A stretch of DNA of 36,948 nucleotides, taken from IMG/VR virus record IMGVR_UViG_3300031539_000136, positions 1 through 36,948 of that record, one strand, 5' to 3'. Source of the DNA: a virus. Below are positions 1-36,948 of the stretch, one piece after another; the stretch's first letter is position 1, and every line of letters begins with the position of its first letter. A model generated the notes under the pieces. It was not told where the DNA came from. It worked only from the letters and a program-made list of their open reading frames with translations, and searched no databases. The position numbers and the translations under genes are program-made.

Positions 1-248
1 CCTAGCGTTGCGAAAATGTCCAATTGCTCAGTGAAAACATAAGATTCAGCACAAGCCACTCCGAAGACTACCACGCGGAATACATAGTCGTATGCCTTTG
101 TTTTCTTAAATAGCTCACCGTTTTCGCTTTTTTCAAGCATAGTATGGATAAGCGGTTTAACCATCGTTTCCACAGTTACTCCCGTGAATGCAAGAATGGT
201 CGCAACCAATATAAACCAACTGCCTATATCCTCTATTATTGTGTTCAT
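1..248 (-). CDS. Holin-like small membrane protein (3' part missing)
   Basis: The reading frame starts at an ATG at 246-248 behind a good ribosome binding site (AAAGGAA) and is still open at the window edge, so only 82 residues are visible. The protein begins MNTIIEDIGSWFILVATILA, which gives a hydrophobic segment at about residues 8-28. A charged stretch follows (VKPLIHTMLEKSENG), then a second hydrophobic segment around residues 58-75 (VFRVVVFGVACAESYVF). This layout, small size and position behind the tail genes suit a phage holin or lysis accessory protein. That role is inferred, because no family signature is decisive. It begins 5 bases after the stop of the preceding membrane-anchored coiled-coil gene, so the two are probably cotranscribed. 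Confidence 0.6.
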   Translation of the reverse strand, partial: MNTIIEDIGSWFILVATILAFTGVTVETMVKPLIHTMLEKSENGELFKKTKAYDYVFRVVVFGVACAESYVFTEQLDIFATL

Positions 249-253
249 TTGTG

Positions 254-874
254 TTATTCCTTTCCTATATCGGTTTTAGATTGTGATTCGTCTGGCTTTA
301 TTGTCAGTGTTTCTTGTGTTTGTTTAATCGCATCGTCTAGGCACTCCCTCATAGCAGTGCGAAGATTATTTGTGATTTCGGCTATCATGTTTTTTTTAGC
401 TTCTGGCGATAGATTTACACCACTCTCTAATTTAGTTGCCATGTTTGTCATTGCTGTATTTATTGCACATTCCAGGTCTGCAAATTTATCGCTCATTGTC
501 TTAATTCCTTCTGTCTGTTCCTCTATGATAGTTATTCCACGAGTGACGTTTTGACTAACACTTATCAATTCATTCGTGTGCCTTAATGAAGATGCTTTTA
601 CGTGTTCTAATGACGTTGCCATGCCAGAATTATTAGTCACTTGTATCATCAATACATCTAATATTTCGCCCTGGCGTTTATTTTCGGTACGCTGGTTATC
701 TAGCATACCTTGCATAATAGCCGCGTTTTGCTTGCTTTCATCAGAGTGTTGTTGTGATAATGACTTTGTGTTGTCTTGTTGGCGATACAATAGCAAACAA
801 ACAATTAATAGAACAGTTGCTATCATCCCTTGATTTTCTATAAGCCATTTTAGTGATTCAGCCAACCATTCCAT
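254..874 (-). CDS. Membrane-anchored coiled-coil protein, lysis-region
   Basis: This 206-aa protein has one hydrophobic segment near the N-terminus (about residues 17-30, MIATVLLIVCLLLY). A long Gln/Asn/Glu/Lys-rich stretch with helical, coiled-coil character follows to about residue 190. The architecture of a single N-terminal anchor plus a helical periplasmic-type domain resembles inner-membrane spanins and other lysis accessory proteins, and it sits between the tail fibre module and a holin-like gene. There is no lipoprotein box and no overlapping outer-membrane spanin gene was seen, so the spanin idea is only a suggestion. A membrane-attached structural protein is the alternative. Confidence 0.6.
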   Translation of the reverse strand: MEWLAESLKWLIENQGMIATVLLIVCLLLYRQQDNTKSLSQQHSDESKQNAAIMQGMLDNQRTENKRQGEILDVLMIQVTNNSGMATSLEHVKASSLRHTNELISVSQNVTRGITIIEEQTEGIKTMSDKFADLECAINTAMTNMATKLESGVNLSPEAKKNMIAEITNNLRTAMRECLDDAIKQTQETLTIKPDESQSKTDIGKE

Positions 875-903
875 ATTCCCACCATTAGCGCCATGCGCCC
901 CTG

Positions 904-1086
904 TTATTGTGTTTCGCTTTTGTCTTCTGACCAGTCATCAACAGCAACTATTGCCAATTGCGGCAACATCTGCATTAACTTTCCGTGCTGGCTGGTATGG
1001 ATAATAGCGTCAATTTGATAGCCATATTTAGCGACTAGTTTATTGTATTCGTCTACAAATAATTGTTGCCTTTGTTCAGGTGTCAT
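904..1086 (-). CDS. Small protein of unknown function (60 aa)
   Basis: I place the start at the ATG at 1084-1086, which overlaps the stop of the upstream gene as ATGA. An upstream in-frame ATG would overlap that gene by 31 bases and has no ribosome binding site. The product begins MTPEQRQQLFVDEYNKLVAK and is acidic at the C-terminus (WSEDKSETQ). It is probably translationally coupled to the 118-aa gene before it. I recognise no family. Small proteins of this kind are common directly after phage fibre genes. Confidence 0.6.
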   Translation of the reverse strand: MTPEQRQQLFVDEYNKLVAKYGYQIDAIIHTSQHGKLMQMLPQLAIVAVDDWSEDKSETQ

Positions 1087-1439
1087 TCTACTATACTCGC
1101 ATCTGCAAACCACGCCAGATCATTACGCTTTGTGTCGTCGTCTTCTAGTTTGTTACTTTCATCAGTAGCCATTTTCTTGAGCGCCTTGTACGCTTCTTTG
1201 AGCGATATGCTTTTCATAATATCATCGCCATCTGTATAGCTCCCATTATGGAATTCAATCGCCAAATCGACTTGAAAACTGTCAATATGATTGTTGCCAG
1301 CAATATACGCTGCTTCATCAATATACAATGCGATAGTACAAACTGCGTCAATTCTATCATAATTACAATTCAATTGCACAATGCGCCAGTAATTACCATC
1401 AATACCGTATAATGTTGTTTTAGTTTTCTGTAATGCCAT
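1083..1439 (-). CDS. Hypothetical protein following the tail fibre gene (118 aa)
   Basis: This gene starts at ATG 1437-1439 with the ribosome binding site AGGAG nine bases upstream. The sequence is a mixed alpha/beta protein with no signal peptide or membrane segment. The N-terminal half (MALQKTKTTLYGIDGNYWRI) looks like beta strands and the C-terminal third is charged and helical (SLKEAYKALKKMATDESNK). Position directly downstream of the fibre suggests a tail or fibre accessory such as a chaperone or cap, but nothing in the sequence proves it. It ends in an ATGA overlap with the next gene. Confidence 0.65.
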   Translation of the reverse strand: MALQKTKTTLYGIDGNYWRIVQLNCNYDRIDAVCTIALYIDEAAYIAGNNHIDSFQVDLAIEFHNGSYTDGDDIMKSISLKEAYKALKKMATDESNKLEDDDTKRNDLAWFADASIVE

Positions 1440-1459
1440 AGTCGTTTACTCCTGTTGAT

Positions 1460-1468
1460 AGTATATCA
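1460..1468 (-). promoter_or_regulatory. Possible extended -10 promoter after the fibre gene
   Basis: The minus strand reads TGATATACT here, which fits an extended -10 (TGnTATAMT). It lies in the 33-base gap between the fibre stop and the next start. No clear -35 is present, and the predicted start of transcription would fall almost on the ribosome binding site, which weakens the call. Confidence 0.2.
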
Positions 1469-1472
1469 CATT

Positions 1473-4400
1473 TTAATCAGCATCAGCCAATAACCCAAGA
1501 CTGACAAGTGCGTCTTCCAACGCCTTAATCCGTGCCGCGTTATTGACTACCACTGACAGCACAGTATTTCCTTCGTCTTTTGTTGCAAAGCCAAAGTTAG
1601 CCCCGGCGCTGCTATCAATCAAATCCTGTATAGCATAATCAGGTGTCCCCGGCGCAGTGTGTGTTAATGCTGTTAATTCATCTAATATTTCAGAAGGCTG
1701 CACAATCGGCGTGGCATTAAAGAAACCTAATTTCTGATTTGTTGCTGTGCCTATTTTTGTCCCGGTGGTAGTATCAGTTACGATGTTATTCGCAACGAAC
1801 TCCAAGTTCCCACTCGGTTGCACTTTCAACATTGGAGTTCCACTGCTATTCTTCCACTCAGTGAGGTTTGATGTTTGTCCGGCAATCGCTTGCACATTCA
1901 ATGGCACACCCGCAGCGTTTTGTGAATAGATTGTTATTCCAGCGCCAGCACCGGAAAACAGTCCGTAAATAAGCGGTGTGGTAGTGCTAGTATTGGCAAT
2001 ATAAAGCGTGTTTGAGCCTGTTTCGTTATAGCCAGCCTGATAGCCAAGCGCCACGTTGCCAATACCTGTTATGTTAAGCCTAAGCGCCTGATAGCCAAGC
2101 GCCACGTTGCCAATACCTGTTGTGTTAAGCCTAAGCGCCAAATAGCCAAGAGCCACGTTGTAATTACCTGTTGTGTTAGCGGATAGCGCCTGATAGCCAT
2201 TTGCCACGTTGTAATTACCCGTTGTGTTAGCGTATAGCGCCTGATAGCCATTTGCCACGTTGCCATTACCCGTTGTGTTAAACCTAAGCGCCAAATAGCC
2301 ATTTGCCACGTTGCCATTACCCGTTGTGTTAGCGGATAGCGCCTGATAGCCATTTGCCACGTTGCCAATACCCGTTGTGTTATAAGCACCTGAATCAATG
2401 CCAACAAATGTATTGGCTAAAGCAGAATTAGCCCTCATCTCTACTCTGGCAGTTCCACCACTGCTTTTTAGCACGAATAACGGACTAGATATAGCAGTTA
2501 TTGATTTAATAGAAATTATGATAGTACCATCGAAATCTGAGGTGGGCGTTATTATTAAACTATCTGTATTTGATGTTGTTGGCCCCCATGCTCCGGTTGC
2601 GGAAATAGCGCCTGATGTCTCCCCACCAAAATAGATGGTAAATGTCCCGGCAGTACGTCCGGTCACGGTGTATGCAATCTGATATTTAGTTGCACTTACT
2701 GCCGCTTTAGATTGTAGTAGCGTCGTAGTGTTTCCCGGCGTATGTGTCCACCCGGATGCGAAATCGCCAGTCCAGTCGACAGAAGTCCAACCTGTGCTTA
2801 ATAGGAATTCGGCGCTATACGTAGGCAAATCACTCGATGCGCTACCAATAATGTCAAGTGGCCCGGTCATGGTATCGCCAGCTTTTTCAACCCATATGTC
2901 GCCAGTTCCGCCAGCCACTAATCCGAGATTAGTCCGTGCTGTTGCCGCGTCGCTCGCACCCGTGCCGCCGTCGGCAAGTGGAACATCCGTACCATCTGCT
3001 CTATATATGTATTTTGTGCCAATAGTCACGGCTGTAGGAATATCAGTTCCCCACGCCGGGTTAGTACCAGCCCCGCCACCTATTAAAAGTTGCGTTGTTA
3101 GTCCAACTGCTAATGCTTCGATTGCTGCCGCACCCGCACCCACTAATAGCCCGCCATCCGTGAAGGTTGAAGCTCCTGTTCCACCGTCAGCAACCGCTAA
3201 ATCGGTTATACCTGTGATTGTGCCACTGTCGATATTGACATTGGTTAGAGACTGGCTATTCATATCCCACGCGCCGCCTAAGGCCCGCGTGCCGTCTGTC
3301 AATAAATAATTAGACTCCGGGAAAGTAGTCGCAACACCGCCGCTATCGAAACCCGCAAACTCCTCAACTGTTGTTATGATGCTATGATTTGCTATATTCC
3401 AATTTAATGATGATAAGTTGGGATGTGCTGATGCCGCTTGTCCTGGCGATTGCCCGGTCTCCCTAAAATCGACATAGCCAGCGCCATCGTTATTTCTAAT
3501 CCTAGCGAAACTTTCGTTATTATAGCTACTAGATGCCTGATAAATGATTGTTCCAATTGGTCTAAATTCCACAAATGGTAGCCCGGCTGTAGTTATATCA
3601 TTTATCTCTACTAGTGATGCCGTTTGTGCAGCCGGAAATGTTGCATGTGCAGCTTGCCCTTGCACAGCAATAATCGGGTATCGCACATCATTAGTAGCAT
3701 AGATATGCGCCAAAACATAATTGTTCCCCCCAACTTCTGTTTGTGTCCATACCCCGCCTGTATACTCATTCCACGCCGGGCGATAGTTACCACCTACGAA
3801 TGTTTTTGTTGCGCTTCGTGGCGTTCCGACGTTAGTCCATGTTACCGTGCCATCCGCAACAATTGTATTGCCAGGGTATGGCGCTGTTGACCATGTAGGC
3901 TCTACCCCGCCAGACGTTCCCGCCGTTGTTACCTGCCAATAGCTATTGTCAGCAAGTATCCTATCACCCAAAGAATAGGCGGTTGCCGCTTGCCATATAT
4001 CAGTTATCCATTCCCTGCGCCAATATCCGGCTGCACCTGATTTATAAAACACTGGTATCTCTATGGCTGTCGATAATGTTTGTGGAAAACCATTCAATAT
4101 TGTGATTGTCAAATCTTCATCTAAAATCACACCATTATCACACGAGAATTGGCTTGCGGTGTCGGTAACGGGTGAGGCATCAAGGTCGAAATTTCCTAGT
4201 GCTAAACCTTCTTCATACGACGTGCCAGTTATTCTGTGGGCATGGTAATGTGTTGCCCCCGACATTTGACCGCCATGACGTTCATCCGCCAGGTAAGTGG
4301 CTACCTGATTATCCTTATCCCACGCTAATATCGAAACAAGAGGGAGCTCACCAAATACAATCAAATCAGTTGCACGTCCACCGCCAATAATCTCATCTAA

Positions 4401-5633
4401 GTCGCCGTTTTCATCGAAATAAATGTAATGCGTTCCTTCTGTATCTGCAATAATTAATGTTTTATCGCCAGTTGCAACAAAGCGTTTCTGTCTATAATAC
4501 CAATCAAAACTTGTTTGGGCGGGGGCGAGCTTCAATGTAAATGTGCGGGTGCTTTTATCAAATGAGGTAGCGTCCAATGTGCATTGGTCTAGTCTATAAA
4601 ATCCAGTGCGCTCGTAATTATCGTAGTTGGCGGTATTGGCAACCCATATCCCATTAGCAGCGTCCCACAATGGCATAGATGATTCAGATTTCGGGAACGT
4701 TGCCGATGTGAATATATTGACTGTTTCACGCCAGTCCGCATCACCGTCCGTATTGCCTAAACATCTATATAACAAACCAGTTGCGGTGTCAATCCATACA
4801 CTCCCAACGTCGTAGCCCAAGTCAACATCATCATTTATGGTTGGTGGTATTATGGCTGTGTAGTTGTTTTTGATAGTGTAAGCTAACCAGGGGCGCATGT
4901 CTTCTATTTTATCACTATCTGTTATATAGGTTTGTGCATCATGTAACCGCCACATTGCAATAGGCATTGTACCGCCCGGACGGGCATCTAAGCATTCTTG
5001 CTTATCCGTTTCCTGCAACGGTGTAATAGTCGAAATAGGCGTTGACGTACTAACCGTTATTGCATATGTAGTTACATTGAAGAATATAACAGCATAACAA
5101 TGTAAATTCGCTCCGGGAACATAAGCAGATAAATCAACTAACCCGCCTTCATACCAATAAGCAGTATCATTAAGTGAATAGCGATATGCGTTAATATAGA
5201 CTTCGTTAGTCTGTGTCCCCTGTGTTCCCGATACCGCACCGCAAAATAGTGGTAACAATCCGTCCGTCTGTGTAAATGCAGACATTCGATTATCGCCAGA
5301 ATTTAATGTTAATGGATTGCCCTTTGCCTCCACAATGGCATCGTGATCGGCTTTTTCAATTGCAAGTTTGCCCTTTTCATCATAACCAAGTATCACAGGC
5401 GAGCCAGCATAGGGCGAATAAGCTCCGAGTACGCCAGATTTCACAACTCTATATGGCACGTCATCACCACGAACACGCGCCCGGACATATCCTTTACGTC
5501 CCGGTTCGTCAACTATTGCAGAAGCCAGATTATCGGAGTCCCCCAAGTATGCAAAATACTTCGTTAATCCAAGACGCTTTTTTAACTCTTGGACTAACGA
5601 CTCTATTTGTGCGTCAGTGGCATCATATGACAT
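1473..5633 (-). CDS. Large tail fibre / receptor-binding protein (1386 aa)
   Basis: This is the largest gene in the window. Its start overlaps the stop of the upstream hub gene as TAATG, with GAGG upstream. The N-terminal quarter looks like a tail-attachment region. Around residues 540-600 is a WQAATAYSLGDRI...EPTW...DGTVTW segment typical of small carbohydrate-binding-like modules in phage tails. Two ADGGTGAS motifs, common in phage fibres, lie in the middle. Near the C-terminus come seven tandem 17-residue repeats of the TGxxNVAxGYxAL type (DNA 2025-2381). A terminal segment (KLGFFNATPIVQPS) and a helical end (RIKALEDALVSLGLL) follow and probably promote trimerisation. No S74 autoprotease signature is seen. 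The role is probably host recognition. Confidence 0.8.
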   Translation of the reverse strand: MSYDATDAQIESLVQELKKRLGLTKYFAYLGDSDNLASAIVDEPGRKGYVRARVRGDDVPYRVVKSGVLGAYSPYAGSPVILGYDEKGKLAIEKADHDAIVEAKGNPLTLNSGDNRMSAFTQTDGLLPLFCGAVSGTQGTQTNEVYINAYRYSLNDTAYWYEGGLVDLSAYVPGANLHCYAVIFFNVTTYAITVSTSTPISTITPLQETDKQECLDARPGGTMPIAMWRLHDAQTYITDSDKIEDMRPWLAYTIKNNYTAIIPPTINDDVDLGYDVGSVWIDTATGLLYRCLGNTDGDADWRETVNIFTSATFPKSESSMPLWDAANGIWVANTANYDNYERTGFYRLDQCTLDATSFDKSTRTFTLKLAPAQTSFDWYYRQKRFVATGDKTLIIADTEGTHYIYFDENGDLDEIIGGGRATDLIVFGELPLVSILAWDKDNQVATYLADERHGGQMSGATHYHAHRITGTSYEEGLALGNFDLDASPVTDTASQFSCDNGVILDEDLTITILNGFPQTLSTAIEIPVFYKSGAAGYWRREWITDIWQAATAYSLGDRILADNSYWQVTTAGTSGGVEPTWSTAPYPGNTIVADGTVTWTNVGTPRSATKTFVGGNYRPAWNEYTGGVWTQTEVGGNNYVLAHIYATNDVRYPIIAVQGQAAHATFPAAQTASLVEINDITTAGLPFVEFRPIGTIIYQASSSYNNESFARIRNNDGAGYVDFRETGQSPGQAASAHPNLSSLNWNIANHSIITTVEEFAGFDSGGVATTFPESNYLLTDGTRALGGAWDMNSQSLTNVNIDSGTITGITDLAVADGGTGASTFTDGGLLVGAGAAAIEALAVGLTTQLLIGGGAGTNPAWGTDIPTAVTIGTKYIYRADGTDVPLADGGTGASDAATARTNLGLVAGGTGDIWVEKAGDTMTGPLDIIGSASSDLPTYSAEFLLSTGWTSVDWTGDFASGWTHTPGNTTTLLQSKAAVSATKYQIAYTVTGRTAGTFTIYFGGETSGAISATGAWGPTTSNTDSLIITPTSDFDGTIIISIKSITAISSPLFVLKSSGGTARVEMRANSALANTFVGIDSGAYNTTGIGNVANGYQALSANTTGNGNVANGYLALRFNTTGNGNVANGYQALYANTTGNYNVANGYQALSANTTGNYNVALGYLALRLNTTGIGNVALGYQALRLNITGIGNVALGYQAGYNETGSNTLYIANTSTTTPLIYGLFSGAGAGITIYSQNAAGVPLNVQAIAGQTSNLTEWKNSSGTPMLKVQPSGNLEFVANNIVTDTTTGTKIGTATNQKLGFFNATPIVQPSEILDELTALTHTAPGTPDYAIQDLIDSSAGANFGFATKDEGNTVLSVVVNNAARIKALEDALVSLGLLADAD
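2025..2381 (-). repeat. Seven tandem 51-bp (17-codon) repeats in the fibre gene
   Basis: Seven in-frame units of 51 bases encode NTTGxxNVAxGYxALxx. Unit variations are NGY/LGY, QAL/LAL and SA/RF/YA/RL endings. Several units are nearly identical at DNA level, so gain or loss of units by recombination would keep the frame and change fibre length. Such TGxxNVAxGY repeats are known in phage tail proteins and YadA-head-like adhesins. Variable copy number here is inference. Confidence 0.9.
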
Positions 5634-8600
5634 TATCTAACCTCTAATCCTAATATAGTCGCTGATGGTATTGATTTGTTCCTAACAGTTACACCACCGT
5701 CAGGTGAGTATTTTATTACCCCGGTATCATTCAAATATACCTGCCTCGTATTAGTTGATTTAACCCTGATATAGGTTGCGTCACTAGATAATACTATTGC
5801 TGATTTCGTCCATGTGTCTCCACTATTATTAGTATATGCCAGGTTGGTATCAGTGTCGAATGTGAAGATACCCCACATATGTCTATCAGATACCCGTGAC
5901 ATACAAAGCGCATTCCTACCAACAATATAACCATCATATGTGCCATCATTAGGCGTTATATCAGAGGCAACATCGTCTTCTATTATTGCCATTGTCTGCC
6001 CACCAAAAGCGGCATCAGTTGCGAATATAATATCACGCTCAGTATTCTTACCATAAGCCCATATTGCCTTTGCAAATGTGCCAGTGCTATCACTATCTGT
6101 TTTTGTTGTTACTGTTGTATCATCTAGTATATCTGTGATAATGTCATCAGTACCAAGATAGGCATAATCATCGTCTGCCCCGGTAGCATAACCAGGCTCT
6201 CCCGGTGATGTAACATCAATTGCTGCGCCTTTTAGCGAACCGAAGTTATCACCTCCGTCTGTTGATAATCGCAGTGATGGTCTGTTAATAGGGGTGACTG
6301 TAAAGTTCATTGTTATATTTGTGATTGTACACCAACTAAGTGACCGTTCCATTGAATTATGGAATAGCACCGTCCCCGTTAATCCTGGAGTTGCTACATT
6401 AATCGTTCTGGTTTGCACTAAGTTAGATGTGATATATGTTCCATTACCGTAAGAAACCCCATTAACTGAAACCTCATAAGTCTTTTCACCTGTTGTGAAA
6501 CCTGTTGAAGAACGCTGTGCCTGGTATCTAACATATATATTATCTAATATTGCTCCCGCTGGGATTGTGTATTGCACATTACAAGAAACACCCTGCCCAC
6601 CTAAATAGGCAGCTTGGTAGTAATGATCATTTAGCGCGTCATATAAACCCGGCTGATTAACAGACCCTGTATGAGGCGATATTAAACTAGACCCTGATAG
6701 CCCTTTATTACCGCTACCGCCTAACAAGGTAACTACTGCATCAGGCGTTCTATCATCAATACCAAATATGTATATTCTGTCAGGTGTTGAAGTTGTGCGA
6801 ATGGTTGTATAGTCAATATCATCTAACGTGGTAGTGTTTATTTCCCATTCCGGCACACTGCTAAACACGTCCGCAGTACGCCATAACTCGCTATTGCCAG
6901 CGCCATCATTTACTAGTACATAAGCTCCCCTTGTGAACGGGTCAAACTTAGCGTCCTTAACTTCCATAGGTGATTCGGCTGTGAATACAATATTATATGG
7001 AGGTACGTCTGTTTCGACTAATTGCTGTGTAAGATAAACCTGCTCATTATCCCAACACATTACAACATTGCCTTGTGCTGTTCTAGTCTCTAATAATCCA
7101 GTCGTTGGTATTGGGGAAATAACAATTGCGCCATCTGTTGAACCAATGGCTGGAACATTAGCAGATGTCCATCCGGTAGGTAAAAATATATCAGGCAATG
7201 GGGGAAACCCTGGATATGCTGGTATCGTTGGCAATATGGGCATAGCAGGCTCAATAGCGCCTGGTTCTAATTGCGAGATTGTTTTAGCGCCACTCCCCCG
7301 TGTTTCTTTAGACAGCACAAATGATGATATATCCCATGTGCCATTATCATTATCGAAACTGATTGTAATAGAATTTAGTGTAAATCGGTCTGCTGATGTA
7401 TATACTATATTCCTATTGTTATCAGTTGTCGCGATTATTATTTTGTACCATTGGAAATTAGTAGGTGACAAGAAATAATAACCATCTAATATTGAAAGTG
7501 TAGGTGTGTCTTTTGGGTTAGCATCTGCCAGAGCGTTGGCAACTAATCGCTCCGCTTCATCACTTTGCGCTGTGAATGATGCGTCAGTTGGTAGTAGTAT
7601 ATCAGTTATCGGACTACCAATACCTTGCGCTTCTAATGATGCTATTGCGGGTGCTTCTGCCCTGATTATACGTAACTCATTATTATAGGTTGTATACCCA
7701 CCACCGAACAACATAATCTGCCCAACAGTTGGGACTTTGTCTATGTCAATTGAAAACGAGAACATATCGCTGGTTGTAAATGTGTGAATTACATCTAAGG
7801 CGTTACGATCTCCATCTTCCATAAAAACTGCATTTTGGGCAGCGTATATTTCCCCTTGCCTCGAAATGTTCAATGATGATATTCGTGCTGATAACAGTGT
7901 ATTAATAGCCGAAAGCAGACTGGTATCTTCTGTACTATCTTCTGCATTTTGGTAGTTATCTGTTTCATCATCAAAGCGCAATGAACATATATTTGTAAAC
8001 GTGCTGAATTCTGATAATACAAAAACAATAATTCTCCACTGTGTCATTGTCTTTATAAAACCAAAGTCGGTTGGGGTTGCGCTGCGTGATAGTGCAAGTT
8101 TAGGACTTCTAATCCTGTTAAGCTGTGCTAGAAATCCCTCACAAGTGAATGATGTATCAGGCAGTGGCCCTGATGTATCATTCACAGAACTTTTAGGTGT
8201 TTCTTTGCTTAACCTGCCAACAAAGCAAATATTATCAATTATAGGTGTTTTAGCGCCGTTATAGTTCGGTTCGCTCCAAAGTGTGATTAATGACCTACTT
8301 GGATATGTTGCCATCTCTGATGAGAAATAATCAAATGTAAACTCATCACCTACGCCCACACTAGATGTAATATTTAAGGCATTAGCACCTTTTACAATCC
8401 ATGCATCAGAAGCGTCCGAAGACATAACGAACACAGGCATTGTAAACCAGTTAGAACGCCCGCCATCATCAGTTACCGTTACACGCGGCCAATATACCCC
8501 GGCAGTATTATATTGTATGTCTGGCTGTGCATCTGTTGAAACCGTGCCATTTACGAACGAACCACCGTCGGCATCCCAAGACCATGATGCTATTGCCGCG

Positions 8601-9127
8601 CCCGAAGTGGTAGCTAGCCCTACCGCCGGGAACGTGAAAGTAGCCAAACCAGATGAAAGTTTTTTAGCGTAAGCACTTTGTAATCCTGTAACAAGTGGGA
8701 GTAATTGTCGAAACGTTATATCCCAGTCAACAGTCTGAGTTCTTTCGATATAACGACCCAGCTTTTCGCGTCCGGCCACATCCTTGACAACTGTTATGTA
8801 ATAGTTTTCTTGGATGTTACTACTGGTTTCGTTTATATTTAATACTGTTCCTGTGGAGTTGTTGCCGCGAATACGCCCAACAAATTCAGCATTCCTAATA
8901 TCTGATGTAGAGCCTATATAGACTGTGAACCCATCGAATACATCAGCAATGTTACCAACTGAATTATCATATGTAACTGTGGCAAATGTACTGCTAAACA
9001 CAGATTGATTAACTAATGCTGTGAACACAACATTAACAGGATTAATTAGGATATAAGATGTTGCGCTAAAATAGCCAGCACGAATACTTGTTACCTGTCC
9101 CCCGCTTAATGGTGATGGAAAAGGCAT
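5633..9127 (-). CDS. Tail hub/baseplate protein with PKD-like and Asp-box regions (1164 aa)
   Basis: The protein starts MPFPSPLSGG, next to the stop of the distal-tail gene. Residues about 150-235 resemble a PKD/Ig-like domain (SWSWDADGG ... GVYWPRVTVTDDGG). The central part (about 240-640) is a mixed region where a phage hub or tail-associated domain is expected. The C-terminal half carries Asp-box-like motifs (RPSLRLSTDGGDNFGS, AYTNNSGDTWTKS, IKYSPDGGVTV), which suggests a beta-propeller able to contact glycans. The order distal tail, hub, fibre is standard for siphoviruses. A catalytic endosialidase cannot be claimed, since catalytic residues were not identified. Confidence 0.7.
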   Translation of the reverse strand: MPFPSPLSGGQVTSIRAGYFSATSYILINPVNVVFTALVNQSVFSSTFATVTYDNSVGNIADVFDGFTVYIGSTSDIRNAEFVGRIRGNNSTGTVLNINETSSNIQENYYITVVKDVAGREKLGRYIERTQTVDWDITFRQLLPLVTGLQSAYAKKLSSGLATFTFPAVGLATTSGAAIASWSWDADGGSFVNGTVSTDAQPDIQYNTAGVYWPRVTVTDDGGRSNWFTMPVFVMSSDASDAWIVKGANALNITSSVGVGDEFTFDYFSSEMATYPSRSLITLWSEPNYNGAKTPIIDNICFVGRLSKETPKSSVNDTSGPLPDTSFTCEGFLAQLNRIRSPKLALSRSATPTDFGFIKTMTQWRIIVFVLSEFSTFTNICSLRFDDETDNYQNAEDSTEDTSLLSAINTLLSARISSLNISRQGEIYAAQNAVFMEDGDRNALDVIHTFTTSDMFSFSIDIDKVPTVGQIMLFGGGYTTYNNELRIIRAEAPAIASLEAQGIGSPITDILLPTDASFTAQSDEAERLVANALADANPKDTPTLSILDGYYFLSPTNFQWYKIIIATTDNNRNIVYTSADRFTLNSITISFDNDNGTWDISSFVLSKETRGSGAKTISQLEPGAIEPAMPILPTIPAYPGFPPLPDIFLPTGWTSANVPAIGSTDGAIVISPIPTTGLLETRTAQGNVVMCWDNEQVYLTQQLVETDVPPYNIVFTAESPMEVKDAKFDPFTRGAYVLVNDGAGNSELWRTADVFSSVPEWEINTTTLDDIDYTTIRTTSTPDRIYIFGIDDRTPDAVVTLLGGSGNKGLSGSSLISPHTGSVNQPGLYDALNDHYYQAAYLGGQGVSCNVQYTIPAGAILDNIYVRYQAQRSSTGFTTGEKTYEVSVNGVSYGNGTYITSNLVQTRTINVATPGLTGTVLFHNSMERSLSWCTITNITMNFTVTPINRPSLRLSTDGGDNFGSLKGAAIDVTSPGEPGYATGADDDYAYLGTDDIITDILDDTTVTTKTDSDSTGTFAKAIWAYGKNTERDIIFATDAAFGGQTMAIIEDDVASDITPNDGTYDGYIVGRNALCMSRVSDRHMWGIFTFDTDTNLAYTNNSGDTWTKSAIVLSSDATYIRVKSTNTRQVYLNDTGVIKYSPDGGVTVRNKSIPSATILGLEVR

Positions 9128-9556
9128 CTATATCGCCCCCAAAGAAACAAATGGTACTTTAACTGGTGTTCCTATTCTTCCAAGTTTTGGTAATGTCTCA
9201 GCAGGTGATGGTAAGTACATAATTGCATTGTAATTAGCGGGTGCTGAATAATCCCGTGTCTTAGTTCTTATTGTTATTTCACCTGTGTAACCACTTCCGC
9301 AATAGGTGTCTGACAAATATAGCCATTGGTTTTTAGTCAAGAATGTAAACTCAAATGCCGTATTCGGTTTACCGCTTATGTATCGTGTTTGATCTAAGCA
9401 TATCTTAAATGTCCCCGGTGAAAAATTGTACCATGCCATAGGAGCAACAAATGGACGGGTGTCTCCAGGCGCTATAATGCTATTGACGCTAACAAGTTCG
9501 TCTGCATTATTGAACCCTGCCGCTATTTTTAATTCTGGGTCGAATATATATGTCAT
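9128..9556 (-). CDS. Probable distal tail / tail tip protein (142 aa)
   Basis: This is a beta-rich protein (MTYIFDPELKIAAGFNNADE...) with a strong ribosome binding site (AAGGAG). Its start overlaps the tape-measure stop as ATGA. It sits between the tape measure and the large hub protein, the usual place of distal tail or minor tail proteins, and I base the call on that position. It is shorter than typical Dit proteins, so a different tail tip adaptor is possible. Confidence 0.55.
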   Translation of the reverse strand: MTYIFDPELKIAAGFNNADELVSVNSIIAPGDTRPFVAPMAWYNFSPGTFKICLDQTRYISGKPNTAFEFTFLTKNQWLYLSDTYCGSGYTGEITIRTKTRDYSAPANYNAIMYLPSPAETLPKLGRIGTPVKVPFVSLGAI

Positions 9557-11829
9557 GCTGTTAGTCTCCTTAAGATACCTACAACACCAGAGGCAATAGC
9601 CAAACCTGATTGACTAGCGTTAGCATTAACATTCACAGTATTGTTAGCAGTCCTATTATTGTTTGTAGTATTTCCACCTGCAAATGATGTGAATGATGAA
9701 ATTTGCGAGAATAAACCGCCTATTGTTTGCGCTACTCTACTCATCATTTGTATCTCAGCATCGCTTATTTGCCTTCTAATAGTTAGCGCCTGGATACCTG
9801 CCTGCTGTATATCCATTAGCTCTTGACGGTGTTTTGCGCGTGCCTGCATGATAGCCTGTGCGTTGGCTATCTGTTGCTCATTACGTTGCTGTTGGAAGGC
9901 TACGCGCGCGTCATAAACGTCCTGCCTAAACTTCTGCAATCTATCCCGGCGTTCTTGTATGAAAGAGCGTTGTCTATCTTCAGCTTCCTGTTTTTGCTGT
10001 TCAATCCTATCATCTTCGCTTCTGGAAAAGTTGCGTTGCTCATCCTCAATAGCAATCCGCGCCGCACGTCTGGAATTAGCTACGGCTTGGAAATCGCGTT
10101 TTTGCCTTAACCCTAATTCGTCTTGGTCTGCTTTCCTACGAATATCGTCCAGCTTATAATAATGGTTGCGTTTTTCTTTTACTTCTTCGCGCTGTGCCTC
10201 AATTTGTGCCTCTAATACCTTTTGGCGTTGTTTCATTTCACCTTCGGCAAGGTCGCGCCCAAGTGTTTGGTTAAGACTGCCTAACTTCTGTTCTAATTGT
10301 GATAGTGCCTTTTCCGCTTCTTCAGCAGCTTTTTGGCTTATAGTAATCAACTCATCAGCGTGTGATTTTTCTAATGCTGCTTGTTTTTCAAGTGTGTCTT
10401 TAATAATCTCGAAACGTTTACGCGCTGCGTCTGTTTCTTCCTTTGCAAGTTCTATTGCTTTTTGTTGTTTCTCAGCTTGTGCTTCGATTGCTGCCGCTTC
10501 TGCTTCACGAACGGCTGCTAATGGGCGTGATGTCGTTTCAAGGAATCTTGTTTCCCATGCTAATTCTTGTAACGCTGCGTTATACGAATCTATTTGTGCG
10601 ATAATCTCATCTGTTGATTGCCCCGATTCTTGTAAGCGTCTAAGGGCAAGAGATATTGCGAGTGTCTCATCCGCTATTGCTTTATTACGTGCGTCCTGTT
10701 GTTCGGTGGACATTTCTAATAATCCACGTTCCATCAATATCCGTTGTCGCCCATTTTCCGCAAAGGCAATTGCTGCTAAACCTGCTTGTGTTCTTTCATT
10801 TGCTAAGCGTTGCTCGGCTTGTATAGCGGTCTCTATTGCAAATTCACTTGCTGCTAAACCACCAACTAATCCCGCTGTGGAAGTTGATAATGTAAGTATC
10901 TCATCATTTAACGCTTGTATTTCTTTCCCATATGTTTCGGCAGCATCAGAACCCGATATATCTGCTATACCTCTGGCTAATGCCATGAATAAATTATTTT
11001 CATTTTGTCTTTGCTGTGCGTTTCTAGCATCCTCTAATGCTTTTAATTCCATTAGACTATCACGTCTTGCGGCAGCTATTGCCATCTGTGTATTATTAGC
11101 GTCAATAGCGGCTTGCACATCTTCTTCTGTGCCTGTTATGCGCAATGTTTGGAACTGCTCTTCGGCAGCAATAATTCCCCTTGCTGCTTCTGCTTGTTTA
11201 TTCATCTCGCTAACAAGACCGGATACGGCAATGGCAGTTAATCCAGCAACAGCCCCTAACCCAAACCCAACCGGGCCAAGAGATTTGGCTGCTACATTTA
11301 TGGCTGCTGGTAGCCCCGCCACGCTTGCCTTAAGTTTCGGTAACGCTTCAACAACTGCTGGGAACTCGGAAACCGTAGAGATACCACGCTGTATCCCAGT
11401 ACCACCGACAGTACCGATAGCATTGGCAACAACTTGCGATTGACTTTCAAAATCGCCAGCTAATGATACAGCCTTTGAGGTTCTACTGAACTCTTCGTCA
11501 AGGTCACGAACATCTTCTGTACCTTGTTTTATACTTTTATTTAATCGTTCTACTTTGTCGATTACATCTTGCAATTCTCTTGGAACAGTAGCGCCTACAT
11601 CATGAAAACCACTTTCAATATCAAGCAGTTCACTTGTTAGCTTTTTAGCATTCTTAGTAATACGTCGTAATTCAGAAGCGCCAACAGCACCGCCAACCTT
11701 ATAAGCATTCTCAACCTGTTTCATAGATTGCTTAATTGCGTTATTGGCTGCTACTACTTTTGCTTGTGTACCCTGTTCTACAAGGTATTGTAATAGCACC
11801 TTATTAGTAGTTGTTTTGTTGGTCGCCAT
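9553..11829 (-). CDS. Tail tape measure protein (758 aa)
   Basis: The protein is long, largely helical and Ala/Gln/Glu/Arg-rich, with heptad-like coiled-coil stretches at about residues 20-120 and 440-690. A Gly/Ala-rich hydrophobic segment at about 165-210 (AKSLGPVGFGLGAVAGLTAI) is typical of tape measures. The C-terminus is low complexity (NNNRTANNTVNVNANAS). It follows the frameshifted tail-assembly chaperone pair and overlaps its end by 26 bases, as in many siphoviruses. By the usual rule of about 0.15 nm per residue, the tail would be roughly 110 nm. No lytic transglycosylase domain is visible. Confidence 0.85.
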   Translation of the reverse strand: MATNKTTTNKVLLQYLVEQGTQAKVVAANNAIKQSMKQVENAYKVGGAVGASELRRITKNAKKLTSELLDIESGFHDVGATVPRELQDVIDKVERLNKSIKQGTEDVRDLDEEFSRTSKAVSLAGDFESQSQVVANAIGTVGGTGIQRGISTVSEFPAVVEALPKLKASVAGLPAAINVAAKSLGPVGFGLGAVAGLTAIAVSGLVSEMNKQAEAARGIIAAEEQFQTLRITGTEEDVQAAIDANNTQMAIAAARRDSLMELKALEDARNAQQRQNENNLFMALARGIADISGSDAAETYGKEIQALNDEILTLSTSTAGLVGGLAASEFAIETAIQAEQRLANERTQAGLAAIAFAENGRQRILMERGLLEMSTEQQDARNKAIADETLAISLALRRLQESGQSTDEIIAQIDSYNAALQELAWETRFLETTSRPLAAVREAEAAAIEAQAEKQQKAIELAKEETDAARKRFEIIKDTLEKQAALEKSHADELITISQKAAEEAEKALSQLEQKLGSLNQTLGRDLAEGEMKQRQKVLEAQIEAQREEVKEKRNHYYKLDDIRRKADQDELGLRQKRDFQAVANSRRAARIAIEDEQRNFSRSEDDRIEQQKQEAEDRQRSFIQERRDRLQKFRQDVYDARVAFQQQRNEQQIANAQAIMQARAKHRQELMDIQQAGIQALTIRRQISDAEIQMMSRVAQTIGGLFSQISSFTSFAGGNTTNNNRTANNTVNVNANASQSGLAIASGVVGILRRLTA

Positions 11830-12109
11830 TACCGTCTTCCCTTTTGTATTGCTGTTTTATATGATTGTATAATCGCTTATACAACATCATATCATCAATT
11901 AAAAATGCGTCCTGATCGAAGTACCCACCTACGTCCGGCCATTGGTTAAAAAGCTCTAATGCGCTTACTGCATTTCTAACCATACTCATTGCCCCCGAAT
12001 AATGAAAACCATATTCAATTGGCATTTCGGGTTCAGCAAGTGAATTTATTATGTCTCCCCTAATCATCTTATCGACTTCTAACTGAAAGTCGATTCTAGC
12101 GTCTAGCCT
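11804..12109 (-). CDS. Tail assembly chaperone, frameshift-expressed C-terminal part (gpT-like)
   Basis: This is the minus-one reading frame entered from the A8 run at 12109-12116. It is open without a stop from the slip site to 11804 and adds 101 residues (RLDARIDFQLEVDKMIRGD...). An internal ATG at 12065-12067 exists but has no convincing ribosome binding site, so expression by frameshifting as a fusion of about 231 aa with the upstream gene is favoured. The helical, charged C-terminus and the 26-base overlap with the tape measure gene match lambda gpGT-type chaperones, which bind the tape measure during tail assembly. Confidence 0.7.
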   Translation of the reverse strand, partial: RLDARIDFQLEVDKMIRGDIINSLAEPEMPIEYGFHYSGAMSMVRNAVSALELFNQWPDVGGYFDQDAFLIDDMMLYKRLYNHIKQQYKREDGNGDQQNNY

Positions 12110-12116
12110 TTTTTTT
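12071..12116 (-). promoter_or_regulatory. -1 ribosomal frameshift signal (A8 slippery run plus stem-loop)
   Basis: On the minus strand the zero frame reads GAA AAA AAA GGC TAG, giving the heptamer A AAA AAA in the correct phase for -1 slippage, six bases before the stop of the upstream gene. Fourteen bases further on is a perfect 8-bp stem, ATCGACTT / AAGTCGAT (12087-12094 and 12071-12078, 8-base loop), which could stimulate slippage. The signal lies between a major tail gene and the tape measure, where such frameshifts are well known. Confidence 0.75.
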
Positions 12117-12498
12117 CGACTGTTTCCGGCAACGCTCCGGCAGTTAAGTCAGGGTCGTGCGGACTATCAAGCTTATTCACCGCTTCTATGATCTTTTCGA
12201 CCAGTGGCACAAGCGTACTATCACAATACTTATTGAATTTAGATGCAATTTCTTCTACAGTATCAGTATGTGATAGGAACTCGAAATCTATAGAACCCTT
12301 TGCAACTTCTACACGTGGCGATATAGCCCCAAAGTCTGCCAATATTGCGAGTATGTCCCCAGCTTCATATCCAAGTTCTTCCGCTATTTCAGAATAGTTA
12401 GTATAGATGCGTTGGTGAATTATTGACCTGTGCATTCTAGTCCTAATCGTTTCGGGGGCTACCCGAATGGTAGCCCCACTATCAACTATTTCTATCAT
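12103..12498 (-). CDS. Tail assembly chaperone, upstream frame (gpG-like, 131 aa)
   Basis: I use the ATG at 12496-12498, which overlaps the major tail stop as TAATG. An ATG 30 bases upstream lies inside the tail gene without a ribosome binding site. The product begins MIEIVDSGATIRVAPETIRT and is helical and acidic. It ends EKKG at the slippery A-run, where part of the ribosomes should shift to the downstream frame. Both the short and the fused protein are expected, as in lambda gpG and gpGT. The role is from position and the frameshift signature, not from recognised sequence similarity. Confidence 0.75.
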   Translation of the reverse strand: MIEIVDSGATIRVAPETIRTRMHRSIIHQRIYTNYSEIAEELGYEAGDILAILADFGAISPRVEVAKGSIDFEFLSHTDTVEEIASKFNKYCDSTLVPLVEKIIEAVNKLDSPHDPDLTAGALPETVEKKG

Positions 12499-13376
12499 TA
12501 TAGGTTGTTTACCTCGACTGGTATCCATACAGTTACAATTGCATTATTGGCTGGCGCATTACCACCTGTGAATGTAATCCTGTTCGGGCCTGCTGATATG
12601 GCATAGTTAATGCTGGGAACGATAACAGGTGCGGCCGTACCGACTCTTGTGGTAACAATGGTCGTGTCTGTTATCACAGGGGTATTCGATAGATTGAATG
12701 TCAAATTAACGCCGTTGCCCTTAAAAAAATTAGCAACGTATTGATAATTTGCTTCAACAGGGACTAATGCTGATGCGTCAGTCCCTTGCCCGGATTGTGT
12801 GAAGGTTGCACCCCAGGGAAGAATATTTCCCTTGCTCATGCTTATAGAATAACGATATGGGCCATGAGCGCGTTGTGTCCAGTCAGCACTACCCTTTGGT
12901 GATAATGTCACAGAAGGTAGGAATAACAATTCGCGCTTCTGAACACCTCTATCACCTGGAGACCATGTTTTAGCTCTACGCCCGAACAATATAGCAAGGT
13001 CTGCTAATTGCTTGGTATTTGGCGCGAGTACGCCAGTCTTGATATTACCAGTAGTTTCTACCGATGTCCCTTGCACCATAGCCTCTAAATACAGGTTACG
13101 TGCTGCTAATTCCAATATTCCACTTGGCAATGTTGGCTCTCCAAAGTCAAATTGCACAGTTGGTTCATCATCACCTAGTACATCTAAAATGTCACTGTCA
13201 GGCAATCCGGCTGGCACTGTCATAGCACCTTCTACTCTTAGCCCGGACGTTCCTGTGCTTGACCCGGCTGTTGGTTCGGTTGTGTCCGAGCCAACCATAA
13301 CACCCGATGTATTCTTTGCGAATACATACACAGTATTAAAGCCTGCCCCGATAAATCCATCTTTAGTTGTAGCCAT
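12498..13376 (-). CDS. Major tail (tube) protein (292 aa)
   Basis: This beta-rich, Gly/Thr/Ser/Val-rich protein (MATTKDGFIGAGFNTVYVFA...) has a strong ribosome binding site (GGAAGGA) and lies between the tail terminator and the chaperone pair, the standard place of the tail tube gene. A C-terminal stretch of about 70 residues (NLTFNLSNTPVITDTT ... APANNAIVTVWIP) looks like an extra beta domain, as often decorates tail tubes. No catalytic motifs are seen. Confidence 0.75.
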   Translation of the reverse strand: MATTKDGFIGAGFNTVYVFAKNTSGVMVGSDTTEPTAGSSTGTSGLRVEGAMTVPAGLPDSDILDVLGDDEPTVQFDFGEPTLPSGILELAARNLYLEAMVQGTSVETTGNIKTGVLAPNTKQLADLAILFGRRAKTWSPGDRGVQKRELLFLPSVTLSPKGSADWTQRAHGPYRYSISMSKGNILPWGATFTQSGQGTDASALVPVEANYQYVANFFKGNGVNLTFNLSNTPVITDTTIVTTRVGTAAPVIVPSINYAISAGPNRITFTGGNAPANNAIVTVWIPVEVNNL

Positions 13377-13391
13377 TACTTTGTTCCTTCC

Positions 13392-13898
13392 TTAGCTTGA
13401 TTCTCTGGTTTGCATTATGGGAACAATCAGATTTAATTCTTCCCCAATTTGTGTAGAGCCAACACCACCTAAACCGAAAGCGATAATTCCGCTTGTACTT
13501 CCGATCTCGATTCCGTCTGGATGTATCCATGTTGGCTCAGTGTGGTTAGCTCCATTATCTGTTGTTAGCATCTCATGTTTAATGAAGTAATCGACTAGTA
13601 ACGGGATAATCTCATCAACTAATGTTTCATTGTTCCCCGCGTAATTACTTGTATAGTGTCCGATTACAACCCTAATAAAAACATCATAAGTTCTTATGGA
13701 CATATCTTCGCTAACCTGCTCCGGCAATGATGGCCCGGTTCTATGCACGATATATGGAAAATGATCTTGTTCATAGAATATATGTGGAATAGCATCAATA
13801 CCTGTGCGCCCTGGCAATACACTTGCAATATAAGTATCAAGTGCTTCTGCCTCCATTGCGATTAATCTGCTTAGTAAATCCGTTCTGTATGATGCCAT
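13392..13898 (-). CDS. Probable tail terminator / tail completion protein (168 aa)
   Basis: The protein starts MASYRTDLLSRLIAMEAEAL with ribosome binding site AGGAT. The N-terminal helix is followed by alternating strands (TYDVFIRVVIGHYTSN; LNLIVPIMQ), similar in outline to tail terminators of the gpU type. It directly precedes the major tail gene, which is the normal location. The call rests on size, secondary-structure feel and position. Confidence 0.55.
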   Translation of the reverse strand: MASYRTDLLSRLIAMEAEALDTYIASVLPGRTGIDAIPHIFYEQDHFPYIVHRTGPSLPEQVSEDMSIRTYDVFIRVVIGHYTSNYAGNNETLVDEIIPLLVDYFIKHEMLTTDNGANHTEPTWIHPDGIEIGSTSGIIAFGLGGVGSTQIGEELNLIVPIMQTRESS

Positions 13899-13900
13899 TG

Positions 13901-14755
13901 TTACATCCTATAACTATCTACTGTGTTCAAAAGTTCTTGCACTAAGTCTTGAGGATATTGTACTATCCCAACCTGTGTTAACATCTGTACACTGTGCGAA
14001 CCTCTACGCGAATATAATGTGTCTGCTTGTCTAGCGACCACTCTTTGAATATCATCAGGTATTTGCAGAATTGATACAGGTGCGGCAATTAGATGGGTAG
14101 CTGCTGTTGAACCATTAACGCCGCGCGTAACTGTTAATGTGTCTGTCGATACACTTGTAACTTCCATATATTCAGTATCTATTTTTAACATATGACCTGG
14201 GCTGAATAACACACCCTGCCCGGCGGTAACTGTGAATGTTACGGCGGTTGTAGTAACAATCGCAGCTGCTAATAAACTAGTGGCAGTAAAAGCATTACTC
14301 CAATCACCATGCCAACCCCATTGTCCCGTTACCGTTAGCGGATTAGGATATACACGTCTTATAACCGGGCTGCATTCTAGCCCATACCATGTATCACTAT
14401 CTGTTGTTATTTGTAGTTTATCATATGGCGGGTATCCAGACACATAACCGCTCACCTTGCTTGTCACATCCTCAGTGCCAGCTAATACAGTTGTTAATTC
14501 TAGCAAATACATATTCATGTCCAGTGTGTTGTTTGGTGTATTAACTAAGAATGATCTAATCTGTACAACCCTACTTTCGATATACGGCGCGAAGAATGGG
14601 CGCTGTGATAACTTCTTATTAGGTTGCAACAAAGCATCAATACGCATAGACACAGCCGCAATGTATCCGAATATCTGTGTATCATCTAGCGTTTTAGAAG
14701 TCTTACTTACATCTTGCTCAGCTTTAGCAAATGCTAACGTGCAATATCTAGTCAT
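13901..14755 (-). CDS. Head-tail connector (adaptor-like) protein with inserted beta domain (284 aa)
   Basis: The N-terminal part is helical (MTRYCTLAFAKAEQDVSKTSKT), as in gp6/gp15-type adaptors. A beta-rich insert at about residues 180-230 (SPGHMLKIDTEYMEVTSVST ... TRGVNGSTAATH) is a small domain often found in phage neck and tail proteins. The C-terminus returns to helix (PQDLVQELLNTVDSYR). Its start overlaps the upstream neck gene by ATGA. The adaptor role is inferred from position between head and tail genes. Confidence 0.5.
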   Translation of the reverse strand: MTRYCTLAFAKAEQDVSKTSKTLDDTQIFGYIAAVSMRIDALLQPNKKLSQRPFFAPYIESRVVQIRSFLVNTPNNTLDMNMYLLELTTVLAGTEDVTSKVSGYVSGYPPYDKLQITTDSDTWYGLECSPVIRRVYPNPLTVTGQWGWHGDWSNAFTATSLLAAAIVTTTAVTFTVTAGQGVLFSPGHMLKIDTEYMEVTSVSTDTLTVTRGVNGSTAATHLIAAPVSILQIPDDIQRVVARQADTLYSRRGSHSVQMLTQVGIVQYPQDLVQELLNTVDSYRM

Positions 14756-15264
14756 CGCTCACCAACCTTATTTGTGATGTCATTCCACACCTTTATGGCA
14801 TTATCTAGGAATTGCACTTCGGCTTTTTGTAATTCCAGATCAACACGCGGCCATCCTGTTTTAGCATGGCTTGGAACTTGCTTTTCCATGACAACATAAT
14901 CCAACCCGCTACTTGGAATTTCTGCTGATATAGTTCCATTAGGTCTATCGAATTCTATCAGCACATCAAAACCTTGACGTTTATAGCGCCCTCCTGATGT
15001 TGGTATTGTTACGCCCGGAATGCGCCCTGCAATTGCAGCAAACCACCAGTTACGCGCCCTTGCCTGCGCTGCGTTGTCATACGACCATATAAAAGGATGC
15101 GCTGGTTGCCTGGCTGGGACTCTATTTACACGCCGTCTCAAATTGCGAACAGGGTTACGTGTCTTAACCTTAAACTCCGCTTGGAATTGCTTAGGCAGTC
15201 TGCCAATGTCCTCAGCGATATGATCGTATAGTTTATCATCCCATATCATCACTTTACGGGACAT
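14752..15264 (-). CDS. Probable neck / head-tail joining protein (170 aa)
   Basis: This basic protein starts MSRKVMIWDDKLYDHIAEDI. It has an Arg-rich segment (RNPVRNLRRRVNRVPAR) and alternating strands and helices near the end, loosely like HK97 gp10-type neck proteins. Ribosome binding site CAGGAG is well placed, and the gene overlaps the upstream membrane-protein gene by 11 bases. The call depends on its place at the head of the neck/tail module. Confidence 0.45.
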   Translation of the reverse strand: MSRKVMIWDDKLYDHIAEDIGRLPKQFQAEFKVKTRNPVRNLRRRVNRVPARQPAHPFIWSYDNAAQARARNWWFAAIAGRIPGVTIPTSGGRYKRQGFDVLIEFDRPNGTISAEIPSSGLDYVVMEKQVPSHAKTGWPRVDLELQKAEVQFLDNAIKVWNDITNKVGER

Positions 15265-15520
15265 AGTTAGCTCCTGTCCAACTTGCCAATAGATGAGCAG
15301 CGCCTACTATTCCGAATACACTAACAATATCAGTTTGCCCAACATATGCGAAAGCATAGAACACAGCGCCGATCCATAACGACAAGCAATAGATACACTG
15401 CATAACGCCTAAGTGTTTGCGAATGATTTCGAATACTCCACGCGGCCCGGGCAGGTTTACAAGACAGTAAGACAAATACCACGTTGCACAAATTATCATT
15501 ATGTAATCTATATTGTTCAT
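15254..15520 (-). CDS. Small membrane protein, DUF1360-like (88 aa)
   Basis: Two or three hydrophobic segments are visible (about 5-22, 42-60 and 66-82). Between the first two is the pattern LPGPRGVFEIIRKHLG...CIYCLSLWIGA, with the CxxC-x3-W core typical of DUF1360 phage/prophage membrane proteins. The paired cysteines could bind metal or form a disulfide. Its function in that family is not established. It lies between a second membrane protein and the neck genes, at the end of the glycosylation cassette. Confidence 0.65.
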   Translation of the reverse strand: MNNIDYIMIICATWYLSYCLVNLPGPRGVFEIIRKHLGVMQCIYCLSLWIGAVFYAFAYVGQTDIVSVFGIVGAAHLLASWTGANYVP

Positions 15521-15521
15521 G

Positions 15522-15785
15522 TTATACCTTCGCTGCTATTGCACAAACTAACGATACCAGAACACACCACATAGCATAAAACTGATTAATCATCCCCCAT
15601 CCGACTCTATCATGACCATTATCAACTATCGACTGCCAGACAAATACAACGCTCAATACAACAAGCATAAAGGCTAACAGCGATAACACCACCTGCGCTG
15701 TGCTTTTTTTGCGTTTTAGCAGGATGTTTTCAATCGCTTCTAATCGCTTTAATGCGCGTGACTTATGGTGCTGTTTAGTGGTCAT
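15522..15785 (-). CDS. Small two-helix membrane protein (87 aa)
   Basis: A basic N-terminus (MTTKQHHKSRALKRLEAIEN) precedes two transmembrane segments (about residues 30-50, VVLSLLAFMLVVLSVVFVW, and 69-86). Its ATG overlaps the stop of the two-domain glycosyltransferase by four bases (ATGA), so the two are likely coupled. The coupling raises the possibility of a membrane partner for sugar transfer. A holin cannot be excluded by topology, but the position argues against it. Confidence 0.6.
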   Translation of the reverse strand: MTTKQHHKSRALKRLEAIENILLKRKKSTAQVVLSLLAFMLVVLSVVFVWQSIVDNGHDRVGWGMINQFYAMWCVLVSLVCAIAAKV

Positions 15786-17509
15786 TTCGTCGCAAACCTT
15801 TTTGCTAATTTAGGAACTATGTCTGTCAATACATATTCTACACGAGCATCGGCACTATGATGTTTCTGTGCATGTTTCTGAGCGTGTACAACCATTTGCC
15901 GCCTACGTTTATTTTGTTCTGGTTTAAGCCAGTGTTCTATAAGGCTTTCAAGATGTTCAATATCATCCCATTGCTTATAATGTGTACCCTCTTTTGACTT
16001 GGTATAATATCCGAACTTGGGTGTTCTCTGATGTAAACATAAAGCACCACCAGAAGCAATGATCTCAAAGTAGCGGTTACTTGTATAACCAGCCGCTTCG
16101 ACCCCATTTATGCTAAACTCGTTTGTGCTGATTGCCAGTTTAGCGTTTTTATATATCGCACGTCCGGCTGCATAATCGTAATGATTAACACCCGTTGCCG
16201 TTACTGAGTTACACCTACCAAATAACCCCACCTTATACTTGGCCCTTAACTTGTCTAATAATTGCCATAGCTCAACACGCGCCTCACTATAAACATTACC
16301 AAGAAATACAATATCGTATTGTTCAACTTTAGGAAACATCTTTTCCTCTGGTTCTTCATACGTATTCAAATATGGATAAGTTGACGTATATTGTCGCATC
16401 TCTTTTAGCATATCCATATTCACTAGTAATAAAGCATCGAACTGTTTCCACAACTCAACATTAGGGCGATATACTTTGTCAGGCCAATAATCACCGACCC
16501 AGTTAATCCACACCGTTTCCGGTGACGATAATCTTGCCTTAGCAACCATCCCAGGTGTTACTATTTTCTGGTTATGTATCTGGCTAAATACCAAGTGCGG
16601 CTTAAATACATCCATTGCGTTTTGCAGGTATTCACCGGGGTTCTTTTCATTGTAATAATCAAACTCCCAAACTGTTGCTACTTTCCCCCATGCCGTCACT
16701 AAGGCGCGTTTTTCGCGTCTACTTCTCTTATTAAGCCAATGCGCTATAAACAGCACACGTAGGCTCTCAGTGTCTTCCTGGGGTATCCGTGGGGTGTTGC
16801 GCTTTACTGGACAATTTGGAAAGTGTGAAAAGTAACGGTTAGCATCTTCCTTATGTTTTGCTTGGTTAATTTTTCGTGGTGCATCCATTAAATACGCCTC
16901 ATTATTTACAACACCTTTTACTACGTCAACAGTATAACCATATTCGATAATCCTAGCACCTAGCCAGTTATCACCAGCATATGTGAATGCGCCTTTCATA
17001 CCAGTGTTAGCTCCCCACCAATCACATTCATCACCTAACCATTTGCGGATTAACGCAATTTGCGGATATGGATATTGATATCGATTTCCATCTTCGCTAC
17101 GAACATTATGAGTATCAGCTTTGTATTCGTTGCGGTTTTTGTTATGTGCGAATGTCACAGCGCCACAATTAGGGGTACTGTCAAGGTGTTGATATGCTCT
17201 CATGATCGAATTAGGCGGGAACGATATATCATCAGTAGCAAATAACACATATGGTGCTTTCGCCAGACCTGCGCCATACGTAAACGCATAAATAGCACCC
17301 ATCGGTTTACCAAGTTGCACTAATCTTAAGTCGGTTTGTGAATTAACCCATTCGGCTGTTCCATCAGTTGAACCATTGTCAACGATAATATGTTCATAAC
17401 GTATTGGCTCAGGAATAGTTTCGCGTATAGACCTAACCAACTTCTGTAATGTAGTAGCCCGGTTATATGTCCCTGTTATTATGCTGATGTGTGGCGCAAG
17501 TTCTGTCAT
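15782..17509 (-). CDS. Two-domain glycosyltransferase (GT2 plus CgeB-like GT-B domain)
   Basis: Residues 1-240 form a family 2 GT-A domain: ISIITGTYNRATTLQKLV at 8-25, DNGSTDG at 44-50, and the acidic metal site ATDD at 91-94. Residues about 255-565 look like a GT-B domain of the CgeB/Glyco_trans_1_2 type (RVLFIAHWLNKRS ... DIVFLGNVYSEAR ... NRYFEIIASGGALCL). Such fusions transfer two sugars in succession in some systems. It starts directly after the methyltransferase-like gene with GAGGT upstream. The target is unknown. Virion protein, DNA or a host surface glycan are all possible, with a virion protein favoured by location. Confidence 0.85.
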   Translation of the reverse strand: MTELAPHISIITGTYNRATTLQKLVRSIRETIPEPIRYEHIIVDNGSTDGTAEWVNSQTDLRLVQLGKPMGAIYAFTYGAGLAKAPYVLFATDDISFPPNSIMRAYQHLDSTPNCGAVTFAHNKNRNEYKADTHNVRSEDGNRYQYPYPQIALIRKWLGDECDWWGANTGMKGAFTYAGDNWLGARIIEYGYTVDVVKGVVNNEAYLMDAPRKINQAKHKEDANRYFSHFPNCPVKRNTPRIPQEDTESLRVLFIAHWLNKRSRREKRALVTAWGKVATVWEFDYYNEKNPGEYLQNAMDVFKPHLVFSQIHNQKIVTPGMVAKARLSSPETVWINWVGDYWPDKVYRPNVELWKQFDALLLVNMDMLKEMRQYTSTYPYLNTYEEPEEKMFPKVEQYDIVFLGNVYSEARVELWQLLDKLRAKYKVGLFGRCNSVTATGVNHYDYAAGRAIYKNAKLAISTNEFSINGVEAAGYTSNRYFEIIASGGALCLHQRTPKFGYYTKSKEGTHYKQWDDIEHLESLIEHWLKPEQNKRRRQMVVHAQKHAQKHHSADARVEYVLTDIVPKLAKRFATK

Positions 17510-18292
17510 TTATACCTCACTCTTTTTTGATTTGCGACGTTTGCGCTTTGGCTTCGGTGCTTTTGGCTCAATAATAGTTTCTGGCTTGTCTTCCACAGCC
17601 ACAACATCTTCAATGGTGGCAACTTCCAATTTCGTACTACTGTCTTTTATCGTCTTCTTCCAGATTGCCAACCCGCAACTGTCGCCGTCCACCAGGTATA
17701 TTTCCGGTTCAATGCCTGCCTGCTTAATGCCTGCCACAACTGCACCCCTAAATTTGGGATGCACAGCGTCATGTGAGATAATTACACCGCCAAAGACAAG
17801 TAAATCAATAGCCAGATCATAAATATTCTTTGTCATCGTATCGGTGTGTTCGGTATCCTTGAATACCAATTCATATCTATTTTTGTCATTTTTCAGGTAA
17901 TCAATAGCGTCAGATGTTACGAGCTTTACCCCCTTGTTCTTGGGAATAAATTTTCCAACTGGTTGATTACTACCTTGTATTGTCTTCTCATTATCAATAG
18001 AAATAACACGACCAGTGGGTGTGGGTGCAGCCATATTACCATCGGCAATTTGTAATGCCATAGCACCCCACCTTGTGCCAATATCTAACGACAGTATAGG
18101 GTTTAATGCACGAGTAACAGCATAAAGAATGCGCTTTTCGCTTTCACTACCCGTTCCCGACGGCCAATTGTTCCCGTCCGGGCGCGTTGCCGCGTGAGGT
18201 GCTTCTTTTGCGTACTGATTTAGCTTTTCTGGTGATAGGTTTAACTGCTTTGCTATTGCTGTCAATACTTGGTTTAATGTTCCTTTGTGCAT
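17510..18292 (-). CDS. SAM-dependent methyltransferase-like protein (260 aa)
   Basis: A class I Rossmann methyltransferase core is visible: the glycine motif LDIGTRWG at 69-76, the acidic strand end VISID at 96-100, and GGVIISHDAV further on, as in Methyltransf_24-type enzymes. The start has a strong AAAGGA site. The first 48 residues are encoded within the 3' end of the upstream glycosyltransferase in another frame. The C-terminus is a Lys/Arg-rich tail (KPKRKRRKSKKSEV). It lies between two glycosyltransferases, so methylation of a transferred sugar is a reasonable inference. Substrate and activity are unproven. Confidence 0.65.
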   Translation of the reverse strand: MHKGTLNQVLTAIAKQLNLSPEKLNQYAKEAPHAATRPDGNNWPSGTGSESEKRILYAVTRALNPILSLDIGTRWGAMALQIADGNMAAPTPTGRVISIDNEKTIQGSNQPVGKFIPKNKGVKLVTSDAIDYLKNDKNRYELVFKDTEHTDTMTKNIYDLAIDLLVFGGVIISHDAVHPKFRGAVVAGIKQAGIEPEIYLVDGDSCGLAIWKKTIKDSSTKLEVATIEDVVAVEDKPETIIEPKAPKPKRKRRKSKKSEV

Positions 18293-19262
18293 TGTATATC
18301 CTTTGTGCTATTGAATTCAATTTCGCATGATTTGGATTGATGTCAGTTGCGACAACGGGCAACGGCGCTTCTGCTGGTATTTCTAGCACCCCGGCCGCTT
18401 GCAGCATATCAGCAAACGTGAGGGGTTTAGTCACCCGTTGTCTAACCACTTTTTTTGGTTCTATCACTGTCGTTGGTTCTGGCAACACATAATATAAATC
18501 TGGTCGAATAACAACGTCTTTTCTATCCATCCATACCTTTCGCGTCTTTGCTGCTCTACCATATCGGCGTCCGGTTATCTGCCCAACTACATTACGATTG
18601 CCTTCCCATAATGGCATAACCAAAATATCACCCGGTAATCGCTTACCAATTGGCACTAGATTATTGGTATTCACTTTCCCACCACAACATCCCACTCTAT
18701 ACCTCCGACTAAACTCAGCTCTGATCTTTGAGAATAACCCGTTAGACCGTGCTGTACTTGACCGCTTGCCATCGTTTGTGTAATGTACTAATGGCTTTTG
18801 CACCTTAGTTCCACAATAGGCGTATTCATCGAATTTAAGAAATAATTCAGTATCTTCCATAGCCTGTAAGTCTTCATTGAAACCACCTGCTAATGTTATC
18901 ATACTGGTATGGATTAAACAGGTTACTAAATGCCATGCCGTGTCCCAGAATGCGCCGTCTGGTGTTTCTTTTTCTTCCGTTCCCTGATACCAATTAGTGT
19001 ATACATACCTATCAGGTGTTGACGCTTTCAAACATTCATACACGAAATCAGGCTCAAGATAATCATCAGCATCTAAGAACACAACGAATTTAGTTTTAAC
19101 TTGCTTTAATAACAGGTTACGAATATAGCCCGGCCCGCGTTGTTCGGTGTCTACCATATGCAGGTGTCTGCATGGTATTGTCTGCTTATGAACACTATCA
19201 GCACATCTAACAAATACGCCCTCGTGCCAGGGTGCTATTGGTGTAATAATTGTTACTTGCAT
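18147..19262 (-). CDS. Glycosyltransferase family 2 protein (371 aa)
   Basis: The N-terminal 200 residues are a GT-A fold: VTIITPIAPW at 3-12 and the DxD-type metal motif FLDADDYLEPDF at 62-73. AMEDTELFLKF in the middle fits the catalytic-base region of GT2 enzymes. After about residue 210 there is a poorly conserved region with an Arg/Gly patch and a basic tail. The last 48 codons overlap the downstream methyltransferase-like gene in another frame. The start has AAAGGA. It is probably part of a sugar-decorating cassette with the next two genes. Confidence 0.8.
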   Translation of the reverse strand: MQVTIITPIAPWHEGVFVRCADSVHKQTIPCRHLHMVDTEQRGPGYIRNLLLKQVKTKFVVFLDADDYLEPDFVYECLKASTPDRYVYTNWYQGTEEKETPDGAFWDTAWHLVTCLIHTSMITLAGGFNEDLQAMEDTELFLKFDEYAYCGTKVQKPLVHYTNDGKRSSTARSNGLFSKIRAEFSRRYRVGCCGGKVNTNNLVPIGKRLPGDILVMPLWEGNRNVVGQITGRRYGRAAKTRKVWMDRKDVVIRPDLYYVLPEPTTVIEPKKVVRQRVTKPLTFADMLQAAGVLEIPAEAPLPVVATDINPNHAKLNSIAQRIYNAQRNIKPSIDSNSKAVKPITRKAKSVRKRSTSRGNAPGREQLAVGNG

Positions 19263-19264
19263 CG

Positions 19265-19666
19265 TTAATCCTTTATTGTATCTTGGCTGCTATTAATACC
19301 GAATTCCTTATCCATCTTTTCGCGCCACGTCTCTGCTTTGCCTTTACTCAATTGGCTTAATAAAGACAATCTTGATGTTAGGACATTATGTAACCTATCC
19401 TCAATATTTGACGGTTTATGATAATAAGAAATCTCCGTAACCCAAGAGTGACAATCCCATCCAGTGTAATCACAACCGGCTTCTAACCATATGATTGATG
19501 CTGAATTATGATGTGGTAATGCCTCTGCTTTTCTTCGCAATACCCATATCCAATTTTCCTCATCATTAACGCCTTCATACACAGCAAGTATTTCTTCCAC
19601 GTCTTGAATAGTAAATGCTTGAGGATTATTTTCCAAACATTGCTCTAAATCATAGTCATCTATCAT
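19265..19666 (-). CDS. Hypothetical protein leading the glycosylation cassette (133 aa)
   Basis: This acidic protein begins MIDDYDLEQCLENNPQAFTI, with aromatic-rich strands in the middle (WIWVLRRKAEAL; GWDCHSWVTEISYYH) and a helical C-terminus. It has a strong ribosome binding site (AAGGAG) and is the first gene behind the promoter embedded in the post-capsid terminator. I do not recognise the family. Confidence 0.65.
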   Translation of the reverse strand: MIDDYDLEQCLENNPQAFTIQDVEEILAVYEGVNDEENWIWVLRRKAEALPHHNSASIIWLEAGCDYTGWDCHSWVTEISYYHKPSNIEDRLHNVLTSRLSLLSQLSKGKAETWREKMDKEFGINSSQDTIKD

Positions 19667-19683
19667 GCTCGTCTCCTTTTCAA

Positions 19684-19712
19684 AATAGGGGCAGGTTTAC
19701 CCCACCCCTATT
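19684..19712 (-). terminator. Terminator-like hairpin after the capsid gene
   Basis: AATAGGGG (19705-19712) and CCCCTATT (19684-19691), read on the minus strand, form a perfect 8-bp stem with a 13-base loop. The stem runs out into TTTT then GAAAAGG, in the sense of transcription. It follows the capsid stop and could reduce read-through into the next operon. Confidence 0.6.
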
Positions 19713-19718
19713 ATACCA
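19710..19718 (-). promoter_or_regulatory. Extended -10 promoter inside the terminator arm
   Basis: The minus strand reads TGGTATAAT, a perfect extended -10, just 44 bases before the start of the 133-aa gene. No convincing -35 is seen, which extended -10 promoters tolerate. The last bases of the -10 belong to the 5' arm of the terminator hairpin, so a transcript starting here (about 19703) would lack that arm. Confidence 0.55.
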
Positions 19719-19731
19719 TACTTACTATTGG

Positions 19732-21141
19732 TTACGCACTGTATTGAGTAGTGCCACCGTCATAGAAGAATGTACCACCTGGGTCGAATGAACGATAGCC
19801 AGTGTAGCTGTCGAAGGTTACGTTATCAATACGAGCTGCAAGGAATGGAGCATCCAAGCGTAACCGGAACATACCAGTCAATAACAACTCATCACAGAAA
19901 CCGTCGCTACGTGCGGCGGTTAAGTACATACCGTTGTTATGGCTTGTACGGTTTTGCTGTGCGATGTTTTCCCACTCAGTAATGTACTGGTTATTCATGG
20001 GGAAGTAGTCATGCCATAACAAATCACCACCAGACCATCCCATAGGAACGATGCGAATATCAGCAGTTAAGCCATTACCGCTTTCGTCAGGAATAGCTAC
20101 ATCAATACCACTTGTGAACAGTACCGGGACTCTATCACCGTCTAATGGCAATACTTGCCCATTATAGAATTCGTTGTAACGTGCTTCGATTTCGGCTTGT
20201 GTACGCCCACCAGGTTCACTGGCAGAAAAATCACTACAACGTGTATTTGCGAATGTACAAGCTGCAAGTGCTGTTAATGCACGGAATAGGCGTTTGTCCA
20301 TTACCAGTGCCCATGTTGTACCGTCCATACCAACATCAATGGCAAGCTGCTTACGGCTAAAATACACATCTTCCAACAGACGAATAATATTCAATCCGTT
20401 GTATGTGCCACCGATTACAGTATTCCAATTGATTATGTGACTATCGGCTGCGGGGCAGGCGATACCGCTTGCCAGGTCGGTGTGTCCTGTTTTAATCAGC
20501 AAGTCCAAACCATCGAACTCATCAATAACGCCCAACGTGGGAGAAGCGCCACCTGTAACAGTGGCGTTGCCAGATATTTCCAGATTAGCAATTACACGCT
20601 CTAACATTACACCGAGCGTCAATAGTGCCTGGGCTGATGTTGACATGAAGTTAAGCCCAGGGCGGCGCAGCAGGTCGGGGACTAACGGGCTACCGGATTC
20701 GGCGAAATTCATTATGCGCCGTTCCATATCAGCACGATCATTCACACGACCAATTTCGGTTATGTCAACTTTCTTAGTCTTCATGAACAGCTTACCATAA
20801 GTTGACAAACGTGTACACTTTTTCAGATCGCCGGGATAGGGCGGGTCGGCGCAAGTATTGGCGGCATTAGTTCCGGCACTGGCAAGTTGCCCAGTCAGGA
20901 TACTAATCTTTTCGTTAATGATATTGCTTGCACGCCAGGGAATAGCTTGCAAGATAGTACGCGGGCGAATAATGGTGCTGAGCATATCCGGGCGAATGCC
21001 TGGCTCACTGAACATCCCATTCGGGCCATGTGCATAGTTGAATGAACTAGCACCCGCAGCAGGGTCGTGTTTTTGCTGAATTCCAAGCGCCTTACTCATT
21101 GCCTGAATTTCATCAATCGTATAGGTTTTATCGTTACTCAT
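19732..21141 (-). CDS. Major capsid protein (469 aa)
   Basis: The gene follows the prohead protease and scaffold-like genes, the classical HK97-type order. The start overlaps the scaffold stop as TAATG with an excellent GGAGG site. The sequence is a soluble alpha/beta protein rich in Thr, Asp and Gly, with a long helix-forming segment (RDMERRIMNFAESGS region) and no signal peptide or membrane segment. At 469 residues it is longer than HK97 gp5, suggesting an inserted domain. The call is from gene order and size rather than a diagnostic motif. Confidence 0.75.
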   Translation of the reverse strand: MSNDKTYTIDEIQAMSKALGIQQKHDPAAGASSFNYAHGPNGMFSEPGIRPDMLSTIIRPRTILQAIPWRASNIINEKISILTGQLASAGTNAANTCADPPYPGDLKKCTRLSTYGKLFMKTKKVDITEIGRVNDRADMERRIMNFAESGSPLVPDLLRRPGLNFMSTSAQALLTLGVMLERVIANLEISGNATVTGGASPTLGVIDEFDGLDLLIKTGHTDLASGIACPAADSHIINWNTVIGGTYNGLNIIRLLEDVYFSRKQLAIDVGMDGTTWALVMDKRLFRALTALAACTFANTRCSDFSASEPGGRTQAEIEARYNEFYNGQVLPLDGDRVPVLFTSGIDVAIPDESGNGLTADIRIVPMGWSGGDLLWHDYFPMNNQYITEWENIAQQNRTSHNNGMYLTAARSDGFCDELLLTGMFRLRLDAPFLAARIDNVTFDSYTGYRSFDPGGTFFYDGGTTQYSA

Positions 21142-21770
21142 TACTTGCCTCCGGTAAACATATCAGCGAAAGCGGGCGGTGCTTCAAACGTGCGCTGCGC
21201 CAACGATTTGGCTATTTCGCTGTCAGGGTCAATTTCAGTTTCTGGTGCTTGGCTTGCACGGCGCGGTTTATCATTTACGCTTTTCTCTACCTTAGCCAAA
21301 CGCTCACTCATGTCATTGAATGATTTTGTTTCAGCATTCATTCTATCGAATGCCTTGTGGGTGATTTCTACAATTTCCGATACATCGGTAATCAGATCAT
21401 TGTATGCTTTACCCATTTCTGCAACTTGCGCCGTCAAAGCCGCAACCGTTTCATTATCCTTTTCATCTTCCTTGTCTTCTTCGTCTTCACCCATTGCCAT
21501 TTCCTCTACAACATCAGTTTCGGGTTGTACAGAGGACAACACGTCAACAACGATTTGCATGATGTCAACGACAGCCTGCTCATCTTCCGGGAACTTTTCA
21601 GATAATCCCAATTGCAAGCCATCAATAATATCTGGCGACAATTCCATTGCTTTCCGTTCAACACCAGCCTCGTCAAGCTCATCCTGTTTCTTGGATAAAC
21701 TTTCCTTAAGCCCGGCAACAATTCCAGCAAACTTACTGCGTGGATTTCCATCACTTGCTTTTTCTGACAT
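21141..21770 (-). CDS. Scaffold-like acidic coiled-coil protein (209 aa)
   Basis: A Lys/Glu-rich N-terminus is followed by a highly acidic stretch at about residues 92-107 (MGEDEEDKEDEKDN). A helical, coiled-coil region at about 108-175 comes next, then a short tail. Acidic helical proteins between the protease and the capsid gene are typical capsid scaffolds that are degraded on maturation. Both ends overlap neighbouring genes by one base (TAATG), which suggests coupled translation in fixed ratio. Confidence 0.65.
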   Translation of the reverse strand: MSEKASDGNPRSKFAGIVAGLKESLSKKQDELDEAGVERKAMELSPDIIDGLQLGLSEKFPEDEQAVVDIMQIVVDVLSSVQPETDVVEEMAMGEDEEDKEDEKDNETVAALTAQVAEMGKAYNDLITDVSEIVEITHKAFDRMNAETKSFNDMSERLAKVEKSVNDKPRRASQAPETEIDPDSEIAKSLAQRTFEAPPAFADMFTGGK

Positions 21771-22261
21771 TATAATACCTCACTTAATGTAAACCAATTA
21801 GCCTGATAGCCATCGGCTACAATCGAACTTTCAAACTTATCGAACGGATATATAACACCGTCCTTTGTCTTACCTAATACTCGAAAACCATGAGATGCTC
21901 CCCATATACCGGGGTTGTTTTCGATATTATCCCACACTGTTTTTATATCAGTATTGATTTCCTCACCGCCCTTTTCGCCTATATTAATATTGGAGTTGGG
22001 ACGTTCCTGGGCTATCTCAATTAAAAAGCTTTTATAGCACTCAGCATAAACAATGTCGCCTATGGGGTCGCCTTCATGCCAGAATAGTAGAACATTGTCT
22101 TCTGGCTTAGTTGGCATTAATCCATCAGCATATTCTTTTAATCCTTGTTCTTTAAGTATCTCACCTTCGCGGTCACGGTATGCGTTGCTTGTTACCAACA
22201 GCATATAACGCAAACCATCCCCACCGGGCAGTATCATTGCTTTATTATTACTTACTTCCAT
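21770..22261 (-). CDS. Putative prohead (head maturation) serine protease (163 aa)
   Basis: I use the ATG at 22259-22261; a GTG two codons upstream is also possible. The pattern NVLLFWHEGDPIGDI (His62) followed by WGASHGFRV (Ser123) matches the His and Ser blocks of HK97-like prohead proteases (S78/U35). The ending EXXXVADGYQANWFTL-like region also fits. At 163 aa it is near the usual size. It sits between portal and scaffold, as expected, and should cleave scaffold and capsid N-termini during maturation. Confidence 0.65.
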   Translation of the reverse strand: MEVSNNKAMILPGGDGLRYMLLVTSNAYRDREGEILKEQGLKEYADGLMPTKPEDNVLLFWHEGDPIGDIVYAECYKSFLIEIAQERPNSNINIGEKGGEEINTDIKTVWDNIENNPGIWGASHGFRVLGKTKDGVIYPFDKFESSIVADGYQANWFTLSEVL

Positions 22262-22316
22262 ATTCACTCATTTCTCGTTTACCATACCGGGCGGGAATTC
22301 GGCTATGGATTAAACG

Positions 22317-22322
22317 ATTATA
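22317..22322 (-). promoter_or_regulatory. Possible -10 box between portal and protease genes
   Basis: TATAAT on the minus strand lies in the 64-base gap after the portal stop. No good -35 is present. A short imperfect stem (CCATACCG / CGG-TATGG, 22282-22308) follows just upstream of the protease start. This gap is the only break in an otherwise overlapping head-gene chain, so a secondary promoter here is plausible but weak. Confidence 0.25.
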
Positions 22323-22325
22323 ATA

Positions 22326-24332
22326 TTATTGTATCATACCACTAAAAGCCCTACGTACATACCTTACAGAAGCCAATCTCCCCCTGGCTGGCCCATCATC
22401 TGGTACTAACTTACATCCGCAAAAATCACCGTGACAAACAAGTCGTACTGAGTTTGGCAATAATCCCCTATCAGCATACGCCTTCATTGTGTGAACCTGA
22501 CCATTCAATCGCAGGCATGTAACGCAATGCTCTTTGAGTGGATTAATAACCCAACGCCACAACTTGCGTGGTGCAGCGTCTACCATACCTTTATATAGCA
22601 TATCAGATAAACTACCATTTGACCATTGAAGCCCCTTATTACTCAGTTCCTTATCAGTGTACTTTCCACTTCCTACATCCATAACGAATGAGCGAACTAA
22701 TGGTTGCTGCTTAGATAGCCATTGCGATAATGCTGTCTGCCCACTTTCACCCAATTCTGGCTTCTTAATACCGGCACGTTTTAAGCCGTCAAGATATGCA
22801 GCTTCACCGTCACGTTTCAATTGTTCTAACAGTGTTATGCTTGCCATTGCTGGGGAGAATGCTCCGCTTTTAATGAACTGTATAACATCAGCAAAAGCAC
22901 GTTTGAAATTAGATGCTGTTATCCTGTAATCCTTTTCAACACCTACCACCATATTATCATCCGGCGCTTGCTCAGTTGCCTGTGTTGCTGGTAATAACGT
23001 CTGCTCGGTTGCCTGTTCTATGGATTGCGGGTCTGTATCTTCCCACCTGATTATGTTCCCATTGTCATCAGTAACAGCATCCTTCAAAGCTGGTATCTGA
23101 TTTGTGGCAATGATGCGCTGTTCGTCTTTGGTTGTATACGGCTCTAACATCTGAATAGCAGTAGCCCACGCTTGGGCAGTCTGGGCGCGTTCTAAGTCTT
23201 CCTCTTCATTGCGATACTTGAATAAGAACTCTACATCATCAGGAAACACATCGTTAATCATGCGCTCAATACCCTTTATTAAACGCCCTAATGCCCGCCC
23301 CTTGCTTTTCTCAGCTAATACCTGCGATTGTGTAGCCGTACCAATTCCCTTGCCGGAAAGCTCCCAGAAATCCTGTAAATCAACACCCACGCCAGAAGCC
23401 ATATACTTAGCATTCATAGCAGCTAACTTATCAGGGTCGAAACCGGAAAACTCCTTTTGAAATTGCACAAAGTCAATTGATACTTCAATGTCAGTATTAG
23501 TGCCGAAAAAGAATACAAGCCTACCAAGCATATCCTGGTCATTGTCTTGCCTGTCGTTCATTTTCGACATCTGCTGTATAACCTGTTGTTCTGTTAGGTT
23601 TCTGGCAATTGCAAAGCCAGGAGCAGGCATATCATCCAACGAAGCACGCATGTACTGAGCCATAAGTATCTCGCGGAATACCGGAGTGATACAACGTGAC
23701 AATGCACTATCACCCCATCCCGGCAAATCTTCGTTGCGTTCTGTCATATCCAAGAATTGAACTATGCGGCTGCGGTGCATGATGTGTTGCTTACCATCAG
23801 CAGACATATAAATCACAGGATACATCGGGTCACCAGTTGGATAACACCTGCGACTGTCTAATACTGCTATTCCTGTTGCCGCCCCGGTTGGTTCTTTCTG
23901 GGGATTGCCCGGTGCAATTATTTCGACAAAAGCACCTGTATCATAGATGCTGTAATTGATAATAAACTGTGATATGAAGTTTTCCCAGTTATCGAAATTA
24001 GCAAACCGAATTAAGTCATCCCACTTGCTATTATCTTCTTCCGGTGACTTAATCTCGTATGGTAACGATTGCAGGCGCTTTGTTAATCCTGATATGATAC
24101 CACGAAACATACTGTTATCTTCGTGGTGATACCAGGCATATTGTGATCGTAATCGTTGGAACGAACCTCTAATACCTAATAATGATTTACGTTCAAATAG
24201 GTTACTGCTCCCGAATCCAAGCGAATTGTAATAACCATTACCGCTTACAGCGTCCGGGAACTTTTGTACTGTTTCGTCTAACTGTTGTTTTATTAGCAGG
24301 TTTTCGCTAATTTCTGATATGTCTTCCGTCAT
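22326..24332 (-). CDS. Portal protein with MuF-like C-terminal domain (668 aa)
   Basis: The start is taken at ATG 24330-24332, which overlaps the terminase stop (TAATG) with GGAG upstream; a longer start would add 14 residues. Residues about 35-410 look like a portal core (GIISGLTKRLQSLPYEI; DDMPAPGFAIARNLTEQQVI; GVGVDLQDFWELSGKGIGTA). After a Gln/Glu/Thr-rich linker at about 440-470, the last 190 residues resemble a Mu gpF-type head morphogenesis domain. It ends with a Cys/His cluster: HCVTCLRLNGQ ... CHGDFCGCKL. The fusion replaces a separate MuF gene, which is not seen elsewhere here. The portal is the DNA entry ring and docks the terminase. Confidence 0.85.
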   Translation of the reverse strand: MTEDISEISENLLIKQQLDETVQKFPDAVSGNGYYNSLGFGSSNLFERKSLLGIRGSFQRLRSQYAWYHHEDNSMFRGIISGLTKRLQSLPYEIKSPEEDNSKWDDLIRFANFDNWENFISQFIINYSIYDTGAFVEIIAPGNPQKEPTGAATGIAVLDSRRCYPTGDPMYPVIYMSADGKQHIMHRSRIVQFLDMTERNEDLPGWGDSALSRCITPVFREILMAQYMRASLDDMPAPGFAIARNLTEQQVIQQMSKMNDRQDNDQDMLGRLVFFFGTNTDIEVSIDFVQFQKEFSGFDPDKLAAMNAKYMASGVGVDLQDFWELSGKGIGTATQSQVLAEKSKGRALGRLIKGIERMINDVFPDDVEFLFKYRNEEEDLERAQTAQAWATAIQMLEPYTTKDEQRIIATNQIPALKDAVTDDNGNIIRWEDTDPQSIEQATEQTLLPATQATEQAPDDNMVVGVEKDYRITASNFKRAFADVIQFIKSGAFSPAMASITLLEQLKRDGEAAYLDGLKRAGIKKPELGESGQTALSQWLSKQQPLVRSFVMDVGSGKYTDKELSNKGLQWSNGSLSDMLYKGMVDAAPRKLWRWVINPLKEHCVTCLRLNGQVHTMKAYADRGLLPNSVRLVCHGDFCGCKLVPDDGPARGRLASVRYVRRAFSGMIQ

Positions 24333-25576
24333 TACTTTATACTCCAGCAAAGATATTTTACCGCGTCGGCACAATGGTCGTCTAGTTTCAAAGGCGCTCT
24401 TTCGCCAGCATCCACACGGGATGATTTCTCATCATATCTATATGATTGTAATTCCATTATCGTATTAGTGCAACGCGGATGTATTTGTAACAACCGCACA
24501 CCTTGACCATCGCATATTAAACGACGTACAACTTTTATACCCTCACTAACCCTGTGTGTTGCGCCACTGTGCATGATGTTCCTATCCCCTATGCGCCTTC
24601 GTAACTCTGCCGCGCTGCTATCCACCATTGCCAATTCTGGCAATTTGTAAGGAAGTTTCAGAACATTATTGATTGTAGTTTCTGGTAATTCGCTTGCCTT
24701 AACGTATTCGTAAAATATATTCAATCCGCCCTGTGCCGTCGGTTGTCCTAATAGTATAACACGTGGATGATAATTTGCTTTGCCCGGCCCATCGCCATAA
24801 GCATAGCCATCGTCAACACCCCAGCGAACCGCCAAGTCTGGATTATATTCTGCGTCCCGTGACACATTCAATCGTGGGTCAAAGTTGTCGTATACAGCGC
24901 CCTGTGCTTGCACCCATTTGCCTAAAACTAATCGCTGGTATTGTAGCCCTGTCATTAATTCCATACTCTCAGTATAGCTTTCCGGGTTCGCCGGATTATC
25001 CTTGTAATGGCTAACATAGACATTAGCTAAACCACCTACAATTAAACGCTGGTTTATCCAATGCTGGGGGCCGTCTGGATTAGTGGACAATATTATCTGT
25101 GTCCAGCCAGCCGCCTTGCCACGCATACGTGATAGGATAACCTCAAAATCATCATTATCGAATGCCGTTGCTTCCTCAAAGAATACCCAGTCTAAACCAG
25201 CGTCAAGTCCGATACCTTTAATGGCTTCGCGCTGTTCTATCCCGAACATACCGCCCCAAAACAATGCACTCCCATTGACGTATGAATAGTAATTCTTGCC
25301 CGTGCGAATAACAGAATGTCCTAGCTGCTTGCCTAAGATCATCGCCTCAAAGAATGGCAGTGTCTTGGTTTTAACGTCACCGTCGGCTTTGCGGAGTATT
25401 AATCCTGTTGAACCGGGATACTTCATACAAAGCGCGTGCATCTTTTCTAATGCCAACCGTGACTTACCACCACCACCACCGCCAGTAAGCAGAATACGCG
25501 GCGACTTGTCACGCCACACTGGTATCTGCCAGGGGTACGGTTTGAATACGGCGGTAACATCGGTTGTGCTTACCAT
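24332..25576 (-). CDS. terL: Terminase large subunit (414 aa)
   Basis: ATPase motifs are clear: Walker A TGGGGGGKS at 31-39, Walker B VFFEEAT at 131-137 and the coupling motif STNP at 164-167. The C-terminal RNase H-like nuclease is shown by WGVDDGYAYG at 251-260, the acidic strand AMVDSS near 315-320, and DDHCADAVKYL close to the end. It packages genomic DNA into the prohead with the small subunit and portal. It overlaps both neighbours by one base (TAATG). The length is typical for this class of TerL. Confidence 0.95.
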   Translation of the reverse strand: MVSTTDVTAVFKPYPWQIPVWRDKSPRILLTGGGGGGKSRLALEKMHALCMKYPGSTGLILRKADGDVKTKTLPFFEAMILGKQLGHSVIRTGKNYYSYVNGSALFWGGMFGIEQREAIKGIGLDAGLDWVFFEEATAFDNDDFEVILSRMRGKAAGWTQIILSTNPDGPQHWINQRLIVGGLANVYVSHYKDNPANPESYTESMELMTGLQYQRLVLGKWVQAQGAVYDNFDPRLNVSRDAEYNPDLAVRWGVDDGYAYGDGPGKANYHPRVILLGQPTAQGGLNIFYEYVKASELPETTINNVLKLPYKLPELAMVDSSAAELRRRIGDRNIMHSGATHRVSEGIKVVRRLICDGQGVRLLQIHPRCTNTIMELQSYRYDEKSSRVDAGERAPLKLDDHCADAVKYLCWSIK

Positions 25577-25938
25577 TATTCCTTATCCCAATCATCCGGC
25601 GATATAGAAACGTAGCCCTTGCTTATTTCTATCGGAGCGCCGTCTTTACCTGTTAATTCATGACGTTCTATATAACCACGCTTTTTACCTTGTGTCTTTA
25701 AGTAAAAAATAATAGCAGTCGGGTTCTCATCATTAATCAGCTTAATTAACTTGCCTTCTGCTAAGTCAGTTGTCGCCTCGCGTGCATCTTTCACAGCTTC
25801 GGCAACTGTTGGGTACTTGTTGATAGCATTATAGACAGATGAACGGCTAACACCTAAATGACGCGCCGCAACAGATATGAACCCGCGTGCTTCAATTATT
25901 GCCTGTGCATATTCCTTAGCAGATTTACCGTTAGCCAT
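25576..25938 (-). CDS. terS: Terminase small subunit (120 aa)
   Basis: The N-terminal half has an HTH: ARGFISVAARHLGVSRSSVYNAINKYP at about residues 17-43. A helical central region and the phrase ENPTAIIFYLKTQGKKRGYIER follow, which is characteristic of many phage small terminases. It directly precedes the large subunit and overlaps it by one base. It should recognise the packaging site, which is not identified here. The ribosome binding site is weak (AAAAAAGA). Confidence 0.85.
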   Translation of the reverse strand: MANGKSAKEYAQAIIEARGFISVAARHLGVSRSSVYNAINKYPTVAEAVKDAREATTDLAEGKLIKLINDENPTAIIFYLKTQGKKRGYIERHELTGKDGAPIEISKGYVSISPDDWDKE

Positions 25939-25977
25939 TCTTTTTTATATGTCCAATCTGTACAATATAATCTTCAC

Positions 25978-26868
25978 TCATTCGTCACTCGCTTTCACCT
26001 TCGCTGGCGTTAATCTCTTGCAATGCTTTTCGTCTATTATTTTAGGGACTGCTCTATTCCAGTCAGTATAATGATGTAACCTTGGGTTAACATCATGATA
26101 TGTCAATCGTACAATGATACATGATGGTTGTTGCATAACGGTATAAAATGATTTTATATATGTACCATATTTAAGATACATATCAGTCAATCCGCCAGGT
26201 TGCGCTTGTGTTCTTTTCTGCTCAATAGATATATTAAATATTGTTAAAAACAAACCACCACGATTACCTAATGACATATATGTGTTAACATCATCATTCA
26301 TCCTCCCAATGAATTTGAATGGACGTTTTACGCTACAGAAAAAGGAGTTCATAGCCTTCCTTTTCATTTTCAGTGTTGTTATAAACGGATTACTGCCACC
26401 GCCTACGAAGTCGCCACCCTGTGAAAATGCGATAGACAAAGCATCTATTGATTTATAAAACTTAAGCATAAAACAAAATATATCATCTAATTGTGTGCAT
26501 GGTATATATTTATAAATAAGATTTTCATCCAATCTGCCTCTAAAATTTGTATAGTCATCATCAAGTTGGATAAAATAATCTATTCCTAAATCACGAGCAA
26601 TATCAAAACAGGCATTACGTGCATACAAAACTGTATTATGTTCACTGAAATTATCACAAGTATCTGTTCTATCTGCAACCGCTTTTTTATCAAAGACAAT
26701 CACCTTATCGCCAAAGTTCTTTTTATACTCATCTATGGTACTATCTTCATTATCGACAATGATATAAATAGCACCCGTATAACCGCCTTTACGCAATGTC
26801 CTGTATGTTATGACATTGTTCGGTCTACCATGCGTTAGAATGAACACAGCGAAGTTATTAGCTATCAT
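25978..26868 (-). CDS. GT-A glycosyltransferase, TET-associated (TAGT)-like (296 aa)
   Basis: I use the ATG at 26866-26868 with GGGGA upstream, rather than a TTG two codons earlier. The N-terminus reads FAVFILTHGRPNNVITYRTL (7-26). YIIVDNEDSTIDEY (35-48), LYARNACFDIARDLG (81-95) and the metal-binding LDDDY (102-106) follow. This pattern is that of the phage glycosyltransferases named TAGT, thought to add sugars to modified bases such as 5-hydroxymethyl-pyrimidines in phage DNA. It overlaps the ParB-like gene by 11 bases and precedes terminase, a context I recall for that class. Activity on DNA is inferred; no TET/JBP or hydroxymethylase gene is visible in this window. Confidence 0.65.
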   Translation of the reverse strand: MIANNFAVFILTHGRPNNVITYRTLRKGGYTGAIYIIVDNEDSTIDEYKKNFGDKVIVFDKKAVADRTDTCDNFSEHNTVLYARNACFDIARDLGIDYFIQLDDDYTNFRGRLDENLIYKYIPCTQLDDIFCFMLKFYKSIDALSIAFSQGGDFVGGGSNPFITTLKMKRKAMNSFFCSVKRPFKFIGRMNDDVNTYMSLGNRGGLFLTIFNISIEQKRTQAQPGGLTDMYLKYGTYIKSFYTVMQQPSCIIVRLTYHDVNPRLHHYTDWNRAVPKIIDEKHCKRLTPAKVKASDE

Positions 26869-27691
26869 ATTCAATCCCCGCTAATCCTGCTATACTCTCT
26901 GTCAATTGCACGAAACCAAGTTCTATTGCTTTATTGAAATCTATAATCACTAACGCGCTGTTTTCCATTAGGTTCTGTGTTCTCTCATCGGAGTGTGCAT
27001 AATATTCTGCAATCCTACCAAAATCTAAAACAGTATGCCGTTGCGCTGCTATAATCAAAAATTGCTTTTCATCTTCCGGTAAATCTGATGATTGTATTTC
27101 CTCTATTAACTGCCGTGTTCTGCTATTATTGAATAAGCTGCTTATTGATGGCTTATCACCTGTTATTTCATAAGTAGGCGCTTCTATCTTACGTGAGTAA
27201 GTATCATCTTCCTTGTTATTATCCCCCGCCAAATCTGCCAACAGCTCATCCAACTCATCACCAGTAAACCCGGTTGCACTTATATCAATCTCATCGCTAT
27301 TGGCGATTTCCTGCAATAAGTCTGCCAGCGCCACTTCATCCCAACCGCCATCAATTGTCAGCTTGTTACTAGCAGCTAAATACGCCAACGCATGGGCATC
27401 GCTTTTACTATTGTATCCAACATTAGTTGGCACATACCAGTCGTTACCATCATCCCTAATACCATTAGGTGCATTCATTTTCTGCTTACGCATCATATAT
27501 AGAGCTTGTGTTCTGCCATGCCCGGCCAAATACAACCCGGTTCTATCATCAATCGTGCCTAATTCCACATATCCGTGTTCCTGATAAGACTCAATAATTC
27601 CACCAACATTGTGACCTTTAGCATTTTTAGGATGCAATCTAGTCATCAATTCGCTTAATGCAAAATATTCTATCTTACGCTCGTCTGTCAT
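26858..27691 (-). CDS. ParB-like protein with phage-type C-terminal domain (277 aa)
   Basis: The N-terminal 130 residues are a ParB/Srx-like domain: LHPKNAKGHN near 19-28, and GHGRTQAL at 57-64 in place of the usual GxxR box. An acidic linker follows. The C-terminal 110 residues carry EDEKQFLIIAAQRHTVLDF and LMENSALVIIDFNKAIELG, a combination found in phage ParB-like proteins encoded next to DNA-modification genes. It is likely to bind DNA or nucleotide (CTP in true ParB). Chromosome segregation is unlikely here. It probably works with the adjacent glycosyltransferase or in packaging. Confidence 0.7.
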   Translation of the reverse strand: MTDERKIEYFALSELMTRLHPKNAKGHNVGGIIESYQEHGYVELGTIDDRTGLYLAGHGRTQALYMMRKQKMNAPNGIRDDGNDWYVPTNVGYNSKSDAHALAYLAASNKLTIDGGWDEVALADLLQEIANSDEIDISATGFTGDELDELLADLAGDNNKEDDTYSRKIEAPTYEITGDKPSISSLFNNSRTRQLIEEIQSSDLPEDEKQFLIIAAQRHTVLDFGRIAEYYAHSDERTQNLMENSALVIIDFNKAIELGFVQLTESIAGLAGIEYDS

Positions 27692-27708
27692 CTGTCACCT
27701 ATTCCACA

Positions 27709-27736
27709 AAGCCCGCCGCGCCATTGCAACGGGCTT
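27709..27736 (-). promoter_or_regulatory. Stem-loop in the leader of the ParB-like gene
   Basis: AAGCCCG (27730-27736 on the minus strand) and CGGGCTT (27709-27715) form a perfect 7-bp stem with a 14-base loop, 18 bases before the ATG. In the direction of transcription it is followed by TGTGGAATAGG, not by a T-run. It is therefore not a typical terminator for the operon. On the plus strand it is followed by AATTTT. Confidence 0.5.
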
Positions 27737-27796
27737 AATTTTGGGTAGAACTTTAGCTATCTAAAATCTTGGTCGCACAATTGCGAACTTACAGAC

Positions 27797-27805
27797 ATTA
27801 TAACA
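27797..27805 (-). promoter_or_regulatory. Extended -10 promoter upstream of the ParB-like gene
   Basis: The minus strand reads TGTTATAAT, a good extended -10. A weak -35 (TTGTGC) lies about 18 bases upstream. The predicted start near 27790 leaves a leader of about 100 bases that contains the 7-bp stem-loop. It would give the ParB-glycosyltransferase-terminase genes a second promoter. Confidence 0.4.
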
Positions 27806-27841
27806 CATCATGTCAAAATTGCACAATAACACATCTGTTCG

Positions 27842-28018
27842 CTAGTCTCTTGCTTTATCAGTTAATATTTGTGCAACCATATACACCACTACTTTCATTT
27901 CTTCTTCTGTTATTTCTTGTCTATCACCGATTATTGCTTGCGTGGCATATTCTATGATACTCGCGGCATATTCAGCTATCGCTATCTCTTCGTCTGTATG
28001 TGTATTTTTACTTTTCAT
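27842..28018 (-). CDS. Small acidic protein (58 aa), first gene after the structured leader
   Basis: The frame starts at ATG 28016-28018 behind AAAGGA and reads MKSKNTHTDEEIAIAEYAAS ... VYMVAQILTDKARD. It is helical and Glu/Ala/Ile-rich, with no membrane segment. It is the first reading frame downstream of a strong extended -10 promoter and a folded leader, which supports its reality. I recognise no family. A small regulator or host-takeover peptide would fit, but that is speculation. Confidence 0.65.
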   Translation of the reverse strand: MKSKNTHTDEEIAIAEYAASIIEYATQAIIGDRQEITEEEMKVVVYMVAQILTDKARD

Positions 28019-28051
28019 TTTTAATCCTTTGTGGTATACTATGGTTGTTGA

Positions 28052-28119
28052 GTTGATAGTTGAAGCAAGCTGCTCCTTTTCCCCGGCTCACAATGTCGGG
28101 GAATTTGTTATCTATCAAC
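28052..28119 (-). ncRNA. Structured 5' leader starting at the predicted transcription start
   Basis: The predicted RNA begins GUUGAUAG (28112-28119), which pairs perfectly with CUAUCAAC at 28052-28059. Inside are a 7-bp stem, UUCCCCG / CGGGGAA (28097-28103 and 28079-28085, 11-base loop), and a short stem GAGCA / UGCUU, giving a three-helix junction. An AAGGAG sequence lies between the two inner stems. It sits 34 bases before the 58-aa gene. Its function is unknown; a regulatory leader or RNA-stabilising fold is suggested. Confidence 0.5.
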
Positions 28120-28125
28120 ACTACT

Positions 28126-28134
28126 ATTATACCA
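28126..28134 (-). promoter_or_regulatory. Extended -10 promoter for the packaging/head operon
   Basis: The minus strand reads TGGTATAAT, 25 bases after the terminator that closes the early block. No good -35 is visible, as is usual with extended -10 promoters. The predicted start (about 28119) coincides with the first base of the leader's closing stem. Confidence 0.6.
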
Positions 28135-28158
28135 CGAAGCCACCGCCTACCATACAGC

Positions 28159-28182
28159 AAAAAGCCCGGCACATGACCGGGC
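28159..28182 (-). terminator. Rho-independent terminator after the pentapeptide gene
   Basis: On the minus strand GCCCGG (28177-28182) and CCGGGC (28164-28169) form a perfect 6-bp GC stem with a 7-base loop, followed at once by TTTTTGC. It lies 31 bases after the pentapeptide-repeat stop, so it ends the early transcription block. Confidence 0.85.
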
Positions 28183-28212
28183 ATAAGCAATAAGTAGTTA
28201 AAATACCCCTAA

Positions 28213-28635
28213 CTATTTGACACCAATAAACACCGTCATATCGGTGTCTTTGTTCCAGATATTACCGTCTGGCAATATTGCACATTCAAGATTTGCGCCA
28301 TACAATTCCGCGCCATACAATTCCGCGCCATACAATTCTGAATAACGCAAGTCAGTACCACTTAAATCAGCACCACTCAATTTAGCACCACTCAATTTAG
28401 CATCGCTCAAGTCAGCACCACTCAATTTAGCACCACTCAGGTCAGCACAACTCAAATCAGCACAACTCAAGTAAGCTTCACGCAAGCTGGCATAATACAA
28501 GACGGCATAACGTAAGTCTGCATAAAACAATCTAGCACCACTCAAATTAGCACCACTCAGATTTACCCTTCCGGGCGAATTGCCGACGATCACACCCAAC
28601 TGCGCTTGTGTTATTTCGTTTCCATCAATATTCAT
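28213..28635 (-). CDS. Pentapeptide-repeat protein (140 aa)
   Basis: Residues about 25-118 consist of five-residue repeats of the A(D/N)LSG type (VNLSGANLSGARLFYADLRY ... SGAKLSGADLSGTDLRYSEL). These should fold as a right-handed quadrilateral beta helix of about four turns. A short N-terminal cap and a C-terminal segment (DKDTDMTVFIGVK-like) flank it. Some pentapeptide proteins mimic DNA and protect or inhibit gyrase, but this one is short and no target can be inferred. The ribosome binding site is AGGAG. The encoding DNA shows 15-bp repeats. Confidence 0.9.
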   Translation of the reverse strand: MNIDGNEITQAQLGVIVGNSPGRVNLSGANLSGARLFYADLRYAVLYYASLREAYLSCADLSCADLSGAKLSGADLSDAKLSGAKLSGADLSGTDLRYSELYGAELYGAELYGANLECAILPDGNIWNKDTDMTVFIGVK

Positions 28636-28660
28636 TCGTTATTCACTCCTATGCTATTCA

Positions 28661-28683
28661 CGGGGTTTGCCTATCAAACCCCG
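28661..28683 (-). promoter_or_regulatory. Perfect 9-bp stem-loop before the pentapeptide gene
   Basis: CGGGGTTTG (28675-28683, read on the minus strand) and CAAACCCCG (28661-28669) form a 9-bp stem with the loop ATAGG. It lies 25 bases upstream of the ATG. No T-run follows it in the sense of transcription, so it is not an intrinsic terminator. A leader hairpin or processing site is possible. Confidence 0.6.
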
Positions 28684-28707
28684 CAACGATTAAAATTTGC
28701 CACGCTT

Positions 28708-28818
28708 TTATTTGCAGAACTCGCAATTACATACGGTTGCAACTGCTACCCTTTCCACATATTTTGATTGTGATTTACGCATCCTGATATGAACTTGACT
28801 TGCTGTTTTGTTTGCCAT
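28708..28818 (-). CDS. Possible 36-aa Cys-containing peptide
   Basis: The frame reads MANKTASQVHIRMRKSQSKY ... VATVCNCEFCK and ends with a CxCxxC cluster that could bind metal. The upstream sequence, including the GAGGG ribosome binding site, is part of a 24-base repeat that also precedes the ArdC-like gene start. This duplication supports it as a true translated gene. No family is recognised. Confidence 0.45.
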   Translation of the reverse strand: MANKTASQVHIRMRKSQSKYVERVAVATVCNCEFCK

Positions 28819-28827
28819 TGTGTTAAT

Positions 28828-28851
28828 TCCCTCATTGCTAATCGATTGATT
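28828..28851 (-). repeat. 24-base direct repeat, copy 1 (before the 36-aa peptide)
   Basis: Identical over 24 bases to 29717-29740. On the minus strand it contains the palindrome AATCGATT followed by GCAATGAGGGA, which supplies the ribosome binding site of the next gene. This copy includes the stop codon of the ArdC-like gene. It may be a shared translational operator or simply a duplicated junction. Confidence 0.85.
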
Positions 28852-29707
28852 GAATCGCCGGATTGCCTAAAATATAATCTCTTGCCGTTGCTGCCTGTGA
28901 TGCTGCCTTTACTAAAATGCTTCTATCATCTTTAATCGCTGTCAGCCATCCCGCAACGTATGCCGCGTGGTTATCAATATCAACATCCAGTCCGCACTCA
29001 CCACATAACATCACTGAAATAAGTTCTGCAACAAGTTCTTCCTTGCCATATGACTTACTGTAAAATGTATTTTTACCTGTCACCCCTTGCCGTGCTAATC
29101 GTGACACATGCCCGGTGCTATGCCCTAACTCATGGAATAACGTTCCATAATATGCTTCCATAGAATTAAAATATTCAGGCATTACAACTATATCCTTTTT
29201 AGGAGCATAGTACGCCATTGTTCCCTTACGTTGTATCGGTGGGCAGTCTTTGTAACTTGACACTACATTTTCGGCAGCTTCTAATGGTGTAAACTCTACC
29301 GTTTTAATTGATAATGGCGGCAACTCAATCCCGGTTGTCTGTGCTGCAATATTGAATACTGGTCGTGTGCCACATTTTACATATAGCAATTTGCCGCGTT
29401 CCTGTCCTGCTTCTGGCTCTGCTCGTTTCTCTGACACATACATAACCATTACTGATTGACTGCCTTTAATCACCTTGCCGCCAGCATCTTTAATTTGCTT
29501 AAATCCTGCAAAACGATGATCTGCCCATCCACGTAGCGCCATATCGAATTGTAATGAAAATGAATTATATCCCGAATACCTCTTACCAGTAAAATAATTA
29601 ATCGGTTGGCTTCCGCAAAACCATTCTGCCTTCCAGGGTACAATACCATTTTCTAACTGTTCAATAATTGCGGCTGTTACTTTTTCGTATACTTCATTTT
29701 TCTTCAT
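28838..29707 (-). CDS. ArdC-type antirestriction protein (289 aa)
   Basis: The N-terminal 125 residues match the ArdC ssDNA-binding domain: VTAAIIEQLENGIVPWKAEW at 10-29, YFTGKRYSGYNSF at 38-50 and FKQIKDAGGKVIKGS at 69-83. The C-terminal part is a zincin metallopeptidase-like domain with HELGHSTGH at 192-200 and a downstream glutamate in KEELVAELIS at 222-231. ArdC proteins shield incoming DNA from host restriction. The family length is usually near 300. It fits an early gene, and the leader carries copy 2 of a 24-base repeat. Confidence 0.85.
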   Translation of the reverse strand: MKKNEVYEKVTAAIIEQLENGIVPWKAEWFCGSQPINYFTGKRYSGYNSFSLQFDMALRGWADHRFAGFKQIKDAGGKVIKGSQSVMVMYVSEKRAEPEAGQERGKLLYVKCGTRPVFNIAAQTTGIELPPLSIKTVEFTPLEAAENVVSSYKDCPPIQRKGTMAYYAPKKDIVVMPEYFNSMEAYYGTLFHELGHSTGHVSRLARQGVTGKNTFYSKSYGKEELVAELISVMLCGECGLDVDIDNHAAYVAGWLTAIKDDRSILVKAASQAATARDYILGNPAIQSID

Positions 29708-29716
29708 TGCCTATCA

Positions 29717-29740
29717 TCCCTCATTGCTAATCGATTGATT
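29717..29740 (-). repeat. 24-base direct repeat, copy 2 (before the ArdC-like gene)
   Basis: The second copy lies in the leader of the ArdC-like gene and ends with the GAGGGA ribosome binding site 9 bases before the ATG. It contains the same AATCGATT palindrome as copy 1. Confidence 0.85.
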
Positions 29741-29781
29741 AAAAGACTAAATATTATTCTAATAAACTATTGTTAATAAGT

Positions 29782-29804
29782 GGACGGTTCAGTATAGCCC
29801 GTCC
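29782..29804 (-). promoter_or_regulatory. Intergenic 6-bp GC-rich stem-loop
   Basis: GGACGG / CCGTCC forms a perfect 6-bp stem with an 11-base loop in the 122-base gap between the DUF6891-like gene and the ArdC-like gene. In the sense of transcription it is followed by ACTTATTAACAA, not by a T-run. A promoter-like TATACT lies in the loop on the minus strand. Confidence 0.4.
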
Positions 29805-29829
29805 GGTACGTGGTTGTTATCTATAATCA

Positions 29830-30195
29830 TCATTTATGCAAACGTATAACTATATTTGGATTACCATCCCAATCTATCAAAAACCCTTGTGAACGTGCGA
29901 TAAATGAAATTATCATTCCGATGTGTTTCGAATGATATTTACCATCATTCGTCTGGCAATAACGAATAATAAGCTCAGTGGGGTCTTTACTGAAGTATTC
30001 CATGTCCTGCTCATGATTATAAGCAATACCAATATAGCCACCGTCCCGATCTGCCTCATCGCCTAAATCAGCACTGGCGCAAGTGCTGCAACACAGATGG
30101 TCATGTTTTGCTAAAAGCCCTCGCTCATTAAAAGCCGCAAATAAATTTTTAATCTCATCTTCTGTGATTTTTTGTTTCAATTCATTGCTATCCAT
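29830..30195 (-). CDS. DUF6891-like protein (121 aa)
   Basis: I choose the ATG at 30193-30195, which has GGAGG eight bases upstream, instead of an in-frame ATG 42 bases earlier without a site. The protein reads MDSNELKQKITEDEIKNLFA, then LCCSTCASADLGDEADRD, IGIAYNHEQDMEYF and LIIRYCQTNDGKYHSKHIG. Together these resemble DUF6891, a bacterial family of unknown function with a conserved Cys pair and a yhxQD motif. The Cys residues may bind metal. No role can be assigned. Confidence 0.65.
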   Translation of the reverse strand: MDSNELKQKITEDEIKNLFAAFNERGLLAKHDHLCCSTCASADLGDEADRDGGYIGIAYNHEQDMEYFSKDPTELIIRYCQTNDGKYHSKHIGMIISFIARSQGFLIDWDGNPNIVIRLHK

Positions 30196-30226
30196 GTTCA
30201 TTGCCTCCGCTAAAGTCTCATCAGTA

Positions 30227-30260
30227 CGGGTATACATCCCGCAGACGGTGTTTCCACCGT
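30227..30260 (-). promoter_or_regulatory. Two adjacent hairpins, one with a GAAA tetraloop
   Basis: On the minus strand ACGGTG (30255-30260) and CACCGT (30245-30250) enclose GAAA, a stable GNRA tetraloop. Immediately after comes CGGG-7 bases-CCCG (30238-30241 and 30227-30230). They lie between the stop of the 75-aa gene and the DUF6891-like start and lack a T-run. Confidence 0.5.
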
Positions 30261-30265
30261 TTCGA

Positions 30266-30493
30266 CTATTGGATTAACGCGCTTGCTAGTGTCCCTACAA
30301 ACACGTTGCGATTGTAGCATCTGAATGTTTCGTTGCCATCCGTTACCGCATATTCAAATGTCACGGGGTCTATGCTCATAACCCTGATTGCTAAATCGTC
30401 TATATATTCCAGTTCATAGTCTGATTGTAGCATCATACTGCGGGTTGCGATTGTCTGCTCCATGTCTGTGATTGCTGTTGCTATTTCGTTCAT
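30266..30493 (-). CDS. Hypothetical protein (75 aa)
   Basis: The gene starts at an ATG with AAAGGA upstream and reads MNEIATAITDMEQTIATRSM, a helix, then beta-like segments (LAIRVMSIDPVTFEYAV; ETFRCYNRNVFVGTL). No family, signal peptide or membrane segment is recognised. It belongs to the run of small early genes. Confidence 0.6.
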   Translation of the reverse strand: MNEIATAITDMEQTIATRSMMLQSDYELEYIDDLAIRVMSIDPVTFEYAVTDGNETFRCYNRNVFVGTLASALIQ

Positions 30494-30548
30494 TTTCTGG
30501 TATCCTTTAGATGTTCGATGAATGCGATAGTTGTAATTGATTCACTCT

Positions 30549-30568
30549 GCCCAGGTTGCTGCCTGGGC
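30549..30568 (-). promoter_or_regulatory. Perfect 7-bp intergenic stem-loop
   Basis: GCCCAGG / CCTGGGC with a 6-base loop lies in the 88-base gap before the 75-aa gene. On the minus strand it is followed by AGAGTG. On the plus strand it is followed by TTTGTGTTTG, so it looks like a terminator only for antisense transcription. Confidence 0.5.
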
Positions 30569-30581
30569 TTTGTGTTTGTTG

Positions 30582-30773
30582 TTAGCTTTCCTTCCATAAC
30601 ATCAGCTTAAATTTTGCTGCTTCATATTTGCCTAGCAGCTCATCAAATTTTTCGTCGATATTTGGCGGGAAAAAATCAGGGATATTGTTCTGTTCTATGT
30701 ATGTTTCCAGATTTTCTTTTGTGATAGCTACCTGTGTTTTTAATTCTGCCTCATGTTTTTCTAGCACGTTCAT
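30582..30773 (-). CDS. Hypothetical helical protein (63 aa)
   Basis: The protein is MNVLEKHEAELKTQVAITKE ... FDELLGKYEAAKFKLMLWKES. It is amphipathic and coiled-coil-like, broken by an Asn/Pro stretch (NNIPDFFPPN). It is the first gene behind the best consensus promoter of the window, with ribosome binding site GGAG. The function is unknown. Confidence 0.6.
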   Translation of the reverse strand: MNVLEKHEAELKTQVAITKENLETYIEQNNIPDFFPPNIDEKFDELLGKYEAAKFKLMLWKES

Positions 30774-30823
30774 TTTCTGCTCCGTTCGTGTATGTATATG
30801 CGTTTGTTTATTTAACTATCTAT

Positions 30824-30852
30824 AGTATACTACACAATCATACAGTTGTCAA
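30824..30852 (-). promoter_or_regulatory. Consensus sigma70 promoter (TTGACA-17-TATACT)
   Basis: On the minus strand TTGACA (30847-30852) and TATACT (30824-30829) are separated by exactly 17 bases. The predicted start near 30817 leaves a 45-base leader to the 63-aa gene. It probably drives the small genes down to the terminator at 28159-28182. Confidence 0.8.
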
Positions 30853-30870
30853 TATTATAACATTAAAGGA

Positions 30871-31059
30871 TTATGAGAGGATTGAATATACTGCAAGACA
30901 CCCACTATAAGCCCAAGCTACAAATAAAACCCATACCAAATAATTCAATAACAACATTAACAGTATTTCGGGCCATTTAATACAACCCCATTCATTGACA
31001 ATTATGTATCCGACAAAAAAAGGTAGTGCGAGTATAGTCACGACTATATCTATCATCAT
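30871..31059 (-). CDS. Small two-helix membrane protein (62 aa)
   Basis: Two hydrophobic segments (about residues 3-21, IDIVVTILALPFFVGYIIV, and 32-60) are separated by a short loop (NEWGCIKWPE). Ribosome binding site AAGGAT precedes two adjacent ATG codons. It is an inner membrane protein of unknown role in the early block. Superinfection exclusion is one typical function for such proteins but is not shown. Confidence 0.6.
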   Translation of the reverse strand: MMIDIVVTILALPFFVGYIIVNEWGCIKWPEILLMLLLNYLVWVLFVAWAYSGCLAVYSILS

Positions 31060-31075
31060 ATATTATCCTTAGTTA

Positions 31076-31441
31076 TTATCCGCGCCTCGATTCAATTGCC
31101 ATCAAAATCATATCAACACAATCATCTGGCAATGTATCTGTGGTAATGATGGGAAATTCCAAAACCAACCATCCTGCTATAGCCGCACGGTTGAACTTTT
31201 CACGGTCTTTAATAAAACCACTCCCGCGTGTATGCCCGCCGCGAACCCATATACCACCATGAACTTCAATGCCTATCCTTAAATCTGGGTAAGCATAATC
31301 GAAGCGCCAACCACGATCTGGCACGACACGGTATTCCTTGTCATTACGATTTGTTGGCATGGGTACTTGTCTTTGTTCATTACCTTCTGTCATGTTATGA
31401 ATTCTAATTGCGTGGATAAGTATCTCTTTTTTATCGCTCAT
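31076..31441 (-). CDS. PD-(D/E)XK-like nuclease (121 aa)
   Basis: The core reads GWRFDYAYPDLRIGIEVHGG (44-63), giving the catalytic D of FDYA and the E-x-H of IEVHGG. GGHTRGSGFIKDREKFNRAA and GWLVLEF follow. This is a compact phage nuclease family (Vsr/PDDEXK-like fold) seen among phage replication and recombination genes. It may act as a resolvase or nicking enzyme, though the specificity is unknown. The third lysine of the motif is replaced or displaced. It overlaps the preceding gene by 11 bases. Confidence 0.75.
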   Translation of the reverse strand: MSDKKEILIHAIRIHNMTEGNEQRQVPMPTNRNDKEYRVVPDRGWRFDYAYPDLRIGIEVHGGIWVRGGHTRGSGFIKDREKFNRAAIAGWLVLEFPIITTDTLPDDCVDMILMAIESRRG

Positions 31442-31778
31442 AGCACGTCACCTTTTTAATACTTATCGCTAGATTTTTCAGCATGGAATCAAACAGCATT
31501 TTTTCTATGTCGTCAGATGTATAATCAGTTATGCCAACATAGATATAAATATGAATAATGTGCATATTTTCTGCCATAATATTATTCATGCTGTTGTTGT
31601 CAGTAATTCCAAAATTAGCGATTATTTTGTTGCCAGATGTTTTAGCACCTAGATAATCGACGCGGTAGCCAGCGTCAATTGATAATCCATATTCATTATC
31701 AATTGACCGCGTGTTCAACACGCGACAAACGGTGTCTCCAACTTCGTTAATCTGTAACAACCCTATTTGATAGTTCAT
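31431..31778 (-). CDS. Hypothetical protein (115 aa), possible paralogue of the 116-aa gene
   Basis: The protein is beta-rich and begins MNYQIGLLQINEVGDTVCRV. Its C-terminal part IYIYVGITDYTSDDIEKMLF resembles TVFFDVNQSYTDNDIREVIR of the gene at 32906-33256, including the spacing of a strand, YT(S/D)xDI and a helix. No known family is recognised. The ribosome binding site is weak. Confidence 0.6.
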   Translation of the reverse strand: MNYQIGLLQINEVGDTVCRVLNTRSIDNEYGLSIDAGYRVDYLGAKTSGNKIIANFGITDNNSMNNIMAENMHIIHIYIYVGITDYTSDDIEKMLFDSMLKNLAISIKKVTCYER

Positions 31779-31803
31779 TGTTTCTCTCTCACTACAATCA
31801 TCC

Positions 31804-32040
31804 TCAAAATGGTGCTATACCAATGCGACCATCTCTATGTATAGCACTAGCGCACCACTGGGTAAACGCTTCACGGAATGATAACTCACCACGATCATCA
31901 AACATTACTGAACCTGTTTTGTTATCAACACATGAAGTTATCCCATTTTCTACTGCTATATAAAAGCTGTAATTTGTCTGTTCTAAAATAGCTATGGCTA
32001 TTTCCATATGCCGCAATTGACGCATCATATTATTTGCCAT
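31804..32040 (-). CDS. Hypothetical protein (78 aa)
   Basis: I use the ATG at 32038-32040, with AAAGGA eight bases upstream, over a TTG two codons earlier. The product begins MANNMMRQLRHMEIAIAILE and has a helix then beta segments (SFYIAVENGITSCVDNKTGS). No family is recognised. It lies in the run of small early genes. Confidence 0.6.
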   Translation of the reverse strand: MANNMMRQLRHMEIAIAILEQTNYSFYIAVENGITSCVDNKTGSVMFDDRGELSFREAFTQWCASAIHRDGRIGIAPF

Positions 32041-32075
32041 CGGCAAGTTCCTTTTCTTTATTCGTCGCCTGGTTA

Positions 32076-32408
32076 CTAAACAACTTCTGTATTATTCATA
32101 ACATACCATATTAATTTTCCCGCAAACGAAACAATCTCTTGTTTCCAATTATCTAACCATCTAACGTAGGGGATTATCATTTGGATATTAAGTTCCTCGT
32201 CATTGTTATTCGCCCAAACAACCGTTACCATGACAATCAAAAAAACACTATCATCAGAATAATATTCACCAAGAACATATGCTGGATCGGTTTCTGTTTT
32301 GCATGACACATAATTAAATGCACTCGGCATAATCTGTGGAAACCATAAATCAATACTCCCTTGTACATCATCCATTATAAGATATATATTACGGCTATTA
32401 TTTACCAT
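32076..32408 (-). CDS. Hypothetical protein (110 aa)
   Basis: The protein starts MVNNSRNIYLIMDDVQGSID with AAAGGA upstream and overlaps the coiled-coil gene before it by 11 bases. It is Trp/Tyr/Val-rich with beta strands (FLIVMVTVVWANNND) and a terminal helix. Size and general layout resemble its two neighbours of 115 and 116 aa, but I see no clear sequence match. Confidence 0.6.
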   Translation of the reverse strand: MVNNSRNIYLIMDDVQGSIDLWFPQIMPSAFNYVSCKTETDPAYVLGEYYSDDSVFLIVMVTVVWANNNDEELNIQMIIPYVRWLDNWKQEIVSFAGKLIWYVMNNTEVV

Positions 32409-32922
32409 CAGTAATCCTTTCTGGCGCTGGCTGACTTGCGATTATTTTGTTCTGATTAATCTGTTTATAGCAATGCTTCAAACCTTCGATCATTTGCTTT
32501 ATGGTTGTCTCTTGTTCTTTTAACCGACGCTGCAAATCATCTATGAGTTTCTTCTGTTCATCTAATTGTTTTTGCATATCAATACGTCCTGCAAGCTGTA
32601 TATCGGCAACCAACCAATCGGCGTTGTCTTCAAACCACGTAATATCCCTACGCATTGCCGCATGATACATCCCTATCGCTTTTTTAATATTCTTTGTTTT
32701 CTCTCTTGTTTCTGCCCATTTATCAGTTATGCGTTCTATTTCTATGTCGTCATCATTATTTTTTTTAAGGGCAAACGATACTGTGACAACTGGAGAGTTC
32801 ACGATATACGCCGGGCCTGTATGCTGGTATTCGCTATTAATAAGCGCGTCAATATCAATATAATCTTCACTGTCTTTAATGGCTGAACCATTGCTATTTG
32901 GTGGTTTAAGTTTGTTTTTCAT
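32398..32922 (-). CDS. Coiled-coil protein (174 aa)
   Basis: The N-terminal 50 residues are polar (MKNKLKPPNSNGSAIKDSED). From about residue 70 the protein is helical, with a clear heptad coiled coil at 120-160 (DEQKKLIDDLQRRLKEQETT). It has good spacing from GGAAGG and a 17-base overlap with the previous gene. It may oligomerise or act as an adaptor, but no function can be assigned. Confidence 0.65.
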   Translation of the reverse strand: MKNKLKPPNSNGSAIKDSEDYIDIDALINSEYQHTGPAYIVNSPVVTVSFALKKNNDDDIEIERITDKWAETREKTKNIKKAIGMYHAAMRRDITWFEDNADWLVADIQLAGRIDMQKQLDEQKKLIDDLQRRLKEQETTIKQMIEGLKHCYKQINQNKIIASQPAPERITDGK

Positions 32923-33256
32923 CTGTGACCACCTTCCTGAACCACCCGGCGCTCATCAACCCATTACGAATGACCTCTCTAATATCATTATCTGTATAGC
33001 TCTGATTAACATCAAAAAAGACAGTATATAATTGACCATCAATACCAGCTTTGTTCTCTTTATAAAAAGTGGATTGAAAACCAACCATGCCATAGTATTG
33101 AGCAACAGCACCAACATAAATTATAGAACCATCATAATCCCATGAGTAGCCTCGCGTCCGTGATATATCACCAACCATCTGAATTCCGACACGATTAATG
33201 CGCTCATACAATGCGAACATCTCAACTGTCATACGCTCATTTGAATTTTTGCTCAT
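32906..33256 (-). CDS. Hypothetical protein (116 aa) behind a leader peptide
   Basis: The protein begins MSKNSNERMTVEMFALYERI. A beta-rich middle (SIIYVGAVAQYYGMVGF) and a C-terminal strand-helix unit (LYTVFFDVNQSYTDNDIREV) follow, the latter shared with the 115-aa protein downstream. The ribosome binding site GAGGAT is inside the last codons of a 15-codon leader ORF that ends two bases before this ATG, so its translation is probably coupled. Confidence 0.6.
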   Translation of the reverse strand: MSKNSNERMTVEMFALYERINRVGIQMVGDISRTRGYSWDYDGSIIYVGAVAQYYGMVGFQSTFYKENKAGIDGQLYTVFFDVNQSYTDNDIREVIRNGLMSAGWFRKVVTDEKQT

Positions 33257-33258
33257 AA

Positions 33259-33306
33259 CTAATCCTCGGGATTGTTGATATAGTAGAATATATCGACAAT
33301 CATCAT
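33259..33306 (-). CDS. Possible 15-aa leader peptide
   Basis: AAGGAG lies just before tandem ATG codons, and the frame MMIVDIFYYINNPED ends with TAG two bases before the next gene. The coding sequence overlaps a 6+6 bp hairpin (33270-33301). The pairing of a strong ribosome binding site, short ORF, hairpin and near-touching downstream start is typical of translational coupling or attenuation. Small size makes the call tentative. Confidence 0.45.
   Translation of the reverse strand: MMIVDIFYYINNPED
33270..33301 (-). promoter_or_regulatory. Hairpin within the leader peptide
   Basis: On the minus strand GATTGT-C-GATATA and TATATC-A-ACAATC form two 6-bp helices interrupted by one mismatch, with a 6-base loop. 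It ends just before the GAGGAT ribosome binding site of the 116-aa gene. Ribosomes translating the leader ORF would open it. Confidence 0.6.
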
Positions 33307-33326
33307 GTCTCCTTGATTTATAAACA

Positions 33327-33385
33327 GGGCGCGGCTTTTGTGCGGACGATTGTCTAATAACCCAACAGTTTTACCGCGCCCGTCC
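33327..33385 (-). ncRNA. Pseudoknot-capable stem-loop between the SSB-like and 116-aa genes
   Basis: GGGCGCGG (33374-33381, minus sense) and CCGCGCCC (33327-33334) close a 39-base loop. The five bases GGACG at its 5' edge (33381-33385) can pair with CGUCC in the loop (33344-33348), giving an H-type pseudoknot or two alternatives. It lies in the 137-base gap after the 335-aa gene. No T-run follows, so it is not an ordinary terminator. Confidence 0.5.
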
Positions 33386-33393
33386 TTAACTAC

Positions 33394-34401
33394 CTAAAAT
33401 ACCACGTCTTCATCATCGCCGAATGGGATTTCCTGACCTGCCACCGTTACTGGTTGTTCAGGATGTGCTTGTGCATCCACCAACTTTGTTAGTAATGGAT
33501 AGCATTTCGTTGTGTCATCCTGTGGCACAAACATGAAATATGTACCGAAATATCTATTGTTGTCTTCCGGTTTGTCTCCCTGCTTTGCCTCAAACATTGG
33601 CGATAAAATAGAACTTGTAAACTCATCGACTCTTTCAAGCCGATTTTGCTTTATCTTTATGTCATGTGACGGATACTTTGATTCCCCGCCATTATACGAC
33701 GAATGTACCTCAATGACCGGATTACCGTCACGGTCAAAAATGCGCGACATTTTACATATATCAATAATGACTGTTTTACCAGCATAATTATCTATATATT
33801 CCTGTTTCTTTTTGTAGTCATAACCACCTATATATACACTATCACCACTTTGCGAAACTGTCGGCGGCGTGCTTGTATTCACAGGCGCTTGTGCTGTCGC
33901 CTGCGGTTTGTCATCACGCGGAAAGTATTCATCTAATACGCTTTGTGGCTTTGGTGCTGGTTGTTGTGCATTACCATTGGACAAAGAAACTAACTTACTA
34001 TCCAAGACTATAGACATGGTATTGACATGTTCATATACAGCATCAATAAAGTTCTGCGCTGATGTCCCCTCAGTAAACACATTAACTTGTATGAAGCGCA
34101 TCCCATGTTCTAATAAAACTGGTATGCCAGGTGCTTTTACCCATATCGAAACACGCGCCTCATTATGCGTGCAGGGAAGGTAATCACCACTTTTATCCTC
34201 CAACTCATCAGCAGCCACATCACCATTGGCAACGCTGTTCAGCGCACTGATAAAATGGCGCAATGTCTTTTTAATCATACCCTCGGTTGCACCTGCCCGT
34301 GTTCCCACATAAAACAGAACGTGATATGGTTTATTATCACAAATCACGGTTGTCTTATAAGTGTCCCCTACCGTTACAATGTTGAATTCTTCACTCATCA
34401 T
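33394..34401 (-). CDS. Protein with SSB-like acidic C-terminal tip (335 aa), unknown fold
   Basis: I start at ATG 34399-34401 (MMSEEFNIVTVGDTYKTTVI), where GAAGGG is well spaced; a start eight codons upstream lacks a site. Residues 1-150 are beta-rich. A Pro/Gln/Thr-rich linker spans about 150-190, followed by an alpha/beta domain. The end reads IPFGDDEDVVF, acidic with a terminal Phe, as in single-stranded DNA binding proteins whose tips recruit replication partners. Position near replication-type genes agrees. A phage SSB or recombination accessory is a hypothesis, since no OB-fold motif is certain. Confidence 0.6.
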   Translation of the reverse strand: MMSEEFNIVTVGDTYKTTVICDNKPYHVLFYVGTRAGATEGMIKKTLRHFISALNSVANGDVAADELEDKSGDYLPCTHNEARVSIWVKAPGIPVLLEHGMRFIQVNVFTEGTSAQNFIDAVYEHVNTMSIVLDSKLVSLSNGNAQQPAPKPQSVLDEYFPRDDKPQATAQAPVNTSTPPTVSQSGDSVYIGGYDYKKKQEYIDNYAGKTVIIDICKMSRIFDRDGNPVIEVHSSYNGGESKYPSHDIKIKQNRLERVDEFTSSILSPMFEAKQGDKPEDNNRYFGTYFMFVPQDDTTKCYPLLTKLVDAQAHPEQPVTVAGQEIPFGDDEDVVF

Positions 34402-34621
34402 TACTATCCCTTCTGCTACCGCCATAACGCGGTATCTTCAGCAATTCATCTAAATCACTACGCAAAATCAATCGTTCTCCAATGCCAACAAACCAATGCG
34501 CTGTTAAGTTCCCGCTTCTAATATAATATTCAATTAGCGACTTACTGCGACCTATACTCTTTGCAGCATGTGGAACGTTTATGTAATCTGTTACTAATCC
34601 CACGTTTTTATCTTCTTCCAT
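34391..34621 (-). CDS. Small HTH (excisionase/MerR-like) DNA-binding protein (76 aa)
   Basis: Residues about 14-62 read INVPHAAKSIGRSKSLIEYY then IRSGNLTAHWFVGIGERLIL and RSDLDELL. This is the winged HTH layout of excisionase-family small regulators. It has AGGTGA before the ATG and tandem -10 boxes upstream, and its stop overlaps the next gene. It probably regulates transcription of the early operon. No integrase is present, so a true excisionase role is unlikely. Confidence 0.7.
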   Translation of the reverse strand: MEEDKNVGLVTDYINVPHAAKSIGRSKSLIEYYIRSGNLTAHWFVGIGERLILRSDLDELLKIPRYGGSRRDSNDE

Positions 34622-34653
34622 ATACTCACCTCATTTCAACTAAACATAACACC

Positions 34654-34679
34654 ATTATACACCGGGCTGTACCATTATA
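34654..34679 (-). promoter_or_regulatory. Two direct-repeat -10 boxes upstream of the HTH gene
   Basis: GTATAATGGT occurs twice on the minus strand with starts 20 bases apart (TATAAT at 34674-34679 and 34654-34659). The second is preceded by TG (TGTATAAT) and lies 33 bases before the ATG. The duplication may be tandem promoters or a repeated regulator site. Confidence 0.5.
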
Positions 34680-34704
34680 CAATAAGTAAAACATTAGAAT
34701 ATTT

Positions 34705-34899
34705 TTATTCCTCTTCAAACATCAGCGTATCAGCATCTTCGCTGGCGACTAGTGACTGCTCGGTGTCGCGGCGTTTCAGGCGTTCTATACAGAAGCAGCG
34801 ATAGCATTGCAATAGCCCGGTCTTGGTGTTTCTGCATATCGAACTGTCTCCATAGATCAAATACTCTTCTGCTCCACAAATCTCACATTTAATTCTCAT
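34705..34899 (-). CDS. Zinc-ribbon-like small protein (64 aa)
   Basis: The start is ATG 34897-34899 with AAAGGA at good distance; a GTG three codons earlier would leave almost no spacing. MRIKCEICGAEEYLIYGDSS then LLQCYRCFCIERLKRR gives CxxC...CxxCxC, a probable zinc-binding site, and the C-terminus is acidic (LMFEEE). It may bind nucleic acid or a host protein. The function is unknown. Confidence 0.65.
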   Translation of the reverse strand: MRIKCEICGAEEYLIYGDSSICRNTKTGLLQCYRCFCIERLKRRDTEQSLVASEDADTLMFEEE

Positions 34900-34917
34900 T
34901 GTATTCACTTCCTTTAT

Positions 34918-34957
34918 TTGCTATAATTTGACTACAAGCAACCAATTTGGAGTTGCT
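34918..34957 (-). promoter_or_regulatory. Mutually exclusive hairpins in the leader of the zinc-ribbon gene
   Basis: On the minus strand AGCAAC (34952-34957) pairs with GTTGCT (34937-34942) with a 9-base loop. The same GTTGCT can instead pair with AGCAA at 34918-34922, directly before the AAAGGA ribosome binding site. The two folds exclude each other, a layout seen in leader switches. Short stems make this tentative. Confidence 0.35.
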
Positions 34958-34993
34958 AAACAATCAAGGCTACGTGTATAAACTGTGATTGTG

Positions 34994-35023
34994 AAACGAC
35001 GCGCTATAGAGGCCGCGTCGTTT
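34994..35023. terminator. Perfect 10-bp inverted repeat at the end of the 70-aa gene
   Basis: AAACGACGCG / CGCGTCGTTT enclose a 10-base loop that contains the stop of the 70-aa gene. Read on the plus strand the stem runs into TTTTAGTTTTATC, a terminator shape. Read on the minus strand only TTT then CACAATC follows, so sense termination would be weak. Confidence 0.55.
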
Positions 35024-35216
35024 TAGTTTTATCTTTCCTACGTTTTAATTCTGCCGACAATGAATCAATAATACGCTGCTCATGTTCACGTCTGGCGATT
35101 GCTTCATTAAGTGTAATTCTAGCTTTATATTCAACAGCACCTAACTTGTTAATTGTTGCCGTCCTCATTTCAATTTCAAACGCTATGATTTCATTACTCT
35201 TGTTTTCTATGTCCAT
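35004..35216 (-). CDS. Hypothetical helical protein (70 aa)
   Basis: The protein is almost entirely helical and charged (MDIENKSNEIIAFEIEMRTA ... SAELKRRKDKTKTTRPL), with a basic C-terminus. It has ribosome binding site GGAAGGA and starts two bases after the ParB-like stop, so it is cotranscribed. No family is recognised. Confidence 0.6.
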   Translation of the reverse strand: MDIENKSNEIIAFEIEMRTATINKLGAVEYKARITLNEAIARREHEQRIIDSLSAELKRRKDKTKTTRPL

Positions 35217-35218
35217 TG

Positions 35219-36097
35219 TTATTCCTTCCTGGTGCTATGTGATTGCAGCCATTCATTGGTAATTCCCACAATATCAGCTTCTTCTTCAATCCATCCTGCC
35301 ATAGTAGCTCCAATATGTTGTTCGCTTTTATATAGCACCTTGCTTAGTAGGTGATGGCCATATTCAAGTAACTCTGCTTCGGTGTACATGCGCTCACCGT
35401 CGCTGTTTGTCTGGTATGCTTTCGATTTGTTGCCACTCATATTTTTGTCTCCGATATTATAGATAGAATGCTTAAAACCACTTGTATTGCCTGCTATCAA
35501 TTCATCCAGTGCCTTTTCTGCAAGCTCTTTGTTTTTTCTGTGAACAGCGCCAAATTGCATAACGTCGCGTTTCCATATCTTTAATTCGCCACGCAGGATG
35601 CTATCTTTCAATTCGTCGCTATGATCTGCGATAGTATCAATTGCCTGCTTATACTTAGCAGCATTCACAACCGTTTGTTCACTGACATTGTTATTTTCTG
35701 CCAGACGTTCCCGTGTATTCTGTGTACAATAATTGTACACAGATTTAGACCCGTGACCATTTGTCTTTTCTAGCTCATATCTTGCCCCGATAATGTACGT
35801 GCGGTATTCATCTGTGAGGTTACGCCTTCCAAGTTGGTTGTCGTATATCCATTTTTTAACTTCTGTTCTGTCCTCAAATTCATATTCTACGGTGTCGTAT
35901 TCAATCCCGTGCTTCATGCAAATAGAATGGCGGTAACGTCCGTCAACTATAACGAACTCGCTCTGCCCTGGGTCTAGCCACACCACCAACGCATCCCGAC
36001 ATCCTTCTGCAACGATGCTAGCTTCTAATAGGCTGTATTCATCATGTGCCAACGGAGCTATTAATGTTTTGAATTCACTGTCTATCTTAATTTCCAT
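35219..36097 (-). CDS. ParB N-terminal-domain protein (292 aa)
   Basis: Residues about 10-90 form a ParB-like domain. IVDGRYRHSIC (50-60) carries the DGxxR box, preceded by EGCRDALVVW (31-40), and VKKWIYDNQLGRRNLTDEYR (80-99) follows as in phage and plasmid relatives. A helix-turn-helix-like part follows (RERLAENNNVSEQTVVNAAK), then a region with Lys/Glu-rich helices. Such stand-alone ParB-like proteins in phages regulate transcription or replication rather than partition. It is the first gene behind the pseudoknotted leader. Confidence 0.8.
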   Translation of the reverse strand: MEIKIDSEFKTLIAPLAHDEYSLLEASIVAEGCRDALVVWLDPGQSEFVIVDGRYRHSICMKHGIEYDTVEYEFEDRTEVKKWIYDNQLGRRNLTDEYRTYIIGARYELEKTNGHGSKSVYNYCTQNTRERLAENNNVSEQTVVNAAKYKQAIDTIADHSDELKDSILRGELKIWKRDVMQFGAVHRKNKELAEKALDELIAGNTSGFKHSIYNIGDKNMSGNKSKAYQTNSDGERMYTEAELLEYGHHLLSKVLYKSEQHIGATMAGWIEEEADIVGITNEWLQSHSTRKE

Positions 36098-36124
36098 GTA
36101 TCACCTTCACTATGCTATATAAAT

Positions 36125-36223
36125 AAAAACCGCCATGCCGAAAGTTCTGTGTTGAACCGAACAACTAAGGAAAGTTATTGCCACAGAACCGCCGGAATAG
36201 CGGCTTTTTAATTGTTCGGTTCA
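36125..36223 (-). ncRNA. Structured RNA with pseudoknot topology upstream of the ParB-like gene
   Basis: In transcription order the elements are as follows. B1 (GAACCGAACAA, 36212-36222) begins at the predicted transcription start. A helix of 16 positions (36193-36208 with 36125-36140, one mismatch, two G-U pairs) then leads through a 3x3 internal loop to a perfect 8-bp helix, GUUCUGUG/CACAGAAC (36182-36189, 36144-36151). The 30-base apical loop contains B2 (UUGUUCGGUUC, 36154-36164), the exact complement of B1, and the pairing extends to 12 bp including 36223 and 36153. The RNA ends in UUUUUAUUU. It could be a roughly 100-base small RNA or an attenuator 28 bases before the ATG. I know no matching family. 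Confidence 0.6.
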
Positions 36224-36228
36224 CTGCC

Positions 36229-36237
36229 ATTATACCA
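36229..36237 (-). promoter_or_regulatory. Extended -10 promoter for the structured RNA / ParB-like operon
   Basis: The minus strand reads TGGTATAAT. A -35-like TTGTTA lies at 36253-36258 (18-base spacing). The predicted start at about 36222 coincides with the first base of the B1 segment of the downstream structured RNA. Confidence 0.7.
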
Positions 36238-36260
36238 CAATTCACATCACAATAACAATG

Positions 36261-36470
36261 CTATTTATCATCGCCAGACATTGACAATAGCTGTTCTGGA
36301 GATATACAGAATTCCTGTGTGTAGGCAACTGATATTTCATCAATATGATCCTCAAGTGCTGCTATGTAATCATACAGACGTTTATTCTCGCGTCGTAAAT
36401 CTTCGTTTTCAAGTTCCAATGCCACGTAATCGCCGGGCGATTTATCCACGAACATGCTTAGTTGTTTCAT
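36261..36470 (-). CDS. Small coiled-coil protein (69 aa)
   Basis: The protein reads MKQLSMFVDKSPGDYVALEL, then ENEDLRRENKRLYDYIAALE, a strong leucine-zipper-like coiled coil at about 18-50, with an acidic end (SMSGDDK). Ribosome binding site AAGGA lies about 14 bases upstream, a little far. It may dimerise with a partner. The function is unknown. Confidence 0.6.
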   Translation of the reverse strand: MKQLSMFVDKSPGDYVALELENEDLRRENKRLYDYIAALEDHIDEISVAYTQEFCISPEQLLSMSGDDK

Positions 36471-36510
36471 CGTTGTTATCGCTATCCTTCAAAGTTACAA
36501 TTTGACCACT

Positions 36511-36726
36511 TCATAACTGTTCCATCCTCTCCCAATCATTACAAGTGCTATCGTTACAGTTTACGTTATATAATCCATTGTGCTGCATTTTGAAATTAAC
36601 ATCAGAATGCAATTTGCAGTGCCAGCTACGCTTGTGTTTTGGTATATCGTAACCTGTATTTAATACCACATAATTACAATTAATACATCGCCTATCGTGA
36701 ATATCCCTGAATTCAAAACCAATCAT
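36511..36726 (-). CDS. Cys/His-rich small protein (71 aa)
   Basis: The protein reads MIGFEFRDIHDRRCINCNYV, with further Cys/His residues in SWHCKLHSD and NCNDSTCNDW. The pattern CxxC...WxC...CxxxxCxxW suggests zinc binding. It starts directly after the stop of the helicase-like fragment with GAGGTG as ribosome binding site, so it is cotranscribed with replication genes. No family is recognised. Confidence 0.6.
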   Translation of the reverse strand: MIGFEFRDIHDRRCINCNYVVLNTGYDIPKHKRSWHCKLHSDVNFKMQHNGLYNVNCNDSTCNDWERMEQL

Positions 36727-36727
36727 T

Positions 36728-36948
36728 CTACACCTCTTCCCATGCTAAGTGCTTAAAGTTTGTTTTCATTTTTATCTGCCCTTCCTGACCCTCACTATTT
36801 TTACAGACGTTAGCCAACCCAGTATTTGTTTTGGTTAATTGACCATCAATTTCATCATATGTAATATGCAACGCTATGACTAAGTTAGCTGTATCCGGGC
36901 GTACCCACATACTATCATATTCATTGAGTGGTTTATTATTTCGCTTAC
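36728..36948 (-). CDS. Probable C-terminal end of a DnaB-like (SF4) helicase, 5' part beyond the window
   Basis: The frame is open to the right edge, with no start needed inside: KRNNKPLNEYDSMWVRPDTA then NLVIALHITYDEIDG. NTGLANVCKNSEGQEGQIKM follows, and the end is FKHLAWEEV. The succession of an Arg-containing strand (ADLVI-type), then a K-N-x-x-G-x-x-G loop and a final strand resembles the RecA-core end of DnaB-type replicative helicases (KNRxGxxG). Walker motifs would lie outside the window, so this stays tentative. Confidence 0.5.
   Translation of the reverse strand, partial: KRNNKPLNEYDSMWVRPDTANLVIALHITYDEIDGQLTKTNTGLANVCKNSEGQEGQIKMKTNFKHLAWEEV

Follow-up and report, generated by a model that had tools for sequence, protein, structure and literature searches.

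Attenuators of the trp type and those of plasmid rep genes are built from a promoter-proximal leader with two competing folds and a U-run, with the regulated gene directly downstream, while crcB and preQ1-type riboswitches are small pseudoknotted 5' leaders. Early phage operons may also begin with an RNA that affects termination, as with the put sites of HK022 and the nut sites of lambda, and the c4 antisense RNA of phages P1 and P7 (RF01695) is a phage leader RNA with complementary segments. The crcB (fluoride) leaders are coupled to terminators (PMC2864571), and TIGR-Tas systems can be operonic with a ParB-like gene, tasParB (PMC12045711). The locus described here has features in common with each of these, and we propose that it is a leader RNA in which the 5' end of the transcript can pair with the apical loop of its own terminator.

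The window, by which we mean the whole 36,948-nt stretch of DNA analyzed, is an entire IMG/VR record (IMGVR_UViG_3300031539_000136), possibly a fragment, with nearly all of its genes on the minus strand. Close kin of this phage, as judged by its ParB-like protein, terminase, capsid, portal and a 343-aa protein, were absent or very distant in the collections searched. A gap of 163 nt separates a 69-aa gene (ending at 36261) from a 292-aa ParB-like gene (35219–36097, minus strand), which is the first gene behind the leader. The PHROG matches of this protein are of unknown function, and its identity to ParB-like phage proteins was mostly 25–38%, with about 51% over the N-terminus for the protein of locus L077. 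Read on the minus strand, the gap holds a promoter, a segment a, a hairpin arm b, a loop containing segment a', the second arm b', a U-rich tract, AAGGTG and the ATG. The promoter (36229–36258) is sigma70-like, with a -35 element TTGTTA at 36258–36253, an 18-nt spacer and TGn before the -10 element TATAAT at 36234–36229; a promoter scan gave it 10 of 12 matches with the TG in place, which bears out the extended -10 promoter recognized in the initial annotation of this DNA. The bases 3' of the -10 element run directly into segment a, and the predicted transcript start falls near 36222–36223. A putative Shine–Dalgarno sequence of the downstream gene, AAGGTG, is found at 36102–36107, and the terminator lies 28 nt upstream of the ParB-like start codon. 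The scan listed no promoter between the terminator and the ATG, so that expression of the ParB-like gene must traverse the hairpin.

Segment a, the first approximately 16 nt of the predicted transcript (UGAACCGAACAAUUAA, 36208–36223, minus strand), is complementary to segment a' (UUAGUUGUUCGGUUCA, 36153–36168, minus strand). An exact 12-bp complement between 36212–36223 and 36153–36164 had been pointed out before, and it grew in our analysis to 16 contiguous pairs on the minus-strand RNA, 15 of them Watson–Crick and one U–G. Folding identified segments b (36182–36208, minus strand) and b' (36125–36151, minus strand, with the 3' terminus GGCGGUUUUU) as the 5' and 3' arms of a terminator hairpin, P2, with a' lying one base off the 3' arm and with the remainder of the apical loop (36169–36181, minus strand) pairing internally with part of a' once P2 forms. 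Described earlier as a 24-pair hairpin, P2 was here found to have 25 pairs around the same 30-nt loop, with a minimum free energy (MFE) of -38.9 kcal/mol (z = -5.7) that was equalled by none of 200 shuffles. The U-rich tract UUUUUAUUUAUAU (36117–36129, minus strand) follows, its first U residues pairing with A in P2. The hairpin has the GC-rich stem and subsequent U-run of an intrinsic terminator, and its loop exceeds the length allowed by the pattern used in our terminator scan. On the plus strand, the position of the U–G pair in a:a' becomes a C·A mismatch and the element reached an MFE of only -25.8 kcal/mol; because the plus strand folds worse, the G–U pairs favor a minus-strand RNA, agreeing with the structured minus-strand transcript that had been proposed from the promoter. 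The joint score for the order a, b, a', b' and T-run was 81.2 in the window, which was matched by 1 of 4000 dinucleotide shuffles and was the second-highest value in a 1.03-Mb set of ParB-containing loci plus the window, scanned on both strands, and the earlier estimate that such an arrangement is unlikely to occur by chance therefore held.

It had been suggested that the RNA forms either a pseudoknot or a switch between two folds. The two alternative folds were recovered, and the full pseudoknot was not: a abuts b with zero linker, so that a complete structure of 16 bp and 25 bp is sterically implausible on geometric grounds, and the two helices would be alternatives or would coexist only in part. 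When nascent chains of the window RNA were folded, those with 3' ends from 36152 to 36132 adopted the a:a' fold at -28.8 kcal/mol and longer ones the b:b' terminator at -35.5 to -38.9 kcal/mol, these values being MFE predictions that ignore kinetics and pseudoknots. Much the same was seen for the leader of locus L365 (-28.8, then -38.1 kcal/mol), and the MFE switch from a:a' to b:b' was likewise found in L317, L221, L335 and L077. With the terminator fold about 10 kcal/mol better than the a:a' fold, termination should be favored at equilibrium in the window.

We consider it somewhat probable, at roughly 55%, that the window leader is a cis-acting transcription attenuator heading an early phage operon; an attenuator of the ParB-like operon had been among the options listed in the initial annotation, and it agrees with what we regard as the best explanation, the regulatory effect being one that we infer. 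Polymerase would start at the promoter and transcribe a, b and the loop, and then a'. As a' exits the enzyme, the 5' end would pair with it at once, giving an antiterminator-like fold. Segment b' would emerge about 25–30 nt later, whereupon b:b' could displace a:a' at the U-rich tract, and the amount of transcription into the ParB-like gene would depend on which helix wins, a contest that polymerase speed or an RNA- or polymerase-binding factor might bias. The structure and position of the leader are well supported; the start site, termination, the direction of the effect and any trigger are what we infer. Pairing of a transcript's 5' end with its terminator loop would be an unusual trick, and it may provide a handle on early gene timing in uncultured phages as well as a naturally compact template for RNA switches.

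ParB-like loci of relatives were retrieved from IMG/VR with protein profiles, and many of them had the same order of elements immediately 5' of the ParB-like start codon. At a detector score of at least 55, 36 of 112 upstream regions were positive, some of these loci being near-duplicates, compared with 0 of 336 shuffles. A scan of the loci at the same threshold gave 30 matches ending no more than 30 nt from a ParB-like start, and 99 further matches, many by chance, in the remaining about 2 Mb of strand. The distance from hairpin end to start codon was about 6–28 nt across the leaders. Dozens of other phages thus share the design, with pairing sequences that differ yet always match. No relative had an RNA that could be aligned in sequence with that of the window, similarity searches of phage records at the DNA level returned chance matches only, and viral contigs contained no match to an exact pattern built from a and a' of the window. 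The idea that such a leader precedes every ParB-like gene was rejected, as many of these genes sit inside operons with no gap and with the element absent, and in named phages they usually follow closely on another gene. A leader peptide was also rejected, no small ORF being conserved across the leaders and the main frame being inconsistently open through them; in the window, an in-frame TGA was seen by eye two codons 5' of the ATG, and a 19-codon GTG frame at the transcript start had no counterpart in the other leaders.

The leaders that we call class I came from phages with TAnnTTTG promoters, which we take to be of the Bacteroidota type. Their RNA of approximately 100 nt consists of a 5' hairpin, P1, with a in its loop, an A-rich linker and the terminator P2, the apical loop of which is usually 2 + 8 nt, with the 8 nt exactly matching a and lying flush with b'. 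In 15 sequences this kissing helix was 97.5% paired, with double changes in five of its eight pairs, and covariation over the whole structure was 0.593, compared with 0.191 ± 0.019 after shuffling and at most 0.144 when slid. For P1 and P2 together, on 28 matches to our covariance model R1, the value was 0.861, compared with 0.254, in an alignment that was itself fitted to R1. Looking for homologues with compensatory changes upstream of ParB-like genes, a check put forward in the initial annotation, hence gave a positive answer, the covariation in class I being overwhelming. Model R1 had 76 matches in 97 sources; it matched nowhere in a further 435 kb of ParB-containing loci, nor in the window at E ≤ 1. 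Among 397 genomes belonging to the same family as a Flavobacteriaceae MAG just 3 matched, one of them convincingly, which indicates that the element is mostly viral. Two R1 matches, L300 and L301, had no detectable kissing pair and are probably not members.

Several class I phages carried a second copy about 1.7 kb downstream, followed, where the gene was readable, by a DUF6291 or similar primosome-like gene and then a helicase-like gene. Every genome with two readable copies had kissing sequences that differed between them, exemplified by the pairs GTCTTCAC/GTGAAGAC and CGTCTGAC/GTCAGACG of L132, and a private kissing pair for each copy, in different operons, favors pairing within one RNA and action in cis. 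An anti-host RNA, as once proposed, gained no support here, since pairing sequences that are private to each copy and freely diverging leave no conserved host target. In these Bacteroidota-type relatives the contact is mostly a compact 8-bp kissing loop able to coexist with the terminator hairpin, and the early helix in class I would then tether the terminator rather than compete with it. The window has the class I order a, b, a', b' and U-run directly upstream of a ParB-like gene, and was detected without a P1 hairpin presenting a; given that R1 misses the window, we draw the probable link between the two from architecture, position and a related downstream gene.

Ten leaders were grouped by architecture and position as class II, these being the window, L365, L077, L221, L317, L023, L335, L204, L090 and L046, which cannot be aligned with each other for covariation; the nine or so besides the window are best viewed as candidates. 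In this class a lies near the predicted transcript start, a' adjoins b' and the terminator is near the ParB-like start, with an inner loop hairpin in most members. A sigma70-like promoter was recognized by eye only in the window, L365, L077, L221, L317, L023 and L335. In shuffle tests run leader by leader, the score was exceeded no more than once, except for L023 (5 of 1500 shuffles), which is a weaker member. The nearest analogue of the window was L365, having TATAAT, a 10-bp a:a' helix, an inner hairpin, an 18-pair stem, a U-run and the start codon. The stem of L077 contains GAA/GGA, resembling the tandem G·A internal loop of class I. Considering both classes, we lean towards the view that they represent a widespread and previously unrecognized class of phage leader. 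The 5' end of the nascent RNA would pair with the terminator loop, in a code private to each copy, and would gate early operons of ParB-like and replication genes. Since the phages concerned differ in promoter type, the class would probably extend over more than one bacterial phylum.

Leaders with terminator and antiterminator folds are already known; this family is absent from Rfam and from the papers searched. With Rfam 15 no match exceeded the gathering threshold, c4 and crcB included, and weak matches to microRNA families were discarded as chance. The literature on structured-RNA discovery that we searched, which takes in only a minority of subscription journals and preprints, mentioned no such motif. 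Compared with the trp-type and rep attenuators, with which they share the promoter-proximal leader, rival folds, U-run and adjacent gene, the present leaders differ in that the antiterminator is made of the 5' end and the apical loop of the terminator, sharing no terminator arm, and in having neither a conserved leader peptide nor a known ligand. The likeness to crcB and preQ1 leaders is that of a small pseudoknotted 5' leader with a terminator, but the phage leaders have no conserved aptamer nucleotides or Rfam match, and their pairing segments vary freely. Like put and nut they head early operons, whereas their terminator is built into the leader itself and no put- or nut-like sequence was recognized. 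In contrast to c4, the pairing occurs within one short RNA and is aimed at its own terminator loop, and it was not detected by Rfam. The TIGR-Tas systems are similar in their ParB-like neighbor and short variable segments of 8–12 nt, but the two spacers of a TIGR do not covary, while a and a' must. No Nop-domain Tas gene was found in the window record, which may be incomplete, using a search that detected its controls, and positions 34000–36948 held no tandem dual-spacer array or tandem RNA-unit repeats; without array and Nop gene, TIGR-Tas was rejected. A search of the window for ToxN-family toxins gave no match, as was also the case for the control genomes, and the tandem RNA-unit repeats of a ToxIN-like type III toxin–antitoxin system were lacking.

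A kissing contact maintained in the completed transcript would be expected to give the loop geometry seen in class I, which is also compatible with a stable small RNA or with an RNA bound by protein. On that account, which we consider unlikely, if the likeliest of the rivals, the approximately 100-nt molecule would act when completed, for instance in complex with a phage protein, perhaps the ParB-like protein, with the 5'-end/loop pairing closing and protecting the RNA and the downstream message arising by read-through. The compact, conserved kissing geometry of class I and the conserved tandem G·A internal loop of UGAA/GGAU type in its P2 (as in L132, L114 and L115) point in this direction, as do the strong terminators and an RNA spanning promoter to U-run; the internal loop is absent from the window RNA, where the mismatches of P2 are 1×1. 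Against it, the terminator ends as close to the start codon as in an attenuator, the two copies within a genome have unlike pairing sequences, and the element is absent where the ParB-like gene lies within an operon.

Less plausible still, and in our opinion improbable, is a leader that acts on polymerase or recruits an antitermination factor in the manner of lambda nut or HK022 put, with the kissing fold as the signal. The position at the extreme 5' end of transcripts of early replication-type operons would suit such a role, and class I has some conserved single-stranded sequences, ACATTATA after a and AAAGAAGTTATTA in the linker, that could be read in this sense. These sequences are however missing in the window and the rest of the class II RNAs, no gene for a dedicated factor was identified, and the terminator is found within the fold rather than 3' of it. 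That P2 is simply a strong terminator serving the upstream gene, with complementarity arising by chance, seems very unlikely; the end of that gene just 5' of the promoter and the bidirectional-looking, A/U-rich stem would agree with it, but not the rarity of the joint score among shuffles, nor the many phages sharing the architecture with different, always matching sequences. An operator or replication origin acting as DNA, as inverted repeats near a ParB-like gene and the replication genes near the relatives might suggest, is hardly credible when G–U pairs of the minus strand complete both helices, the plus strand folds much worse, the class I changes are compensatory at the level of RNA pairing and the pairing segments hold no conserved binding-site sequence.

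Some additional features were noted. A 22-nt direct repeat (77% identical) in the window, at 36100–36121 and 36246–36267, covers the ParB-like ribosome-binding region and the upstream part of the promoter, and it could be an operator or due to chance. Among the relatives, L279 (1462–2613) and L075 (1998–2990) encode a ParB-like N-terminal domain fused to differing C-terminal domains (MT-A70 methyltransferase and DUF4326), and both genes retain the same leader type. A possible mirror design was seen upstream of the ParB-like start in L015, L012, L074 and L014, loci that were excluded from the leader set; here the terminator loop matches the downstream Shine–Dalgarno region, as for TCTCCTCTG and CAGAGGAGA in L015. 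Elsewhere in the window, a TET-associated glycosyltransferase gene (25978–26874; PF20691, E 6e-39) overlaps a second ParB-like gene (26858–27691; phrog_620), and a further glycosyltransferase match was found at 18147–19262, the two glycosyltransferase genes hinting at possible DNA base hypermodification. The window also encodes an antirestriction-type protein with an ArdC-like N-terminal domain and a zincin metallopeptidase domain (28838–29707; PF08401 and PF18818) and a pentapeptide-repeat protein (28213–28635; PF00805, E 1e-38).
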